From Bacteroidota bacterium (GTDB lineage: Bacteria > Bacteroidota > Ignavibacteria > Ignavibacteriales > Melioribacteraceae), in the NCBI GenBank assembly GCA_018818165.1, contig JAHISP010000060.1, positions 1-64,000 of the forward strand: DNA of 64,000 bases, read 5' to 3'. The notes beneath the pieces are model-generated. The model had not been told where the DNA came from. It did no database searches and saw nothing but the letters and a program-made list of their open reading frames with translations. Position 1 is the stretch's first letter, and each line of letters begins with the position of its first letter. The position numbers were made by a program, and so were the translations under genes. This document shows positions 1-64,000 of this stretch, in pieces.

Positions 1-346
1 ATTTTTCTGTTTCTTCAATAACTATTTCTGGAGCAACCAATGTTTCTGGTTCTTCAACTGCTGGTTCTGAAACATCCAATTTTTCTGTTTCTTCAATAAC
101 TATTTCTGGAGCAACCAATTTTTCTGCTTCTTCAGCTACTAATTCTGGAGCATCTAATTTTTCTGATTCCTCAACTTCTAATTCTGGAGCATCTAATTTT
201 TCTGCTTCCTTAACTGCTGGTTCTGGAACATCTAATTTTTCTATTTCTTCAACTGGTGGTTCTGAAACATCCAATTTTTCTGATTCTTCAACTGTTGGTT
301 CTGAAAAATCCAATTTTTCTACTTCTTCAACTGCTGGTTCTGGAAT
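1..346. repeat. 39-bp in-frame tandem repeat, about nine copies
   Basis: The period is exactly 39 bp (13 codons) and it encodes the acidic tail of the BMC-domain protein. The coding-strand unit contains GAAAAATTGGATG or close variants, with most changes at the residue before EKLD and around PEP. Two units encoding APEIVIEET are nearly identical, which suggests recent duplication by slippage or recombination. The array continues past position 1. Confidence 0.95.
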
Positions 347-730
347 AGTAGTATCATTAAATTCATCAACATCATCAAATAACGATACTATTTTTTCAGG
401 TTCAACCTTTTTAACCTTTTTTTCTATTTTTGGACGTTTTGGACTTTCTTTAGATTTTTTATCTAAAATTATATCTAAAATATCTTTACCTGGATTTTCA
501 ATTAAAGAACTAGAAATTACAATCCCAACATTTTTGGCAGCAATTTCACCTGCTTGTAAAACTCTTCTTAAATTAGGAATGTTACCTTCAATAAAAACAG
601 TAACTTGTCCATTTGAAATAACTTCTTTCTTCAAGAATTTAGTGCCACCTAATTTTAACATTACTTCAAGTGCAGTAATTGCAGAAACTAATCCATTTGT
701 TTCTATCATTGCTATTGAATTAAATTCCAT
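1..730 (-). CDS. BMC-domain shell protein with long acidic 13-residue repeat tail (3' end outside window)
   Basis: Residues 1-85 match the bacterial microcompartment shell fold (BMC, PF00936 type): an IETNGLVSAI start, a central TVFIEGN strand and an AGEIAAKNVG helix. BMC proteins form flat hexamers that tile a protein shell around enzymes. After a basic linker (KKSKESPKRPKIEKKVKK) the chain runs from residue 129 into at least nine units of 13 residues with consensus xPEPxVEExEKLD, still open at the window edge. Ordinary BMC-H proteins stop near 90-100 residues, so the tail is unusual. Start chosen at 730: GGGAG lies 6 bases upstream; an in-frame ATG at 742 would add four residues and has no ribosome site. 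The gene is followed upstream on the same strand by housekeeping genes, not by microcompartment enzymes, though the left side is unseen. Seen: domain and repeats. Inferred: shell role; the tail may bind cargo, other shell proteins or be a flexible spacer. Confidence 0.85.
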   Translation of the reverse strand, partial: MEFNSIAMIETNGLVSAITALEVMLKLGGTKFLKKEVISNGQVTVFIEGNIPNLRRVLQAGEIAAKNVGIVISSSLIENPGKDILDIILDKKSKESPKRPKIEKKVKKVEPEKIVSLFDDVDEFNDTTIPEPAVEEVEKLDFSEPTVEESEKLDVSEPPVEEIEKLDVPEPAVKEAEKLDAPELEVEESEKLDAPELVAEEAEKLVAPEIVIEETEKLDVSEPAVEEPETLVAPEIVIEETEK

Positions 731-808
731 ATATGCTCCCATGATTTTGAAATTTAATACAAAAATAGATTATTCGAAAAATAATGTCAATCAAAATGTG
801 CTCCCAAA

Positions 809-1231
809 CTAGTTAATTGATTCAAGATATTCTTTTAATATAATTGCTGCTGCGTTCTTATCAACTAATCCTTTATCTCTTCTTTTCTTTTTTGAAGTAA
901 CACTTTCTAAAACTTGCTGTTGTGCAATTACGGATGTATATCTTTCATCAATTAAAACAATTGGAATTTTTGTATGTGTTTCTAATTCTGTTTTAAATTT
1001 TTCAATTAAATCAGTACTTGATGAGCGCTCACCGCTTTCTTTTAATGGATAACCTAAAACTATTGTTTCAATATCATAATCAATAAAAAGCTGATTGAAA
1101 ACTTTCCAGAAATTATTATCATTTTGTATAGTTACAAGAGCATATGCAAAAATTCTTAAAGGATCTGTAATTGCAATTCCTACCCTTTTTTCACCAAAAT
1201 CTATTCCTAATAACCTTTTTTGTTCAAGCAT
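809..1231 (-). CDS. ruvX: RuvX/YqgF family Holliday-junction resolvase-like nuclease
   Basis: The 140-residue protein has the RNase H-like fold signature of the RuvX/YqgF family: LGIDFGEKRVGIAITDP at the N-terminus, then LGYPLKESG, IDERYTSV and a late DKNAAAIILKEYL containing the conserved acidic residue. Family members act in RNA processing (16S pre-rRNA 5' end in E. coli) and are proposed resolvases. Length is normal (about 135-150). It sits 73 bp downstream of the RelA/SpoT gene and 78 bp before the BMC gene on the same strand, so it may be co-transcribed. Identification is secure; which of the two activities matters here cannot be read from sequence. Confidence 0.93.
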   Translation of the reverse strand: MLEQKRLLGIDFGEKRVGIAITDPLRIFAYALVTIQNDNNFWKVFNQLFIDYDIETIVLGYPLKESGERSSSTDLIEKFKTELETHTKIPIVLIDERYTSVIAQQQVLESVTSKKKRRDKGLVDKNAAAIILKEYLESIN

Positions 1232-1304
1232 ATCTAATTTACTTTAATAAATTATTAAATAACTAATAAAAATTGCTGCGCCTTTATGACTAATTTAATG
1301 TTAT

Positions 1305-3476
1305 TTAAGACGTGGCATCAAATCTTTCTACATGAAAGATATTTTTATTTTTCTTTAAACGTTCCATTAATCGAGTTAAATGATCCAAATCATTAACATA
1401 AACAGCAACTGTTCCAGAAAATACTGAATCTTTTGTACTAATATTAATTGATTTGATATTAGAATTATTAAAACTAGTAATAGTATTTGAAATAAATGTT
1501 AAAAGTCCAGGTTTATCCTCGCCACGAATAGTAATACCAGCAACAAATGATGCTCCCTTATCAGTTGACCAATTTACTGGAATTAATTTGTGCTCTGCAC
1601 TTTTTACCATATGAATTAAATTATGGCAATCGCGGCGATGAATTTTAATTCCTTCACCAATTGTAATATATCCAACAACAGGATCTCCTGGAATTGGATT
1701 GCAACAACGGGCAAAATTATGATCAATACCACTATATTCCTTATCAACAATAATTCCTTTATTGGAACTTCTAGCTAATGCTGCAAAATCATCAAATTCC
1801 AATTCATCCGCTAGCTTTTCCTCAAGTTTTTCTGTTGGATTAATTATTTCATCTAAATTTAGACTATTATGCGCAATTGCAGTAAAAAATTGATTATAAT
1901 TATCAAACTTTAGCTTTCTAACAATTTTATTTAATTCATCAGATTGAAAAACTTTTTTAAGCTTCTTTAACTTCTTTTCCCAAATCTCCTTACCATTTTC
2001 AATTATTCTTTCCTCTTCAAGATTTATATACTTACGTATACTAGTTTTAGCTTTATGAGTTTGAACAAATTGGAGCCAGTTTTTATTTGGTTTTTGATTT
2101 TTGGAAGTAATTATATCTACTTGATCGCCACTATGGAGCATGGTATTTAGTGGGACAATTTTACCATTAACCTTAGCTCCTATACAATTATATCCAACCT
2201 TACTATGTATCTCAAAAGCAAAATCTACTGGAGTAGATTTCTTTGGTAATCTTCGTAAGTCTCCTTTAGGAGTGAATGCGTAAATCTCGTCCTGGTAAAG
2301 ATTTAGCTTAAAACTTGTAAGAAGTTCTTTTGGTGCATCGGTCTTCTCAACATTCTGAAAAATGTCTCTAACCCAATTTACCCAATCCTCCATTTCAGAA
2401 TCATTTTGATTAAAATTCTCTTTATATTTCCAATGAGCTGCAACTCCCTTTTCGGCAATTTCATGCATTTTACGAGTTCTTATTTGAATTTCAACATGTT
2501 TGCCTTCGGGACCAATAACAGTATTATGAATTGACTGATAATTATTTTTTTTGGGAATAGAGATGTAATCTTTAAATCTATCTATTGGGTTATAAAGCTG
2601 GTTTACAACACCTAAAACATAATAGCATTCATTGGGATCATTACTCTCGATTATAATTCTAATTGCTAGTAAATCATATATATACTCTATTGTAGTATTT
2701 TGTTTTAATAGCTTTTTAAAAATAGAATAAATATGTTTAGCTCTTCCGGTAATTTCAAATTTAAGACCATGATCCTTTAATTTTTGTTCCAAGGGAGCAA
2801 CAAATTTTTTAATATATGATTCCCTTTCTTTTCGCTTACTATTTATCTGTTTAGCTATTTGCTCATATTCATTATGGTTTAAATATTTAAAAGATAAATC
2901 TTCTAATTCCCATTTTATTTTACCAAGACCAAATCTGTTTGCAAAGGGAGCATATATTTCCATTGTTTCTTTTGCAATTCGTCTCTGTTTTTGTTGTGGT
3001 ACAAATTCCAATGTGCGCATATTGTGTAATCTATCAGCAAACTTCACTAAAATTACTCTAATATCTTTTATCATTGAAAGAAGAAGTTTTCTATAATTTT
3101 CAGCTTGTGTTAAATCTTGCCCTGTAAAAACTCCGCTAATTTTAGTAACGCCATCAACAATTTCTGCAACTTCAGGGGAAAACTCTTCGGCAATAAAATC
3201 TATACTAAATTCTGTATCTTCAACAACATCATGGAGCAAGGCAACCACAACCGAAATATCATCAAGTGGCATTTCACTTGCCACAATTAATGCTACATTA
3301 TATGGGTGAAGAAAGTATGGTTCACCCGAAGATCTGATATTATCTTTATGTGCTTCAAAACTTAGTTTAAAAGCTCGTGAAATCATATCTTCATCAACTT
3401 CATTTAGATGAGCTTTACAGACTTTTATTAGTTCTTCAAGCAATTCTTTTCGATATTTTTCTGTTAATTCAATCAC
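1305..3476 (-). CDS. Bifunctional (p)ppGpp synthetase/hydrolase, RelA/SpoT family
   Basis: The 723-residue protein makes and degrades the stringent-response alarmone. The N-terminal HD hydrolase looks intact: FLHPYNVA (H57), LLHDVVEDT (H82-D83) and KFADRLHNMRT (D148). The synthetase domain (about 240-370) carries RFKDYISIPK and VEIQIRT, the latter with the catalytic glutamate. A TGS domain (DEIYAFTPKG, about 395-455) and a C-terminal ACT domain (from about 650) complete the long Rel architecture. The start is GTG at 3476, because there is no in-frame ATG until residue 31, inside the first helix. With both active sites present it is probably the main Rsh enzyme of the cell. Confidence 0.95.
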   Translation of the reverse strand: MIELTEKYRKELLEELIKVCKAHLNEVDEDMISRAFKLSFEAHKDNIRSSGEPYFLHPYNVALIVASEMPLDDISVVVALLHDVVEDTEFSIDFIAEEFSPEVAEIVDGVTKISGVFTGQDLTQAENYRKLLLSMIKDIRVILVKFADRLHNMRTLEFVPQQKQRRIAKETMEIYAPFANRFGLGKIKWELEDLSFKYLNHNEYEQIAKQINSKRKERESYIKKFVAPLEQKLKDHGLKFEITGRAKHIYSIFKKLLKQNTTIEYIYDLLAIRIIIESNDPNECYYVLGVVNQLYNPIDRFKDYISIPKKNNYQSIHNTVIGPEGKHVEIQIRTRKMHEIAEKGVAAHWKYKENFNQNDSEMEDWVNWVRDIFQNVEKTDAPKELLTSFKLNLYQDEIYAFTPKGDLRRLPKKSTPVDFAFEIHSKVGYNCIGAKVNGKIVPLNTMLHSGDQVDIITSKNQKPNKNWLQFVQTHKAKTSIRKYINLEEERIIENGKEIWEKKLKKLKKVFQSDELNKIVRKLKFDNYNQFFTAIAHNSLNLDEIINPTEKLEEKLADELEFDDFAALARSSNKGIIVDKEYSGIDHNFARCCNPIPGDPVVGYITIGEGIKIHRRDCHNLIHMVKSAEHKLIPVNWSTDKGASFVAGITIRGEDKPGLLTFISNTITSFNNSNIKSINISTKDSVFSGTVAVYVNDLDHLTRLMERLKKNKNIFHVERFDATS

Positions 3477-3543
3477 TTAACAACTACGCATTAAATTGTT
3501 TATTTTTAATCAGTTAGATAAATATATTTGTACATATTATTAG

Positions 3544-4170
3544 CTATAATGTTCCAAAAGTTCTATCGCCGGCATCTCCTAGCCCTGGAACAATGTAGGC
3601 ATTTTCATTTAACCCTCTATCAAGCTGTGCAGTATATATTTTAACATCTGGATGATCTTGCTCCATACGTTTTACTCCCTCGGGAGCAGCTATTAAATTT
3701 GCCATTATTATTTCTTTTGCTCCCTTGCTTTTCAAAAATTCAGCTGCAACAGAAGCACTTCCACCTGTAGCGAGCATTGGGTCAAGAATTATTACTGTAT
3801 ATGCTCCCAAATTATTTGGAGCTTTGTAGTAATAATCAATTGGTTTAAATGTTTTTTCATCTCTTCGCAAACCAATGTGACCTACTTTTGCATAAGGAAT
3901 CATTTCTAAAAATGCTTCAACAAGACTTAAACCAGCTCTTAATATTGGAACTAAAACAACACCCTTTTCAATCTTATAACCTGTTGTCATTTCCAATGGA
4001 GTTTTTACTTGAGTTTCAAGCAACTCAAAATTTTTGCTAACTTCGGAAGCTAGTATATATGCAATTCTTTTTAGCGCTAATCTAAATTGATACTGTTTAG
4101 TTTCTTCATCTCGAAGATATGTAATATCTCTTTTAATTAATGGATTTTCAATAACCGTCAGATTTCTCAT
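3544..4170 (-). CDS. upp: Uracil phosphoribosyltransferase
   Basis: This enzyme makes UMP from uracil and PRPP in pyrimidine salvage. The 208-residue protein has the family length, the PRPP-binding loop LDPMLATGGSA, the VPILRAGL segment, and the C-terminal uracil-binding PGLGDAGDR motif. It overlaps the end of der by 4 bp (ATGA-type overlap), so the two are translationally coupled. Confidence 0.97.
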   Translation of the reverse strand: MRNLTVIENPLIKRDITYLRDEETKQYQFRLALKRIAYILASEVSKNFELLETQVKTPLEMTTGYKIEKGVVLVPILRAGLSLVEAFLEMIPYAKVGHIGLRRDEKTFKPIDYYYKAPNNLGAYTVIILDPMLATGGSASVAAEFLKSKGAKEIIMANLIAAPEGVKRMEQDHPDVKIYTAQLDRGLNENAYIVPGLGDAGDRTFGTL

Positions 4171-5498
4171 TTTTCCTCTTCTGGATTTTTATTTTTCAAA
4201 CTAATTGTAATTGCAACACCATAAAAACCGAAATGCTTTCTTATTAAACTTTCTAAAAATCTGCGGTATGAATCAGGTACATATTTTACTTCATTAGCAA
4301 AAAATAAAAATATTGGATATTTTTCTCCAACCTGAGTAATATATTTTATCTTTACTTCCTTTCCAGATTTAGTTGCAGGCGGTGGAGTTTTGTGAATTTC
4401 TGGAAGTAAAACTTCATTTAACTTACTTGTTGAAATTTTCTTTTTTCTATCACTTTCAATTTCTTTTGCTAAGTCAATTACTTTAAATATTCTCTGTTTT
4501 GTTAAAGCTGAAATAAATATCATTGGAATATAGTTTACGGAGCCCAATTTATCTTTCGATTTTTGTTCAAAATCTCTAGCTGTGTTTGTTTCCTTATCTA
4601 GTAAATCCCATTTATTTATTGCAAGAATAATCCCCTTTCGGCGCTGAATAGCTTCATCAATAATTTTTTGATCTTGCTTTTCAATTCCATATTGAGCGTC
4701 AATCATAACAACCACAACATCCGAATTAGCAATTGCACGTAATGTTCTTACATTGGAATAAAATTCAATATTTTCTTTAACTTTTGTTTTTTTGCGCAAT
4801 CCTGCGGTATCGATAAGTATAATTTCATCTCCATAATATTTCAAAACGGAGTTGATACTATCGCGTGTTGTTCCAGCAATGTCAGTTACAATGCTTCTTT
4901 CAACTCCAAGCAATGCATTTGTTAAGGAGGATTTACCAGAATTTGGGCGCCCAACAATGGATACTTTTAATCTTGTGTCTTCTTCTTCCGAAAAATCTGC
5001 GAAATTAATTTTTTCTACTAAATTATCAAGAACATCACCTAAATTTCTTCCATGCGAAGCTGAAATATCAAAAACATCGCCTATTCCAAGATTCCAAAAT
5101 TCAGCAGCTTCAAGTCCCATTGTGGCATTATCTAATTTGTTAGCTAAAACAATTACTGGTTTGCTGGATGAATGCAACATTCTACCGATTTCCTGATCTA
5201 TTGGAGTCATTCCATCGCGTCCATCTGTTACAAACAAAATTGCATCCGCCTCTTCAAGGGCAATTTCAACTTGTTCACGAATTGCGGTTTCAAAAAGTTC
5301 AGGCGAATGCGGTACATATCCACCAGTATCAATTAGTTGAAATACTTGTCCACACCATTCTGCAACGCCATAATGTCTATCTCGTGTTACTCCACTCTCA
5401 TCATCAACAATAGCGTCTTTCGATTTGGTAAGTCTATTAAATAATGTGGATTTTCCCACATTCGGTCTTCCCACAATTACTACTAATGGTGTGCTCAT
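4167..5498 (-). CDS. der: Tandem-GTPase ribosome assembly factor Der (EngA)
   Basis: Der has two consecutive GTPase domains and a C-terminal KH-like domain and is needed for 50S subunit maturation. Both P-loops are visible (GRPNVGKST near residue 8 and GRPNSGKSS near 190), with DTGG and DTAG switch II motifs and NKLD and NKWD specificity motifs. The C-terminal part ends ...IRKHFGFYGVAITI, typical of the family. The open frame extends 17 codons further up to 5549, but the family starts exactly at MSTPLVVIVGRPN, and AAGGA lies upstream of 5498, so 5498 is taken as start. It is coupled to upp by a 4-bp overlap. Confidence 0.96.
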   Translation of the reverse strand: MSTPLVVIVGRPNVGKSTLFNRLTKSKDAIVDDESGVTRDRHYGVAEWCGQVFQLIDTGGYVPHSPELFETAIREQVEIALEEADAILFVTDGRDGMTPIDQEIGRMLHSSSKPVIVLANKLDNATMGLEAAEFWNLGIGDVFDISASHGRNLGDVLDNLVEKINFADFSEEEDTRLKVSIVGRPNSGKSSLTNALLGVERSIVTDIAGTTRDSINSVLKYYGDEIILIDTAGLRKKTKVKENIEFYSNVRTLRAIANSDVVVVMIDAQYGIEKQDQKIIDEAIQRRKGIILAINKWDLLDKETNTARDFEQKSKDKLGSVNYIPMIFISALTKQRIFKVIDLAKEIESDRKKKISTSKLNEVLLPEIHKTPPPATKSGKEVKIKYITQVGEKYPIFLFFANEVKYVPDSYRRFLESLIRKHFGFYGVAITISLKNKNPEEEK

Positions 5499-5716
5499 CT
5501 TCTTATTTTCCTTTATATTATTAGCAAATTTAACTAAATAACTTGCCAATATAAAGATGCCAAAATTGTATTAAGAAATGTTAGGAATTAAACTAATTTC
5601 CTGCAATCTTGCTTCAAGACACAATGATAATTATAGAACATTTCCTTTTGTTGAAAATATTGCATGAATTTTTAAACCCCATTTCATAAAAGAGCTAAAT
5701 TCTTGCAATTTCTATC

Positions 5717-5745
5717 TTGACATTAAAACGTTATAATGTTAATTT
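5717..5745 (+). promoter_or_regulatory. Promoter of the toxin-antitoxin operon
   Basis: TTGACA at 5717-5722 is separated by 17 bp from TAATTT at 5740-5745. A transcript starting about 7 bases downstream would carry a short leader with GGAG before the antitoxin ATG at 5769. The fit to a sigma-70-type promoter is good for the -35 box and moderate for the -10 box. Confidence 0.55.
5720..5739. promoter_or_regulatory. 20-bp palindromic operator candidate for the antitoxin
   Basis: ACATTAAAACGTTATAATGT is a near-perfect dyad (9 of 10 base pairs symmetric) and fills the spacer between the -35 and -10 boxes of the toxin-antitoxin promoter. Ribbon-helix-helix antitoxins usually bind such palindromes and repress their own promoter, so this is the expected place for autoregulation. 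Binding itself is inferred. Confidence 0.6.
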
Positions 5746-5768
5746 TCGAAAAAATAATTGGAGATTAA

Positions 5769-6002
5769 ATGGCAACGCTAACAAAACGGGCAACTATTTA
5801 TTTTGACCCACAAATTCATCGAACATTAAAAATGAAATCGGTTGAAGTTTCTAAGTCTTTATCAGAGCTAATAAATGATATTGTTATAAAAGAACTTTCT
5901 GAGGATAAAGAAGATTTAGCTTCCTTTGCGGATAGAGTATCAGAACCATCAATAAGTTATGAATCGATGTTAAAACAACTTAAAGCTGATGGCAAAATAT
6001 AG
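5769..6002 (+). CDS. Type II antitoxin, ribbon-helix-helix family
   Basis: The 77-residue protein begins KRATIYFDPQIHRTLKMKS, a beta strand followed by helices typical of CopG/RelB-type ribbon-helix-helix DNA-binding antitoxins. The C-terminal half (ASFADRVSEPSISYESMLKQL) resembles the RelB-like toxin-wrapping segment. It overlaps the downstream RelE-family toxin gene by 14 bp, which fits the usual antitoxin-first order and translational coupling. A promoter and palindrome lie directly upstream. Confidence 0.85.
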   Translation: MATLTKRATIYFDPQIHRTLKMKSVEVSKSLSELINDIVIKELSEDKEDLASFADRVSEPSISYESMLKQLKADGKI

Positions 6003-6246
6003 AATTGAAATTAAAAAATCTGCTGTTAAAGAGATTTCTAAATTGCCAGTTATTGACTTGAAAAAAATACTAAAAGAGATAGAATCACTAACTGATAATC
6101 CAAGACCTTTTGGAGCAATAAAACTTTCGGGTGATGACAAATATAGATTAAGAGTTGGTAGTTACAGAATACTTTATCAAATATTTGATAGCAAATTAAT
6201 AGTAACTCTAGTAAAAATTGGTCATCGAAAAGATGTTTACAAATAG
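5989..6246 (+). CDS. Type II toxin, RelE/ParE superfamily
   Basis: The 85-residue protein has the compact RelE/ParE pattern: YRIEIKKSAVKEISKLP at the start, NPRPFGAIKLSGDDKYRLRVGSYRILYQI in the core and VKIGHRKDVYK at the end. The RVGSYRILY strand and the terminal HRKDVY are characteristic of RelE-like mRNA interferases that cut mRNA on the ribosome; a ParE-like gyrase poison is less likely because those lack the GHRKDVY end. It is translated from a start inside the antitoxin gene. Confidence 0.87.
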   Translation: MAKYRIEIKKSAVKEISKLPVIDLKKILKEIESLTDNPRPFGAIKLSGDDKYRLRVGSYRILYQIFDSKLIVTLVKIGHRKDVYK

Positions 6247-6383
6247 AGACGGTAAAATCAAATTTACAGTTTTTTGAAAAGCAAATTCCAGCTAGGTTTT
6301 TTGTGTTTTGAAAGTGGTTTATTGTTTGTAGTTTTTGAAAGGTAGTTCAAGTTAATAAGTTAAATTTTTAATAAATAAATTTT

Positions 6384-6438
6384 GGCGTATGCGTTAAGCA
6401 AGTTCGTTGAACTGCGTCGCTTTGTGCGTCAGCCGTAT
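6384..6438. repeat. GC-rich patch with hairpin, integron-site or mobile-repeat-like
   Basis: About 55 bases around GCGTATGCGTTAAGC and TGCGTCAGCCGTAT stand out by much higher GC than the AT-rich surroundings. They contain a perfect 5-bp hairpin AGTTC-GTT-GAACT at 6401-6413. GTTAAGC at 6393-6399 fits the GTTRRRY core of integron attC sites, but I see no matching RYYYAAC partner at the right distance. The rest of the 281-bp gap after the toxin gene shows nothing recognisable. Confidence 0.4.
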
Positions 6439-6527
6439 ATCTCATAATTGCCTTCTAAATAGTTTGAGTAAAATAATCTATTACTTAACTATTAACAAAT
6501 TGGAAAATCTTTAATATTACCACCTTA

Positions 6528-7148
6528 CTAGTTCAACAAACCAGTTAAATTAAACTCAAACCCTAGCAAGTAATTGAAAAAAGAGTAATTTGTACCTCCA
6601 CCCGTAAATTGGAAAGCTTCCCTCCCTTTTTGATAACCTACAGTTGTTAAAAGATTAACCTTATCTTCCCAAAGTGGAATAATTAGTTTTGAATTAATTC
6701 CAAATGAATATACTACAAACTCTGATTTATTAATTTTTTCAAACAATATTGATGGTCCAAGCAACAATGTAACATCATAAATTTTGAATAATGTGAAATC
6801 CGCCTCAAGTCTAATAGAATTGCTAGTAATAGTTTCAGAAGGTATTTTAACTGCTGGAGTATTTATTTCTTTAGTTTGTGCCTCCCAATAGTTAAAAGCT
6901 ATGATGGAATAAACTTCACTTGATAAATTATATTTTAGAAATACTTCAAACATGATACCGTTATTAAAATTACCATATTTATTTAAGTTCTCAGAATGAG
7001 AGCCTATTTGCGTTCCAATATGTATAATATTTTCTTTATTTATAATTGACTCACCGTCAATACTAGTATCTGTATTTTGAGCTAAGCTAAGAGTAGAAAA
7101 CGCAGCTAAAACAATTATCAATGTTGAAATCCAAAATATATTTTTCAT
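6528..7148 (-). CDS. Predicted outer-membrane beta-barrel protein, unknown function
   Basis: I do not recognise the family. The protein starts with a signal peptide (MKNIFWISTLIIVLAAF ... SLAQ), and the mature part has alternating amphipathic strands and ends in an aromatic/hydrophobic strand, as small outer-membrane barrels do. The frame is open to 7166, but 7148 is chosen because GGAG lies 5 bases upstream of this ATG and the signal peptide then begins with MKN. It is divergent from ettA, and the 160-bp gap between them must hold both promoters. Confidence 0.6.
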   Translation of the reverse strand: MKNIFWISTLIIVLAAFSTLSLAQNTDTSIDGESIINKENIIHIGTQIGSHSENLNKYGNFNNGIMFEVFLKYNLSSEVYSIIAFNYWEAQTKEINTPAVKIPSETITSNSIRLEADFTLFKIYDVTLLLGPSILFEKINKSEFVVYSFGINSKLIIPLWEDKVNLLTTVGYQKGREAFQFTGGGTNYSFFNYLLGFEFNLTGLLN

Positions 7149-7308
7149 GCTACTCCATACTTTCATTTATTATTCATAATTGGCTCAATAAACTTAACGA
7201 ATAAATCAGCTTGTTTAGCCATTCCCAGTATGTGAAAAACACTTCAATTTGCCGCAGATGATTCAATTGACTATTTTTACACTTTAATTTAATTTTTGAG
7301 AGGAAACA

Positions 7309-8991
7309 ATGGCAGATGAAATAAATAAAATAATTTATTCCATGCATCGTGTGAGTAAATTTTATGACAAAACACCTATAATTAAAGATATTTCGCTTTC
7401 ATATTTTTATGGAGCAAAGATTGGCGTTTTAGGATTAAACGGTTCTGGTAAAAGTACTTTGCTAAAAATACTTGCTGGAGTTGATAAAGATTTTAATGGC
7501 GAAACTTCCATTGCTCCAGGATTTACGGTCGGTTATCTTGAACAGGAGCCAAAATTGGATGAAACCAAAACTGTAAAAGAAATTGTTGAAGAAGGTGTTC
7601 AAGAAATTGTTGATTTGCTTCAAGAATATGATGATATAAATGCAAAATTTGCCGAACCAATGTCCGATGACGAAATGACAGCACTTATTGATCGCCAAGG
7701 CAAAGTGCAAGAAATGATTGATCACAAAGATGCTTGGGATATTGATTCTAAATTAGAAATGGCAATGGATACACTCGGCTGCCCTCCTGGAGATACACTA
7801 GTTAAAGTAATTTCTGGAGGCGAGAAACGACGTGTTGCATTAACTCGCTTATTATTACAGAAGCCTGATATTCTTCTTTTAGATGAACCCACAAACCATC
7901 TCGATGCTGAAACTGTACTTTGGTTGGAAGCTGAGTTAAATCGTTATCCAGGCACCGTTATAGCCGTAACTCACGATAGGTATTTTCTTGATAACGTTGC
8001 TGGTTGGATTTTAGAATTGGATAAGGGCGAAGGCATTCCTTGGAAAGGCAACTATTCATCATGGCTTGAGCAAAAACAAGACAGACTGAAACTTGAAGAG
8101 AAAAGAGAAAGCGAAAGACAAAAAACTCTTGCCAGAGAGTTGGAATGGATAAGAATGTCACCGAAAGCTAGACATGCAAAATCAAAAGCTAGAATTAGCT
8201 CTTATGAAGAAATGCTAAAAGATGAGGGTGAATCAAGACAAAAGGATTTGCAATTGTACATTCCTGCTGGTCCGCGTCTAGGTAACATAGTTATTGAAGC
8301 TGAAAATGTTGCAAAAGGATTTGGGGACAGAGTTTTATACGATAATATGAATTTCAAACTTCCTCCTGGTGGAATTGTAGGAATTATTGGACCAAACGGC
8401 GCCGGAAAAACTACACTTTTTAATATGATTACAAAAAAAGAACCTCAAGACAGCGGAAATTTTGTAATTGGCGAAACAGTTAAAATAGCTTACGTTGACC
8501 AAAGTCGTGATGAGCTTGACCCAAATAAAACAATTTGGGAAATGATTAGCGGCGGAAATGAAATAATCCATATGGGCAATAGAGAAATTAATTCCCGAGC
8601 TTATGTTGGTCAATTCAATTTTGGCGGTGGACTACAAAAGAAGAAAGTTGGAGTTCTTTCTGGTGGTGAACGTAACAGAGTTCAACTTGCGATGGTATTA
8701 AAAGAAGGCGCAAATGTAATTCTTCTGGATGAACCAACCAACGATCTTGATGTAAACACAATGCGTGCTTTGGAAGAAGGATTACTAAACTTTGCTGGAT
8801 GTGCCGTTGTTATTAGTCACGATAGATGGTTTTTGGATAGAATTTGTACACATATTCTTGCGTTTGAAGGTGATAGTAAAGTTGTTTGGTTTGAAGGAAA
8901 CTTCTCCGATTATCAAGAAAATAGAAAAGAAAGACTTGGTAGCGCTGCTGAAATTCCACAACGAATTAAGTACAAAAAATTAACGAGATAA
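7309..8991 (+). CDS. ettA: ABC-F ATPase, energy-dependent translational throttle EttA
   Basis: The 560-residue protein holds two ABC ATPase domains without membrane segments. The first has the Walker A GLNGSGKST, signature SGGEKRR and Walker B LLLDEPTNHLD; the second has GPNGAGKTT, SGGERNR and LLDEPTNDLD. The length, the START-like MADEINKIIYSMHRVSKFY and the arm region between the domains match EttA, which binds the ribosomal E site and gates the first elongation step by ATP/ADP ratio. GAGAGG precedes the ATG. A strong palindrome follows the gene. Confidence 0.94.
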   Translation: MADEINKIIYSMHRVSKFYDKTPIIKDISLSYFYGAKIGVLGLNGSGKSTLLKILAGVDKDFNGETSIAPGFTVGYLEQEPKLDETKTVKEIVEEGVQEIVDLLQEYDDINAKFAEPMSDDEMTALIDRQGKVQEMIDHKDAWDIDSKLEMAMDTLGCPPGDTLVKVISGGEKRRVALTRLLLQKPDILLLDEPTNHLDAETVLWLEAELNRYPGTVIAVTHDRYFLDNVAGWILELDKGEGIPWKGNYSSWLEQKQDRLKLEEKRESERQKTLARELEWIRMSPKARHAKSKARISSYEEMLKDEGESRQKDLQLYIPAGPRLGNIVIEAENVAKGFGDRVLYDNMNFKLPPGGIVGIIGPNGAGKTTLFNMITKKEPQDSGNFVIGETVKIAYVDQSRDELDPNKTIWEMISGGNEIIHMGNREINSRAYVGQFNFGGGLQKKKVGVLSGGERNRVQLAMVLKEGANVILLDEPTNDLDVNTMRALEEGLLNFAGCAVVISHDRWFLDRICTHILAFEGDSKVVWFEGNFSDYQENRKERLGSAAEIPQRIKYKKLTR

Positions 8992-9025
8992 TAATTAGCC
9001 GCGAATTCGCTAATAAAAATATTTT

Positions 9026-9053
9026 AAATAGCGAGGAATATTCCTCGCTATTT
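9026..9053. terminator. Perfect 14-bp inverted repeat after ettA
   Basis: AAATAGCGAGGAAT is followed immediately by its reverse complement, giving a 28-bp perfect palindrome 35 bp after the ettA stop codon and 35 bp before the next start. It is probably a terminator, although the T-run after it is only three bases. A regulatory site for the next gene cannot be excluded. Confidence 0.6.
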
Positions 9054-9087
9054 AACAAAAGTATTTATAAATAAAGAGGTTATCAAA

Positions 9088-10248
9088 ATGAAAAGAGCCA
9101 TAATTTTCCTTCTTCTAATGTTCAATTATAATATTTTTTCTCAAAAAGCAACTGAAAGTCCAGTCGCATTTCTTCCACATGGTCTTTCACTTCCGCTTCT
9201 AAATGGTAATGGTAATTCTGCAATTAATAATGATGTTGCAAATATTGGTTCAATAAATCCAGCAGCATTAGAAAACTTTAATAACTTCATGTTTGGATTT
9301 TCATACCAGTACGAACCCAAAATTAATGAATCTTGGATTGCTGATATTGGTAGCGAAAGGATAAACAATTGGATTCCACAAAGTGCTGGAATTGTTTTCC
9401 CTTATAATGAATTAAGATTTGCAATCTCTATGAATCAAAAATATAATCGCGCTTTGCTTATTGGACCAATGGAAATAACAACAATAGAAAATCCGAGTGG
9501 AATTGGTGAATTTATTAAACCTAAAGATGAAACATTTATTTATAATTATTCTTTTACAACATCATACACATATAATAACTTTCTATCCAATTCTGAATTA
9601 TCTTTTGGGATAAGATTTGGTTTTTATAAATTAGATGAATACGAGAAAATATTTAACAGTTGGATTGATGCTTCACTTTATTCAAACGATGTTTCAGTCG
9701 GTATTTTGTATTCATCACCCAAAACTGATAACCAATATTTAAAGCTTGGAATATTTTATCATAGCAAATTGCAGTTTAATGAGCAAGTAGAAATTTTGAG
9801 GGATGAAGTTCAAATTGATAATGGCGGTCTATTCCCTACTCCAATTTATCCAACTGAAGCTAATTTAGTTGCAAAATTCCCATCTAGCATACAACTTGAC
9901 ATTGATTTTACACAACTTAATAAATTTCAATTTTTAGCTAGCATATCAAACTCTTATTGGAGTGATGTTGCAGATAATTATAAAAATCAAATTGAAATTA
10001 CAAGCAGTATATCATATTTTCTTAGCGAATCATTTTCACCATCCTTTGGATTTGCATATTCAGAAAAAAAACTTGTTGAGGATTATTTTGGAGCAAATAA
10101 AAAACTGGATGTTATTTTTCTAACTGCTGGTGCTGTGTTAAAATTTAACAATTTATCTGTTAATCTTGCATTAGCAGATAGCCACTTATTTTCTGGTGAT
10201 TTTAGAAAAACAACAATTGGGAAAATAAGTCTAAGTTATTCACTTTAA
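9088..10248 (+). CDS. Predicted outer-membrane beta-barrel, PorV/FadL-like
   Basis: A signal peptide (MKRAIIFLLLMFNYNIFS) is followed by a segment of the form SAINNDVANIGSINPAALENFNNFMFGFSY. Such an NPAAL stretch followed by a barrel is typical of the PorV/UPF0164/FadL-like outer-membrane proteins of this phylum. The remaining 300 residues are alternating strands, and the chain ends with an aromatic/leucine pattern (KISLSYSL) expected for barrel insertion. AAAGAGG stands before the ATG. The substrate, if any, is unknown. Confidence 0.65.
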   Translation: MKRAIIFLLLMFNYNIFSQKATESPVAFLPHGLSLPLLNGNGNSAINNDVANIGSINPAALENFNNFMFGFSYQYEPKINESWIADIGSERINNWIPQSAGIVFPYNELRFAISMNQKYNRALLIGPMEITTIENPSGIGEFIKPKDETFIYNYSFTTSYTYNNFLSNSELSFGIRFGFYKLDEYEKIFNSWIDASLYSNDVSVGILYSSPKTDNQYLKLGIFYHSKLQFNEQVEILRDEVQIDNGGLFPTPIYPTEANLVAKFPSSIQLDIDFTQLNKFQFLASISNSYWSDVADNYKNQIEITSSISYFLSESFSPSFGFAYSEKKLVEDYFGANKKLDVIFLTAGAVLKFNNLSVNLALADSHLFSGDFRKTTIGKISLSYSL

Positions 10249-10555
10249 ACATATTGTAATTTTATATTAAGTCCATAAACCATTTATATGAATTACTTTT
10301 ATTTAATATGCTATTTCATATTAATAGTACATTAAATTTAATTCTCTAAGCCAAAATGTTATTACCAAACAAATCATTCCTAAAAAAGAAATTATAATTT
10401 TCATAATTGATAATATAGTCTTGTTTTATGATTGTATACAATTTAGGGCTCATTATATATTGCGTATTTTGATGATAAATCAACATTTTCCATAAAAATA
10501 AAACTTCTAAAGTGGCATAAATTATGATATTGCTTTCATAAATATTGGAGAATTT
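10249..10555. other. Intergenic region before the rnf operon
   Basis: The 307 bp are very AT-rich. The rnf promoter must lie here, but no convincing -35/-10 pair or TAnnTTTG box could be picked out. A GGAG ribosome site precedes rnfC at 10556. No repeat or RNA structure was recognised. Confidence 0.6.
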
Positions 10556-11887
10556 ATGCCAAAAATATTTAATAATCTGTTATCCTTTAAAGGTGGTGTT
10601 CACCCAAAAGAATACAAATATCTAACTTCAAGTCTCCCCTTTGAAAGAATTCCAACACCATCAAAAATCATTTTACCTTTATCACAGAATATTGGCGCAC
10701 CTTCAACTCCAATAGTAAATAAAAAAGATGAGGTTTTTGCTGGACAATTAATTGCAACTCAAAATGGACCCATTTCAGCCCCAATTTATAGTCCTGTTTC
10801 TGGAAATGTTTTAAGTATTGGAATTGAGGATACAGTTTCAAGTTTTGCTAAAGAATCTATAACAATAAAAAGTAATGAAAATTCAGAAATGGAATTATTT
10901 CCAAAGCTTGATTTAATAAATATTTCAGATAAAGAAATTTGTAAACGAGTGCAAATGGCTGGCATAGTTGGACTTGGTGGCGCAGCATTTCCAACATATT
11001 TTAAACTGACACCTCCAAAAGACAAAATTATTGATTATGTAATCCTAAATGGATGTGAATGTGAGCCATATTTAACGCGCGATTATCGCTTAATGATTGA
11101 GCGTCCAAAAGATTTAATTGCTGGATTGAAATTAATTATGAAAGCACTTAATCTTGAAAAAGGTGCTATCGGAATTGAGGATAATAAACAAGATGCAATT
11201 GATATTCTTCAAAACTTAGTGAAAGATGATAATTCGATTAAAATATTTTCATTAAAAACCAAGTATCCTCAAGGTGCAGAAAAAATGTTAATTAAAGCAA
11301 TTCTAAATAGAGAAGTTCCTCCAGGCAAACTTCCGTTTGATGTTGGAGTCGCAATTCAAAACATTGGAACTGCAATAGCAATTTATGAAGCGGTTTACTT
11401 GGGAATGCCACTAATATCAGCATCATTAACTGTTTCTGGATTAGGTATTAAAACACCTAAAAATTTAATTGTACCTATTGGAACTCCACTTATTGATATT
11501 TTAGAATACTGTGGCGGAATTAAGGAAGATGCGAAACGAGTTGTAGTTGGCGGTCCAATGATGGGAATAACACAACACAACCTAAATGCACCAATAATGA
11601 AAGCAACTTCCGGCATTTTGGTACTTACAGAAAAAGAGATTAATCAATTTGATGAAACTAATTGTTTGCGATGCGGAAAATGTATTGAGGTTTGTCCTGT
11701 AAATCTCACTCCAACAAAATTAGCAAGATTTTCGCAACTAGGTCGAATTAGCGAAGCTGAAGAAAATGGAATATTAAATTGCATGGAATGTGGAACATGC
11801 GCATATGTTTGTCCCGCTAATATTCCTTTAGTACAATGGATTGCGTTTGGCAAAAAGAAATTATCTCTAGCAAAAAAGGCTGTATAA
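10556..11887 (+). CDS. rnfC: Rnf complex subunit C
   Basis: RnfC is the peripheral NADH/FMN-binding subunit of the Rnf ferredoxin:NAD oxidoreductase. The 443-residue protein has the N-terminal GGVHPKE segment, the NQO1-like core (GLGGAAFPT, NGCECEPYL) and two intact [4Fe-4S] motifs near the C-terminus: CLRCGKCIEVCP and CMECGTCAYVCP. It is the compact form without the long C-terminal extension of E. coli RsxC. It opens a tight operon; rnfD follows after 12 bp. Confidence 0.96.
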   Translation: MPKIFNNLLSFKGGVHPKEYKYLTSSLPFERIPTPSKIILPLSQNIGAPSTPIVNKKDEVFAGQLIATQNGPISAPIYSPVSGNVLSIGIEDTVSSFAKESITIKSNENSEMELFPKLDLINISDKEICKRVQMAGIVGLGGAAFPTYFKLTPPKDKIIDYVILNGCECEPYLTRDYRLMIERPKDLIAGLKLIMKALNLEKGAIGIEDNKQDAIDILQNLVKDDNSIKIFSLKTKYPQGAEKMLIKAILNREVPPGKLPFDVGVAIQNIGTAIAIYEAVYLGMPLISASLTVSGLGIKTPKNLIVPIGTPLIDILEYCGGIKEDAKRVVVGGPMMGITQHNLNAPIMKATSGILVLTEKEINQFDETNCLRCGKCIEVCPVNLTPTKLARFSQLGRISEAEENGILNCMECGTCAYVCPANIPLVQWIAFGKKKLSLAKKAV

Positions 11888-11899
11888 AAGGAATATCTT

Positions 11900-12862
11900 A
11901 TGAGTGAAACTATTTCAATAATTAATCCAAAGTTGGAAATTGCAAGATCACCTCATGTGCACTCAAAGTGGTCAACAAAACAAGCAATGTGGCTTGTAAT
12001 AATCGCACTTATTCCAACTATTATTTCTTCATTGCTTTTCTTTGGAATATCTCAATTTTCAATAATAGCTACAAGCGTATGCTTTGCCATGTTAACCGAG
12101 GCAATTATAAAAAATGTAAGAAAACAACCCATTTCTATTGATGATGGAAGCGTTATTATAACAGGCATTTTACTTGCCCTAATACTTCCTCCAAATTTTT
12201 CGCTGGTTTCAACCGCAATTGGAGCTGTGGTTGCTGTCGGTATTGGTAAAGAAGTATTTGGTGGATTAGGATTTAACATATTTAATCCAGCACTTGTTGG
12301 AAGAGCATTTTTACAAGCTGCTTTTCCAGTGAGTATAACAACTTGGACCGAACCAAGTTTTACAGACGCTGTTTCCTCAGCTACACCACTTTCATTAATG
12401 AAATTTGATAACAAATTTGAATCAATTAATAATCTCCTTGTCGGAAATGTTGGAGGTTCACTTGGTGAGACTTCTGCTATTGCAATTTTAATTGGAGCAA
12501 TATTTTTACTTGCAACAGGAGTAATTAATTACAGAGTACCTTTAGCAATGATTCTATCTGCCGTTATCTTTGGTGGAATTTTTTGGTTAATTGATCCTTT
12601 ACACTTCCCTAATCCTCTGTTTCATTTATTAGCTGGTGGATTTTTATTAGGTGCAATTTTTATGGCAACCGATTGGGTAACATCTCCATTATATTCAAAA
12701 GGAATGTGGATTTACGGTATTGCTATTTCAATTCTTGTAATTCTTATTCGTTTATTCGGTGGTTTACCCGAAGGAGTTATGTACTCAATACTTTTGTTGA
12801 ATGGCTTTGTTCCATTAATAAATAAATATACCAAACCACAAATATTTGGGGAGGGAAAATGA
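11900..12862 (+). CDS. rnfD: Rnf complex subunit D
   Basis: This is an integral membrane subunit with covalently bound FMN and a likely part in ion translocation. The 320 residues include about nine hydrophobic helices. AVSSATPLSL (about residues 150-160) corresponds to the flavinylation site, with the threonine in the AT pair as expected FMN acceptor, although the usual SGAT is SSAT here. It overlaps rnfG by 4 bp. Confidence 0.94.
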   Translation: MSETISIINPKLEIARSPHVHSKWSTKQAMWLVIIALIPTIISSLLFFGISQFSIIATSVCFAMLTEAIIKNVRKQPISIDDGSVIITGILLALILPPNFSLVSTAIGAVVAVGIGKEVFGGLGFNIFNPALVGRAFLQAAFPVSITTWTEPSFTDAVSSATPLSLMKFDNKFESINNLLVGNVGGSLGETSAIAILIGAIFLLATGVINYRVPLAMILSAVIFGGIFWLIDPLHFPNPLFHLLAGGFLLGAIFMATDWVTSPLYSKGMWIYGIAISILVILIRLFGGLPEGVMYSILLLNGFVPLINKYTKPQIFGEGK

Positions 12863-13422
12863 AACTAGTGATTAAAATGATATTAACCTTATCAATTATT
12901 GGTATTATTTCAGGTTCACTTCTATCTGAATTAAGCGGATGGGCAGAACCAAAAATTGCTGCACATAGACTTGAGGATACAAAAAAAGCAATATTTTTAG
13001 TACAACCTAGCGCTAATGGTTACAAGAAAATTGAATCAATAGGTTTTGATATTTATGAAGTTTCTAATTATGATTCACTTATAGGATATGCACTTCCATA
13101 TTCTGGAAGCGGATTTCAAGGTAATATTCGTTTTATGATTGGCTTGGATTGTGACTTGAAAAAAATTACTGGAATGAGAGTTTTAGAACAAGTTGAAACA
13201 CCTGGACTTGGGACAAAAGTAACTGAAGAATTTTTCACTAATCAATTTATAGATTTAGTTACAGAGCCAATTATAAAATGCATTAAAGGTGCAAAAGCAA
13301 CAAATCCAAATGAAGTAGAAGCTATTACAGGAGCAACAATTTCATCAAAAGCTGTGTTAAGAATTGTTAATGATGGATTAAGTGAATTACGCTCTCTTAA
13401 AAAGGAGGGAAAATTACAATGA
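12859..13422 (+). CDS. rnfG: Rnf complex subunit G
   Basis: RnfG is anchored by one N-terminal helix and carries covalent FMN on the periplasmic side. The flavinylation motif EAITGATISSKAV is intact, matching [S/T]GATxx[S/T]. GLGTKVTEE precedes it, as is usual. The 187-residue length is normal. Both ends overlap neighbours by 4 bp (rnfD, rnfE). Confidence 0.95.
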   Translation: MKLVIKMILTLSIIGIISGSLLSELSGWAEPKIAAHRLEDTKKAIFLVQPSANGYKKIESIGFDIYEVSNYDSLIGYALPYSGSGFQGNIRFMIGLDCDLKKITGMRVLEQVETPGLGTKVTEEFFTNQFIDLVTEPIIKCIKGAKATNPNEVEAITGATISSKAVLRIVNDGLSELRSLKKEGKLQ

Positions 13423-14093
13423 AAAATATTAGTCTAATTAAAGAATATTCAAAAGGTGTTTGGAAAAACAATCCCATTTTTGTTCAAGTTTTAGGAATGT
13501 GCCCAACACTTGCTGTAACTGTCTCTGCAATAAATGGAATTGCAATGGCTCTTGCAACAACATTTGTGCTTTTATTTTCGAGCATTTTAATTTCACTAAT
13601 TCGGAAAATAATTCCAGCTCAAGTTAGAATTGCATCCTATATTTTAATAATTGCCACTTTTGTTACAATTGTTGATTTAGTAATGAAAGCCCAATTTCCA
13701 GAATTAAGTAAAGCACTCGGACCATATATTCCACTAATTGTTGTTAACTGCATAATTCTTGGAAGACAAGAAGCGTTTTCCTCAAAAAATGGAGTGTTTC
13801 GTTCTGCTTTAGATGCACTTGGAATGGGAACTGGTTTTTTAATTGCTCTTTTTATTTTAGGTAGTATTCGTGAAATTTTAGGAGCTCGCACTTTGCTCGG
13901 CTTTCAAATAATGCCAAATATGTTTGAGCCTTGGCTTATTATGATTTTACCAGCTGGAGCATTTTTGACACTTGGTTTACTCATGGCTTACTTAAATTCC
14001 TTTGCTATAAAAAAGAAACAAAATGAAAAAGCATCTTTGATCTCAAATTATAAATTGACAAAAAGTAATATTAGCAATAGAGAGGAAATATAA
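13419..14093 (+). CDS. rnfE: Rnf complex subunit E
   Basis: This is an integral membrane subunit homologous to RnfA and NqrD. The 224 residues form about six helices, with the conserved GMCPTLAVT and IVVNCIILGRQEAF, where the cysteine pair lines the membrane [2Fe-2S] site shared with RnfA. The last about 25 residues are polar and cytoplasmic. AAGGAGG lies upstream of the ATG. The stop overlaps the rnfA start as TAATG. Confidence 0.95.
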   Translation: MKNISLIKEYSKGVWKNNPIFVQVLGMCPTLAVTVSAINGIAMALATTFVLLFSSILISLIRKIIPAQVRIASYILIIATFVTIVDLVMKAQFPELSKALGPYIPLIVVNCIILGRQEAFSSKNGVFRSALDALGMGTGFLIALFILGSIREILGARTLLGFQIMPNMFEPWLIMILPAGAFLTLGLLMAYLNSFAIKKKQNEKASLISNYKLTKSNISNREEI

Positions 14094-14671
14094 TGGAACT
14101 AATCTTAATATTTTTTTCGGCTGCTATTGTAAACAATTTTGTTCTCTCCTATTTTCTTGGAATATGCCCATTTATAGGAGTTTCAAATAAAATATCATCC
14201 GCATTTTCTATGGGACTTGCTACAACTTTTGTGCTTGTTATAACATCAATTGTTACATGGTTAATTTATCACATGATATTACTTCCCTTCCATTTAGAAT
14301 TTCTTCAATACGTTTCATTTATTCTAGTAATAGCTTCGCTCGTACAATTTGTTGAAATGTTTATTAAAAAAGTTAGTCAACCAATTTATAGAGCATTAGG
14401 AATTTTTCTTCCGCTTATTACAACAAACTGCGCAATACTAGGGCTCGCACTTTTTATTGTGTTGCGAGATTATACTTTTATTGAAGGAATATTTTTCGGA
14501 CTAGGTGCTGGAGTTGGCTTTACTCTTGCAATAACAATAATGGCTGGAATAAGAGAGGAATTGGATTTAGCGAACATTCCTGAACCATTTAAAGGAGCGC
14601 CAATTACGTTAATTGTTGCTGGAATTTTAGCAATGGCATTTATGGGTTTTTCTGGATTAATAACATCGTAG
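14093..14671 (+). CDS. rnfA: Rnf complex subunit A
   Basis: This is an integral membrane subunit homologous to RnfE and NqrE. The 192 residues form six helices; the FLGICPFIGVS and LITTNCAILG motifs carry the conserved cysteines that, together with those of RnfE, form the intramembrane iron-sulfur site. rnfB follows after 11 bp. Confidence 0.96.
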   Translation: MELILIFFSAAIVNNFVLSYFLGICPFIGVSNKISSAFSMGLATTFVLVITSIVTWLIYHMILLPFHLEFLQYVSFILVIASLVQFVEMFIKKVSQPIYRALGIFLPLITTNCAILGLALFIVLRDYTFIEGIFFGLGAGVGFTLAITIMAGIREELDLANIPEPFKGAPITLIVAGILAMAFMGFSGLITS

Positions 14672-14682
14672 GAATTATTGAA

Positions 14683-15519
14683 ATGACTGACACATTAATT
14701 ATAGCTTTAACAACAATGGGTGGATTAGGTTTTATATTTGCTGGCGGTTTGGCTATTGCGGATAAAAAATTAAGAGTAGAAGAAAATCCATTAATTGGAA
14801 AAATAAATGATGTTTTGCCAGGCGCAAATTGTGGTGCATGTGGCAAAGCTGGCTGCTACGATTTTGCAGTAAATGTCGTAGATGGCAAAATGAAAGTCAA
14901 CGGTTGTCCAGTTGGTGGCGAAGATGTTGCAAATTTAATAGCAAATATATTAGGTGTCAAAACTGATATTGCAATAAAGCAAGTGCCTCGAATTTTGTGT
15001 AGAGGTGGAAATAATGAAGCTAAAGATAAAACCACTAATTATAAAGGACCTCAATCTTGTGCAGTAATGGAAATTGTTGGAGGTGGAAAAAAGCTTTGCG
15101 AATTTGGATGCCTTGGCGGTGGTAACTGTATTGCAGCTTGTCAATTTGGCGCTTTAATAATGAATGATAATAATTTGCCTGAAGTAATTGAAGACTTATG
15201 CACAAGCTGTGGATTATGCGCTAAAGCTTGTTCCCGAAACCTTATTGAAATGCACCCAATTGATAGAAGAGTTTTCGTATTCTGCAAAAGTAATTACGAG
15301 CCTAAAAGATCAAAAGAAGTTTGCTCAGCTGCATGCACGGGTTGTGGAATTTGTGAAAGAGTTTCTGATGGTGGAGTTGTGGTGAAAAACAATCTTGCAG
15401 AAATAAATTACGACTTATTTTATGCTTCAAATTTTCCTTTTGATAAATGTAAAACAAAAGCAATTTCATATTTAAGTGACAAAGATTGTACGATTCACAA
15501 ATTAGTGGTCAATCAATAA
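14683..15519 (+). CDS. rnfB: Rnf complex subunit B, with a reduced C-terminal ferredoxin module
   Basis: RnfB receives electrons from ferredoxin. One N-terminal helix is followed by the C50-C53-C58-C75 cluster (NCGACGKAGC ... GCP), then a 2[4Fe-4S] ferredoxin module with all cysteines (C143, C149, C153 and C173, C176, C179, C183). The second ferredoxin module, usual in long RnfB proteins, is partly lost: C218, C221, C224 and C256 remain, but the fourth cysteine of motif 1 is S228 and the first three of motif 2 are gone (segment DLFYASNFPFDKC). The four that remain are exactly the ligands of one cluster. RnfB is last in the Rnf operon and is followed after 1 bp by an RseC-like gene. Function as RnfB is secure; the cluster count is inferred from the alignment with family motifs. 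Confidence 0.94.
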   Translation: MTDTLIIALTTMGGLGFIFAGGLAIADKKLRVEENPLIGKINDVLPGANCGACGKAGCYDFAVNVVDGKMKVNGCPVGGEDVANLIANILGVKTDIAIKQVPRILCRGGNNEAKDKTTNYKGPQSCAVMEIVGGGKKLCEFGCLGGGNCIAACQFGALIMNDNNLPEVIEDLCTSCGLCAKACSRNLIEMHPIDRRVFVFCKSNYEPKRSKEVCSAACTGCGICERVSDGGVVVKNNLAEINYDLFYASNFPFDKCKTKAISYLSDKDCTIHKLVVNQ

Positions 15520-15520
15520 A

Positions 15521-15958
15521 ATGCAAGAGATTTTAAAAGATATAGGTATTGTCAAAAGTATTAACGGTACAAACATTGAGATAGAAATTAGTTCATCCGA
15601 TGATTGTGAGGAATGCACAGCTAAATTATTTTGTAAACCTATCTCTAACAATAAAAATATTTTATCAGTTCATACTAACGATAAATTTCAAATTGGTGAT
15701 TCTGTTGAGATTGTTGTTAAAGGTAAAAGTGTGTTTTTGTTTACATTTTTCCTATATGGAATACCGCTTATTATACTAATTGCTACTCTGCTATTAGGTC
15801 TTTTTGTTTTAGGAAATACAATTAACCATGAATTGTATTCATTTGCTTTTAGTATAATCTCATTGGCAGTCTATTATTTATTATTTAGAAATTTTATCAA
15901 ACATAATCCAAGTTTTTTCAAACACCCAACAATAATTAAAACCGATAACTCAAACTAA
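15521..15958 (+). CDS. RseC/MucC-like membrane protein
   Basis: The 145-residue protein has an N-terminal beta domain with a cysteine cluster (DDCEECTAKLFCKP), then VHTNDKFQIGDSVEIVV, and two hydrophobic helices (about 70-90 and 100-118). This is the RseC/MucC layout. RseC works with Rsx/Rnf in keeping SoxR reduced in E. coli, and in this phylum rseC is found next to rnf genes. It ends the Rnf operon. Its 3' end overlaps the convergent DUF5683-like gene by 23 bp. Confidence 0.85.
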   Translation: MQEILKDIGIVKSINGTNIEIEISSSDDCEECTAKLFCKPISNNKNILSVHTNDKFQIGDSVEIVVKGKSVFLFTFFLYGIPLIILIATLLLGLFVLGNTINHELYSFAFSIISLAVYYLLFRNFIKHNPSFFKHPTIIKTDNSN

Positions 15959-16799
15959 GTTCTGGATAAAATACTTGGTTATATCCAACTAAATTTGATT
16001 GCATTTTTACTTCGGCATTTAAACTTCTGTTATAACTATTTGCAGATAGTGCAGCTTCAACAGCACTAATTATATGATTTGCCACAAGTATTTTTACTGC
16101 TAAATTAGAAACATCATAATAGCTATTTGCTTTGCCTCGTTCATCAGCGTACCAAAGGAATGTTTTTGTTAATGGATCACCATAAGTATAAGCATCAGAA
16201 TAATTAAAATCAGCCCAACCTGGATTAAACTGTTGATACTTCCCTATCATTTCATAGTATTGCTGATCATCATAAGGTGCAAGTTGATGAGAATACCAGC
16301 TTCCAATTCTTGTTTCCAGGCTATTTAATTTACTCCAAACTACATCACCATTGCTGTCAAAAATGTTAAGAATTGGATCTCCTTCTAATATTTGTGGATT
16401 TATACGACTTGCATTATCAACTGACCAATGGGCATATTTATCAACATCCCATCCATTTTCTGAATTTGCAAAAGCTTCAAATTTTACTGTCTGGTCATTA
16501 CCCTTGGTGTTATATGATATTGCGGTTATTATTGCCGCTACTTCTACAGCAACAAAAATTGCACTCTTCCAATAGTCATCATTATAAAACTGTCCTGCAC
16601 CAGGAATTATTACCGATAACCCAGCAGCTAGAATTGGAGGTCTTTTTTTAATTACAACACTTGCTTCATTTCCATCAACTACAAAGTCTTTTGAACTGAT
16701 TAATAAATCCTCAGAAAGATTTCCACAAAGCTGTAATTTACTCTCTTGAGCTAAAATTGTAATTGTAAGTGCAAAAAATATTACTAATAAAGTTTTCAT
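15936..16799 (-). CDS. DUF5683-like envelope protein
   Basis: A signal peptide (MKTLLVIFFALTITILA) is followed near residue 60 by AAGLSVIIPGAGQFYNDDYWKSAIF and a hydrophobic helix. This GAGQxYNxDYWK-helix pattern is typical of DUF5683 proteins, which are common in Bacteroidota envelopes and of unknown function. The C-terminal half is tyrosine-rich. The frame can be opened to a TTG at 16811, but the ATG at 16799 has GAGAAA in front and begins the signal peptide cleanly. It lies downstream of the large metallopeptidase/barrel gene, separated by a hairpin. Confidence 0.7.
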   Translation of the reverse strand: MKTLLVIFFALTITILAQESKLQLCGNLSEDLLISSKDFVVDGNEASVVIKKRPPILAAGLSVIIPGAGQFYNDDYWKSAIFVAVEVAAIITAISYNTKGNDQTVKFEAFANSENGWDVDKYAHWSVDNASRINPQILEGDPILNIFDSNGDVVWSKLNSLETRIGSWYSHQLAPYDDQQYYEMIGKYQQFNPGWADFNYSDAYTYGDPLTKTFLWYADERGKANSYYDVSNLAVKILVANHIISAVEAALSANSYNRSLNAEVKMQSNLVGYNQVFYPELSLSYRF

Positions 16800-16833
16800 T
16801 TGTTTTCTCAATTTTAGATTATTTTTGTTTAAT

Positions 16834-16866
16834 AAACCTTGGAGGTTTCAAAAACTTCCAAGGTTT
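16834..16866 (-). terminator. Hairpin after the metallopeptidase/propeller/barrel gene
   Basis: AAACCTTGGAGGTTT at 16834-16848 pairs with 16852-16866 in 14 of 15 positions, leaving a 3-base spacer. It lies 25 bp past the stop codon of the upstream minus-strand gene. The core resembles the hairpin at 54630-54662. Confidence 0.6.
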
Positions 16867-16891
16867 TCTAATATTCATTGAAATGTTTTAT

Positions 16892-19800
16892 TTATAAAGA
16901 AAAGTCGAAAAGAACTCCAGCATAGAACAAAAATTCTTTTCCATAAGTAATATCTTTTTCACGAACAACAGTAGAAAATTTATCAAATCCATAAGCGACA
17001 TTTACAAATATTGCAGTAGGAAAAAGATAAAACGAATTCATTTTAACTCTAATTTCTGCTCCAGCTGCTTTTTTAGAAGCATCCATTCCAGCAAATTTTC
17101 CAGTCCAAGCATCACCAATATCAGCATAAACGGACATAAATATTTTATCCAAATACCATGGACCAAAGCGGCTATCAATATTTCTGAAAACTGGGAGTCT
17201 GTATGACAAATGAAACCAATAAGATTGATTTCCACCAATAGCGTAAAATGGATAGCCCTTCATTCCAACTAAACCACCGACATAATAATCAAAAAATGTA
17301 GGAACTTCACCGCCAAGAATTGAACCAGCTTTAAGCCTTCCAGTAATGGTATGATTATATTTATTGATTGCAATATGCTCTTTCCAATCTAACTCTGCTT
17401 TGAAAAATGAGTAATTATCATATTGTGGAACTAAAATTCCATTTTCAATTTCGTAATTACCCTCATTGTTATATTTATCATTTTCATAGTTCACTTGAAA
17501 CATGACGTCTCTGCCAATTGGATTAATATCAGAATCCATATAAGGCATCAAAATTTTGTGCCAATAAGTAAGCTGGATACTTCTTCCAATAAAATATGTG
17601 TCCTTAGTTGCTGGATAAAGCCCAAGATTATTAGGCAATGAGAAACTTCCAAGTCTTGCAACATAATCGCTGTATATAAATCGCAACTCAATATTATTTC
17701 CAGTAGCAAATATTTTATGCTTCAAAGCCAAATCGACTTCAAAGAGATTGTATGTTACATCAGTTCCAACAATGTTATCATAATGAATACCAGTAGAATC
17801 TTCGTACTGACCAAAGTACAAATCAACATTTGCTTTACGGCTAACGCTATATAAGTCAAGCATTATAACTGGTTTAATTCCCAATGAGTATAATAGTGGA
17901 AGTTTATTTCTATATTCTAGCCCAACAAATATATCTCGTTCCATCCTTTTATTAATTGCAAATGCGCCAAAAACGGAATATCTATTCAAATAATCGCTAG
18001 ATGCTATATAAACGCCAGGCTTAACTTTATCAAGTGGATCATTAGTTAAATTGTAATTATCAAATCGAATAAATGGAAAGAAAGTCATCTTGGAAAAGAA
18101 AGCAGAATATGGTTTAACTGGGTATTCAACTTTTGTATCATCATAATTTGCTAAATGATTTAAATTAAAATTATCGATATCACCATTTGGTTTATCGTTT
18201 CCAATTGGAGGATTTGCAGTCCAAACATATTTTTTGGAATCATCAACATTGGATTGCTCATCTGCATCCAACTTGTAAATTTGATAGCCGTGCGAATTAT
18301 AGCCCGCATAAATAATATTTCCAGTGGAATCAACAGTTGGCATAAATGCGCTGCCTAAAACATTGGAAAGTTGAGTTCTCTTTTGCGTTAATTTATCAAT
18401 TTTGTATAAATTAAAAATTCCAGTTTCATTGGAAGAATAAATCAAATTTCCGTCGTAATCATAAACTGGATTTCGCTCATCATCTTTTGTCTGCAATATA
18501 AAACCAAATTGAGAACCATCAACATTTACTTTTGCAATGTCACGTCCTTCTTTAATTGAATAATCGAACACAATGGAAGAGTCATCATTTGAAAATTTTG
18601 GATTGTAAACTTGTTCGCCTTCTTCAAAGAAAGTTAGGCGTTTAAAGTTTTTCCCATCAATGTCAACAATTCCAAGATTTGTGGTTCCATCTTTTTGGAA
18701 AACGAAAGTAATTTTCTTTCCATCGTGCGAAAGATTTGGATTATTCGCACGAAGTCCAAAAGTTAAGCGCGTATCATCTTCATCAGCAATGTTATAAATA
18801 AACAAATCATGAATGTTTGCCCATTCTGGATTATCCTCACTTAATTTTGCAAAAATCACATTCTTTCCATCTGGAGTAATACTAACGGTAGAACGAATTC
18901 CACTAATTAATTTCTTTTTCTTTTTTGTAGCTAAATCAAATTCATATAAAGAAGAAACACTTAAATAATCTTGACCTTCATTAGAAATAAAATAAAACTT
19001 ATTACCATCTTTTGAATAGATTGGATAAAAATTACCAAAACTTCCATCTTGTATTAAAGTACCTTGTACCAGATTATTTTTCACATCTTTAATTCTTTCA
19101 GTGTAATCCTTTGTTAAATACTTTTTCCATTCATCATAAATCTCGTTGCCATCTTTTCCAAGAACCTCTTCAAAAGCTGCATCAATAGTGAAGTTGCTAA
19201 ATTTTCCAAGTTTTTGAGTAATTAAACGCAGCTTATCTTCGCCGTATTTTTGTGAAATATAACTAGTAAGCGCAAAGCCTGAATTATAAACAGATTCATT
19301 GCCAAGACTTGTTTTTCCAAAAACACCCATTTCATTCCATGATAGCATGTTATCATCAAGTACATAGCTTCGCAAAATCATGTCGCGATGAGAATCCCAA
19401 TTTTCGTAACCAAATTCTTTACGCATATATTGTGCTGTACCTTCGGCAAACCAAGCGGGAATATTAATGCTCGCAAACGGATATGAAATAATTTTATCTG
19501 GATAACCGTAAAGCAAATCTGGACGGCGCACGTCTTGATAATTCAAAAATTGCAAATAAACTGCAGGCAATGATCGTCCCCATTTCATTCCAGCTTGAAT
19601 TTGCACCATGTGAGTAAATTCGTGCGAAATTACATTGCGAAGCCAGTTATGGGTTCCCCGTAAATCAAAATCCAAAGCAGAAGCCCATATTTCAATTTTG
19701 TTATCAAAAAAATATGTTGCTCCATTTGAGTAATCGTCTTTATCTTTAATTACATAATGAACCTTTTCTGGCTCATATCCATAAAGTGAAGTAAGCGGAC

Positions 19801-19987
19801 CCCAAACTTCGTCCCCAATTTTAGCAATAACTTTTGCTGTTCGTTCAGTTCCTTCGTGAAAATGCACGTATACATGCTCACCTTCAATAGTGTACCAATT
19901 ATACTCAGGTTCAAATTGATCATATTGCGCAAAAGATGTAACTTTCAATACTGCTAGGAGTAATAGAGTAAATTTTATTTTTTTCAT
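16892..19987 (-). CDS. Zinc metallopeptidase domain, PD40 beta-propeller and C-terminal outer-membrane barrel in one chain
   Basis: The 1031-residue protein begins with a signal peptide ending SFAQ. Residues 20-300 form a gluzincin-type peptidase domain: HEFTH at 122-126 and, about 55 residues later, AWFAEGTAQY with E182 as third zinc ligand, so the active site looks complete. Residues about 310-620 contain WD40-like PD40 repeats (for example SYDGNxIYSS, TPDGKNVIFA, SHDGKKITF). From about 650 the chain is a barrel resembling BamA/surface-antigen domains, with DYYVGGLVGMKGYPFYAIGG and a final strand ending LFDFSL. I would therefore place it in the outer membrane. Such proteins occur in this phylum, but their substrate is unknown. 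It lies 168 bp downstream of the porU-porV operon and probably has its own promoter. Confidence 0.85.
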   Translation of the reverse strand: MKKIKFTLLLLAVLKVTSFAQYDQFEPEYNWYTIEGEHVYVHFHEGTERTAKVIAKIGDEVWGPLTSLYGYEPEKVHYVIKDKDDYSNGATYFFDNKIEIWASALDFDLRGTHNWLRNVISHEFTHMVQIQAGMKWGRSLPAVYLQFLNYQDVRRPDLLYGYPDKIISYPFASINIPAWFAEGTAQYMRKEFGYENWDSHRDMILRSYVLDDNMLSWNEMGVFGKTSLGNESVYNSGFALTSYISQKYGEDKLRLITQKLGKFSNFTIDAAFEEVLGKDGNEIYDEWKKYLTKDYTERIKDVKNNLVQGTLIQDGSFGNFYPIYSKDGNKFYFISNEGQDYLSVSSLYEFDLATKKKKKLISGIRSTVSITPDGKNVIFAKLSEDNPEWANIHDLFIYNIADEDDTRLTFGLRANNPNLSHDGKKITFVFQKDGTTNLGIVDIDGKNFKRLTFFEEGEQVYNPKFSNDDSSIVFDYSIKEGRDIAKVNVDGSQFGFILQTKDDERNPVYDYDGNLIYSSNETGIFNLYKIDKLTQKRTQLSNVLGSAFMPTVDSTGNIIYAGYNSHGYQIYKLDADEQSNVDDSKKYVWTANPPIGNDKPNGDIDNFNLNHLANYDDTKVEYPVKPYSAFFSKMTFFPFIRFDNYNLTNDPLDKVKPGVYIASSDYLNRYSVFGAFAINKRMERDIFVGLEYRNKLPLLYSLGIKPVIMLDLYSVSRKANVDLYFGQYEDSTGIHYDNIVGTDVTYNLFEVDLALKHKIFATGNNIELRFIYSDYVARLGSFSLPNNLGLYPATKDTYFIGRSIQLTYWHKILMPYMDSDINPIGRDVMFQVNYENDKYNNEGNYEIENGILVPQYDNYSFFKAELDWKEHIAINKYNHTITGRLKAGSILGGEVPTFFDYYVGGLVGMKGYPFYAIGGNQSYWFHLSYRLPVFRNIDSRFGPWYLDKIFMSVYADIGDAWTGKFAGMDASKKAAGAEIRVKMNSFYLFPTAIFVNVAYGFDKFSTVVREKDITYGKEFLFYAGVLFDFSL

Positions 19988-20118
19988 TTTTTATTAGTCG
20001 TTAATCGTAAATTGTAAAAACTGTTAAAACGGTTTATAAATTAAAATAATTAAGAAAAAAGATGTTCCAAAATTATTTATTCTATTGGATAGATAATAAA
20101 CAAAAGTATGTATCCAAC

Positions 20119-20150
20119 TCAAATTTGCACTCAGTGAGTGCAAAATTTGA
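20119..20150 (-). terminator. Hairpin at the end of the porU-porV operon
   Basis: TCAAATTTGCACTCA at 20119-20133 pairs with 20135-20150, with one bulged A. It begins 5 bp after the stop codon of the M6-like gene. No T-run follows on the minus strand, so termination strength is uncertain. Confidence 0.5.
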
Positions 20151-20154
20151 ACTT

Positions 20155-23100
20155 CTATTTAATAACTGCTATTTTAATAATCTTAGTATCAGTTTTGCCA
20201 GAATTTGAAGTTACTTCCAAATGGGCAAAATAGACACCACTTTGAATATCTTTTACATTCCAAACAATTTCATTTTCATGACCACCAATTCCGTTACTAC
20301 TAAGTTTTGCAACTAAATCGCCAGCAAGATCAAAGATTGTTACAACAGCTTTTGAATCTTCTGAAACATAATATCGGATGTTTGTAAAACCATTATAAAC
20401 TGGATTTGGCCAATTGTATGCTTTTGATTGTGGGAAAAACTCTGCTATTTTTTCGCTTGAGCTTGCTGCTACAACAGATGAAGTATTGCTTGCATTTCCA
20501 TTTTCTTCTGTCCAGAATTTTTTGCCATCGTGTTGACTAATATTCCAGCTCATGAAATTATTATTTTCAGTTACAACTCCAAGTGCAGTTCTTCCATTTT
20601 CTGTAAAGACAATTGGAACAGTGGCAATTTTTCCGCTTGAAATTGGAAATCCATCAATCACTTTTCCAGTAATTCCATCAACTGCTAAAATGTCGCCATC
20701 TTCAGTAAACGTAATAATATCGGCTGCATTATCGTTATTTAAATCAACTGCAAGCGGAGAAGAAATAAAATTTGTTTTATATTCATCTTGAATTGGGAAA
20801 TTGCTTGCTTCAGCACCAGTTAAATTAAATGCTTCTAAATATGCTCCATTATTTTGGATTATATAATTGCTTCCATCATTTTTTAAGTCAGCTAAAATAA
20901 TATTGGGATAAACCTGACTAGGGATAAAATCATCAACTTTGGGAAAGTCGAAATTACCAAGTTCTTCAATAGCAGTTACATATAGAGCATTCAATTTATG
21001 ATATGAGACCTCATTACCAACAATTGTTGCAAAATTATTATCAGCTAATTTGACTATAGATTTTAAGTCACCATTTATATTTCTTGTTAGAACTAAACTT
21101 TCTGGTAAATAAGAAATATTAATTGCCCCATCTGATAATTCACTGCTCCAAAATTTATTAATTGAAATTGCTGCATAATCATTTCCCAAAACAGCAATTT
21201 TACTAATATATTTTGAAGGAAATATATCTTTAGAATCCACAAGTTGAATTGATTTTGATGACCCAACATTAACGTAATATTTATTAATCTTCCCAGTCAT
21301 AGTACCAAGTAGTATTTCAAAAACATCACCTGAAACAGAATAAATTATGGGCGAAGTAGAAAACAAAGCTTCATTATCAGTAATTGAGATAGTATCCTTT
21401 CCCGTTTCAGTAAATTGAGTAAGCTGGAATTTGCCAAATGAAACTGAAAACAAATTAATTAATCCATTATTTTCCACTACGGTTGGCTTTCTCATATTTC
21501 CTACGCTAACCGTATCTGAGATACTTCCATCAGCATTTAATAAATATGTCATTTCAGCACTTGAAACTAATAGATATGAATTATTACCATTACTCACAGA
21601 ACTAATCCATTGAAATCTTGTATCATTAATTGGTAGACCCGCATTCCCAATCAAATCAATATACTCAGAACCAAAAGTTAAATTAAATGAAGTTCTGTTT
21701 GAAATATCAGAAAAGTTTGAAAGTGTAATTAAACTATTTACTCCGCTGTTTGATTCAGCTTTTGGTTTTGTATTATATGAGAATTTATTTTCGTAATAAT
21801 CCGCTGGATTAGAACTATACCAAGTATCTTCCTTAGTTCCCTCTCCGATAACAAGTTCACCAAATATTGTTTGAAAATCTTCACCAATATCACGTATTCC
21901 ATCAGCTTCAACAATTGCAACACCACGTTTGTATCTGTCATTATTTATTGTATTACTTTCATAATTAGCGTCAATTATTGCTTCATCAATATGCCAAATA
22001 ATTAAGCCAACATCTTTGAAGTTTTCAATTTTCCATTTTCTATCTTCACCTGGCAAAGCCCAATCAAACTCATCAACATCAACAATAACGCCTTCCAAAG
22101 TATCCACACTGTAATAAATGTAATTTTCAGAATCTCTATCCAATGTTTTAGTTAATGTTTGACCATTGCTCACATAAGTAATTTTTGAGCCATCTTGCAG
22201 AGCATCGCGTTTTCTATTTTCAATAAGATAATACTCAGTTGAATTGATTGGAATTTTAATTAATGTTGTATCCGTTGGATTTGCGACAAATTTATTTACA
22301 ATATTCAAATTGTGATTCCCCACAGATATTTCAGTTGGAGTAACCCAGCCAAGAAACATTTTTTCCCAAGCTGATGGCTCAGGCGGAAATATTCCTTGAA
22401 ATGAAAACATTGATTGTCCATCCATTAATCCAAAACGACCAATTGCACTTCGTCCAGTTTCAGTGTTATACAAATCTGGCAAACCAAGATAACTACCAAT
22501 TGTAGCAGCAAGCAGACCATTTGTGGTCAATTCAATTAATTGTGTCGCGTCATATCCACTAATTTCTCTAGATTCAGTTTCAGGCATAATGGCGCTATTT
22601 CTAATATTAAAGCTTCCACCGTTTACAGAAATACCTTCATAATCAGAACCAAAAACCTTCTGGAATGAATTTATATTTAGATAAACAGAAGGTAAATCTC
22701 TTTCATTCCCAAGACTTCCAGGCAAAGAAATATCTTTTCCAACACCCGCATGAAGAATAATAAATAAATCATAATCTGAAAAATTTACGTTTGAATAATG
22801 TTGGTCAGCCAAAGTCCACACTTCTTTAATATATTCGGCAAGTGGAGCTTGGTCATTCAAATTATCTAATGGAGGTGTATAATTTCGCATAGTTTTAGAT
22901 ACAGTTAAAACATCTTCTAAAACAGTGTATTCAACACTTAAAATTCCATTTGAAACTTTTGCAAAATAATTCTGCACAAACTTAAAATGGTTCTCAAAAT
23001 AAGCTTTGTCATGCGGAAGCGGATCAAGAATGGTTTTACCATAATCTTCAGAATAAATTGAACCAAATTTCCCATCACCAAATGTAGCATCGTCAATATC

Positions 23101-23265
23101 TGTTTGGAAATCTGACATAACAGCAAGGATTTTCAATTTATCACCAGCTACAAATTTTTTGTAATCTTTAGATGGATTTTGGTTTAATTTGCCTACAAAA
23201 GATTGGGCAGATATACTGCCCATTCCAAATACAAGAATAATTAATACTAAATATGCACTCTTCAT
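20155..23265 (-). CDS. M6-metalloprotease-like secreted protein lacking the zinc motif, with T9SS sorting domain
   Basis: The 1036-residue protein has a signal peptide (ending SISAQ) and an N-terminal region resembling M6 (immune inhibitor A) peptidases: ILAVMSDFQTD, then YDLFIILHAG and later SYLGLPDLYN ... GRFGLMDGQ, which match the usual GLPDLYD...GxWDLM segment. In active M6 enzymes HExxH directly precedes YLGLPDLY; here the same place reads A254-T-I-G-S258, so both zinc histidines and the catalytic glutamate are missing. The middle contains propeller-like repeats (DLNNDNAADIITFTEDGD). The last about 80 residues are a type IX sorting domain (YNWPNPVYNGFTNIRYYV ... GVYFAHLEV ... IIKIAVIK). 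It begins 5 bp after porV and is thus part of the porU-porV operon. It is probably a non-catalytic surface protein, perhaps a binding or scaffold component. Confidence 0.85.
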   Translation of the reverse strand: MKSAYLVLIILVFGMGSISAQSFVGKLNQNPSKDYKKFVAGDKLKILAVMSDFQTDIDDATFGDGKFGSIYSEDYGKTILDPLPHDKAYFENHFKFVQNYFAKVSNGILSVEYTVLEDVLTVSKTMRNYTPPLDNLNDQAPLAEYIKEVWTLADQHYSNVNFSDYDLFIILHAGVGKDISLPGSLGNERDLPSVYLNINSFQKVFGSDYEGISVNGGSFNIRNSAIMPETESREISGYDATQLIELTTNGLLAATIGSYLGLPDLYNTETGRSAIGRFGLMDGQSMFSFQGIFPPEPSAWEKMFLGWVTPTEISVGNHNLNIVNKFVANPTDTTLIKIPINSTEYYLIENRKRDALQDGSKITYVSNGQTLTKTLDRDSENYIYYSVDTLEGVIVDVDEFDWALPGEDRKWKIENFKDVGLIIWHIDEAIIDANYESNTINNDRYKRGVAIVEADGIRDIGEDFQTIFGELVIGEGTKEDTWYSSNPADYYENKFSYNTKPKAESNSGVNSLITLSNFSDISNRTSFNLTFGSEYIDLIGNAGLPINDTRFQWISSVSNGNNSYLLVSSAEMTYLLNADGSISDTVSVGNMRKPTVVENNGLINLFSVSFGKFQLTQFTETGKDTISITDNEALFSTSPIIYSVSGDVFEILLGTMTGKINKYYVNVGSSKSIQLVDSKDIFPSKYISKIAVLGNDYAAISINKFWSSELSDGAINISYLPESLVLTRNINGDLKSIVKLADNNFATIVGNEVSYHKLNALYVTAIEELGNFDFPKVDDFIPSQVYPNIILADLKNDGSNYIIQNNGAYLEAFNLTGAEASNFPIQDEYKTNFISSPLAVDLNNDNAADIITFTEDGDILAVDGITGKVIDGFPISSGKIATVPIVFTENGRTALGVVTENNNFMSWNISQHDGKKFWTEENGNASNTSSVVAASSSEKIAEFFPQSKAYNWPNPVYNGFTNIRYYVSEDSKAVVTIFDLAGDLVAKLSSNGIGGHENEIVWNVKDIQSGVYFAHLEVTSNSGKTDTKIIKIAVIK

Positions 23266-23270
23266 TTTTA

Positions 23271-24398
23271 CTAAATTCCTCGTGGTAAACCTGGTTTAGT
23301 TTGTGGCACTGTATCCCAGCCAATAACAAGTGAAAATCTTAAAGTTCCATCAAGAGGATGATTTTCACTGTTTGAACCAACAGTTGAAATGTAACTGAAA
23401 TCAAATCCATAAAGGTCATATTTAATTCCAGCACCAAAAGTCATAAAATTTCTTGCTCCAAAATCTGGGTCTTCATAAAAATAACCAGCTCTTACAGCAA
23501 ACATAAAATCTTCTGGTCTTCCGTACCAATACTCAGCACCACCAGAAAACTCAATACTTTTTATAAAATCATTTGAAACAGGTATTGCTACATCATTTGA
23601 ATCAGCTTCCACCCCACTTAACACTCCAGTTTTTTTATTTACCAGAAGTTTGCTCACATCGCCAAGTACAGTAAATGAATTGTAATCATCTTGGAAAACT
23701 CTGTAAGCAAATCCTACACGAGCGTTTGTAGGTAGTGGATCAGCCTGATCTTGATCAATATAAGATATTTTTGGCCCAATATTACTAACGTTTAGACCAA
23801 CACTAAAATTTCCATCAAGAAAATCTTGTGGTCTCCACATAGTACCAACATCAAAACTTACTGTTGATGCAACACCGGAGCCAACCTCGTTTTCGGTTGG
23901 TTGGTCTGAAAGATTTGAATAAATAAATCTGAAGTTAACACCAACTCCCCAATCATCGGCAAGTTTTGTAGCATAACCAATAGTTGCACCAATATCGAAC
24001 GAATTGAAAGTTCCAATAACATCTGGGCTATTAGAACCTGTTCTTTGGAACTCACCATAGTTCATATAAGTTAAACTTGCAGTAACACTTCCATCAATAT
24101 CATCAATATATTGGCGGTATGTAACATAATCGTACGATAAATCTAAGTTAAACTGTGGCAACCAGTTTGCGTGAGTAATTCCCACTTCTGAGCCAGTTTG
24201 GAATGCAATACCAGCTGGATTCCAGAAAATTGCCGACGAGTTATCCGCAAGTCCAGTACCAGACTCACCAAGTCCAGCGTGTCTTGAATCGGGTGCAAGA
24301 AGCAAAAAAGGAACTGCTGCTTCACCTTGTGCATTTATTTGGTTTACATATCCTAACATCAATGCAAATACTGACATAATAATACTAATTCGTTTCAT
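23271..24398 (-). CDS. porV: Type IX secretion outer-membrane protein PorV
   Basis: The 375-residue barrel has a signal peptide and then the PorV signature AAVPFLLLAPDSRHAGLGESGTGLADNSSAIFWNPAGIA (shown in part: FLLLAPDSRHAGLGE). PorV shuttles folded cargo from the T9SS translocon to the PorU sortase complex and is a FadL-like barrel. It sits 33 bp downstream of porU on the same strand, the usual arrangement. The final strand FSLVIGWDTVP is followed by a short tail. Confidence 0.93.
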   Translation of the reverse strand: MKRISIIMSVFALMLGYVNQINAQGEAAVPFLLLAPDSRHAGLGESGTGLADNSSAIFWNPAGIAFQTGSEVGITHANWLPQFNLDLSYDYVTYRQYIDDIDGSVTASLTYMNYGEFQRTGSNSPDVIGTFNSFDIGATIGYATKLADDWGVGVNFRFIYSNLSDQPTENEVGSGVASTVSFDVGTMWRPQDFLDGNFSVGLNVSNIGPKISYIDQDQADPLPTNARVGFAYRVFQDDYNSFTVLGDVSKLLVNKKTGVLSGVEADSNDVAIPVSNDFIKSIEFSGGAEYWYGRPEDFMFAVRAGYFYEDPDFGARNFMTFGAGIKYDLYGFDFSYISTVGSNSENHPLDGTLRFSLVIGWDTVPQTKPGLPRGI

Positions 24399-24431
24399 CT
24401 GTAAAATTCCTCCATAATGAATTTACTTCTT

Positions 24432-27400
24432 TTAATGTATGATGGATAATTTTCCAAGAACATTTTGATTGCTCTTGCCATCTATTGATTTAATAATAAC
24501 TTTGTATAAATAAGTTCCGTTTGCAATTTGGGAACCATCTTCGTCTCTTCCATCCCAGTCTATTTTTACATATTTATCAAGGACACTATTTCTTTCTATA
24601 TTTTTAATTAATCTTCCAGCAATTGTATAAATTTTAATTTTAACATCTATTAGTTCAGAAATATTGTGTTGAAATAAAAATGTTGTGTTGCTACTAAAAG
24701 GATTGGGATAATTAACAACATCCTTAAGTACAACATCGGCAGAATTTACTACTGTAAAATACGAAATTTGTTGTGAAGGATTGTTATAAACATCCCATGC
24801 TGTTACATCAATTTTATGCTCACCTAAATCAAAATCAGTAACTTTATAGCTAACTTTGCCACTCTTCCCTTCCGCATCCAAATCACCAACAAAGTAATTA
24901 GTAAAATCAATTTCTTGAGAAAGGTTATCGTCAATTACACCTTTTAATTTATGACCAATTCCAGTTCCAGTAGTATTTAGGCCTGTTTCATCTTGCAAAT
25001 TAAGGACAATGGTGAAATCTTCGTTTACAAGAGAAGCGTTTGATGATTCTGCATTATCAAAAGTAATTTCAATTTCTGGACCATTTCCGTCATTATTTGC
25101 AAGCGAATCTGTTCCGCCAATTATTACATTTTCGGTAAAACCAATTCCATCAGTTTCACTATTAGTTATATATGCGGTAATTTTCCCGTTTCTATTTTCG
25201 TATGAAATATCTTGAGGAACAGTAAATTTAGCACTAAATTTTCCATTAGCAATTGTTGCTCTTCCTCTAAAAATAACACCGCCAGGAACCACCATACGGG
25301 CATCAATAGCAGTTCCTAACTCTGGTAATTTTTTAACAATTTCTGAATCATAAACAGTAATAACAGCTTCTCCATTATAACTACTATTTAAAGAGCCCTC
25401 ACTATTATCAACAATTCCTTCAATTGAAACTTGACTTAATGCTTTTAATTGAACTGCAGTTGTTAAATTTTCATTATTTACTTTAACAATTGAAGCTGGA
25501 GTTTTAGGAACGTTTAGTCTAATTGCTGGGTCACAAAACAGATGAAATTTTTCATCATTTGCAGCGTACTTTTTCATTTTTGTTAAATAAAATGCTTCAC
25601 CAACCGTTGCATTAGTCATATATTCTAACGAAGTGCTTAATAAATGGGAGTATAATTCAAGATTTATTGCTTCATTTGCATTCGATAAAACAACTCTCGC
25701 AGCCGAAAAACCACCAATCATACCTCTATTTTCAGCTAACAATAATTCTTCAGTTGAACTTTGAACTGTTGGATCATCGTATTTTCCAAAATCACATGTA
25801 GCAGCAGTTAAAAAGAATAACTTATCATTTTTTAAACTCGCAATAGATGACGTGCGTTCAAAAACATTTTCGTGTGCCCAAACATCAGGATTTCCATGCC
25901 CAATATAATTTAATATTAATGTTCCTTGATTTATGGCATTAATAATTGACTGATTAACTTCAGGTTTACGTCTACCAAATCCTGTAATAATTGTAGGATA
26001 TGCAGCTAAATAAATTTTATTCATCTCCATAAAACCTGGAATTCTGGTTCTGGCTAAACTCTCAGATTGCCGAGTGTGAGTGGCTAAATCATTTCCTTCT
26101 GTTGTCAAACCATCATCAGCAACTAATGTAATTAAGTTTTTCCATAACCCATTATCTGGCAATTCGTATGAAATTATTTTGTCTACAACATTTGTGGCAT
26201 CACTAGTTGTTTGTATATTTAACCTTCCAATTGCCAGATCAGCTACAGAATCATTACCAACAATACGGCTATAGAAATCATCCATTGGGTATGAATCAAG
26301 TTCATATAGCGACTTTTTAGTTTGATATGTTGGAACAAAATTTTTGTTATATCCTTCTGCGTTATAATAGTCGTAATCGCCATCACCAAATAGAAGGACA
26401 TAAAATGGTTTAGTTTGCCAATTTTCATATCCATATTTTAGGAAATTTCTAATAGCTGTGGGGTCCATCATTCCACATGAAAACTCATTAAGAATATCTT
26501 CTACATATACAACTTTAGTTGAATACTTTTTAGGAGCATCATTTTTCCTATAGTTAGCAAGTTTTTCGGCAGCATCGCTAAATTTTCTGTCTGTAATAAT
26601 AATATATTCCGCTCCCTCGCCACTAACAATGCTGGTTGGAATTTCAATTTTTCCAATTTCAGAAACTGATTTAAATTTATTACTCGCCAAAACAATGTAT
26701 TTTGATTTAGGATTATTCCATTCAGACACTGTAAAATTAACGTCTCCACCACTAATACTAGGCGACGTAATCAATTTTACATTTTCATAGTCAGTGATAT
26801 CAAATACTTGAATATCACTATTTGAAAAATTATTCAATTGATAATTTACATCCACACTATCTTGTTCATTAAAAAGAATAATTTCATCATTTTTATCCAA
26901 AACTTTTAGATTTCTTAAATATTCAATCTCAAAATAATCTATATAAGCTTTTGATTCTGAAGAAGAAATAGAAACTTCAAATTTCAATACACTTCTATTC
27001 TCTGATAATGAACCAGAAAATTGAGTTTTGTTGGCAGTTGCTTCACCCCAGTAATAATCACCACCATGACCAGAAAGTGTTTGTATTGCTAATGCTTTAT
27101 TATTTTCTGAAACAGTTAAGGTTTGCGCCTTATTTGAAGTATTTACTAATCGATAATTATATAGAACGTTTCCACTTTCATTGCGGTTTTCAAGTGTGTT
27201 GGTGTAAGTATGAGATTTATTACTTGTATTAAATTCATCACCCCAATAATCTCTTCCCGATCTGCCAAGATTTATTTTATCTTCATCCTTTGATATAAAA
27301 GCTGCACTTGTAGTCTGTGTAATTGCAGAAGCGGAATTTTGGTTCGGTTGATTAACCATTCTTTTTCCAGTTGCACCACCAAATGAAATCCAATAATAAT

Positions 27401-28391
27401 TTTTCTTTGAAAATGCGTGATGGTTTCTCTTTATTATAGCGGAAGATTCTTGGTACTCCCAAAAATCTGTTCCTCTCCCGTAAAAAAGTATGTAATCATT
27501 TGCATCAAAAGTGCCATCATCTTCACCTTTTATATAAATTGCATTTTCTTTCATTCCATATTGAGTTGTTGGCAAAACACTTTCGCTTAATGCAAATCCA
27601 CCGTTGTTAAATATTTTAATTGTTCGTGGGTCAACGGTTGCAGCATCAATACCAAGCGAGGCTAATTCACTTCTGCTAATTTTATAAATTCCTTCTGTGG
27701 GGGCTAAGAAACGGTACCAAGTTCCATCCATTTTTATTGAACTAGGGCTGGCTTTTTTTAATGCTGTTTCTTCCCTGCCCCAATTTTTTGCAATATCGTA
27801 ATTAGGAACAATTTTTTTTAGAATTGTATTATCAACAACTTCTTTAGTTTTACCAATTATGCCAAAATTTACTCTGACAATAATTTTAGAATAAAGAATT
27901 ATTTCATCCGTAGCGGGATTATATTGAACTGGAGCAATCAAAATACTTTGTAATGGAAAATCTCTGGAATAACCAAAATTACCAAAACTAACTAATTCTT
28001 GATTTTTAAATGTGCTTTCTGATTTTTCAATTTCTTGTCTGGGAATTGCATTATCACCTTTAATTGGTGCAATTTTCCCTTTAAGAATTGTGTGCTGAGT
28101 TGAAAGGACTTGTACTGTATTTCCAAATTCAGATGGAACGCCTATCTGCACATTTCTATGCATAAGAAATATTTTACCTATTAAATTATCAGAATATCCA
28201 AGTGCGCCATCAAATGGAATTGAAAGGTATTCTGCTCCATCAATTTGTTCTTTTCTTATTTCGGAGTAAATTGGTGAATATTCTAATGTTATACTTGATT
28301 GGTTCGATGAAATAATACGAATATCTTCTTTGGCTATAAGTATATTTACAGATAAGAAACACAAAATTACTGCGTATAATTTGCTTTTCAC
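24432..28391 (-). CDS. porU: Type IX secretion sortase PorU (C25 gingipain family)
   Basis: PorU cleaves the C-terminal sorting domain of T9SS cargo and attaches the cargo to lipopolysaccharide at the cell surface. The 1319-residue protein has a signal peptide, a long N-terminal region, and a caspase-like C25 domain: GHGNPDVWAHEN with H832 and TAATCDFG with C866, the expected catalytic pair 34 residues apart. Its own C-terminus (YPNPFSSNTTFLFQ ... YLYKVIIKS) is a sorting-like domain, as in Porphyromonas PorU, where it is kept. The start is GTG at 28391 with GGAG 6 bases upstream. It opens the porU-porV-M6-like operon. Confidence 0.93.
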   Translation of the reverse strand: MKSKLYAVILCFLSVNILIAKEDIRIISSNQSSITLEYSPIYSEIRKEQIDGAEYLSIPFDGALGYSDNLIGKIFLMHRNVQIGVPSEFGNTVQVLSTQHTILKGKIAPIKGDNAIPRQEIEKSESTFKNQELVSFGNFGYSRDFPLQSILIAPVQYNPATDEIILYSKIIVRVNFGIIGKTKEVVDNTILKKIVPNYDIAKNWGREETALKKASPSSIKMDGTWYRFLAPTEGIYKISRSELASLGIDAATVDPRTIKIFNNGGFALSESVLPTTQYGMKENAIYIKGEDDGTFDANDYILFYGRGTDFWEYQESSAIIKRNHHAFSKKNYYWISFGGATGKRMVNQPNQNSASAITQTTSAAFISKDEDKINLGRSGRDYWGDEFNTSNKSHTYTNTLENRNESGNVLYNYRLVNTSNKAQTLTVSENNKALAIQTLSGHGGDYYWGEATANKTQFSGSLSENRSVLKFEVSISSSESKAYIDYFEIEYLRNLKVLDKNDEIILFNEQDSVDVNYQLNNFSNSDIQVFDITDYENVKLITSPSISGGDVNFTVSEWNNPKSKYIVLASNKFKSVSEIGKIEIPTSIVSGEGAEYIIITDRKFSDAAEKLANYRKNDAPKKYSTKVVYVEDILNEFSCGMMDPTAIRNFLKYGYENWQTKPFYVLLFGDGDYDYYNAEGYNKNFVPTYQTKKSLYELDSYPMDDFYSRIVGNDSVADLAIGRLNIQTTSDATNVVDKIISYELPDNGLWKNLITLVADDGLTTEGNDLATHTRQSESLARTRIPGFMEMNKIYLAAYPTIITGFGRRKPEVNQSIINAINQGTLILNYIGHGNPDVWAHENVFERTSSIASLKNDKLFFLTAATCDFGKYDDPTVQSSTEELLLAENRGMIGGFSAARVVLSNANEAINLELYSHLLSTSLEYMTNATVGEAFYLTKMKKYAANDEKFHLFCDPAIRLNVPKTPASIVKVNNENLTTAVQLKALSQVSIEGIVDNSEGSLNSSYNGEAVITVYDSEIVKKLPELGTAIDARMVVPGGVIFRGRATIANGKFSAKFTVPQDISYENRNGKITAYITNSETDGIGFTENVIIGGTDSLANNDGNGPEIEITFDNAESSNASLVNEDFTIVLNLQDETGLNTTGTGIGHKLKGVIDDNLSQEIDFTNYFVGDLDAEGKSGKVSYKVTDFDLGEHKIDVTAWDVYNNPSQQISYFTVVNSADVVLKDVVNYPNPFSSNTTFLFQHNISELIDVKIKIYTIAGRLIKNIERNSVLDKYVKIDWDGRDEDGSQIANGTYLYKVIIKSIDGKSNQNVLGKLSIIH

Positions 28392-28752
28392 TTTAACTCC
28401 AATAAAAAAATGAATATAAGATATTTTCTGTTAATTGATAATTAAATAATAGTAAAAAGCGTTCTATATAGTATTTCCTGTATTTTTGATATTGAAAATA
28501 ATGAGATTTAAAACCTTTTGCAAGTTCTTATTAGGTAAATATTTATCACACAAATAACGAACCAACTATATTTTCAAAAGAGGAATGCAAATAACTACTT
28601 TGTGATAAAACAATAGGATTATTTTTAGCACTATCTTTCTCAAAATTCTGCAAATAATTATCGTAAAAATATTTCTGTACGATTAAAATAGTAGTATTAA
28701 TGAAATTCAGAATACTTTGAAGGTCAAATAATATGTGTTTATTAGCTGAATT
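28392..28752. other. Intergenic region before porU
   Basis: The 361 bp are AT-rich and must contain the porU promoter on the minus strand. No clear promoter boxes, repeats or RNA structures were recognised, and no open frame of note is present. Confidence 0.6.
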
Positions 28753-29892
28753 TCAGTCAATTCTTTTTGCATTAACGTTTCTTATGCGTTCCATTATAAA
28801 GATAATTGAAACAATTAGTGAAAAAATAACTGCACTTATTAGTGAATAATATTTATTAGGTAATCTTATTATGCCCCACAAGTGATAAAATGAAGTTAAA
28901 AATGAAATTAAAATTAGTGCTATTACTTTCTTGCTTTTAAAAATATTTTGAAAATTAAATGAAAAATATTTTGAAATCAAATTTGCAATAAATAGAAAAT
29001 ATATTGGATACAAAGGAGCCATAAGCCTTTCAGATTCACCAAAAAAAGATAAAATTATTACAGTCATAACAAAAACAAAAAGGTGTTTGTTTTCTTTGAA
29101 AAACATGAATAGTTCTTTATAAAAAATGAATGGTAATAACCCAAAAGGAGTAAATGCGCCAACAAATCTTTTTAATAAGAATATAGGATTTGAATAATAA
29201 GCAACTTGTGTTAAATACTGTGAAAATAAACTTTCACCACCTACTTCTGCTGTAATTATTTGCCTAAGTCCTATGAAAATTGATATTAATATTAAAGAAA
29301 TAATTGAAAAGTAGAAAAGTTCTTTCCTTTTGAATCCAGATTCGTATAGAAGTACAAATCCAGCAGGAATTAACATTAGCATATACTCTTTTATGAAGAT
29401 TCCCACAATAACTACAAATAAAAGAGCCAAATATTTTCTATGTCGTAACAGAATTAAAGAATAAAAAAGAAATACTAGCGAAAGTGTATCACTCAATTGA
29501 AAATAATTCCATCCCAAAAACTGGAATAAATATCTATTTAATTGAAAAATAATTGTAAATACTAGGGCCAAGCTTGTATCAGTTTTGTATTCTAATAAGA
29601 ACAAGAAAAAGACCAATGAAAGGAAAAATAGTGAAATTGAGTTAAGAATAAGAAAATTTATAGGTATCGTAAAAGGAAGCAATCCTGCAATCCATGGCGC
29701 ACCTATTCTGTAAACAAATGGTTTTATTATATTTGTATTAATACCTGGAGATACTTCCGCCATAGCAATGTACTTATTCATATCCATATTTGAATAAACA
29801 CTATTTTCGTAATCGATAAATCCAGAAAGTAGAATACAAATTATAGTTGAAATTAAAAGAATTATGATGTGATTTTTATTCAACTTTCTCAT
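28753..29892 (-). CDS. Polytopic membrane protein, GT-C-like or unknown
   Basis: The 379-residue protein has about ten hydrophobic helices and few polar loops. The first loop (about residues 30-65) contains NSVYSNMDMNKYIAMAEVSPG and RIGAPWIAGLLP. An acidic first periplasmic loop followed by an RxGxPWIA-like segment is seen in membrane glycosyltransferases of the GT-C type and in related proteins of unknown function. I cannot assign a substrate. It overlaps the upstream HD-domain gene by 4 bp, so the two are coupled. Confidence 0.6.
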   Translation of the reverse strand: MRKLNKNHIIILLISTIICILLSGFIDYENSVYSNMDMNKYIAMAEVSPGINTNIIKPFVYRIGAPWIAGLLPFTIPINFLILNSISLFFLSLVFFLFLLEYKTDTSLALVFTIIFQLNRYLFQFLGWNYFQLSDTLSLVFLFYSLILLRHRKYLALLFVVIVGIFIKEYMLMLIPAGFVLLYESGFKRKELFYFSIISLILISIFIGLRQIITAEVGGESLFSQYLTQVAYYSNPIFLLKRFVGAFTPFGLLPFIFYKELFMFFKENKHLFVFVMTVIILSFFGESERLMAPLYPIYFLFIANLISKYFSFNFQNIFKSKKVIALILISFLTSFYHLWGIIRLPNKYYSLISAVIFSLIVSIIFIMERIRNVNAKRID

Positions 29893-30452
29893 AAACCTAA
29901 TAATTCTTTATTGTTTTTCATTGCGTCAATACAAAATTGAATATGCTCATCAAGCGGAATTCCCAAATCGTCAGCACCTTGTATAATTTCTTCGCGATTT
30001 ACAGCTCTCGCAAATCCTTTATCCTTCATTTTCTTTTTAACCGATTTCACTTCCACTTCATCAACTGATTTACTTGGACGAACGTATGCAACGGCGGTAA
30101 TAAATCCAGCAAGTTCATCACACGCAAAGAGAGTTTTTTGCAATTTTGTTTCGCGTTTAATTCCAGTATATTCTGCATGCGACATAATTGCGGTTCTGAA
30201 CTCTTCACTAAATCCAAGATTTTCCAATATTTCATTACCTTTATAAGGATGCTCTTCCGCAGTTGGATATTTTTCGTAATCAAAATCGTGAAGTAAAGCA
30301 ACATTGCCCCAATATTTTTCATTTTCGCCAAACTTTTTCGCATAAGCCAAAACACAAGTCTCAACTGCAAATGCGTGCTTTAATAAAGACTCATTTTGTG
30401 TGTATTCTTTTAAAATTGCTAAACATTCGTCGCGATTTAATTCTTTTTCCAT
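29889..30452 (-). CDS. HD-domain phosphohydrolase
   Basis: The 187-residue protein shows the HD pattern: LLKHAFAVETCVLAYA (first H), NVALLHDFDYEKYP (the HD pair), HPYKGNEIL and IMSHAEY (further metal histidines) and ACDELAGFITA (late aspartate). HD proteins of this size hydrolyse phosphate esters of nucleotides or related compounds. The substrate is unknown. It lies between nth and the membrane-protein gene, all on the same strand. Confidence 0.82.
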   Translation of the reverse strand: MEKELNRDECLAILKEYTQNESLLKHAFAVETCVLAYAKKFGENEKYWGNVALLHDFDYEKYPTAEEHPYKGNEILENLGFSEEFRTAIMSHAEYTGIKRETKLQKTLFACDELAGFITAVAYVRPSKSVDEVEVKSVKKKMKDKGFARAVNREEIIQGADDLGIPLDEHIQFCIDAMKNNKELLGL

Positions 30453-30475
30453 TTTAATCCCATTTAGTATTTTAA

Positions 30476-31117
30476 TTAATCAACATTTTTACTCGGACAT
30501 AAATCGACCAAAACGCATTCCAAACATTTTGGACGGCGTGCAATGCATATTTTTCTTCCGTGCGAAATTATATAATGCGTAAAATTTACCCATTCTTCTT
30601 TTGGAAGTAACTTTTTTAAGATTGCCTCAATTTTTGCAGCATCTTTTGTTTTAACAAATCCAAGCAAATTTGTTAAGCGAATAACGTGTGTGTCAACGGC
30701 TATTGCTGGAATTCCAAACGCATTTCCTACAACAACCGAAGCGGTTTTTCTTCCAACACCAGATAAATTTGCCAACTTTTCAAAATCTTTTGGAACTTCG
30801 CCAATATGTTCTTCTATCAGCTTTTTACAACAAGCTTGAATATTTTTCGACTTGGAATTGTAAAATCCAGTAGAAAAAATATCCTTCCCTAACTCCTCTT
30901 GCGGAACTTTTAGATAATCTTTTGGCGATTTATATTTTTGGAATAGATCTTTTGTAACAATATTTACTCGTGCATCGGTGCATTGAGCCGAAAGCATTGT
31001 TGCAATTAGCAATTCAAATGGTGATGAATGATCCAATTGTATTTTAATTTTTGGATATTCTTTTTTGAGTAAATCAATTATGCTTTTTAATCTTTCGCTT
31101 TCAGATTTTTTACTCAT
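30476..31117 (-). CDS. nth: Endonuclease III
   Basis: This is a DNA glycosylase/AP lyase for oxidised pyrimidines in base-excision repair. The 213-residue protein has the helix-hairpin-helix LSGVGRKTASVV with the catalytic lysine, the catalytic aspartate in AVDTHVIRL, and the C-terminal [4Fe-4S] loop C-x6-C-x2-C-x5-C (CIARRPKCLECVLVDLC). The gene overlaps the upstream [2Fe-2S] gene by 8 bp. Confidence 0.96.
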   Translation of the reverse strand: MSKKSESERLKSIIDLLKKEYPKIKIQLDHSSPFELLIATMLSAQCTDARVNIVTKDLFQKYKSPKDYLKVPQEELGKDIFSTGFYNSKSKNIQACCKKLIEEHIGEVPKDFEKLANLSGVGRKTASVVVGNAFGIPAIAVDTHVIRLTNLLGFVKTKDAAKIEAILKKLLPKEEWVNFTHYIISHGRKICIARRPKCLECVLVDLCPSKNVD

Positions 31118-31427
31118 TTTTCAACTCTAACTCACTAACAACAACACCGTTTATTAAATCCGATTGGATAATTTGCTCAACATTTTCAACTGTTAATTTA
31201 CCGTACCAAGTTCCTTGTGGATAAACAACAGCAACTGAACCATTTTTACAATTACCAAGACATCCTGAAGAATTTGCCCTAATGCTGCTTCCCAAGCCCA
31301 ATTCTGCTAATCTACTTTTGAATTTTTCCTTTATTTCACTTCCACCATGCCGCGCACAACTCGGTTTCGTGCTTCCTTCTTCTCTTATATTTTCACAAAT
31401 AAAAATATGCTTATTGTATTTATTCAT
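31110..31427 (-). CDS. Thioredoxin-like [2Fe-2S] ferredoxin
   Basis: The 105-residue protein has the C-x12-C ... SSGCLGNCKNG pattern (CENIREEGSTKPSC early, then the CLGNC pair), which is the thioredoxin-like [2Fe-2S] ferredoxin fold related to the NuoE/HoxE subunit. The ending YGKLTVENVEQII is also typical. The open frame reaches 31466, but the family begins at MNKYNKHIFIC, so 31427 is used. Redox partner unknown. It overlaps nth by 8 bp. Confidence 0.85.
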   Translation of the reverse strand: MNKYNKHIFICENIREEGSTKPSCARHGGSEIKEKFKSRLAELGLGSSIRANSSGCLGNCKNGSVAVVYPQGTWYGKLTVENVEQIIQSDLINGVVVSELELKNE

Positions 31428-31515
31428 TTTTAATTCTTTCTCTTTTATTGTTGAAATTGCTTTCAAATTTACAATTTTTTTTAGGATTTGGAAAACTCTT
31501 CGAAATTTTATAATG

Positions 31516-31648
31516 ATGTGAGGTCAAATATTTCAAAACACAGATTGCTAATCTGTGCTACGCCAATTTTAGTAAATATAACATGAAAAATATTTTTTAT
31601 TAAGCGTAGAACCTATTGTCTACATTGTTTTTACATTTGACCTCGCAT
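31516..31648. repeat. 133-bp inverted-repeat element with two internal hairpins (REPIN/MITE-like)
   Basis: The ends ATGTGAGGTCAAATAT (31516-31531) and ACATTTGACCTCGCAT (31633-31648) are inverted copies matching in 14 of 16 positions. Inside are a perfect hairpin CACAGATT-GCT-AATCTGTG (31539-31557) followed by CTACGC, and a facing GCGTAGA...TCTAC hairpin (31604-31623). Two palindromes with facing GTAG-type flanks resemble paired REP sequences mobilised by RAYT transposases. No transposase gene is in the window. The element fills most of the 317-bp gap between two divergent genes. Confidence 0.6.
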
Positions 31649-31744
31649 AGCTGGTATTTCTCCAATTTCATTCACAAAATGAACTGCTTTCAATAAAACT
31701 AAACTTAATTTTGAATTAAACTCAACTTCTATTTATATTAGCAC

Positions 31745-32593
31745 ATGCACAGAAAATTAATACAAATATTGTTTCTCGTTTTTAGCACGTCAATTTATGC
31801 TCAAAACTTTATTTTCAAAGGCGAAATTGGCTCTTTTAAGTCTGCATCGGCATTTTCTGTTACGCCAAGTGGATTTTTTTATATTTCTGATATTGGCAAT
31901 AATGAAGTTGTAAAATTGGATACTCTTGATAAAGTTATCCAAAAAATTGGCGGTTATGGATGGGATAATTCGGCTTTTGATAATCCAGCAGATGTTTTTG
32001 CTACTGATTTGCGTGTTTATGTTACGGATAAAAATAACCACAGAATTCAAGTTTTTGATAAGGATTTGAACTTCCTTTTTTTGATTAAAACTGATTTAGA
32101 ATCAAATGAATTTGAAGGTTTTCGATATCCAACAAGTTGTGCAACATCAATTCAAAATGATATTTTTATTCTCGATTCCGAAAATACTCGGATTTTAAAA
32201 TATAATTCATCCGGCAATTTTAATTTAGAATTTGGGAATTATCGTTCTGGTGATTTTACTCTCGAAAATCCATCCTCAATTGCACTTTCGCACAATTCTA
32301 AAATTTTTGTGTTGGATAGTGGATTTTTAAGCGTTTTTGACCAATATGGAATGGGATTGTTGAAAATTCATTCCAAAAATGAAACACAAAATATCAATAT
32401 TACATTTAACAATTTAATTTTAAATTCTTCCGATTCGCTTTATTATCAAAATCTAAATAATCCTCTTTCAAATTTTAGGAACATAACTCCAAGTAAAATA
32501 CCTACCGATGAAAGCATTATTGAAGCTATTTTATTTAGCGGAAAGTTATACATACTAACAGAAAAGCGAATTTTGATTTTTTCAATTTTGTAA
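31745..32593 (+). CDS. Exported NHL-type beta-propeller protein
   Basis: A short signal peptide (MHRKLIQILFLVFSTSIYAQ) is followed by about five NHL-like blades: GFFYISDIGNNEVVKLD, RVYVTDKNNHRIQVFD, DIFILDSENTRILKYN, KIFVLDSGFLSVFD. Each carries the D-x-x-N-x-x-I/V-x-x-F pattern. The 282-residue protein has no anchor or T9SS tail, so it should be periplasmic. No enzymatic motif is visible; such propellers bind ligands or proteins. It is followed after 13 bp by the DUF2085 gene. Confidence 0.75.
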   Translation: MHRKLIQILFLVFSTSIYAQNFIFKGEIGSFKSASAFSVTPSGFFYISDIGNNEVVKLDTLDKVIQKIGGYGWDNSAFDNPADVFATDLRVYVTDKNNHRIQVFDKDLNFLFLIKTDLESNEFEGFRYPTSCATSIQNDIFILDSENTRILKYNSSGNFNLEFGNYRSGDFTLENPSSIALSHNSKIFVLDSGFLSVFDQYGMGLLKIHSKNETQNINITFNNLILNSSDSLYYQNLNNPLSNFRNITPSKIPTDESIIEAILFSGKLYILTEKRILIFSIL

Positions 32594-32606
32594 TTGAGAA
32601 GCTATC

Positions 32607-33056
32607 TTGTCATTAAAAGTCAAATTTATCATTTCTTTTGCAATTCTATTTTGGATATTTGGAATTTTTATTGAGTTTGTAATTCCCTATTTTAATCAAC
32701 TTTCGTTTGCCTATCCTTTTTTGAGCAGAATTTACTCAACCGTTTGTCATCAGCAAGTTGAAAAGTTAATTGTTTTTGATAATCATAGCACACTTGTTTG
32801 CTCACGATGTAGCGGAATTTATCTTGGCGGATTAATTTCATCATTTATTCTATTGTTTGTTTCAAAACTAAATCTAAGAAGTGGCATATTTATGATATTA
32901 GCATCTTTTCCTATGTTGATTAATGTTTTTTTGTATTCAATTGGAACTTACAATTATTCAAAAATTTTTGCGTTTATCACTGGAGTTATTTTTGGTTTAG
33001 TGGGAATTGTATATATTTACAATGGTTTTCAAATATTAATAGAGAAAAATGAATAA
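32607..33056 (+). CDS. DUF2085 family membrane protein
   Basis: The 149-residue protein has four hydrophobic helices and the DUF2085 pattern STVCHQQ (about residue 47) and LVCSRCSGIYLGG (about residue 66), whose cysteines and histidine may bind metal. The start is TTG at 32607 with GAGAAG 6 bases upstream; no in-frame ATG exists before the first helix. Its end overlaps the next gene by 8 bp. Function of the family is unknown. Confidence 0.82.
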   Translation: MSLKVKFIISFAILFWIFGIFIEFVIPYFNQLSFAYPFLSRIYSTVCHQQVEKLIVFDNHSTLVCSRCSGIYLGGLISSFILLFVSKLNLRSGIFMILASFPMLINVFLYSIGTYNYSKIFAFITGVIFGLVGIVYIYNGFQILIEKNE

Positions 33057-33561
33057 TAAAAAATATATTTCGCCAATAATTGTTGGTTTTGTAGTAGGTG
33101 TTTTAATGGTTGTTCCAGTAATAAAAAGCCTTGCGTGCTGTTTGTTACTTCCTGTGGCTGCATTTTTTTCACTTATGTTAGACCAAAAAGCTAATTCCGA
33201 TTTTTCACGATTGGATATTAAAAAAGGAGTTTTATTTGGACTCGTAACAGGTTTAGTTGCTGCATTTTTGGGAACTTTCTTCGATTTCGTAATCACTCTA
33301 ATTACTCACCAAAATGATTTAGTTATTACTTTTCCAGAATTAGTAAAAACAATAAACAGCTTTCCAATGGATAATTTAACCAAAGAAGAAGTAATTGGAC
33401 TTTTAAGTGGCGTGGTTGAACATATAACAGAAAGTGGTTTTTCATCACTTTATACTTTTTCGTTGTTGGCTAATAATTTAATAGTTAATTCTATCTTTGG
33501 AATTTTAGGTGGAATAATTGGTGTGCAAATTCTTAATTCAAAAAATAAAAAGTTAGAATAA
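33049..33561 (+). CDS. Small membrane protein of unknown function
   Basis: I do not recognise the family. The 170 residues contain about four helices: one at the N-terminus (IIVGFVVGVLMVVPVI, followed by SLACCLLLPVAAFFSLM), one at about 65-85 and one near the C-terminus (NSIFGILGGIIGVQIL), with a polar loop of about 50 residues between them. Overlap of 8 bp with the DUF2085 gene suggests the two work together. Confidence 0.6.
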   Translation: MNNKKYISPIIVGFVVGVLMVVPVIKSLACCLLLPVAAFFSLMLDQKANSDFSRLDIKKGVLFGLVTGLVAAFLGTFFDFVITLITHQNDLVITFPELVKTINSFPMDNLTKEEVIGLLSGVVEHITESGFSSLYTFSLLANNLIVNSIFGILGGIIGVQILNSKNKKLE

Positions 33562-33602
33562 ATTTTTATCTCAATCTTAATAAATCAACAATATTTCAAA
33601 AA

Positions 33603-34250
33603 TTACTGTAATCTAAATGGAAATGTAATAACTGCAGTTTGAGGTTTGCCTTTAACTCCTTCTGGTAAAGCTTCAAATCTCCATTTTCTTAAAGAATTCA
33701 TTGCAACTGCTTCTAGGCGAGTATCTGCTTTTTGCACTGGAATTATGCGCCCTACTGAGCCATCTGCCATTATTGTAAATTGTAGCTTCACATCTATTTC
33801 TTTTGAAACTCCTGGTGGATATGCTGGAATTTCATAGCTGTATATTTTCCTTTGTCCTTTTCCTCCAAAATCAAGCTCAAACCCAAAATTACCTTTGCTT
33901 TCACTTCCATCATCAATAACTTTATCTTTTGCTTCTGTTTTCGTAGGTTGTTTATCAATTACTTTTTCTTCCGCTTTAACAGGTACTGCATCATTTGTTT
34001 CGTCAATATTTTTCACTTTTGGAATTTCAATCTCATTTTTCTTTTTTTCACTAACCAAAGGAATATCAGGTTCGCTTTTTGTTAAAGAACCGGTCGAACT
34101 AGATTCGCCTATATTACCAAACCCTATTGTAACATATTCATTTAAATCAATTTCTGGAGTAATTTTAAATGCCATCAATAGTAAAATAATTGACAGGTGA
34201 ATTACTACTGAAATTGCTGTTGATCTGTATCCTGACTTTTTCCAAAACAT
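33603..34250 (-). CDS. TonB-family energy transducer
   Basis: The 215-residue protein has an N-terminal membrane anchor (TAISVVIHLSIILLLMAF), a charged periplasmic spacer rich in K, E and P, and a C-terminal TonB domain (VKLQFTIMADGSVGRIIPVQ ... ALRKWRF). It transmits ExbB/ExbD proton-motive energy to outer-membrane partners. It overlaps exbD by 1 bp. As the last gene of a TPR/OM-barrel/SPOR/ExbB/ExbD cluster it may serve this set (Tol-Pal-like) rather than general nutrient uptake. Confidence 0.9.
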   Translation of the reverse strand: MFWKKSGYRSTAISVVIHLSIILLLMAFKITPEIDLNEYVTIGFGNIGESSSTGSLTKSEPDIPLVSEKKKNEIEIPKVKNIDETNDAVPVKAEEKVIDKQPTKTEAKDKVIDDGSESKGNFGFELDFGGKGQRKIYSYEIPAYPPGVSKEIDVKLQFTIMADGSVGRIIPVQKADTRLEAVAMNSLRKWRFEALPEGVKGKPQTAVITFPFRLQ

Positions 34251-34654
34251 TAAAATGACTCTTTCTCAGTTTCAATAGTAAATTTGTTTATACCAACTCC
34301 TTTTGCAGCATCAATGACTTTTATTACCAAATCAATTTTAGAAGATTTATCAGCACGAATTATTAGATTCTCCTCATTAACAACTTTTTTTACATCTTCT
34401 AATTTTAAAGGAAGCAATCCAATTTCAACTTCTTCCTTTCCAACAAAAATTTTACCTTGCTCAGTAATTGAAACAATAATCCTAGTAGGAACCGTCTGCT
34501 CATTATTTAATGCACCAGGAAGCTGAACTTTAACTCCAGTTTGAATTACAAATTGCGATGTTAATAAAAAGAAAATTAATAACAACATTACAATATCAGT
34601 TAATGAAGAAAAGTGAAATATTGTGAGAGGTTTATTTTGCATCTCAAATTTCAT
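34250..34654 (-). CDS. exbD: ExbD/TolR-family protein
   Basis: The 134-residue protein has one N-terminal helix (LTDIVMLLLIFFLLTSQFV) containing the essential membrane aspartate, then the periplasmic ExbD/TolR domain ending GINKFTIETEKE. It forms the proton channel with the ExbB-type protein encoded immediately upstream (adjacent stop and start). Confidence 0.92.
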   Translation of the reverse strand: MKFEMQNKPLTIFHFSSLTDIVMLLLIFFLLTSQFVIQTGVKVQLPGALNNEQTVPTRIIVSITEQGKIFVGKEEVEIGLLPLKLEDVKKVVNEENLIIRADKSSKIDLVIKVIDAAKGVGINKFTIETEKESF

Positions 34655-35302
34655 TTATTCCTCATCCATTTTAATTTGATTATTTGATATATGTAGTTCT
34701 TCAACAATATCAACAATATCATTTGATACAATCTCTATATCTAAAACAAATTTACCAATTGCGTTCACAAGGTAGTTATAAAATGAATATGCAATAATTC
34801 CAACAGCAAGACCAAAAGCAGTTGTAAGTAATGCTTCCCAAATACCACCAGCTAAATCACTTGGGTTTGCAGCACCTTGCAAATCTTCAATTCTCATAAA
34901 CGCAGAAATCATTCCTGTAACAGTTCCCAAAAACCCAAGTAACGGTGCAACACCAGCGATGGTTGCAAGAACTGATAAACCTTTTTCTAATTTATTTATC
35001 TCCTGACGTCCAGCAGATTCTATAGCTTCTTTAACTCTTTCATGACCAAATTGAATTTTCTTTAATCCCTTTTTTACAATATTTGCTGTTGGTGTTTTAT
35101 TTTCGAGGCAGAAATTTATTGCGCTACCAATATCATTCTTTTTCAATAAGCCTCTAATTTTAACTAAAAATGCTGGAACATTTGACCGCGATTTTTTAAT
35201 AGCCCAAACCCTATCTAAAATTATTGTAATTGCTATAATTGATGCTATAAATATAAATAGCATTACCCAACCACCTTTAAGAACAACGGCTAATAAACTC
35301 AT
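34655..35302 (-). CDS. exbB: MotA/TolQ/ExbB-family proton channel
   Basis: The 215-residue protein has an N-terminal helix and two further helices with the family core LSVLATIAGVAPLLGFLGTVTGMI and LTTAFGLAVGIIAYSFYN. It forms the pentameric proton-channel scaffold around ExbD/TolR. Genes for exbD and tonB follow directly. It may equally be called TolQ; sequence alone does not separate them. Confidence 0.92.
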   Translation of the reverse strand: MSLLAVVLKGGWVMLFIFIASIIAITIILDRVWAIKKSRSNVPAFLVKIRGLLKKNDIGSAINFCLENKTPTANIVKKGLKKIQFGHERVKEAIESAGRQEINKLEKGLSVLATIAGVAPLLGFLGTVTGMISAFMRIEDLQGAANPSDLAGGIWEALLTTAFGLAVGIIAYSFYNYLVNAIGKFVLDIEIVSNDIVDIVEELHISNNQIKMDEE

Positions 35303-35314
35303 TTTTTTCCTTAT

Positions 35315-36895
35315 TTAAATTTTATTTTTCTTTATAAATTCTTCAGCTTCATTTACTGAATTAAAATATCCAATTCGAACACGGTTCCAAGTACTTCCTT
35401 TGGTTTTGATAAAAACCTTAAAAATAAATGCATCAAATCCGCGTTTTTTTAATTTATTAACTTCCTTTTCTGCAATATTTGCACTCTTCCATGATGAAAC
35501 TTGTACAGTATATCTCTTTCCATCAAAATAAATTCGGTCTGTAATTGTCTGTTCATTTGCAATTTCGCGGTACATTTCAGTTGAAACTGTTTTTGTTACT
35601 TCAGCTTTTACCTGTTTTTTTTCCTCTTTTGGAATAATTTTATTCTGCTGCTCCAATTTTCTAATTTCGGCAAGTTTTTCCTCTTCGCTTTGTTCAACTG
35701 TTTTAATTTCTTCTTTAATTGGAATTTTTTCATCAACAATTTTTACAGAATCATTTAAATTAGTAGAATCTATAATTCCTATTTCAGCGTTATTTGACTC
35801 CTGTAAATTGACAATCTCAGAGTCACCTACTAATTCGGTTTCACTTGTAGGCAAAAAAATAAATATTGCAGCTATTGCAATTATAACTATGGACAAAGCA
35901 ATATAAAAAATCGGATTCTTTAATATTCCACCAGATTTATTCCTAATTGCAGAATAACTTTCACGCTTGTGTGTAACTTTCTTGCTTTCTTTTGTATTAT
36001 TTATAGTAGGATTTTCATTCGGCAATATATCATTTTGTTGTTCTTCAGGAGCTTCATCTAAAATTTCTTGTGCTTCATCCTGATTGTCTTCTTTTATATA
36101 ATTTTCTAATTCATCAAAAGGATTCTTATTATCAATATTTCCATTTTTACTCTCTGTTACTCCAAAATCATCATTTGAAATATTATCATCTTCTAATGAA
36201 TCACCAAAATCAGAAATCTCCTCGTCTTCTAATAAATCATCAGAATTATTAACAATATCTAATTCTTCGTTTCTATCAAGAATAAGCTCATCATCTTCTA
36301 ATTCTGAATTATCAGAATCTATTAGAAAATCCTTATTAATTTTTACTTCTGTTGTCTCGTCTTCATCACTGCCAAATGATTCTAAATCCTCTTTGCTAAA
36401 AATATCTGTTGACTTAAAATCAATATTTTCTTCGTTTTCTAATTTTAATGAAGAAAACGAAACATTGTTAAGTAAATCAAAATTTTGCAATATTTCACCA
36501 CTTTCAATAAACTCTATAATTCTAGTTTCATTATGTTCATCATAAATTTCAGAATCAGAAATTACAGTAGGTCTATTTACGCCAATATCAAAAATAGAAT
36601 CATCAAGTTTATCAGACGTTTGAGATTCGCTATTTACTTCAAATGAAAGTATTGATTCCTCTGAAGTTTCGCCTTCTGGTAAAAATATTAGAATTTCCTT
36701 TTCACTTTCCTCTCCCCTTCTTTCCATTCTAGAAAGCGGTTCTCTCTTAACTTGAAAATGCCCAATTCCATCAAGTTTAAGTGTATTATTACCACTTAAA
36801 TATTCTGATAATTTCTTGATAAAAGCAGAAAAAGTTTCATCACTTTCGCTTCTTAATATTTCTAACACTATTTCTTTAAATGCTATTTTATTCAT
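35315..36895 (-). CDS. HU-CCDC81-like / membrane helix / SPOR-domain protein
   Basis: The N-terminal about 75 residues (MNKIAFKEIVLEILRSE ... LKLDGIGHFQVKREPLSR) look like the bacterial HU-CCDC81 domain. A long acidic low-complexity region rich in D, E, S and N follows (about 80-300), then one membrane helix (PIFYIALSIVIIAIAAIFIF, about 325-345), and a C-terminal SPOR domain (RYTVQVSSWKSANIAEKEVNKLKKRGFDAF). SPOR binds denuded peptidoglycan at division sites. HU-CCDC81 fused to SPOR is known from Bacteroidota and is proposed to link chromosome or cytoplasmic contacts to the envelope. The start is set at 36895 because GGAAAAAGAA precedes it; an upstream ATG at 36907 lacks a site. It lies between an OM barrel gene and exbB. 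Confidence 0.85.
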   Translation of the reverse strand: MNKIAFKEIVLEILRSESDETFSAFIKKLSEYLSGNNTLKLDGIGHFQVKREPLSRMERRGEESEKEILIFLPEGETSEESILSFEVNSESQTSDKLDDSIFDIGVNRPTVISDSEIYDEHNETRIIEFIESGEILQNFDLLNNVSFSSLKLENEENIDFKSTDIFSKEDLESFGSDEDETTEVKINKDFLIDSDNSELEDDELILDRNEELDIVNNSDDLLEDEEISDFGDSLEDDNISNDDFGVTESKNGNIDNKNPFDELENYIKEDNQDEAQEILDEAPEEQQNDILPNENPTINNTKESKKVTHKRESYSAIRNKSGGILKNPIFYIALSIVIIAIAAIFIFLPTSETELVGDSEIVNLQESNNAEIGIIDSTNLNDSVKIVDEKIPIKEEIKTVEQSEEEKLAEIRKLEQQNKIIPKEEKKQVKAEVTKTVSTEMYREIANEQTITDRIYFDGKRYTVQVSSWKSANIAEKEVNKLKKRGFDAFIFKVFIKTKGSTWNRVRIGYFNSVNEAEEFIKKNKI

Positions 36896-36925
36896 TTCTT
36901 TTTCCATTTATTGTGGAAATAATTT

Positions 36926-38524
36926 TTACCATCTATACTCAATACCAGCAATAACATCAAATGGTTTTTCCTCATAACCTTTCCATAAGTAATCTTTTCT
37001 ATTTAAAAGATTCTGAAAATCGCAAGTTAATGCAAAACTGCTAAATATACTATATTTCAAATATAAACCTAAATTTATGTAATCAGGAATAGTACGAGTA
37101 TTTAGCAAATTACTGTATGTGGATTTTGAATAATTAAGTTTCAATTTTGAATATAAGCCAAAATTAAACATATATCCATAAAATACATCTGCTTTAAGAA
37201 TTGGTTTATATGGAATTTTATAATCATTTAAATCTGTAATATTTTGAAATTGGAAATTGGCAAAAAGTTCGCCAAATTGCTTTGTATTGATAAGTATATT
37301 CAAGAATCCACCATTTTCTTTAATATCATTAGCAATAACAATGTTAAATTTATTGTCATTACTTAAATCTTCAAAAAAGTGATAATTATCATATTTTGAT
37401 GAATACAAACCTGCATTTATTTCGAACATATCTGAAAAGTCATATTTTATTGCAAATCTAATATTGGAATTATTCTTACTAAAAATATTTTGAACACTTT
37501 TTTCAAAATATCTATTTTCATTTAATAATGTTTGCTGAGTTATCAATTCAGAATCTCCTTCATAAGATAAAAACAAAGAAATTCCTTTATCAACAAAAAC
37601 AGAAAGCATTGCTAATGGTGCAAACAAATTATTTGTATCTAATTGTGAATAGTGAGCACCAACTTTAAATTCAAATATTTTTGAATTAAGAAAATGGAAA
37701 AATGCTTTGCCACTAAAATATGCTGCATTTTTATCGCCAAGCAGATTATTATTAACATTTTGTAATTGATAAGTTCCGTTTCCACTTATTCCAAATGAAC
37801 CAAATTTATAGTTAATGAATCCGCTTGTAGAAATTATATTTTCAGATGTATTATCTTGTTTCATTTTAAGATAATTTGTACTGAGATTAATTCCATACTT
37901 AAAATTTTTATTTAATTGATTTGATAAGAAAAACTTACCTCCATAATATTCATTTTCTCTAGAATTTGATGGATTTTTGGTACCGTAATAATAGTATAAA
38001 TCACGTATAAAATTACCTTCAACTCCAATTGATAAACCCGGAAAAACTTTTGCGTTGTGATTTACGAAATAATTAAATTTAGCTTTTGCACCTGAAGTAT
38101 TATAACCCGCATAAGGGATATATTTTCGCTCGTCACGTCCAAAAATATGAGAGTTAAAAAGATAATCAGCATTATTGAAGCCAATAAACAAATCGCCAAT
38201 TGGAAGTGTTTGTAATCCAGCTCCCAATTGAAGTAAAGCATTATATTTTTCATCTGTAGAACTTAGGTCCATTTCCTTCTTAATTGGACTTGAGTTATCT
38301 AAAAGCGAAAATTCTTCAGTATTATAATTTGGAGTTAAAAAGCTGTTTCCAACAATAGGCACAAACTCAGATTTCTTTTTGTCAACTATTGGTATTGATA
38401 CTTCTTGAATTCCAGTGATAACAAATGCCGGTAATTCAATACCTTGATTGGTGTTTCCTTCTTGGGCAAAAAGCAAAATATTGCCAAATAGAATAAGAAT
38501 GAATATTATTTTTTTTATTCGCAT
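36926..38524 (-). CDS. Outer-membrane beta-barrel protein of the TonB-linked cluster
   Basis: The 532-residue protein has a signal peptide (ending LLFAQ), a short periplasmic segment containing PAFVITG, and then about 430 residues of alternating strands ending in VIAGIEYRW, a classic barrel end with terminal aromatic residue. The barrel strands resemble TonB-dependent receptors (NLLNRKDYLW near the end), but I see no plug domain of normal size. Encoded 6 bp after the TPR gene and 30 bp before the SPOR gene. It may be the outer-membrane partner of the TonB protein in this cluster. Confidence 0.75.
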   Translation of the reverse strand: MRIKKIIFILILFGNILLFAQEGNTNQGIELPAFVITGIQEVSIPIVDKKKSEFVPIVGNSFLTPNYNTEEFSLLDNSSPIKKEMDLSSTDEKYNALLQLGAGLQTLPIGDLFIGFNNADYLFNSHIFGRDERKYIPYAGYNTSGAKAKFNYFVNHNAKVFPGLSIGVEGNFIRDLYYYYGTKNPSNSRENEYYGGKFFLSNQLNKNFKYGINLSTNYLKMKQDNTSENIISTSGFINYKFGSFGISGNGTYQLQNVNNNLLGDKNAAYFSGKAFFHFLNSKIFEFKVGAHYSQLDTNNLFAPLAMLSVFVDKGISLFLSYEGDSELITQQTLLNENRYFEKSVQNIFSKNNSNIRFAIKYDFSDMFEINAGLYSSKYDNYHFFEDLSNDNKFNIVIANDIKENGGFLNILINTKQFGELFANFQFQNITDLNDYKIPYKPILKADVFYGYMFNFGLYSKLKLNYSKSTYSNLLNTRTIPDYINLGLYLKYSIFSSFALTCDFQNLLNRKDYLWKGYEEKPFDVIAGIEYRW

Positions 38525-38530
38525 AAATTA

Positions 38531-41506
38531 TTAAACTCTATTTAATTTATTTTTGGCTTCTTTTCCATATTCATCATATTGATGTTTTTGGAGAACTGCT
38601 TGAAACATTTTACGTGCGTTTACTTTGTCGTTTATTTTTATGTAACTATCACCAAGTTTTAAAAGTGATTTTGTATACCATTCATCATAAGAAGCAAAAA
38701 CCGTTCTAACTCTAACTAATGAAGAAATTGCGGAATCATATTTTTTCTGTTCAAATCGTGAAACACCCAGATAGTATTGAGCTTTTGCACCAATATCGTC
38801 GCTTCTATTTTCTGCAACTTCGCTGAACAATTGTTCCGCATTTGTAAGTCTTCCATTAGTAATTTCTAAAATTCCAATTTCAATTTTTGCTTTATCAGAA
38901 AATAAAGTCTTGTCATAATAGTTAATTATTTCGTTGAAAGCTTTATAAGCATTTGCCTCGTCTTTGGCATTTATAAAAGCTATTCCCTGCAAAAATAGAA
39001 TTTCTTCAGCTTTTGGTGATTCTGATATTTTAGGTAGAACTTCAGAATACAGTAGTGTTTCATTTTTGTAATTTTTACTTTCTGAATAAATTTTACCTAA
39101 TTCAACAATTGCTTCAATTCCATAATCAGACTTAATATGTTTATCAATAATTTCCTTAAAATATTCTGATGCCTCATTTTTTTCTTTAAGTTGCAGCGCA
39201 CTTTTACCCATCCAATAAAGAGCTTCAGGAACAAGCTTACTTTTAGGATAGAAATTTATCATTTCAGAATATCCAGTCATTGCGCTTTTATAATTGCCAA
39301 AACTAAAATATATTTCACCCTTTTTCATTAAAATTTTATCACTATTCTCTAAATGTGGATATTTTTCAATATATCCATTTATTAACGAAATAGCGTCTTC
39401 TGGACGATTAAGAGCAAGATAGCAATATTGAATTCCATTCATAGCATCATAAACAAAAGATGTTTTAGGAAATTCGTTTATTATTTTTAGATAATATACA
39501 ATTGCTGAATCATAATCAGAACCATTATAATATGAATCTCCTATTGAATAAAGGGCAATTGGAATAATTGAAGATTTTGGATAATCAATTATTAATTTTT
39601 TATAGTTGATAATTGCAGAATTGAAATCCTTTTTTTGAAAATTTATCCAGCCTATTAAATATTGTGCATCATCCTGATATTTTGATTTTGGATAGCTCTT
39701 TAATAATAGATTCAACTTATTTATTGCTTCTTTACTATTACCAGATTTGAATAGAGACTGACCATATTGAAATAAAACAAAATCGTTATCTTTTCTATTA
39801 GAATATTTTTTGAAATATTTTTTATATTCGTCACTAGCTAAATCAAAATTTTTCATTCCAAAATAGCTATCAGCAAGGCGCAACTGGGCATCAATTATAT
39901 TGCTATTATTTTTATACTTTGAAATGTATTCTTTGAAGTAATAAACTGCATTTGCATAATCTTTGGAATTAAAATACGAATAAGCCATTCCATATAATGC
40001 CGTTTTCCCAATGTAATCATCCCCAATATCAACGCGAGAGTAGTGCTGCTGTGCATTTCTAAATTCACCCTTTGCAAAATATGTTTCAGCAAGATAAAAA
40101 TGAGTTGTTCTTGGCTCAAATTCTCTAGCTCTAGAAGACAAATCAGTAAGGTTCATAATTGCATCATCATATTTCCCAGTAAAATATTGCGCTGCACCAA
40201 GACCTAAAATTGCTCTATTGGAAATATCCTGCGAAAGCAAAGGAATTTTCAGTGCTTTGCTAAAATATAATTCCGCTTCCATGTAATTTTCGTTTTCAAG
40301 GTTAATTTCACCCAATAGAATAAGTGCTCTACTCTTATAATGCAAATTATTAGAATATGAGGCTAAACTTAAATTCTTTGAGGCTTCTTTATATTCCTTT
40401 CTATTATATTGAATTATTCCTATTGATACTCTCACAGCATCAGTATAATTATTTGTCTCATATTTATTTAAAAAATCATCATAAATTTTCTCGGCAGCAC
40501 CAGTTTCTCCCAAATAGCGCTTACATTCGCCTTTCCAATACAAAGATTTAATTGATAACGAATCACTTTTTTCACTTGAGGAAATCTCAGTAAAACCATT
40601 ATAAGCTTCACCAAAGTTTTCCTGTTGAAAATTAACCCAGGCAATTCCAAATTTAAGTTCTCTCTCAATATTCTCAGAAGAATTTTTTGCTAAAACATTA
40701 CGATAGGTTTCTTCAGCTTTATTATATTGATTTAATCTAAAATATGAATTAGCTAATAAATAGCCCGCTTCTATCTGTTCCTTTTCTTCAAGTTTATTAA
40801 TCAGTGGATCAGTTAATTCCAGAATAGCTCTATCATATTCCTTAAGTTTAAAATAACTTCCACCAATTCTTAATTGTGCACTTGGTAATAATTTGCTTTC
40901 AGGGTGGAATGCTAAAAGTTCATCATAATAAGTTACAGCGTTTGAATATTTGCCTTGTCGCTCATAAATATAAGCAAGAGAATAAATTGTATAATCAATT
41001 TTGCTGCTATATTTGTCAAGTGAAACAGCTTGTAGAAGAAAATCCTCAGCCTCAATAAATTTATTTTCATTTATGTAAGATTGACCAATCCAATAATATG
41101 CTAAGCCAATTTTGTCATCATTTGGATATTCTTTGATGAGAATTAATAATTTTTCTCTTGTTCGAGCATAGTCATTTACCTGAAAATATGTTGTACCTAA
41201 TTTAAAAAGAGCTTCCCCTCTAAAATTAGAAAATCTGTATTCATGAATAAAATGCTCAAATTCTGCAATTGCACCATTCATTAAACCCATTTTAAGAAGA
41301 CAATCCGCAGCATAATATTTTGAAGAAACAACAAAGTTTTCATCAATGTCATCCATTGTTGAAATGTTCTGAAATATTTCCCTTGCTTCAATAAAATGAC
41401 TAGAGTTATAAAGCTCCATTGCCTCAGAAAACACATCCCCATTTTGAGAATAGATTAATGTAGATAAAAGTGTAACGATGATTAAAATTTTAATAACTGT
41501 TTTCAT
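38531..41506 (-). CDS. Large periplasmic TPR protein (YbgF/BamD-like repeats)
   Basis: The 991-residue protein has a signal peptide (IIVTLLSTLIYSQ) and at least twenty tetratricopeptide units of about 35-37 residues, for example YYWIGQSYINENKFIEAEDFL and LYSIGDSYYNGSDYDSAIVYY. The pattern with a PxSxxxxxAL turn between units matches the YbgF/CpoB and BamD type of outer-envelope TPR. It is the first gene of the six-gene cluster (TPR, OM barrel, SPOR, ExbB, ExbD, TonB). In analogy to CpoB of the Tol-Pal system it may coordinate the envelope machine; that is an inference. Confidence 0.85.
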   Translation of the reverse strand: MKTVIKILIIVTLLSTLIYSQNGDVFSEAMELYNSSHFIEAREIFQNISTMDDIDENFVVSSKYYAADCLLKMGLMNGAIAEFEHFIHEYRFSNFRGEALFKLGTTYFQVNDYARTREKLLILIKEYPNDDKIGLAYYWIGQSYINENKFIEAEDFLLQAVSLDKYSSKIDYTIYSLAYIYERQGKYSNAVTYYDELLAFHPESKLLPSAQLRIGGSYFKLKEYDRAILELTDPLINKLEEKEQIEAGYLLANSYFRLNQYNKAEETYRNVLAKNSSENIERELKFGIAWVNFQQENFGEAYNGFTEISSSEKSDSLSIKSLYWKGECKRYLGETGAAEKIYDDFLNKYETNNYTDAVRVSIGIIQYNRKEYKEASKNLSLASYSNNLHYKSRALILLGEINLENENYMEAELYFSKALKIPLLSQDISNRAILGLGAAQYFTGKYDDAIMNLTDLSSRAREFEPRTTHFYLAETYFAKGEFRNAQQHYSRVDIGDDYIGKTALYGMAYSYFNSKDYANAVYYFKEYISKYKNNSNIIDAQLRLADSYFGMKNFDLASDEYKKYFKKYSNRKDNDFVLFQYGQSLFKSGNSKEAINKLNLLLKSYPKSKYQDDAQYLIGWINFQKKDFNSAIINYKKLIIDYPKSSIIPIALYSIGDSYYNGSDYDSAIVYYLKIINEFPKTSFVYDAMNGIQYCYLALNRPEDAISLINGYIEKYPHLENSDKILMKKGEIYFSFGNYKSAMTGYSEMINFYPKSKLVPEALYWMGKSALQLKEKNEASEYFKEIIDKHIKSDYGIEAIVELGKIYSESKNYKNETLLYSEVLPKISESPKAEEILFLQGIAFINAKDEANAYKAFNEIINYYDKTLFSDKAKIEIGILEITNGRLTNAEQLFSEVAENRSDDIGAKAQYYLGVSRFEQKKYDSAISSLVRVRTVFASYDEWYTKSLLKLGDSYIKINDKVNARKMFQAVLQKHQYDEYGKEAKNKLNRV

Positions 41507-41817
41507 ATAAAGTATTACCGAAGTTCTTCTTTTTTAGTCCAGCATTGTTAAATAGCAAATATGAGTTACTCAAAAAGTAAATAAGTCTTTTCAATAAATC
41601 AGTTAAAAATAACTAAAAATAGAGTAATATTTTTGAAATTATTTTTAATCTTGCTTGAATAAACACTCACATTACATAATATGTTCCATAAACTAATAAA
41701 ATATAAAGCTGCATCTATACAAAAAATATTTTGGATTAAATTTATTATGTTTAATTTCTTTTAAAGTAATTATTTATATTTAGTAACAACATTACTAACA
41801 AAACATGCGAGGAAAAA
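41507..41817. other. Divergent intergenic region
   Basis: The 311 bp separate the TPR-led minus-strand cluster from a plus-strand barrel gene, so both promoters lie here. It is over 75% AT by eye. A sequence like TATATTTA (41776 region) is close to the Bacteroidota -7 box for the plus-strand gene, but it lacks the final G. Nothing else recognised. Confidence 0.5.
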
Positions 41818-42402
41818 ATGGGAAAAAATATTTTATTTATCATGTTATTTACAGCACTAATTTCATCTTTAACTTTTGGACAGTCAATAAAAGTTGGAGT
41901 TGGCGGTGGCTATACTGCTCTTACTGGTGATAATAGCTTTACTGCAGAAGATGCATTAAATTTGAATTCTGGAATTCATTATGGCGGAAAAATTCTAGTT
42001 AGTCTTCCAGTTTTACCAATTCAATTTGCTGCAAATATTTATTATAATCCATTATCAAATGAGTATACAGAACCAATAACAAACACAACCATAAAAACGG
42101 AAACTAGTTTCTTATCAATTGGATTAGGTGCAGAATTTACATTAATACCTGGCCCAATTCAACCATATCTAGCTGGTGAGTTGCTATATACTTCTTTTGG
42201 AGAGGCAACTGTAAACGATTTTTCAGCTAGCGAAGCTGAAAGTAAAACAGGTTTGGGTCTTGGAGCTGGTTTATATTTTAAATTACTTCCTGTAATTAAT
42301 TTAGATTTTTCAGCACATTACAATATGAATACATTGTTAAGCAGTGGAGATGCATTAAACTCAACTCATGTTAGATTAAATGTTTTGTTTAATATTTTGT
42401 AG
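41818..42402 (+). CDS. Small outer-membrane beta-barrel protein (OmpA-N/OmpW-like)
   Basis: The 194-residue protein has a signal peptide (ending SLTFGQ) and then about eight amphipathic strands, with KVGVGGGYTALTG at the start and HVRLNVLFNIL at the end. Size and strand number suit an eight-stranded barrel of the OmpA N-domain or OmpW type. GAGGAAA precedes the ATG. No function can be assigned. A bidirectional terminator follows. Confidence 0.7.
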   Translation: MGKNILFIMLFTALISSLTFGQSIKVGVGGGYTALTGDNSFTAEDALNLNSGIHYGGKILVSLPVLPIQFAANIYYNPLSNEYTEPITNTTIKTETSFLSIGLGAEFTLIPGPIQPYLAGELLYTSFGEATVNDFSASEAESKTGLGLGAGLYFKLLPVINLDFSAHYNMNTLLSSGDALNSTHVRLNVLFNIL

Positions 42403-42419
42403 CATTATTCTTTAAAATA

Positions 42420-42453
42420 AAAAAGCCCTAATTATAACAATTTAGGGCTTTTT
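42420..42453. terminator. Bidirectional rho-independent terminator
   Basis: AAAAAGCCCTAA (42420-42431) pairs perfectly with TTAGGGCTTTTT (42442-42453) around a 10-base loop, with A/T runs on both sides. It lies between the convergent barrel and TPR genes and can stop transcription from both. Confidence 0.92.
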
Positions 42454-42459
42454 AATAAT

Positions 42460-43221
42460 TTATTTATTCATTTGCTTCAATTCGTATTCACTATTAGCTT
42501 TATATGTTTTATCTTTTACCGATGTACCAAAACTCTCTTTCGCTTTTTCGTTATTTCCAAGGCCTTTGAATGCTAAACCTTTATAATAATATCCAGCACC
42601 AGGTGAAATGTCTTTTCTATTATTGATAGCATTATCAGCGGCTTCTAAAGCATTTTCATATTGGGCTAATTCAATATAGATTTCTGCTAAAGTTAAATAA
42701 GCAGAATCATATTTATAATTTTTTACACCTTCATTTAAATATGAAATTGCTTGCTGATGTTTTCCATCACGCTTTGCTTCTTGCCCTAATTGTGTATATG
42801 AGAGACCAATAAATTTTTGAATTTTAGATTTCCCTTTTTTGTCATCTGTTTTTTCTAAATATTTATTGAAATTATCAATTGCTGCCTGATAATTTTTAAG
42901 CGAATAATAAGTTGTACCAAGACCACTATAAGCAGCCATAAAATTAGGATCTATTTCAATGCATTGCAAAAGTGACTTTTCAGCATCTTCAAATTTCCTT
43001 AATTTCTTCTCAGCAATACTTTTTTGATAATAAATATTTGGATGTTTTTGAATTAAAATTGCTGCATTATATTTTTCAATTGCTCCATTGTATTGACCAG
43101 ATTTTATTAACTTATTCCCATCATTATAGAGCAGAGCTGCATCATTATTCATCTCTTGTCCAATAAGAAATGTACTTGCTAATAAAAATATAAATAGAAT
43201 TGATTTGCTTAAATTGTTCAT
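42460..43221 (-). CDS. Exported TPR protein
   Basis: The 253-residue protein starts with a signal peptide (SILFIFLLASTFLIG) and has about five TPR units (NDGNKLIKSGQYNGAIEKYNA, AYSGLGTTYYSLKNYQAAIDNF, YYYKGLAFKGLGNNEKAKESF). TPR arrays mediate protein contacts; no enzymatic domain is present. It stands alone between the terminator and the tRNA gene, with the tRNA 33 bp upstream on the same strand. Confidence 0.8.
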   Translation of the reverse strand: MNNLSKSILFIFLLASTFLIGQEMNNDAALLYNDGNKLIKSGQYNGAIEKYNAAILIQKHPNIYYQKSIAEKKLRKFEDAEKSLLQCIEIDPNFMAAYSGLGTTYYSLKNYQAAIDNFNKYLEKTDDKKGKSKIQKFIGLSYTQLGQEAKRDGKHQQAISYLNEGVKNYKYDSAYLTLAEIYIELAQYENALEAADNAINNRKDISPGAGYYYKGLAFKGLGNNEKAKESFGTSVKDKTYKANSEYELKQMNK

Positions 43222-43254
43222 AGATATTTCCTATATTACTTAAAAAAAAACGAG

Positions 43255-43338
43255 TGCGGAAGGCGGGACTTGAACCCGCATGCCCAGAAGAGCACTACCC
43301 CCTCAAGATAGCATGTCTACCAATTTCATCACTTCCGC
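43255..43338 (-). tRNA. tRNA-Leu (anticodon GAG)
   Basis: The minus strand folds as a class II tRNA of 84 nt: acceptor GCGGAAG pairs with CTTCCGC and an A discriminator; the D arm holds AAATTGGTAGAC; the anticodon stem CTATC/GGTAG encloses TTGAGGG, giving anticodon GAG; a long variable arm (TGCTCTTCTGGGCA) marks leucine; the T arm is GCGGG-TTCAAGT-CCCGC. The CCA end is not encoded. GAG reads CTC and CTT codons. Confidence 0.96.
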
Positions 43339-43352
43339 AAAAACTAGAATAA

Positions 43353-43383
43353 CAAAGATACATGAGGTAGATTAAAAAATCAA
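43353..43383 (-). promoter_or_regulatory. Bacteroidota-type promoter of tRNA-Leu
   Basis: On the minus strand TTG (43383-43381) is followed by 20 bp and then TATCTTTG (43360-43353), an exact match to the phylum's TAnnTTTG -7 element with normal spacing. The tRNA begins 14 bp further. The region upstream to 43637 shows nothing else. Confidence 0.75.
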
Positions 43384-43637
43384 TAACTTTTGCTATAATG
43401 AAAGAATTAACAACCGACATTTTGACAAAACTACTAGAGAATTGTTCCAAATATTTCTTAAGAATTTACAAAGTCTTATAATTTTGGTCAATTAAAATAT
43501 TATGGAATAGAATTAGATATGAAATCAATCCATTTTTGAGTCCTAAATGATAAATGAAAACTTGTTTTTGATAACTGTTATTTTTGATAACAAATATTAA
43601 AGTAAAATTTTATTCACTTATTTATTTCAAAAAAAAA

Positions 43638-44144
43638 CTAATTATAAGGCTTCCTCCTTTCACCTTGTTTTATAAACTGATGTCTAATTTCATTTCTAAA
43701 GTTGGATTCAAAAACAATTAATTCTGCAATTTGCTTTTCTGAAAGTATATCTTTTAATGAATTAAAGAATTTTTCCCGTTGCGCTAACATTTCTTTTTCA
43801 ATTGCAAAAATTTCTGCAATTCTTTGTTTATAATCTATTTCATCTTTTAACTTAAAACTTTCATTTAGTTTATCATAGAGCAAATCTCTTTTGTCTATTA
43901 AAGCTCTTTGGCTATCTAGATGTTCATCTCGCCGCGAAAAAAATTTAAGCGTAGTTGCTTCATCTAAATTAAGTAATTCAATTATTTTAATTTTCTCTAA
44001 TTGTTCTATTTTGCCATGCATTCTGCTCCATTCACCTGGAGGATTATTTCGCTGTGCAAATAACATTACATTAAATAAAAGCACAAATATGCTTGTTGAA
44101 ATAGCTAATTGTTTAATAAAAAAGTTTGATTTTTTATTTACCAT
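43638..44144 (-). CDS. Small exported helical protein, LTXXQ/Spy-like
   Basis: The 168-residue protein has a signal anchor or signal peptide (STSIFVLLFNVMLFAQ) and a charged all-helical mature part with EKIKIIELLNLDEATTLKFF and LKDILSEKQIAELIVFE, similar in layout to Spy/CpxP-type LTXXQ proteins that bind unfolded periplasmic proteins. It is the third gene of the sigma/anti-sigma operon (9 bp after the anti-sigma gene), so it may be a periplasmic sensor for that pair. Confidence 0.65.
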   Translation of the reverse strand: MVNKKSNFFIKQLAISTSIFVLLFNVMLFAQRNNPPGEWSRMHGKIEQLEKIKIIELLNLDEATTLKFFSRRDEHLDSQRALIDKRDLLYDKLNESFKLKDEIDYKQRIAEIFAIEKEMLAQREKFFNSLKDILSEKQIAELIVFESNFRNEIRHQFIKQGERRKPYN

Positions 44145-44153
44145 GATTGTCTC

Positions 44154-44639
44154 CTAAAATATTTTTTTATTAATATTTTCATAAATTTCATCTAAATCAT
44201 TATCAGATAATTGCTTTATGTCATAATGTAGAAAACGACTACTAGAAAAGTCAATTTCATTTTTGAAATAGTTTGCATAATCTAAATCAATATCTCCATC
44301 CAATATACTTGAAAAATACATTTCTTCATCAATCCAAAGTGCTGTTTCGGAAAAAAAGAAATCTGAATCATTCAAAGAAACCTTATTACTAAAATCAATT
44401 AATTGAAAAGAAACAAGAAAACTTACTATAAATATCATTGCATATCCAAAAGATGGATTTAGATGAAACATTTTTTTACTTTTTCTTTCATCAAGTTTAT
44501 TTAGAACTCTGGAATTAATATTATTAAAATAAGATTCATTATTTGGCGAGTTCTTAAAATTTCTATAAATTTCAACTTTGTGAGTTAATTGATTCTCCAA
44601 CAATTTTATTTCATCTAATTCATTATTATTCTGGTCCAT
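44154..44639 (-). CDS. Predicted membrane anti-sigma factor
   Basis: The 161-residue protein has a cytoplasmic N-terminus of about 65 residues, one helix (FGYAMIFIVSFLVSFQLIDF) and a periplasmic acidic domain of about 75 residues. No zinc-binding motif is present. Assignment rests on its position: its start overlaps the ECF sigma gene by 14 bp, the normal arrangement for a cognate anti-sigma factor. Confidence 0.7.
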   Translation of the reverse strand: MDQNNNELDEIKLLENQLTHKVEIYRNFKNSPNNESYFNNINSRVLNKLDERKSKKMFHLNPSFGYAMIFIVSFLVSFQLIDFSNKVSLNDSDFFFSETALWIDEEMYFSSILDGDIDLDYANYFKNEIDFSSSRFLHYDIKQLSDNDLDEIYENINKKIF

Positions 44640-45174
44640 TTAATAACTCCGTTATTTTCTTAAGTGCATGAAAATAATTTGCTTTTAATCCACCAATACT
44701 TTTGCCTGTAATTTCAGAAATTTCCTTGTAACTCAATTCTTCAAAATTTTTCATTATAAAAACTTCTCTCTGTCTAACTGGAATTTTCTGAAGTACATTC
44801 TCTATTTTTTCAATTTCTGCCTTATTCTCATAATTATTTTGTAAATCACCTTCCGATTTAAGGCTATCAAATTCCCCATTGGACAAAGAAAAAAACTCCT
44901 TAACTTTTTTCTTCCTAATTAAATTTAAGGTTCTCGTAGAGGTTATTCTGTATATCCAAGTGTATAAATTTGATTCAAAATTGAAAGTATTTAATTTATT
45001 ATAAAGAACTATTATAACTTCTTGAGTAATTTCATCTGCATCAAAATGATTATTTAGCATTCCGCGAGCATGCCAATAAATCTTTTTGGAATATTTATTA
45101 ACAAGCTTTTTGAATGCAATTTCATTTCCATTGAGAAACTCTTTAACTAAATCTTTATCTTCCACAAAATCCAT
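44626..45174 (-). CDS. ECF-type RNA polymerase sigma factor
   Basis: The 182-residue protein has region 2 (DADEITQEVIIVLYNKLNTF ... YTWIYRITSTRTLNLIRKKK) and region 4 (IPVRQREVFIMKNFEELSYKEISEITGKSIGGLK). It directs RNA polymerase to a dedicated promoter set. Its own upstream sequence holds an ECF-type promoter that is nearly repeated in front of the divergent LTXXQ gene, so autoregulation and control of both transcription units are likely. Confidence 0.93.
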   Translation of the reverse strand: MDFVEDKDLVKEFLNGNEIAFKKLVNKYSKKIYWHARGMLNNHFDADEITQEVIIVLYNKLNTFNFESNLYTWIYRITSTRTLNLIRKKKVKEFFSLSNGEFDSLKSEGDLQNNYENKAEIEKIENVLQKIPVRQREVFIMKNFEELSYKEISEITGKSIGGLKANYFHALKKITELLNGPE

Positions 45175-45195
45175 AATTCAATTTACTATTGCTTT

Positions 45196-45220
45196 GACAA
45201 TTTTAAAGGCTTAATAGTTT
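45196..45220 (-). promoter_or_regulatory. ECF-type promoter of the sigma-factor operon
   Basis: On the minus strand AAAC (45220-45217) is followed by 18 bp and GTC at 45198-45196, which continues as AAAGCA. AAC and GTC with this spacing are the common -35 and -10 cores of ECF promoters. The same core with the same 18-bp spacing stands before the divergent gene. Confidence 0.65.
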
Positions 45221-45387
45221 AATTATTTTACCAATTATTTTTTGAAATAATTAATTAATCTTTATAAAATTATTGCTAAATGAAATTTTATATAATTTTT
45301 AGAATAAATCTACAAACAATTAATCAAAAAAGTAATTTGTAACTGCATTTAATATTTAATGATATAAATACTTTCCATTTTATTTTA

Positions 45388-45417
45388 AACCTATTAAGAC
45401 TTTGCGATGTCAAAGCA
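45388..45417 (+). promoter_or_regulatory. ECF-type promoter of the divergent LTXXQ gene
   Basis: AAC at 45388-45390, then 18 bp and GTC at 45409-45411 continuing as AAAGCA. The spacer contains TATTAAG, as does the spacer of the sigma-operon promoter. The ten bases TGTCAAAGCA (45408-45417) are identical in both promoters. Confidence 0.65.
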
Positions 45418-45454
45418 GCACAAACAATAATTAACAAAAAAAGGAGTTAAAAAA

Positions 45455-45982
45455 ATGAAACGAGTATTTTATTTATTAGTAGTTATTTTATTAGTTGTTG
45501 GCGCATCTTTGAACGCCCAACCTCAAAATGGTAGAGGAAACGGAATGGGAATGGGATTTGGTTCTGGAGATAGACTAGATGGTGGTTGTGGTTTTAAAGC
45601 GCCATTTGAAAGAATGGAAGCAAACTTAAAATTAACTGACGATCAAGTTGCCAAAATAAGTGATTTAAGATTTAAACATGAAAATCTTGTTATCGAAACG
45701 CAAAATGAAATTCAAAAAAACAGATTAGTTGTTCGTAAAATGATGACCGATAATAAGATTGATCAAAAAGAATTGCTAAAACTAACGAGCAATAACAGCG
45801 AATTACAAGCTAAAATTAAACTTTCAAGAACAACAATGTGGTTAGATGTATATAATTTACTAGATGACACACAAAAAGAGCAATGGACAAAAACATTTAA
45901 TATGTCTGCTCATCGGGATGGAAAATTTAATCGTAAAAATGGAAATAATGATTGCAATAGATTTCCAAGAGGTAGAAAATAA
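45455..45982 (+). CDS. Spy/CpxP-family periplasmic chaperone-like protein
   Basis: The 175-residue protein has a signal peptide (LLVVILLVVGASLNAQ), a glycine/methionine-rich linker (NGRGNGMGMGFGSGD), and an all-helical LTXXQ domain with LKLTDDQVAKISDLRFKHE and LLDDTQKEQWTKTF. Such proteins buffer misfolded periplasmic proteins or sense metals. AAGGAG precedes the ATG. The shared promoter motif suggests control by the divergent ECF sigma factor. Confidence 0.85.
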   Translation: MKRVFYLLVVILLVVGASLNAQPQNGRGNGMGMGFGSGDRLDGGCGFKAPFERMEANLKLTDDQVAKISDLRFKHENLVIETQNEIQKNRLVVRKMMTDNKIDQKELLKLTSNNSELQAKIKLSRTTMWLDVYNLLDDTQKEQWTKTFNMSAHRDGKFNRKNGNNDCNRFPRGRK

Positions 45983-45990
45983 GTAAAAAA

Positions 45991-46025
45991 GTTGGTTGAT
46001 TATTTAAGGATAATAATCAACCAAC
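45991..46025. terminator. Terminator between convergent genes
   Basis: GTTGGTTGATTATT (45991-46004) pairs perfectly with 46012-46025 around a 7-base loop (14-bp stem). It lies 8 bp after the LTXXQ gene stop and 13 bp after the convergent SDR gene stop, and may serve both. Confidence 0.85.
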
Positions 46026-46037
46026 CTTTAATCAATT

Positions 46038-46751
46038 CTACAAATCGCCTCCAATAGGTCTAATTGTAATTTCTTCTGGAACTAGATTTGAATCCAATGT
46101 ATAAATATGATAAATAAACTTTGCTAAATCGTCTGGAGACATCATTTTATTGGCATATTTATTAAGCATTTCGGATGACCAAATTGGTGTTTTTGTGGCT
46201 CCTGGCAAAATATTTATTACTTTTATATTATACTTTCTAACTTCTTCACGCAAAACATTTGCATAAGTTAACAAACCAGCTTTAGATGCAGAATAAATGC
46301 TACTATTTTTTAATACTTTTGTTGCCACAACAGATAGAATATTAATAATTATTCCACAACCACGTTTTTTAAAATGAGGAATTAAACTTTGAATTGTAGC
46401 AATTGAACCTATTAAGTTTATCTGAATAATTGCGATAACATCTTCAATTGAATCATCTTCAGCAGCTGTAAAAGTCGTTATTCCAGCGTTATTTATTAAG
46501 CAATCTATATCATACTTTTTAAGTATTTTTTTTGAAACATCTGATATTTCATCCGAACTAGAAATATCAAGTGGAAATATTTCAATATTATTTGAAATTT
46601 CAGATACTTCATCTTTCATTCTAACAAGCGCATCTTTCCTTCGAGCTGAGGCAACACAAAAAATGTCACTTTTAGCAAATTGATGGGTAATAGATTTTCC
46701 TATTCCCGAATTTGCACCTGTTATCCAAACACAATTTTGTTTTTTCTGCAT
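46038..46751 (-). CDS. Short-chain dehydrogenase, sepiapterin-reductase-like
   Basis: The 237-residue SDR has the NADP-binding TGANSGIG, NNAG, and the catalytic SVVATKVLKNSSIYSASKAG segment with Ser, Tyr and Lys. The C-terminus ends EEITIRPIGGDL. The frame is open further upstream, but that part lies inside folE in another frame; the ATG at 46751 shares one base with the folE stop (TAATG), showing tight coupling. Placed after PTPS and GTP cyclohydrolase I genes it would fit the reductase that turns 6-pyruvoyl-tetrahydropterin into tetrahydrobiopterin. The pathway role is inferred from context; SDR class is certain. Confidence 0.85.
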   Translation of the reverse strand: MQKKQNCVWITGANSGIGKSITHQFAKSDIFCVASARRKDALVRMKDEVSEISNNIEIFPLDISSSDEISDVSKKILKKYDIDCLINNAGITTFTAAEDDSIEDVIAIIQINLIGSIATIQSLIPHFKKRGCGIIINILSVVATKVLKNSSIYSASKAGLLTYANVLREEVRKYNIKVINILPGATKTPIWSSEMLNKYANKMMSPDDLAKFIYHIYTLDSNLVPEEITIRPIGGDL

Positions 46752-47314
46752 TATATTCTGTTTCTCGAAATTAAATTTAGGAATTCTAATCTTGTCTTTT
46801 CTGCACGGAATGCACCATGAACGGCACTTGTTGTCGTAATAGAATTCTGCTTTTGTATTCCTCTCATCATCATGCACATGTGATACCCTTCTATTACAAC
46901 AGCTACTCCTTTGGGTTGTAATTTTTCATCAAGCACATCAGCAATTTGCTGAGTTAAACGTTCCTGCACCTGCAATCTGCGTGCAAACATATCAACCAAT
47001 CTTGGAATTTTACTTAAGCCAACTATTTTCCCATTAGGAATGTATGCAACGTGAACCTTTCCATAAAAAGGTAACATATGATGCTCACACATGCTGTAGA
47101 AATCTATATCCTTAACAATAACCATTTCATCATATTTTTCTTCAAAAATGGCACCATTTATTACTTCATCAACATTTTGTTTATAACCATTAGTCAAAAA
47201 TTCGTAAGCTTTTGCAACTCTTTCTGGAGTGTTTACCAAACCTTGACGTTCAGTATCTTCTCCAATTTCCTCTAAAATTACTTTCACTTTTTGTGATACA
47301 TTATTTATGTCCAA
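46751..47314 (-). CDS. folE: GTP cyclohydrolase I
   Basis: The enzyme converts GTP to 7,8-dihydroneopterin triphosphate, entry to folate, biopterin and 7-deazaguanine routes. The 187-residue protein has the zinc ligands in [11 protein letters not shown] and [10 protein letters not shown] and the usual [10 protein letters not shown] motif (type IA). It lies 3 bp after the PTPS gene and is coupled to the SDR gene by a 1-base overlap. Confidence 0.97.
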
Positions 47315-47317
47315 AAT

Positions 47318-47725
47318 CTATTCTCCTTTATATTCAATATAGTTGTTTTCAGTTTCAAATAATTTCACTGAATATAATTTTCCCTCTGTTATTTCATTTA
47401 CTAATAATTTCCATATTCCAATAGCAATATTTTCTGTGGTAGGAATTATTCCTTTCATAAAATCAACATCAAAATTGAAATGATGGTGATCAACTTTAGA
47501 AATCACTTTAGATTTAATTATTTTTTTTAATTTTTTTAGATCAATCACATATCCAGTTTTAGGATTAATATTACCGGCAACAACTACTTCTAAAGTGTAG
47601 TTATGACCATGTCCGTATGGGTTATTGCATTTATCATAAATCTCAATATTTTCATCATCCGATAATTCTTGGTTAGTTAATCTGTGAGACGCGCTAAAAA
47701 CTTCTCTACGAGTTACATAAACCAT
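47318..47725 (-). CDS. 6-pyruvoyl-tetrahydropterin synthase family enzyme
   Basis: The 135-residue protein has the zinc histidines H14, H39 and H41, the catalytic cysteine C33 in KCNNPYGHGHNY, the Asp-His pair D79-H80 in KVDHHHFN, and the late glutamate in KLFETENNY. The CNNPxGHGHNY spelling is that of animal-type PTPS, rather than the CxxxHGH of QueD. With folE and an SDR next to it, biopterin synthesis is the favoured reading; queuosine-precursor synthesis (QueD) is the alternative, but no queC or queE is nearby. Confidence 0.88.
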   Translation of the reverse strand: MVYVTRREVFSASHRLTNQELSDDENIEIYDKCNNPYGHGHNYTLEVVVAGNINPKTGYVIDLKKLKKIIKSKVISKVDHHHFNFDVDFMKGIIPTTENIAIGIWKLLVNEITEGKLYSVKLFETENNYIEYKGE

Positions 47726-47732
47726 ATCTCCC

Positions 47733-48197
47733 TCATTTCTCTGCTAAATAGTTTAATATTTCTTGAACATGTCCATTTACTTTAACTTTAGGAAATATTT
47801 TTTCAATTTTCCCTTTTTCGTCAATAATAAATGTGGTACGTTCAACGCCCATATATTTTTTTCCATACATGCTCTTTTCTTTCCAAACACCGTATTTTTG
47901 AATAATTTCAGTAGTTTCATCACTTAACAATGCAAAACTTAAATCATATTTATCTCTAAATTTGATATGTGATTTAGGAGAATCTTTACTAAGACCAAGC
48001 ACTTTTGTCTTTATTTTGTCAAATTCTTTCAAAGAATTATTAAAATCACATGCTTCTGCAGTACATCCGGATGTATTGTCTTTTGGATAGAAATATAATA
48101 CTACTTTTTGCCCCAAAAATTGTTTTAACTTTACCAAGTTTCCATCGCTATCTGGTAATGAAAATTGTGGGGCTTTTTTGTTTTCAGAAACCTCCAT
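47733..48197 (-). CDS. bcp: Peroxiredoxin, Bcp/PrxQ type
   Basis: This is a thioredoxin-dependent thiol peroxidase that reduces peroxides. The 154-residue protein has YFYPKDNTSGCTAEACDF with peroxidatic and resolving cysteines five residues apart, typical of the two-cysteine Bcp subclass, and GVERTTFIIDEKGKIEKIF near the end. It begins the bcp-PTPS-folE-SDR run; the next gene starts 7 bp on. Confidence 0.95.
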   Translation of the reverse strand: MEVSENKKAPQFSLPDSDGNLVKLKQFLGQKVVLYFYPKDNTSGCTAEACDFNNSLKEFDKIKTKVLGLSKDSPKSHIKFRDKYDLSFALLSDETTEIIQKYGVWKEKSMYGKKYMGVERTTFIIDEKGKIEKIFPKVKVNGHVQEILNYLAEK

Positions 48198-48263
48198 TAT
48201 ATGTATTCCTTTCTTTTTTATTATTTAATTATGCTTTTACTCATTTTTACCCTCTTCGTAACT

Positions 48264-51200
48264 TTATCTTGTAATATTTTTATGAATCAGTATTTCTTCT
48301 AATTCATCCAACTGGAAGCCAGATTCTTCTGATGACTCAATTAGATATTCATAAATGTGGCAATAAAGATTAAGCACTTCTTTAATTTCTTTATTCTCAG
48401 AAAGTCTTTCTATCATAAAAATATTTAACAGCCATCTTACAAATTCTTCAAATCTTTCTTTATTGTAATATCTAATTTTTTTGTAAATATTTACTTCCAA
48501 ATATTTATGAACATAATTATCTTCAAATAATTTACGAATAAATTCTTTTCGGCTACTCAATAGATAACCAATAATATCCTGCTTCTTATTAAGATTTACC
48601 TTTGCTGTTTTCTTTTCAGAAGTTAGTGTTTTATAATCCTCAAGCAAAACTTCTAGTAAAGATATAATTTTAACAACTTCGTCTTGCCCTTTTCCAGTGC
48701 GGTAAATTGAATTTGCAAATGACTTATGCAATATTTTATTAGTTAATCTTTTAGATTCATTTTTATTTGCAATTCTCGAATCAATTTCTTGATGAATTAA
48801 CCACGCTAAAATAATTTTTGAATTTTCTAAATAATCGGCTCGAGTACTTAACACAAAATATTTAGTCAAATTAATATGTCTCTTCTTTTCTTCAGATATT
48901 TCAGATTTTATTAGCAGATTAAGTTCTTTAATAATTCCAAATTTTCTCAATACAACTTCTTCTATTTCAGAAAAAGGCATTATCAATCCTGTATAATTTG
49001 ATATTTCCTTAGTAAAAAGCTCTAACTTTTTAGATAAATTTAAAAATTCAATTGATAATTCCCCTTTCTTTGATGGATTAAGAATCAATTTATTAATGAA
49101 ATTCTCAATTTCAGTTTCTTCCAATAATTCTGAGAATGAACTATAAATTGGAGTAAGCTTTTTATCCTCAATCGCGGCCGCAATAGAGTAAACTCCTCTT
49201 CCATTAAGTTCAGTATAGATATTATAAAAATCACCATTTTTATCTTCCACTTCTCTAATATCTGTAAATACGCGTCTTTCAAATCCATTTAACTCAAAAT
49301 AAAATCCATTTTGCCATAAATCGGAACCTTTATAAATGTATTCCAAATTTGCGGACAAATCTTTGAAAATATAGAAATAATTATAATTTCCATTTATTTC
49401 TAGTGCTTCGTTGATGTTAATTTCTTTTATAAATTTATTGTTATCATCAATCTTAACAAGTTTTGGAGTTGATTTCTGGAAATTTCCATAAACTTTATCA
49501 TATTTATTATTATATAAAACTAACGATTTTTCACTACCAGCTTTGTTGGAATAAACAAAAACATTGTCATTAAGATTTCCATTTAAATCATAAAAATCAT
49601 AAAACCAAAAATTTTCAACTTCTGAAAATAACTGTCGTTTTCGCAATATTGGAAAAACCTCTCTTTCATGTCTTTCAACTAGCCAATCTTTTGGTTTTTC
49701 ATCATAATAAGCGCGCTTGTATTCCATTCCATACTTTTCAGTAAAACCTTCAATTTGTCCATGGGCAAACATTGGAAGTCCTGGTAAAGTAATCATCAAA
49801 GTTAATACACCAAAGTATTTATCATCAGTACCAAATTGTTGAATTGCAGTTTCTTCATCTGGATTACTCATAAAATTGACATATCTTTTCAATATTTCTG
49901 GCTCAAATTCGAGTGTGTTATATATCAATTCACGATATTTTGAATTCTCTTCTTTCATCATCATGTGCATAAATGCGGAGTTATAAACACGGTGCATTCC
50001 AAGTGTGCGCACAAAATATCCTTCCATTAACCAAAATGCTTCGGCTAGCAGTAGTGTTTGCGGCATATCGTGATTTATTCTATCAACTACTTCACGCCAA
50101 AATTCTATTGGGAAAAATGAATCGAACTCCTCACGCGACATTGAATGATCGGTACGCGAAGGAATATCGCCGCCCATTCCAGGTTGTGGATACCATAAGC
50201 GAGAAAAATGTTTTTTTGCAAGTGTCATTGCAGCATCAAAACGAATAATAGAGAACTTACGTGCAACGTCAAATATTTTTTGGATAACAGCTTCGCGGAC
50301 TTCATGCTTTAGCATATCAAGCTGTGCTGTATCATTCCAAGGCATGTTTGTTCCATCATTACCATGATAAATATAGCGAACATCATTATACCTCTTATCA
50401 ATTCTACGAAATACAACAGCAGCATCATGTTTTTCCCAATATCCATCCTCAATTTTAATTTCAATATTAGGGTCTTCCGATAAATCCTCACCATTAAATG
50501 AATAATTAAAAGGTGGTTCTGAAACTTGCACAAAATACTCTGGATGATTACGAACCCAATCAGAGTGAATTCCAGTATGATTAGGAACCATATCGCTAGC
50601 CAAACGAATTCCTCTCGCTTTGGCTCTTGCGTTAAAATTATTATATGCTTCTTCCCCACCAATATCCCAAGCAATTGCATAATCGTACAACGAATACGCC
50701 GAAGCAACTGCGTCAATATTACCCATTATATGTTTAATTTTTTTGGAAGCTGAACTTCTTTCCCACAAACCAATTAGCCAAAGTCCATTTATATTTCTAC
50801 GCGCAAGTTCTTCTAATTCTTCATTAGGAATTTGGTCCAAAGTCTTTATTTCTCTCTGATACTTTTTAGAAAGTTGGTCAAGCCACACATAAATATTTTT
50901 TGCCATTAGAACAACATTTGGCATCCAATGAATATCGGATGTAAATTGTTCTGTTTCTTCATAAGTAGTATTTATATTATCTGCATAATTGAAAAGAGAT
51001 TTTCCTAATGTAAAACCATCAGTAGAATCATAATCACCCTTGTATTTAGGAACGATAGTAGGCGCTGAACCTCCGCCTCCACCACTATAATCAAATGTAA
51101 TTTCTTCTTTTACCAAGTCTTTGTTTGAAAGAACTCTGTTCAAAAATTTATCTCTTAAAATGATATCCCATTTCTCTAATATGTAGTCTAATTGTTCTGC

Positions 51201-51887
51201 TAAACTAGTTGGTCTGCTTAAAATTGGCTTAAACAAATATTCAAACAAATCCATTTTTTCACTGCCAATTGCCGGTTCGCTCTTAAAAAATGATTTTAAT
51301 CCATTTATAGTTTTCTTAAATATTTCTTTGTTTTTAAAATAATTTTCATCAAAAAGTTCTTTAAGTTTTTCATTTGCTGGATTTATATTAGCAAAGTTCA
51401 AAAGAAACATTTCTTCTATTGTTATTTCTTTATTGGATTTTCCTCCAGTGTATGAGCCTAAATATTCAAACGGAGTTGCTTTGCCTTTGTAAACATCTAC
51501 TGGTGGAAATAGTTCTATAAATTCGAAAAGTAGTTTTCTAAATTCATCTTCTCCAATTTCTTTTTCAAGATGCTCAATAGCTCTGCTAAATACTTTAGGG
51601 TTAAGTTCGTCCTCATATTTTCTAATTACATAGTGAAATATTTCATCTATTAAGCCAGCAGCATTAACTTCACTTACTTTTATTTTTTGACTATCCTTCT
51701 TGGATTTATTAAAATTATTTACAAATTTTCTTACTTGACCAATATTTGCAAAAATAATATTGCCCGATATTGAGAATAGTTCATCGCTTACTTCATATTT
51801 CTTTCGCAAATTAGCGGCAATATGGAATTCAAAAGTTGGTGCGTTTTTGTTACTTCCACTTTGGTTAGAATCAATTTTGATATACAT
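48264..51887 (-). CDS. Very large GH13 alpha-amylase-family protein with unassigned flanking regions
   Basis: The 1207-residue protein has a GH13 barrel in its centre (about 340-790): DMVPNH (region I), IIRFDAAMTL with nucleophile D551, LLAEAFW with acid/base E616, and FMSNPDEET with D677. In the last motif proline (676) replaces the usual histidine before the aspartate. The first about 330 residues are largely helical and include FDYSGGGGGSAPT before the barrel, and the last about 400 residues (charged, helical, with KLTPIYSSFSELLEE) match nothing I know. No signal peptide, so it should be cytoplasmic and act on glycogen-like or maltodextrin substrates, perhaps as a transferase. The neighbouring genes give no hint. 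Confidence 0.85.
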   Translation of the reverse strand: MYIKIDSNQSGSNKNAPTFEFHIAANLRKKYEVSDELFSISGNIIFANIGQVRKFVNNFNKSKKDSQKIKVSEVNAAGLIDEIFHYVIRKYEDELNPKVFSRAIEHLEKEIGEDEFRKLLFEFIELFPPVDVYKGKATPFEYLGSYTGGKSNKEITIEEMFLLNFANINPANEKLKELFDENYFKNKEIFKKTINGLKSFFKSEPAIGSEKMDLFEYLFKPILSRPTSLAEQLDYILEKWDIILRDKFLNRVLSNKDLVKEEITFDYSGGGGGSAPTIVPKYKGDYDSTDGFTLGKSLFNYADNINTTYEETEQFTSDIHWMPNVVLMAKNIYVWLDQLSKKYQREIKTLDQIPNEELEELARRNINGLWLIGLWERSSASKKIKHIMGNIDAVASAYSLYDYAIAWDIGGEEAYNNFNARAKARGIRLASDMVPNHTGIHSDWVRNHPEYFVQVSEPPFNYSFNGEDLSEDPNIEIKIEDGYWEKHDAAVVFRRIDKRYNDVRYIYHGNDGTNMPWNDTAQLDMLKHEVREAVIQKIFDVARKFSIIRFDAAMTLAKKHFSRLWYPQPGMGGDIPSRTDHSMSREEFDSFFPIEFWREVVDRINHDMPQTLLLAEAFWLMEGYFVRTLGMHRVYNSAFMHMMMKEENSKYRELIYNTLEFEPEILKRYVNFMSNPDEETAIQQFGTDDKYFGVLTLMITLPGLPMFAHGQIEGFTEKYGMEYKRAYYDEKPKDWLVERHEREVFPILRKRQLFSEVENFWFYDFYDLNGNLNDNVFVYSNKAGSEKSLVLYNNKYDKVYGNFQKSTPKLVKIDDNNKFIKEININEALEINGNYNYFYIFKDLSANLEYIYKGSDLWQNGFYFELNGFERRVFTDIREVEDKNGDFYNIYTELNGRGVYSIAAAIEDKKLTPIYSSFSELLEETEIENFINKLILNPSKKGELSIEFLNLSKKLELFTKEISNYTGLIMPFSEIEEVVLRKFGIIKELNLLIKSEISEEKKRHINLTKYFVLSTRADYLENSKIILAWLIHQEIDSRIANKNESKRLTNKILHKSFANSIYRTGKGQDEVVKIISLLEVLLEDYKTLTSEKKTAKVNLNKKQDIIGYLLSSRKEFIRKLFEDNYVHKYLEVNIYKKIRYYNKERFEEFVRWLLNIFMIERLSENKEIKEVLNLYCHIYEYLIESSEESGFQLDELEEILIHKNITR

Positions 51888-51957
51888 AAAACACTCTTTA
51901 ATTTTAATTTTTCACTAAATAACATAACTAAATTATTAAATAATATCCTCTCTAAAA

Positions 51958-52371
51958 CTATTCTATAATAAGGAACTTTTCAAAAGGTTTTCTATTCTCT
52001 TCAGTTAATCGAAACGGTTTTCCTGTACTTCCTGTAATAAACAAGCCTTTTTGATTTGCTGTAGCCGCCAAAACTCCATCATTTTTGTAAAACCTAAATT
52101 CAACAATTGCAGAAGCTTCGTTCAATTTTGAAATCCAAGCTTCGCAAGTAACCTTATCACCAAAGAAAATTGGCTGCTTATAAGTAATATTTGTATTTAC
52201 AAGAATTGGAAAAATATCTTTTTTTGTTAACTCTGTAACAGGCAACCCCATTGCTTCCAGCAATTTTATTCTACCAATTTCAAGCCATTCTACATAAATA
52301 ATATTGCTTAAATGCCCCACAATATCAATTTGGAAAGTATATACTTCCAATTCAAATTTTAATTTATTCAT
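51958..52371 (-). CDS. Hot-dog-fold acyl-CoA thioesterase (4HBT family)
   Basis: The 137-residue protein shows the 4HBT pattern: YTFQIDIVGHLSNIIYVEWLEIGR with the conserved aspartate, GH and N, then GDKVTCEAWI and AIVEFRFYKNDGVLAATANQKGLFI. These enzymes hydrolyse acyl-CoA or acyl-ACP thioesters. Substrate cannot be told. It is followed by the large GH13 gene 70 bp downstream on the same strand. Confidence 0.88.
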   Translation of the reverse strand: MNKLKFELEVYTFQIDIVGHLSNIIYVEWLEIGRIKLLEAMGLPVTELTKKDIFPILVNTNITYKQPIFFGDKVTCEAWISKLNEASAIVEFRFYKNDGVLAATANQKGLFITGSTGKPFRLTEENRKPFEKFLIIE

Positions 52372-52569
52372 TTCATCTCATAATTATATTTTTAATATAT
52401 AAACATACAAAGACTAGAAATATTTTTTTAGTTCTTTAGCAAAAAGAAAACTGCCCTATAGTATTAATATTTTTCTGTTAAACATTAGGTATTTATAATT
52501 GTCGTTGGAATTAAACAAGATTAATAATTATTATTAATAAGTATCGCTTTAACAAAATAAAAATCTGTA

Positions 52570-52595
52570 TAGTTGATGAGCTTACTCATCAACTA
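52570..52595 (-). terminator. Rho-independent terminator after the duplicated helical protein gene
   Basis: TAGTTGATGAG and CTCATCAACTA form an 11-bp perfect stem with a CTTA loop; on the minus strand it is followed by a T-rich run (ATTTTTATTTTG). It lies 39 bp past the stop codon at 52635. Confidence 0.9.
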
Positions 52596-52634
52596 CTTAA
52601 CAGATATGAGTAAATTAAGTTTTTGGATAATACT

Positions 52635-53291
52635 CTATGAACGTTGAACAATACCAAGTTTTTCTAATAGTTGTGGTTTACCCTCAAGAGCAATGTGAGC
52701 AATAACAATAAAATCAGCTACCCATTCAAATAATTGATCGGCAGCAATATCTCTTTCAAGCGTGGCTTGTTGAGCTTCACCTTTCTCTTTTTCTTGAATT
52801 GCATTTTTAGATTCTGTTTCTTCAACAAGAGTTTTGCCAGCTTCTAATTTTGCTTGTGTAATACCAAAAGAAGATAATTTAGATAAAACAGTTGCATCAG
52901 CTAGAGCATTTAAATAAAATTGTTTGGCTTGAGCCAACCATCCAGAAAAAGATGATTTTCTTTCTCCGTTTAAACCAAGTTTCTGTGAAATTGCCAACTC
53001 ATTTTTAAGAGCTACACGCGAAATTTTAATAAAACGCATATATTCACTATAAGCGCTATCCCAAATGCTATTTAAAGAGTTTGTTGATTCAAATTGATCA
53101 CCATATTCTTTTTGCTGAACTTGTTGTAACTGATTTACGCTATCCAGCAATGCTTTACCCTCTGCAAGGTGAACATCATCGTAACCGTAATCTGTTAATA
53201 ATGCCTTAATTTCCGTATCCGATATTGCGTTATCGATTGCAACTTGTGCAGATAACAATTTTTCTGCTAATGTTCTTTTTGTTGTTGACAT
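52635..53291 (-). CDS. Internally duplicated helical protein of unknown function
   Basis: I do not recognise a named family. The 218 residues consist of two copies of an about 95-residue all-helical unit, residues 14-107 and 121-214. Matching landmarks are LAEGKALLD and LEAGKTLVE, QKEYGDQFE and EKEKGEAQQ, FIKISRVALKNEL and FIVIAHIALEGKP, and QKLGL and EKLGI. There is no signal peptide or membrane helix, so it should be cytoplasmic; each unit looks like a four-helix bundle half. GGGAG stands before the ATG. It is a single-gene unit with its own terminator; a dyad lies about 100 bp upstream (53386-53410). Confidence 0.7.
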   Translation of the reverse strand: MSTTKRTLAEKLLSAQVAIDNAISDTEIKALLTDYGYDDVHLAEGKALLDSVNQLQQVQQKEYGDQFESTNSLNSIWDSAYSEYMRFIKISRVALKNELAISQKLGLNGERKSSFSGWLAQAKQFYLNALADATVLSKLSSFGITQAKLEAGKTLVEETESKNAIQEKEKGEAQQATLERDIAADQLFEWVADFIVIAHIALEGKPQLLEKLGIVQRS

Positions 53292-53385
53292 TAGAGACTC
53301 CCTATTTGTTTGTGATTAGTTAATTAGCATATAATTTTCATTAAAATTATATGCTTTGTTTTTTCACTTAAATATATGTTATTAT

Positions 53386-53410
53386 CACTTCGGGAAAATT
53401 CCACGAAGTG
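53386..53410. promoter_or_regulatory. Dyad upstream of the duplicated helical protein gene
   Basis: CACTTCG and CGAAGTG (7-bp arms) enclose GGAAAATTCC, itself a palindrome shifted by one base. It may be an operator or part of the repeat-rich block that follows. Function is not determined. Confidence 0.4.
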
Positions 53411-53430
53411 CGTTTATTTTATCATACTCA

Positions 53431-53756
53431 AAAAAAACACACCCCTGATGCTAAAGCATCTTCCCCTCACTAGCAATGTTGTCAATTTAAGGAAATATTT
53501 TTAAGTTACGTCATTAACAACAAAAGCCCAACTTCTATAAACTTGGTCTTAAAAAGGCTAAAATCCCAGAAGTTGGGCTTTTCGCCTTTGCCAAAACAAT
53601 GACAAATTGCTTAAGTTGACAGCATTGCTCTCTAGAGAGGACATTTTACCGCTCCTTCGGAGAAGTTGGACTGAGTGATCTGACACCCCAAAATAAAACA
53701 AAAAGCTTAAATTGTTTTCCCCTCTTGAGAGGGGGTTGGGGGTGTGTGCTTTTTTT
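53431..53756. repeat. Nested inverted-repeat element, about 326 bp
   Basis: Three levels of inverted repeats share a common centre. The outer ends are AAAAAAACACACCCC (53431-53445) and GGGGTGTGTGCTTTTTTT (about 53738-53756). The middle pair is AGCAATGTTGTCAATTTAAG (53472-53491) and CTTAAGTTGACAGCATTGCT (53610-53629), matching in 18 of 20 positions. The inner pair AAAAGCCCAACTTCT (53522-53536) and AGAAGTTGGGCTTTT (53568-53582) is perfect. No open frame of note lies inside. It resembles a non-autonomous mobile element, possibly with a second insertion in it. Confidence 0.6.
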
Positions 53757-53776
53757 ACAAACCACCACTACAAAAC

Positions 53777-54007
53777 CATTAAACAGTGTTGGTTAATAAT
53801 TTTGTACAGCCGATTACTCATTTTACCCCGCCGTTTTATCATTTTGTTATGCCGGTTTACCGTTTTTCCTTGCCGTTTAGTCATTTTTCCCCGGTAGTTT
53901 ACCATTTTTCCATGCCGTTATACCATTTTTCACTGACGTTATATCATTTTTCCTTGCTGTTTAACAGTTTTGTAATGTCGGTTAATCATTTTCCCTTGCT
54001 AGTTTAT
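53777..54007. repeat. 21-bp minisatellite, 11 degenerate copies
   Basis: Eleven consecutive units of exactly 21 bp follow the pattern CATTTTTCCxTGCCGTTTAxx on the plus strand, with the first two and the eighth more diverged. The array ends at 54007 and overlaps the last eight codons and stop of the lytic-transglycosylase-like gene. Because 21 is a multiple of three it yields an apparent open frame on the plus strand, which I take as an artefact. Confidence 0.9.
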
Positions 54008-54599
54008 TGTATTGCTTACCAACTCTTTTGCCAAACTCATTTGCTTTTGGGTTATTATTTGGAATTCTTTTAGTGCCATCTCTTTTGAAAAGACCAGTTG
54101 AATAGAGTGTTCCTAAAATATCTGCTTTGTCATTAATTGGAAAACCAGCTTTATCCCAATAACTAATTGCAATTCTAACAAAAGCGGCTGCATAAAGAAT
54201 ATTTAATGAATCATTTTCAAGTTTATTTATTATTTCAACTGGAGAGTTACTTAGGCTTATCTTTCCTTTATAAGCTTTGTTTGTAAAGTATGCCGCACTT
54301 GTATCATTTAATTGTACTTCAATCCAATAAGCTGTTTTTAACTTTACTTGACAGAAACCGATTGAGCTGTTTAATCCAGCTTCTGCAAGAATGTTATCCA
54401 TAGCCTCATCTTCCCAAGTGTAATTTAATGTGCGTTCCGTAAATATAATTGCTGTTAATATTTTACTATTAATACCAAGTGTTTTGGATGCTAATTCTAT
54501 TAGCTCCGCTCTCTGTTGCAGTTTGGTAATAGTTGTATCGGGGTGCTCTGCAAAAGCAGTGCTTGAGAATAGAAATATTAGTATTGTAATTATTTTCAT
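53982..54599 (-). CDS. Exported lysozyme-like / lytic-transglycosylase-like protein
   Basis: The 205-residue protein has a signal peptide (MKIITILIFLFSSTAFA) and the core of an SLT-type lysozyme fold: INSKILTAIIFTERTLN with candidate catalytic E55, then SSIGFCQVKLKTA, equivalent to the usual SxGxxQVxPxTA. It probably cleaves peptidoglycan. Its last codons and stop fall inside the 21-bp repeat array, so its C-terminus may have been altered by the repeat. It is 86 bp downstream of the beta-helix gene, past a hairpin. Confidence 0.75.
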   Translation of the reverse strand: MKIITILIFLFSSTAFAEHPDTTITKLQQRAELIELASKTLGINSKILTAIIFTERTLNYTWEDEAMDNILAEAGLNSSIGFCQVKLKTAYWIEVQLNDTSAAYFTNKAYKGKISLSNSPVEIINKLENDSLNILYAAAFVRIAISYWDKAGFPINDKADILGTLYSTGLFKRDGTKRIPNNNPKANEFGKRVGKQYNKLAREND

Positions 54600-54629
54600 T
54601 TTTTACTCGTAATCAGCAGTATCATAATC

Positions 54630-54662
54630 AAACCTCCGAGGTTTTGAAAACCTCGGAGGTTT
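54630..54662 (-). terminator. Perfect hairpin after the beta-helix T9SS gene
   Basis: AAACCTCCGAGGTTTT (54630-54645) and AAAACCTCGGAGGTTT (54647-54662) are perfect inverted copies around one base. The hairpin lies 23 bp past the stop codon of the minus-strand gene. Its core AAACCTcCGAGGTTT resembles that of the hairpin at 16834-16866. Confidence 0.8.
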
Positions 54663-54685
54663 TTATACTTTCAATAAATTGGGTT

Positions 54686-57600
54686 TTATTTAAGTAGTAA
54701 TATTTTAGCTGTTTTTTCAAATACTTTATTACTACCATCAATGGAAGTTGCCTTAAATCTGTATAAATAAACACCACTTGAAACTCTGCTACCTTGTTGG
54801 CTATCACCAAACCAAACTATATTTTGATAACCAGCAGACTGTCCACTTTCACTAAATACCTTAACCACTTTACCAGTAATGTCATAAATAGTTAGCTCAA
54901 CATTTGAGCTATATGGCAAAGCATATTTTATTGTTGTACTTGGGTTAAATGGATTTGGATAATTACCAAGTAGCTCGTATGTTTTTGGTATTTCTGTGGT
55001 TTCTTCATTAGCAGCATTTTTTGCTAGTAGTGGTTCTGTTGGTTTTACTACATCGTTTCCAAGATGTCTTTGAGAAGCATAATATGATTCAGATTCTGGG
55101 AATAGCTTTCCTAATTCCGCAGAAGTTGTTTTTGCTAATTCAATATTGTTTTCTTCATAGAGATAAAACATGAACTTTTGAAACAGAACATGTTCAACAA
55201 GAGGAGTATCTTTATATTTTTCGCCTATCACATCTAAACCTGCTACTCTTTCTTTTGAATCTGCTGTGTTCGCCCTTTCACTAAAAGCTAGCATCAGTTC
55301 AGCAACACCGTATAGCTGTTTTTTAACTTTTGATTTTGCTTTATTATCAACGTATTGTTTAAAAAGTGTTTTATCATCATTTTTACGTGATTGCCATAAT
55401 AAATCTAATGCTAAATATGAGCGTGCAGAATCTGGGAATTCTGTTATTACACTCTCACATATTTTTGCTGCTTGGTTGTACTTTTTAACTCGCATTAAAT
55501 TTCTTGCATAGAGTAATTTCCATTCTATTTGCCAGCTTTCGTTATAACCAGATTTTTCATTACTTGAAGTTACTAAGCTCAATTGTTCTGTAGAATTTGC
55601 ACTTGAAGTAACTTGAGGTGGAAACTTATTATTAAACATTTCCTCTTCTGGAGTGATTTTAATTTTGTTTTGACTCATTTGTGGTGGCGAAGTTAAAAAA
55701 GGAGTATCGTAAACAATACAACCAGTGCCTTCATAATAGGAGCCAGAACTACCACCCCAATAATTATTTTCTGCATAAACTGTGCAATAGTTATTTAGAT
55801 TTATATCTTTTGTTGTATTTAAATCTATGATATTACTTCCACCAAATGTAAAGCAAGTTTGTCTACCCAGAAATGGATTAGAATTATAAGATGCCATAAT
55901 ACCAAAAGAATTTGCATGAATATTATTATAGCCACCTGAACTGGTTCTGTAAATCAATTGAGGAGAAGAACTATAACAACTAATACCAATATAATTATTA
56001 TCTATTTCGCTATAAGAAATTACTGCAGTTGAATAATACATATCAACACCTACGGTCTGTTCGTAGATGCGAGTATTTTTAATACTCGTTGTATAATCTG
56101 TGTCATAAAGCTGAATTCCGTTATAACCATTTCTTATTATACAACCATCAATGGTTGCACTGCCTCCATTAACATAAACTCCATTGTATGCATTTTTAAT
56201 TTCTGCATTTGAGATATTAGCTGTTCCACCAGAGTTTATCTTAATACCGTTTTTTAATGTTGAGTTTTGGGCAATAAAATCAAAGGTTACTTTGTTGGTT
56301 GTTGTGCCATTTACATCCAACGTACCATCAACTATTAACGTGGCTCCGTTCTGGAAAGTAATGCTTGCACCAGCTTCAACTGTGAGAGTCACACCACTAT
56401 TTATTGTTGTGCTAGATGTTGCTAAATATGCTCCTGAGATAGTCATGTTGCTACTGATTACTGAAGGCAATACTGGTTCATTTGTAAAGACAATGGATTT
56501 TGTTTTCCATCCTTGTTCATATTGTTGATAATACTCATCATATAGTTGTTTGTATTCTATACTAAAAACATATTCTCCAAAATTAAAACCACTCCTTGGT
56601 ATATTCTCTTCATGATAACCACCAGATATCATCGAATATGATTTGCTCCATTGTGACACGCCATTTTTTAATATTTTTAGATTAATTTTAGAATAAGATG
56701 TAAGTGTGAAATTGAAATGGAAATAATTTTCATCAATTGAGTGATTTATATTAAAAACGTCAGAGTTTTGAAAAAACCGCCTACCGCCTGAGTTATCTGA
56801 CCAAACACTTAAAATATCAGTTTCTAAAATCACACGACCATCAAAATTATTTGCTACAGAAGATATTCTTTTAGGTAAATTGAAGCCCCCAAAATTAGAA
56901 GGAGAATTTGAAAATGAACAGATATAATCTCCTTCGAATGAAAACTTATGAACTTTATTTAACCCAATATCTGAAACTAAATATTCATTATTTGGACAAA
57001 TTGCAATATCTGAAAAGTTTGATAAGTACGAAAAACTTTCTGCTACATTATACAAAAAGATATAATTAGTATTATTAATAATTAAACCTTGTATTACTTT
57101 TTTTAATCCATTGTCTATTAGCGCAACGTATCCGTCAAATCTATTGGTTGCCACTCTTTCAATATGATTAAATGGTTGATATCCACTCTGATCTGAAAAA
57201 CCAGTTGTTGTAGTAAGTATATTACCATTTAAATCTACTTGAAGTAATGACTGATTTAACATATCCACTATTACCAATCTAGCTGGCCAAGTAGAAGCAT
57301 AGCTTTTACAATATGAAATATCAGATGGTTTGCCTAGACCTGCAACGTTAATAGTTTGTTGATAGGCAATTGTATTTGTATTTGGGAAATACTTTAATTT
57401 AATAATTTTGTTCAATCCAATATCCGCTACAAATAAATCACCATTCTCGCCAACAGCAATTGCAATTGGATTTTGGAATTTGAATTCCCCAACATGGTCT
57501 CCATAAGATTTAATTTCATAATCATTGGTAAATTTACCTTCCTCCTGATTGACAAATAATATTCTACCATAAACAGGGTCTGATAATAAATAAACTGATT

Positions 57601-58276
57601 CACTCTTATAAGGATCAGGTCCATATACATAGATATTCACATCAACTTCAGAGTTCTTTGAGCAAAAATCTATACCTGGGAAATTACTATTTGCAAGACT
57701 CTTGTTTATTTCCCAGACATTGTATATCGAGCTATATTTAACAGGAATTAATGTTTTAGAATTATCAATAATTTCAACTTCGGTAGAATTAGTTTGTACA
57801 CTTCTGGTTTTTGTGGATTCAACAAATGCGCGAGATATAGTAGATAGCATATTGTCATCATCATCAGCTATAGACCAAATATTATTAATTTTATTAAAAT
57901 AGAGAATGAATGGAATGTCTTTTTTGTTTTTATCATAAATCAAATTGGCAACACATGAAATTGTAGTTTCATCATTACTATTGTTAATTTTCTCAATTTC
58001 AAAATTGAAATATTTCGGCTTTTCTATTGGCGTGTATGTTGATGTTGTCTTTTTCTTAGAATATTTTGAGAATACATTGCTTTCCTTTTTTATAGACAAT
58101 AAACTTTCTTTTACATCTTTGTACGACCCAGCCTTTATTGTATTTTCTATTATTGCTATCTTTTGGTTAATAATAAAATTGTCATTTGTTTTTTTAGCAC
58201 AAATAAAATGGTTAATATTTTGTGAAAAAACAGTGTTAATAAGAACTAGATATATTACTAATATTTTAAAATGCAT
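54686..58276 (-). CDS. Giant T9SS cargo: NHL propeller, right-handed beta-helix, TPR-like region and sorting domain
   Basis: The 1196-residue protein has a signal peptide (ILVIYLVLINTVFSQ). Residues about 235-520 have NHL-type repeats (GENGDLFVADIGLNKIIKLK, NNEYLVSDIGLNKVHKF). Residues about 620-880 are right-handed parallel beta-helix coils (SGGTANISNAEIKNAYNGVY, IRNGYNGIQLYD, SYSEIDNNYIGISCYSS). A helical TPR-like stretch (about 945-1085) follows. The last about 90 residues are a type A sorting domain ([20 protein letters not shown] ... SSGVYLYRFKA ... KILLLK). It should be secreted by the T9SS and anchored to the surface by PorU. The propeller protein gene starts 12 bp upstream. No catalytic residues recognised. 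Confidence 0.88.
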   Translation of the reverse strand: MHFKILVIYLVLINTVFSQNINHFICAKKTNDNFIINQKIAIIENTIKAGSYKDVKESLLSIKKESNVFSKYSKKKTTSTYTPIEKPKYFNFEIEKINNSNDETTISCVANLIYDKNKKDIPFILYFNKINNIWSIADDDDNMLSTISRAFVESTKTRSVQTNSTEVEIIDNSKTLIPVKYSSIYNVWEINKSLANSNFPGIDFCSKNSEVDVNIYVYGPDPYKSESVYLLSDPVYGRILFVNQEEGKFTNDYEIKSYGDHVGEFKFQNPIAIAVGENGDLFVADIGLNKIIKLKYFPNTNTIAYQQTINVAGLGKPSDISYCKSYASTWPARLVIVDMLNQSLLQVDLNGNILTTTTGFSDQSGYQPFNHIERVATNRFDGYVALIDNGLKKVIQGLIINNTNYIFLYNVAESFSYLSNFSDIAICPNNEYLVSDIGLNKVHKFSFEGDYICSFSNSPSNFGGFNLPKRISSVANNFDGRVILETDILSVWSDNSGGRRFFQNSDVFNINHSIDENYFHFNFTLTSYSKINLKILKNGVSQWSKSYSMISGGYHEENIPRSGFNFGEYVFSIEYKQLYDEYYQQYEQGWKTKSIVFTNEPVLPSVISSNMTISGAYLATSSTTINSGVTLTVEAGASITFQNGATLIVDGTLDVNGTTTNKVTFDFIAQNSTLKNGIKINSGGTANISNAEIKNAYNGVYVNGGSATIDGCIIRNGYNGIQLYDTDYTTSIKNTRIYEQTVGVDMYYSTAVISYSEIDNNYIGISCYSSSPQLIYRTSSGGYNNIHANSFGIMASYNSNPFLGRQTCFTFGGSNIIDLNTTKDINLNNYCTVYAENNYWGGSSGSYYEGTGCIVYDTPFLTSPPQMSQNKIKITPEEEMFNNKFPPQVTSSANSTEQLSLVTSSNEKSGYNESWQIEWKLLYARNLMRVKKYNQAAKICESVITEFPDSARSYLALDLLWQSRKNDDKTLFKQYVDNKAKSKVKKQLYGVAELMLAFSERANTADSKERVAGLDVIGEKYKDTPLVEHVLFQKFMFYLYEENNIELAKTTSAELGKLFPESESYYASQRHLGNDVVKPTEPLLAKNAANEETTEIPKTYELLGNYPNPFNPSTTIKYALPYSSNVELTIYDITGKVVKVFSESGQSAGYQNIVWFGDSQQGSRVSSGVYLYRFKATSIDGSNKVFEKTAKILLLK

Positions 58277-58287
58277 ATTCCCTTCCT

Positions 58288-59298
58288 CTAATCGATTTGT
58301 AAAATAATTGTATTAAAGTTTTGTTCATTTTTATGATCTATTTTTAGTTCTAATAAGAATAGTTTTCCGGTGAAATCACATCTAATCTTTGTATTATTAG
58401 TAATAAAAAGATCATTGTTTCTAATATTATTTGCATCAAAATAAATTTCCTTTTTTAATTTTGTGTAAGAATTGTATTTCAATACTTTATAATTATTTGA
58501 AACGTAAATATTATTTTGTTCATCATGACCAACATAATACCATCTATCTTGGTTAGATATTTTACCAGACTGAATGTATGGAATAGCAATCTCATCAATT
58601 TTTTTTAAATCCTTTGTCATTAAAATTTTTTTTGTTTTAGGTGCTTCAAATATTTGGATATAGTAATTATTTTTATCACCAGTGCTCTTATATATTCTTC
58701 CATTTTCATCTTCATAAAAATAGTCTGTTCGTCCTAAAAAATCTCCATCAGTAGAATAAACAAAAACTAAACCCTTTTCATAATAACGTGGGTCTAGGGC
58801 AGAAGGTGCTATTGTCACAAATATTTTATCATTGTTAGCTGTAACATTAATATTCCTATCAATTGGGGAAGGGTTTTCTAATTCAAAATTTTGAACCATT
58901 TTACCTTTAATATATTTTACTAACTTTACATAAAATTCACCATTTAGTAACAACACATATAAATTGTCTTTATAAGAACATATTTTTATTTGAGTGAAAT
59001 CTATATTATTTACATCATTGTTTAAATTTATTTCTGAATCAAATTTGCCGTTTCTATTAAAGACTAATATTTTTTTTGAAATGGCATCTGACAGATAAAT
59101 TCTTTGTTCATTATCGAAAGTTACATCTTTATAAAAAAGGTCTTTCTGCATTAAAGTCTTGTCGTTTATATTTTTAGAATTTTGTGCATTTATTGTCTTG
59201 TAATTATCCAAAATAATTGTTTTAGTAATATTTTGTGAAAAGAAAATAGAAGGCAATACTAGTATGCAAATCATTGTTTTGAAAAAATAATACTTCAT
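58288..59298 (-). CDS. Exported six-bladed-propeller-like protein
   Basis: The 336-residue protein has a signal peptide (ICILVLPSIFFSQ) and propeller-like repeats: DNEQRIYLSDAISKKILVFNRNGKFDSEI, KGLVFVYSTDGDFLGRTDYF, DEQNNIYVSNNYKVLKYN. It has no sorting domain or lipobox, so it is probably periplasmic. Gap of 11 bp to the downstream beta-helix gene and of 22 bp to the upstream lipoprotein gene indicate one operon. Function unknown. Confidence 0.7.
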   Translation of the reverse strand: MKYYFFKTMICILVLPSIFFSQNITKTIILDNYKTINAQNSKNINDKTLMQKDLFYKDVTFDNEQRIYLSDAISKKILVFNRNGKFDSEINLNNDVNNIDFTQIKICSYKDNLYVLLLNGEFYVKLVKYIKGKMVQNFELENPSPIDRNINVTANNDKIFVTIAPSALDPRYYEKGLVFVYSTDGDFLGRTDYFYEDENGRIYKSTGDKNNYYIQIFEAPKTKKILMTKDLKKIDEIAIPYIQSGKISNQDRWYYVGHDEQNNIYVSNNYKVLKYNSYTKLKKEIYFDANNIRNNDLFITNNTKIRCDFTGKLFLLELKIDHKNEQNFNTIILQID

Positions 59299-59320
59299 AT
59301 TTAAATCTCCATATATTTAA

Positions 59321-60142
59321 TTATAGTTGTCTTTTTGTATATATTTTATAGAGAAGTGGCTCAGGCCAATAATCATCCCACCATTCAAAAATACCACCAT
59401 CGCTCAAATCTTGAAAAATATCTAACTTGCTTTCTTTAACACCGTATACAAAATAATCTACTAACCCTAATGAACTAATAACTGTCCACTCATTTGGATT
59501 GTCCCCATTAATTTTAGTGATTATAGCTACATGATCCCCACCATTATTTTGAGAAACATCAAAATCATATACAACTATATCTCCTGGTAATACAGTTGTA
59601 GAATTGGGCGCAGTAATTTCTGTGAATTCGGTTAACAAGTATCCAATTCCAGCTGTTGCATTTGTTCCAAGTACTAATCCAGCGTCTGTCATCGCTCGAA
59701 CAACTAATGCATAGCAAACAAATCCAGATTGATACTTGGCCTCAGGCTCCATAGTTCGATCAGGATAAAATACACCAGGATACCCACCATCTTCTACATT
59801 CTTATATTCACTATAATTATTTTGGTTTGGAATACTAGCATTATTTAATCTGCTAATATAATTATCTTTTGTATCGTTAATATAAGTAGGTCCTACGCGT
59901 CCAGAAGGAGTCCATGCAGCAGAACCACTAGTATTTCTACTTATCATAAGGCTGCCTGGTGGTCTCCAAACATCTGGGTGTATAAAGAATGCTGGGCAAC
60001 CATAAGTATATGCAATACTATTTCGGACTATTTTTTCATTATCATTATTATTGGCTCCTGTATCGTTACTACAACTAGCTATAATCATACTAAATAATAC
60101 AAGAGCTAATAAAAAGTTTCTATAAATAAATGTTTTTTCCAT
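59321..60142 (-). CDS. Lipoprotein with papain-like (CHAP/NlpC-type) cysteine-hydrolase domain
   Basis: The 273-residue protein has a lipobox ending IIASC (C24), so it should be lipid-anchored. The core shows SGFVCYALVVRAMTDAG with C143 at the head of a helix, LPGDIVVYDF, and GGDHVAIITKING with H204, the Cys-His arrangement of CHAP and NlpC/P60 peptidoglycan amidases or endopeptidases. The N-terminal 110 residues (CPAFFIHPDVWRPPG) are of unknown type. It is the first gene of the lipoprotein-propeller-beta-helix run. Fold assignment is moderately sure; the substrate is inferred. Confidence 0.7.
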   Translation of the reverse strand: MEKTFIYRNFLLALVLFSMIIASCSNDTGANNNDNEKIVRNSIAYTYGCPAFFIHPDVWRPPGSLMISRNTSGSAAWTPSGRVGPTYINDTKDNYISRLNNASIPNQNNYSEYKNVEDGGYPGVFYPDRTMEPEAKYQSGFVCYALVVRAMTDAGLVLGTNATAGIGYLLTEFTEITAPNSTTVLPGDIVVYDFDVSQNNGGDHVAIITKINGDNPNEWTVISSLGLVDYFVYGVKESKLDIFQDLSDGGIFEWWDDYWPEPLLYKIYTKRQL

Positions 60143-60849
60143 TTTAACCTCTAATTTTTTTTTGATAGAACTAATTATTTTTTTAAGTAAAACCGCTTCT
60201 ACACAAACCCAACAAAATACTCACGTTTGTTAAAGTATAATTTTAAAGCCGTATAATTTCTTTGAGTTGTGTTTTTTCTTATTAAGTGTATTAAATTTTT
60301 GCTGGTAATTAATTGGTTTTGTTTTAAGTGAAAAAGTTGTAAAATAAAAATGGGGGGGGGCAAATAGTGTGCCAAGTGTTTTAAGTAAAAAGGCTAATGT
60401 TAAATGCAAAAAAAATAAAACATTTTCTTTATGGGAAAAGCTTGTAAAGGAGAAAAAAGATATGTGCCTATTTGTATTTACCACTAAAACCTCTTATTTG
60501 TTTGCAAGTTAAGTAACAAAAGTTTAAATGGCAAATTGTTTATAATAAAATTATTTTAGCTCATATTAATTTACATAAAGCAAAGTAATAGCAAGGTGGA
60601 ACTTTTCCATTGTTATTTTAAATGGTGAGGCAGTTTCAATGGTCCACAACATCAACCAATCTCTAAGCATACAAATACTAAAAATATTTTTTGAAATATC
60701 TTTTGGGAAACTAATAATCTTGGTAGCAAATTAAATTTGTTGTAATGTTAATGATTTCATTAACCCCAAAATTCAGAGGCTGTGTGAACAAGATAAAAGT
60801 ACAATCTCAAACAAACTACAGTCTGTTTAAGCTTTTTGTGTAAGCAACT
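60143..60849. other. 707-bp non-coding gap
   Basis: The region must hold the promoter of the lipoprotein-led operon. It contains a run of nine G at 60352-60360, very unusual in this AT-rich DNA, and a perfect dyad GTTAATGA-TT-TCATTAAC at 60747-60764. An open frame on the minus strand (60230-60484) has no ribosome site or recognisable protein pattern and is not taken as a gene. Confidence 0.6.
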
Positions 60850-61977
60850 TTATTTTAGAAGTAACATCTTAACAGATTTTTCAAACATTCTTCCTTTTGT
60901 TCCTATGGAAACTGCGTTTAACTTACAGAAGTAAACACCACTTGGAAGATTTGTGGCATCAAACTGAACTTGATAACTTCCAAAGTTTTGCTCTTCATTT
61001 ACTAACTTTGCTACTTCTTGTCCAAGTACATTATAAACATGTAAATTTACAAAACCACTTTGCGAAAGCGAATATCTTATAGTTGTGCTAGGATTAAAAG
61101 GATTTGGATAATTTTGCCCTAAATAAAAATTCTCTATTTCAGTTTCATCATTAATTGCTGATGGATTTAATTCTGGACTTCCAGCATTTACCCATGAAGT
61201 ATAGATTAATTCTGCCATTGCTTTGGATGCATTCCTTAATAGGATTACTGTATAATTTTCTGAATATTCCCAAAATTTTGGATAAAATAAATCGCTTGAT
61301 GTACTTCCAGCAAAGGCTTTTGCATTTTTATCAGCAATAAGAATAGAATCAACATAGCTATAATTATCATATAAATATTGAAAAATATATTCTGGAACAT
61401 TATTTATGTAATGAACAGAATCGCCAGCATAATCTATTTGCGATGAATATTTTCCAATCATTGTTGATTCATATCGTGAATGAACTCCGCTCTGATTAGT
61501 GTATTGACCATTATAATTTCTTGTTATATGAAGCGGCATATGACCATCGCCAACGTAATGACCAAGATCTGCAGAATAGAACAAAGCTTTTTCAAAATCT
61601 CTTCTTGAAAATGAGGCAGTTATTGAATCAATAGTAGTAATTGTTGCCCACGGCAAAATACCCTGATCAGCTACAAACGATGATCCATACATAGCAATAA
61701 CAGAATCGATGGTATTTGGAATTCTTCCATTAGAAATAAAAATTGAATAATTATCAATATCTATATAATGTTTAAAACCTTCGGTTGGGTCATCCCCTTT
61801 TCTGTAATCCGCATCAGAAGCATGTGCAGTAAGATAATCTTTCCAGTACAAAAACTCATTCATATCAGGATGGAAAAATTTTGTTGCGTTGGATGATATT
61901 TTACTATGCCCAACATTTCCCCAACCAACAAATATTAGCGAGCTAAAAACCAATAAAATTTTTATATACTTTTTCAT
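60850..61977 (-). CDS. Secreted S1/P1-type nuclease with T9SS sorting domain
   Basis: The 375-residue protein has a signal peptide ending just before W19 of WGNVGH; in S1/P1 nucleases the mature N-terminal tryptophan binds zinc, so this matches exactly. Further zinc ligands appear in the DIDNYS segment, [13 protein letters not shown] and SGVHSRYES. The C-terminal about 85 residues are a type A T9SS sorting domain ([19 protein letters not shown] ... [10 protein letters not shown] ... VKMLLLK). It should degrade single-stranded nucleic acids outside the cell, possibly for phosphate or nucleoside gain. Confidence 0.9.
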
Positions 61978-62144
61978 TATTCCATCATTAATTAATTAAA
62001 AATTGAAAGCTAATCTTTATAAAATTACTTTTCTAAAGATAATATAGAATTGTTTTAATTGTAGTGTAATTTTGGATTATGGTTGATACTAATATCACCT
62101 AATCACTTTTAATTGAATTTATTTTTAATGGTCTTAACTTTGGA

Positions 62145-62152
62145 TATATTTG
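62145..62152 (+). promoter_or_regulatory. TAnnTTTG -7 box before the RsbW-like gene
   Basis: TATATTTG fits the Bacteroidota -7 consensus and lies 20 bp before the chosen ATG at 62173, inside the longer open frame. No clear TTG stands 19-21 bp upstream. It supports the shorter start for the protein. Confidence 0.45.
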
Positions 62153-62172
62153 TGAACAAAAAATTCATAATT

Positions 62173-62583
62173 ATGAAAAATCTTTCAATTGAAAATAAAA
62201 TATCGAGTCTTAGCATCATTGCTTCTTTTGTTGAACAATTTGGTGCTGAAAATAATCTTTCGCAAAAGCATATTTTTGAACTAAATCTTATTCTTGATGA
62301 ACTAATTACAAATACAATCAACTATGGATATTCTGATGATGAAGCTCACATGATTGAAATTTCGATGGAAATAGAAAACGAGAATATTCTTGTAAAAATA
62401 ATTGATGATGGAAACGAGTTTAATCCACTTTCAAAAGAAGAAGTGAATATCAATGAAAATTTAGATCAAAGAAAAATTGGTGGATTGGGAATTCACATTG
62501 TAAAACAGAAAACAGATGAAATTAAATATGAAAGAAAGGGCGATAAAAATATTGTAAGATTTGTAAAAAATTTAACTAAGTAA
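62173..62583 (+). CDS. RsbW-like serine kinase / anti-sigma regulatory factor (HATPase)
   Basis: The 136-residue protein has the GHKL ATPase motifs: N box LILDELITNTINYGY, G1 box VKIIDDGNEFNP, and G2 box RKIGGLGIHIVKQKTD. Proteins of this size act as anti-sigma factors or STAS-protein kinases in partner-switching pathways. The frame is open up to 62113 (TTG), with other possible starts at 62128 (ATG) and 62152 (GTG); 62173 is preferred because MKNLSIENKISSL aligns with the usual first strand and a -7 box lies upstream. It faces an RsbU-like phosphatase gene, a natural pathway partner. Confidence 0.88.
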   Translation: MKNLSIENKISSLSIIASFVEQFGAENNLSQKHIFELNLILDELITNTINYGYSDDEAHMIEISMEIENENILVKIIDDGNEFNPLSKEEVNINENLDQRKIGGLGIHIVKQKTDEIKYERKGDKNIVRFVKNLTK

Positions 62584-62884
62584 TAAATACAATTTAACCC
62601 TAATTTGTCATTAGAAAACGACTATATTTTCGTAACTTATTGATATTAAATGTGTTAAGGGAATATAGTTCTTATAAAGTCAGTAATTTTTTATCATATT
62701 ATTTTTAGCAGAAAATGACCATTTTTTGTAAGTCTAACTTATTGTATCAGAATAAGTTAACCGATGTTTTTTCTAATGACCGTCATTAGAGATTTATTCC
62801 TATCGACAAATCTGGGTTTAATTACCAAATAATCGATTAACACCACTTTTCATTTCATAAACCGATATTTTTTACTCTAAAAAA
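62584..62884. repeat. Convergent gap with inverted and direct repeats
   Basis: GTCATTAGAAAA (62607-62618) recurs inverted as TTTTCTAATGAC (62769-62780), and a perfect 19-bp dyad TCTAATGAC-C-GTCATTAGA sits at 62772-62790. TAACTTATTG occurs at 62633 and again at 62735, where it forms a 9-bp hairpin with AATAAGTTA (62751-62759). The repeats occupy most of the 301-bp gap between two convergent genes. It could be a small inverted-repeat element or an unusual bidirectional terminator. Confidence 0.55.
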
Positions 62885-64000
62885 TCATTTTAAAGTTACA
62901 ACCATCAATGTAATATCATCGGATTGTTCAGCGCCATTGGCGAAGTTTATAATATCTTTAATAATTAATTCGGTACTTTCTTTAGCCGTCAAATTTTGAA
63001 TTTTTCCAAGCATATTTTCTAAACGGTAATAATCATAAATATTTCCATCCTTATCCATTGCTTCATTAACGCCATCGGTATAAAGGATAAATTTATCACC
63101 TTGTTTCATTTGGTAAAAGCTGGATGTATAAGGTTTCAAATCAAACAAGCCCAAAGCCATTCCGTGTCTATCTTTTAGAGGAGTAATTTCGCCACTATTT
63201 GAGACAATATAAGCTGGATTATGACCAGCGCTTGTAAATTCCATAGTTTTGGTCTTGAGGTCAATAATGCACAAAAGCAGAGTTACAAAAAGCTGACTAT
63301 CGTTATTTTGCATTAAATCGCGATTAATTTGATCAATAATTACAGAGCTTGTAATTCCTTTAGTGATTTTGGAACGAATTAATGTTCTTGTAACCGCCAT
63401 AAATAATGAAGCTGGAACACCTTTTCCTGCAACATCACCAACAAGCACAACAATTTTTTCATCATCAATAAAAAAGAAATCGTACAAATCTCCACCAACT
63501 TCTTTAGCAGAATCCAAAATTGCAAATAAATCCACATCATCTCTTTCTGGAAAAGGTGGAAATATTTTTGGAACCATATCCATTTGAATTTTATGAGCAA
63601 TTCTTAATTCGCTTTGCATTTTTTCTTTTTCAGCAGTAGTTTCTTTTAGATTTATTATGTAATTATTTAGCTCAAACTGCATTTGCTTAAATGAATTGAA
63701 AAGTTCTTCTATTTCATCTTTTGAGTTTATTTCTGGAAGTTTTGAATTAAATTTACCCGAACCAATTTCATTAGCCGCAATGGCAAAAAGATTAAGTGGT
63801 TTAGTCATTTTTTTAGAAACTGTAGTTATTGTAACTATTATAAATATTAATCCCAAAAATCCAATTATAACAATTATAAGTGAAAGATTATTTAAATCAG
63901 CATAAAGTTCCTTATCAGGAAAAATTATACCAAGTGACCAATTGTTAGAATTAAAAGGAGTGTAATAAATTCTTGAATCATCTTTGATAGTAACACCATT
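62885..64000 (-). CDS. RsbU-like PP2C phosphatase with HAMP and membrane sensor (5' end outside window)
   Basis: The visible C-terminal 371 residues begin in an extracytoplasmic sensor end (YYTPFNSNNWSLGIIFPDKE), typical of a Cache domain, continue through one helix (LSLIIVIIGFLGLIFIIVTI), a HAMP domain (KPLNLFAIAANEIGSGKF), a coiled-coil linker, and a SpoIIE-type PP2C domain: DLFAILDSAKEVGGDLYDFF, VLVGDVAGKGVPASLFMA, TSAGHNPAYI, FILYTDGVNEAM and EQSDDITLMVV, with the metal aspartates present. It would dephosphorylate a STAS anti-anti-sigma protein in response to an outside signal. The convergent RsbW-like gene may encode its counterpart kinase. The start lies beyond 64000. Confidence 0.92.
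   Translation of the reverse strand, partial: NGVTIKDDSRIYYTPFNSNNWSLGIIFPDKELYADLNNLSLIIVIIGFLGLIFIIVTITTVSKKMTKPLNLFAIAANEIGSGKFNSKLPEINSKDEIEELFNSFKQMQFELNNYIINLKETTAEKEKMQSELRIAHKIQMDMVPKIFPPFPERDDVDLFAILDSAKEVGGDLYDFFFIDDEKIVVLVGDVAGKGVPASLFMAVTRTLIRSKITKGITSSVIIDQINRDLMQNNDSQLFVTLLLCIIDLKTKTMEFTSAGHNPAYIVSNSGEITPLKDRHGMALGLFDLKPYTSSFYQMKQGDKFILYTDGVNEAMDKDGNIYDYYRLENMLGKIQNLTAKESTELIIKDIINFANGAEQSDDITLMVVTLK

Follow-up and report, generated by a model that had tools for sequence, protein, structure and literature searches.

A tailed BMC-H protein of Melioribacteraceae with a conserved, predicted Rho_N/SAP-like terminal domain, a possible anchor that outlived its microcompartment shell

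On balance, we consider it probable that the tailed BMC-H protein encoded at the beginning of the window (the whole 64,000-nucleotide stretch analysed, from contig C9 of the source genome G000) is an EutK-like positioning tile that outlived its shell and would now serve as a multivalent nucleic-acid-binding hub. The protein joins a single BMC domain to a long tail and a conserved terminal domain, its gene keeps a syntenic neighbourhood, shell partners are absent from the searches of its genome, and the conservation of the terminal domain is decoupled from that of the BMC domain; from these observations we infer nucleic-acid binding, oligomer formation and, in the relatives, a role in positioning. 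EutK is the precedent for a BMC-H protein with an end domain of the nucleic-acid type; what is new is the terminal domain, the location among housekeeping genes and the fact that the protein has repeatedly survived without pentamers.

The minus-strand open reading frame at 742..2 codes for 247 amino acids without a stop up to the window edge, which is the first base of contig C9 and thus a contig edge rather than the end of the gene. An internal start (MEF...) fits the end at 730 given by the initial annotation of this DNA, and a further ATG lies upstream at 742. The features are as follows:

1..742, minus strand: 5' part of the tailed BMC-H gene, an open ORF truncated where the contig stops, with its start ATG at 742 or 730
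491..718, minus strand: BMC domain (PF00936), residues 9-84, from hmmscan; motifs as defined in PMC8217296
398..487, minus strand: basic linker, about residues 86-115, read off the translation
371..385, minus strand: SLFDD short motif, which recurs in the tails of relatives
1..345, minus strand: acidic tandem array with a 39-bp (13-aa) unit, 8.8 copies in the window, from TRF; it goes on into C45
C45:9092-9820 of the same assembly, minus strand: remainder of the tailed BMC-H gene, with array and C-terminal domain
809..1231, minus strand: upstream neighbour, which from family knowledge we take to be ruvX (yqgF); ORF and conserved synteny, context only
1305..3476, minus strand: upstream neighbour, presumably a relA/spoT-type gene; ORF and conserved synteny, context only, used as tree marker

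The first 118 bases of the window are identical to the last 118 bases of C45, an exact end overlap that probably arose because the assembler cannot pass exact repeats. The shortest join of C9 and C45 gives a protein of 450 amino acids, consisting of the BMC domain, the linker with SLFDD, 17.6 repeat units, a helix-like stretch (SHLERLRAEAK...) and the C-terminal domain MNVHELRKLARNNPNFPIKGREISKANRSLLLNYFDEIL, and in the genus members G001, G002 and G003 (the genus comprises G000-G004) an equivalent architecture occupies one uninterrupted open frame of 300-412 residues. Residues 9-84 of the window protein match PF00936 (43 bits, cut-off 24.5, E 4.6e-11), in agreement with the single BMC domain that the initial annotation had placed at residues 1-85. 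Its at least nine acidic units of 13 residues were likewise recovered, as 8.8 in-frame copies in the window (83% matches, 0% indels, score 382), and the array, as it had proposed, runs on at the window edge and resumes on C45; in the shortest join it makes 17.6 units of 229 aa in all with a net charge of -74, a copy number to be read as a lower bound because exact repeat copies presumably collapse in assembly. With 0% indels in the array the frame is kept and there is no frameshift between tail and BMC domain, which rules out the case that had been raised against the reading, namely that the tail belongs to a separate gene or follows a frameshift. The plus-strand frame 3-812 is open antisense across the BMC-H gene, and we treat it as a by-product of the repeats because the orthologues back the minus strand. 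What could not be seen in the window is the end of the protein, which finishes not in the repeat but in a conserved domain behind the array that is predicted to be folded.

The usual arrangement in the order Ignavibacteriales is a short BMC-H followed by a tailed BMC-H with the terminal domain, in the cluster order relA-ruvX-[BMC-H]-BMC-H-ybbR-tmk, and by synteny and terminal domain the window gene is the second, tailed BMC-H; G000 has the same gene order, split across two contigs. We mapped 37 loci in 36 genomes (two of them in G050): ruvX is the direct upstream neighbour in 34, relA is found upstream in 33, and ybbR is downstream in 17 of the 18 loci with at least 500 bp of downstream DNA. 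The intervening short BMC-H is absent in G001, G002, G003, G039, G105 and G097, and the genome search of G000 found no second BMC. The relA-ruvX neighbourhood is conserved but not fixed, since in G044 (L103) and at L122 and L124 the BMC-H pair lies away from these genes (more than 8 kb upstream without them), L124 also being without ybbR. The nearest orthologues in GTDB records are L113-L115, from MAGs titled Ignavibacteriales or Melioribacteraceae, and the other nine matches there carry various Ignavibacteria labels and, in one case, Chlorobiaceae. G137 (L041/L116) has a canonical BMC-H pair plus a genus-like tailed BMC-H on the short contig C277, which contains a run of N; the latter shows 62% identity over residues 59-124 to the genus-type protein, and C277 is probably a stray contig of this genus in the G137 bin.

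Relatives that carry pentamers usually show four PF00936 matches, made up of two BMC-H and one two-domain BMC, frequently together with three pentamer genes, at scattered places, which fits the description of FRAG-type microcompartments in PMC8217296. By its position the window gene is the orthologue of the second, tailed BMC-H of these scattered FRAG-type microcompartments of Ignavibacteriales. In its own genus the picture is reduced to one PF00936 match each in G000, G001, G002 and G003 and none in G004. One search of 58 genomes found PF03319 pentamers in 48 of them and in none of the five genus members that it included, and G000, rated 100% complete, has no PF03319 match, no FRAG-type pentamer triplet and no PF00936 match other than this protein, so that the stand-alone BMC protein suspected in the initial annotation is what the recommended look for further BMC and pentamer genes returned. 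In a wider sample of the order, pentamers are present in 119 of 146 genomes; among the 27 genomes without them (7 named by subtraction from a listing), 19 match the tailed-BMC profile, including G130 whose tail runs off its contig, seven have no match, and G103 has two weak ones. A RelA tree with 33 rows requires eight or more changes in pentamer presence, and 5 when the doubtful rows m118 (whose pentamer status was assumed in the first count), G035, G097, G129 and G131 are left out, m121 being G014.

All genus members are draft assemblies, and one might ask whether the partners are missing only through incomplete metagenome assembly. Elsewhere in the order this seems to happen: G122, G130 and G139, in which no pentamer was found, are 78-87% complete and carry near-canonical tiles, and they are probably just incomplete. 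As an account of this genus it is extremely improbable, since pentamers are absent from all five members, rated 90-100% complete, and incompleteness cannot cause decay of the BMC domain.

In another pentamer-less genus, G100, G114 and G046 (L072, L075, L076) retain the short BMC-H along with the tailed one, the contact motifs being lost in both, so the BMC-H pair as a whole, rather than the tailed tile alone, can persist after the shell is gone. G035 (L105) has a single pentamer beside a separate BMC cluster near C1:3218000, where a 187-aa BMC-H shows 33% identity to E. coli EutK over residues 4-161, through the EutK C-terminal domain; an EutK-like protein thus coexists with a decayed tailed BMC-H in one genome. 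PduL (PF06130), considered as a marker of the ancestral organelle, was uninformative, with matches in 2 of 25 genomes.

By comparing the tailed proteins with and without pentamers, we found that their two domains follow different courses. Among 58 pentamer-bearing genomes, mean pairwise identity is 0.70 for the tailed BMC domain and 0.67 for the 33-residue terminal core; between 16 pentamer-less genomes and those 58, it is 0.36 for the BMC domain and 0.65 for the terminal core (G122, G130 and G139 left out, the terminal row of G137 taken from C277). None of the 16 exceeds 0.51 in mean BMC identity, and the lowest ordinary pentamer-bearing value is 0.60, with G035 (0.36) and G137 (0.35) as exceptions and with the left-out pentamer-less G122 and G139 at 0.76 and 0.66. 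At the level of sequence identity, the BMC domain drifts without pentamers while the terminal domain does not. The statistical link between pentamer loss and BMC decay is only suggestive, because it comprises 3 independent pairs (sign test p 0.25).

The decay extends to the surfaces by which tiles would meet. The hexamer-hexamer contact motifs are replaced in all four gene-bearing genus members, the window protein having KLGG and ENPG, and the R79 position is N, Y, N and N in G000, G001, G002 and G003, respectively. Part of the contact triad, R79 is retained in 41 of the 61 tailed rows from pentamer-bearing genomes (at least two of these 61 without the terminal motif) versus 1 of 18 from pentamer-less ones, and its loss alone proves little because Q stands there in 13 of the 61. 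The BMC fold itself seems preserved, as the G001 orthologue, modelled in place of the window protein, matches PduA 4ppd (E 1.8e-9, TMt 0.85), with means over 10-residue blocks of 91-97 for residues 1-80. On that ground the protein could still build a shell-like body, a sheet or tube without pentamers, which we regard as quite improbable: the contact motifs are replaced, G000 has no other shell protein that we could find, and the title of PDB entry 4p2s ties the Asn-Arg-Lys triad to shell assembly.

The strong divergence of the BMC domain might instead mark the protein as a relict in decay, left over from a lost microcompartment and without a function today, and G004 is without any match. NG86 dN/dS of the BMC domain within the genus ranges over 0.18-0.65, the pairs with G001 giving 0.52-0.65, in keeping with decay, and those among G000, G002 and G003 giving 0.18-0.21, which speaks against it, as does the terminal domain with 0.06-0.21 over all six genus pairs; dS is near saturation for both domains. 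The gene is moreover an intact single ORF in G001, G002 and G003, is open in both contig parts of G000, and is retained in several separate pentamer-less genera, so we consider the relict improbable.

The conserved part of the tail is its terminal domain, which is present as a single copy in the genomes of 27 of 30 relatives and missing in G004, G034 and G042. A model from 11 aligned rows has four helices (mean pLDDT 88.9), and in the full G001 model the block means are 94-96 over the last 40 residues, the tail before them lying mostly below 50 save for a helix at 207-227. Aligned with 31 PDB chains, the terminal-domain model has Rho N-terminal or FAN1 chains in the top seven rows (Z 4.2-5.5, rmsd 1.6-2.1, 41-44 residues; best Rho 5.5, best FAN1 4.7), followed by a row of Z 2.4, with Z 5.5 being middling by the tool's scale, on which matches are firm only from Z 8. 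The FAN1 chains align over residues 464-504, which we take to be the SAP domain of FAN1, and 4rea, titled only as a nuclease DNA complex, aligns there too. Foldseek alone gave a weak match (E 2.8). No Pfam model scored above its gathering threshold in the 11 members; below it, Rho_N was the family touched by more members than any other, appearing in 4 of 11 (best E 0.011), with SAP in 1 (E 0.053), and the lowest single E of one member, 0.0066, went to the unrelated family YfmQ. HHalign of the terminal-domain profile (89 rows) against E. coli Rho reached a best probability of 1.0%, unrelated proteins reaching up to 1.7%, and the PDB sequence search returned chance-level matches only (best E 0.22, fumarases included). 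It seems that the domain is Rho_N/SAP-like and not a member of either family, an assignment that the structural model supports but does not prove.

In the 33-residue core, R6, R10 and R20 are present in 76 of 76 rows and position 27 is R or K in 76 of 76; the invariance at R6, R10 and R20 is partly built in, because the rows were chosen by a pattern fixing R6, R10, G19, R20 and I22 and restricting positions 5, 15 and 16. The main rival of our reading is that the terminal domain is a protein-docking module for one conserved partner, for example a cargo enzyme or a protein encoded in the relA-ruvX-ybbR-tmk neighbourhood. The conserved gene neighbourhood, the single copy in most genomes and the lack of a Pfam family above threshold would suit such a module, and the nearest folds, which belong to nucleic-acid-associated domains, and the near-invariant basic residues (partly imposed by the search pattern) argue against it; we think it rather unlikely.

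Outside Ignavibacteriales, the terminal domain was found in 31 more of the 296 genomes of the phylum searched (58 in all), other classes included. Of these 31, 20 were sampled and the protein was read in 18: a BMC profile match lies in the same ORF in 12, and a BMC-like sequence precedes the domain, by eye, in 5. The remaining one, G333 (L164, another class), has a terminal-domain protein whose N-terminal half is without a PF00936 match, perhaps another instance of decay beyond Ignavibacteriales.

Returning to the preferred reading of a positioning tile that outlived its shell, the closest likeness is EutK (PF16365, PDB 3i71), which has one BMC domain, a linker and a small C-terminal domain for which nucleic-acid binding has been proposed (PMC12058022, PMC12487888). 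In Salmonella eutK deletion mutants, Eut compartments are found mostly at the poles and move less, and a ParB-like role through the positively charged tail domain was suggested (PMC12487888). EutK is also the best NCBIfam match of the window protein, which without its C-terminus scores 55.6 bits (cut-off 218) over model positions 3-108 of 166, that is, the BMC part and linker; a canonical tailed relative scores 94.3. The likeness stops short of the terminal domain. In blastp, EutK aligns with the tailed proteins mainly in the BMC part and, in G027 and G116, into the low-complexity tail, PF16365 is absent at E 1 or better from nine of nine full tailed proteins (the G000 C-terminus not among them; the E. 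coli EutK control scores 90.1 bits), and HHalign of the terminal domain against one EutK gives a probability of 0.3-1.3%. PF16365 absence and the HHalign null rule out that the terminal domain is EutK's own domain. EutK further differs in belonging to the eut operon with a full shell, whereas the window protein stands alone, has a far longer tail and ends in a domain whose best fold matches are Rho/FAN1. The oligomeric state of EutK is given as hexamer by inference (PMC12487888) and, for E. coli EutK, as monomeric (PMC12058022), which means that hexamer formation cannot be taken for granted in a tailed BMC-H.

In the relatives, the tile probably sits in the shell, and the Rho_N/SAP-like head on its flexible tail would most likely hold the organelle to nucleic acid (nucleoid or RNA), and so set its position, the part proposed for EutK in Eut compartments, here played by another fold. 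In this genus, where the adjacent BMC-H, the BMC-T and the pentamers appear to be gone, the tiling residues have decayed and the terminal domain is no less conserved than before, the protein probably functions shell-free, its BMC domain forming an oligomer that would present several heads on long acidic spacers. Conservation of the head where no shell partner was found suggests a role independent of the shell and probably linked to nucleic acid. Extended to several Ignavibacteriales lineages, this becomes a tentative proposal that we would advance only as a possibility: the organelle was lost and its EutK-like nucleic-acid-binding anchor was kept as a free-standing oligomeric hub on a BMC scaffold, nucleoid-associated or RNA-gathering, whose tail could grow freely by tandem duplication.

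To our knowledge, how most microcompartments are placed in the cell is an open question. A tile with a conserved, putatively Rho_N/SAP-like head in a fairly fixed housekeeping neighbourhood is a concrete candidate for organelle anchoring, and the lineages that lack pentamers and keep the head offer a natural experiment parting the shell role of the tile from its other role; they suggest an anchor of a lost organelle kept for another job. FRAG-type microcompartments, called enigmatic in PMC8217296, resemble the relatives in their scattered shell genes and often three pentamer genes; they differ in that the sections of that paper covered here make no mention of the terminal domain, and in that no other shell gene was found in this genus. 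With PduA/EutM-type BMC-H the protein shares the BMC fold (PF00936; PduA 4ppd for the G001 orthologue), but its contact motifs are replaced, its tail is long, it has an extra domain and no shell partners were found. McdA/McdB positioning of carboxysomes resembles the function inferred for the relatives in placing an organelle relative to the nucleoid; McdA and McdB are separate proteins, whereas here the tile itself would carry the anchor. Searches of the open-access literature on microcompartments, judged by titles and beginnings of abstracts, brought up no description of a BMC protein with a Rho_N/SAP-like domain.

Unlike the terminal domain, the tail varies among relatives in length and charge. 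The acidic array is particular to G000: G002 has other units, and the tails of G003 and G001 are acidic without the G000 unit (net charges of -31, -57 and -54 in G001, G002 and G003). With tail borders approximate, the median charge per 100 residues is -0.5 in 15 pentamer-less genomes including G001-G003, versus -10.9 in 61 other rows, one of which is the C45 fragment of G000. The acidic repeat, stressed in the initial annotation as a possible functional element, is therefore not supported as the functional core, because the unit varies and the charge is not kept beyond the genus; the best reading of the repeats is a local elaboration. The accompanying remark that BMC-H extensions are short or second domains was incomplete, given the C-terminal domain of EutK (PMC12058022, PMC12487888) and the long C-terminal extensions, up to 200 residues, reported in PMC8217296.

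The recurring features of the spacer are two short motifs, not repeats. [ST]LF[DESG] occurs in 23 of 76 tails (shuffled mean 0.63), and the helix-like [ILVM]x[RK]L[RK]xEA in 29 of 76 (shuffled mean 0.04), where it begins 35-77 residues ahead of the terminal core, as seen for example in L038, L039 and L040; the latter is perhaps an internal docking helix. Elsewhere in the window, beside der, a 77-aa ORF overlaps a ParE-type toxin ORF (PF05016, 43.4 bits) on the plus strand at 5769-6246, and the pair is likely a type II toxin-antitoxin system.
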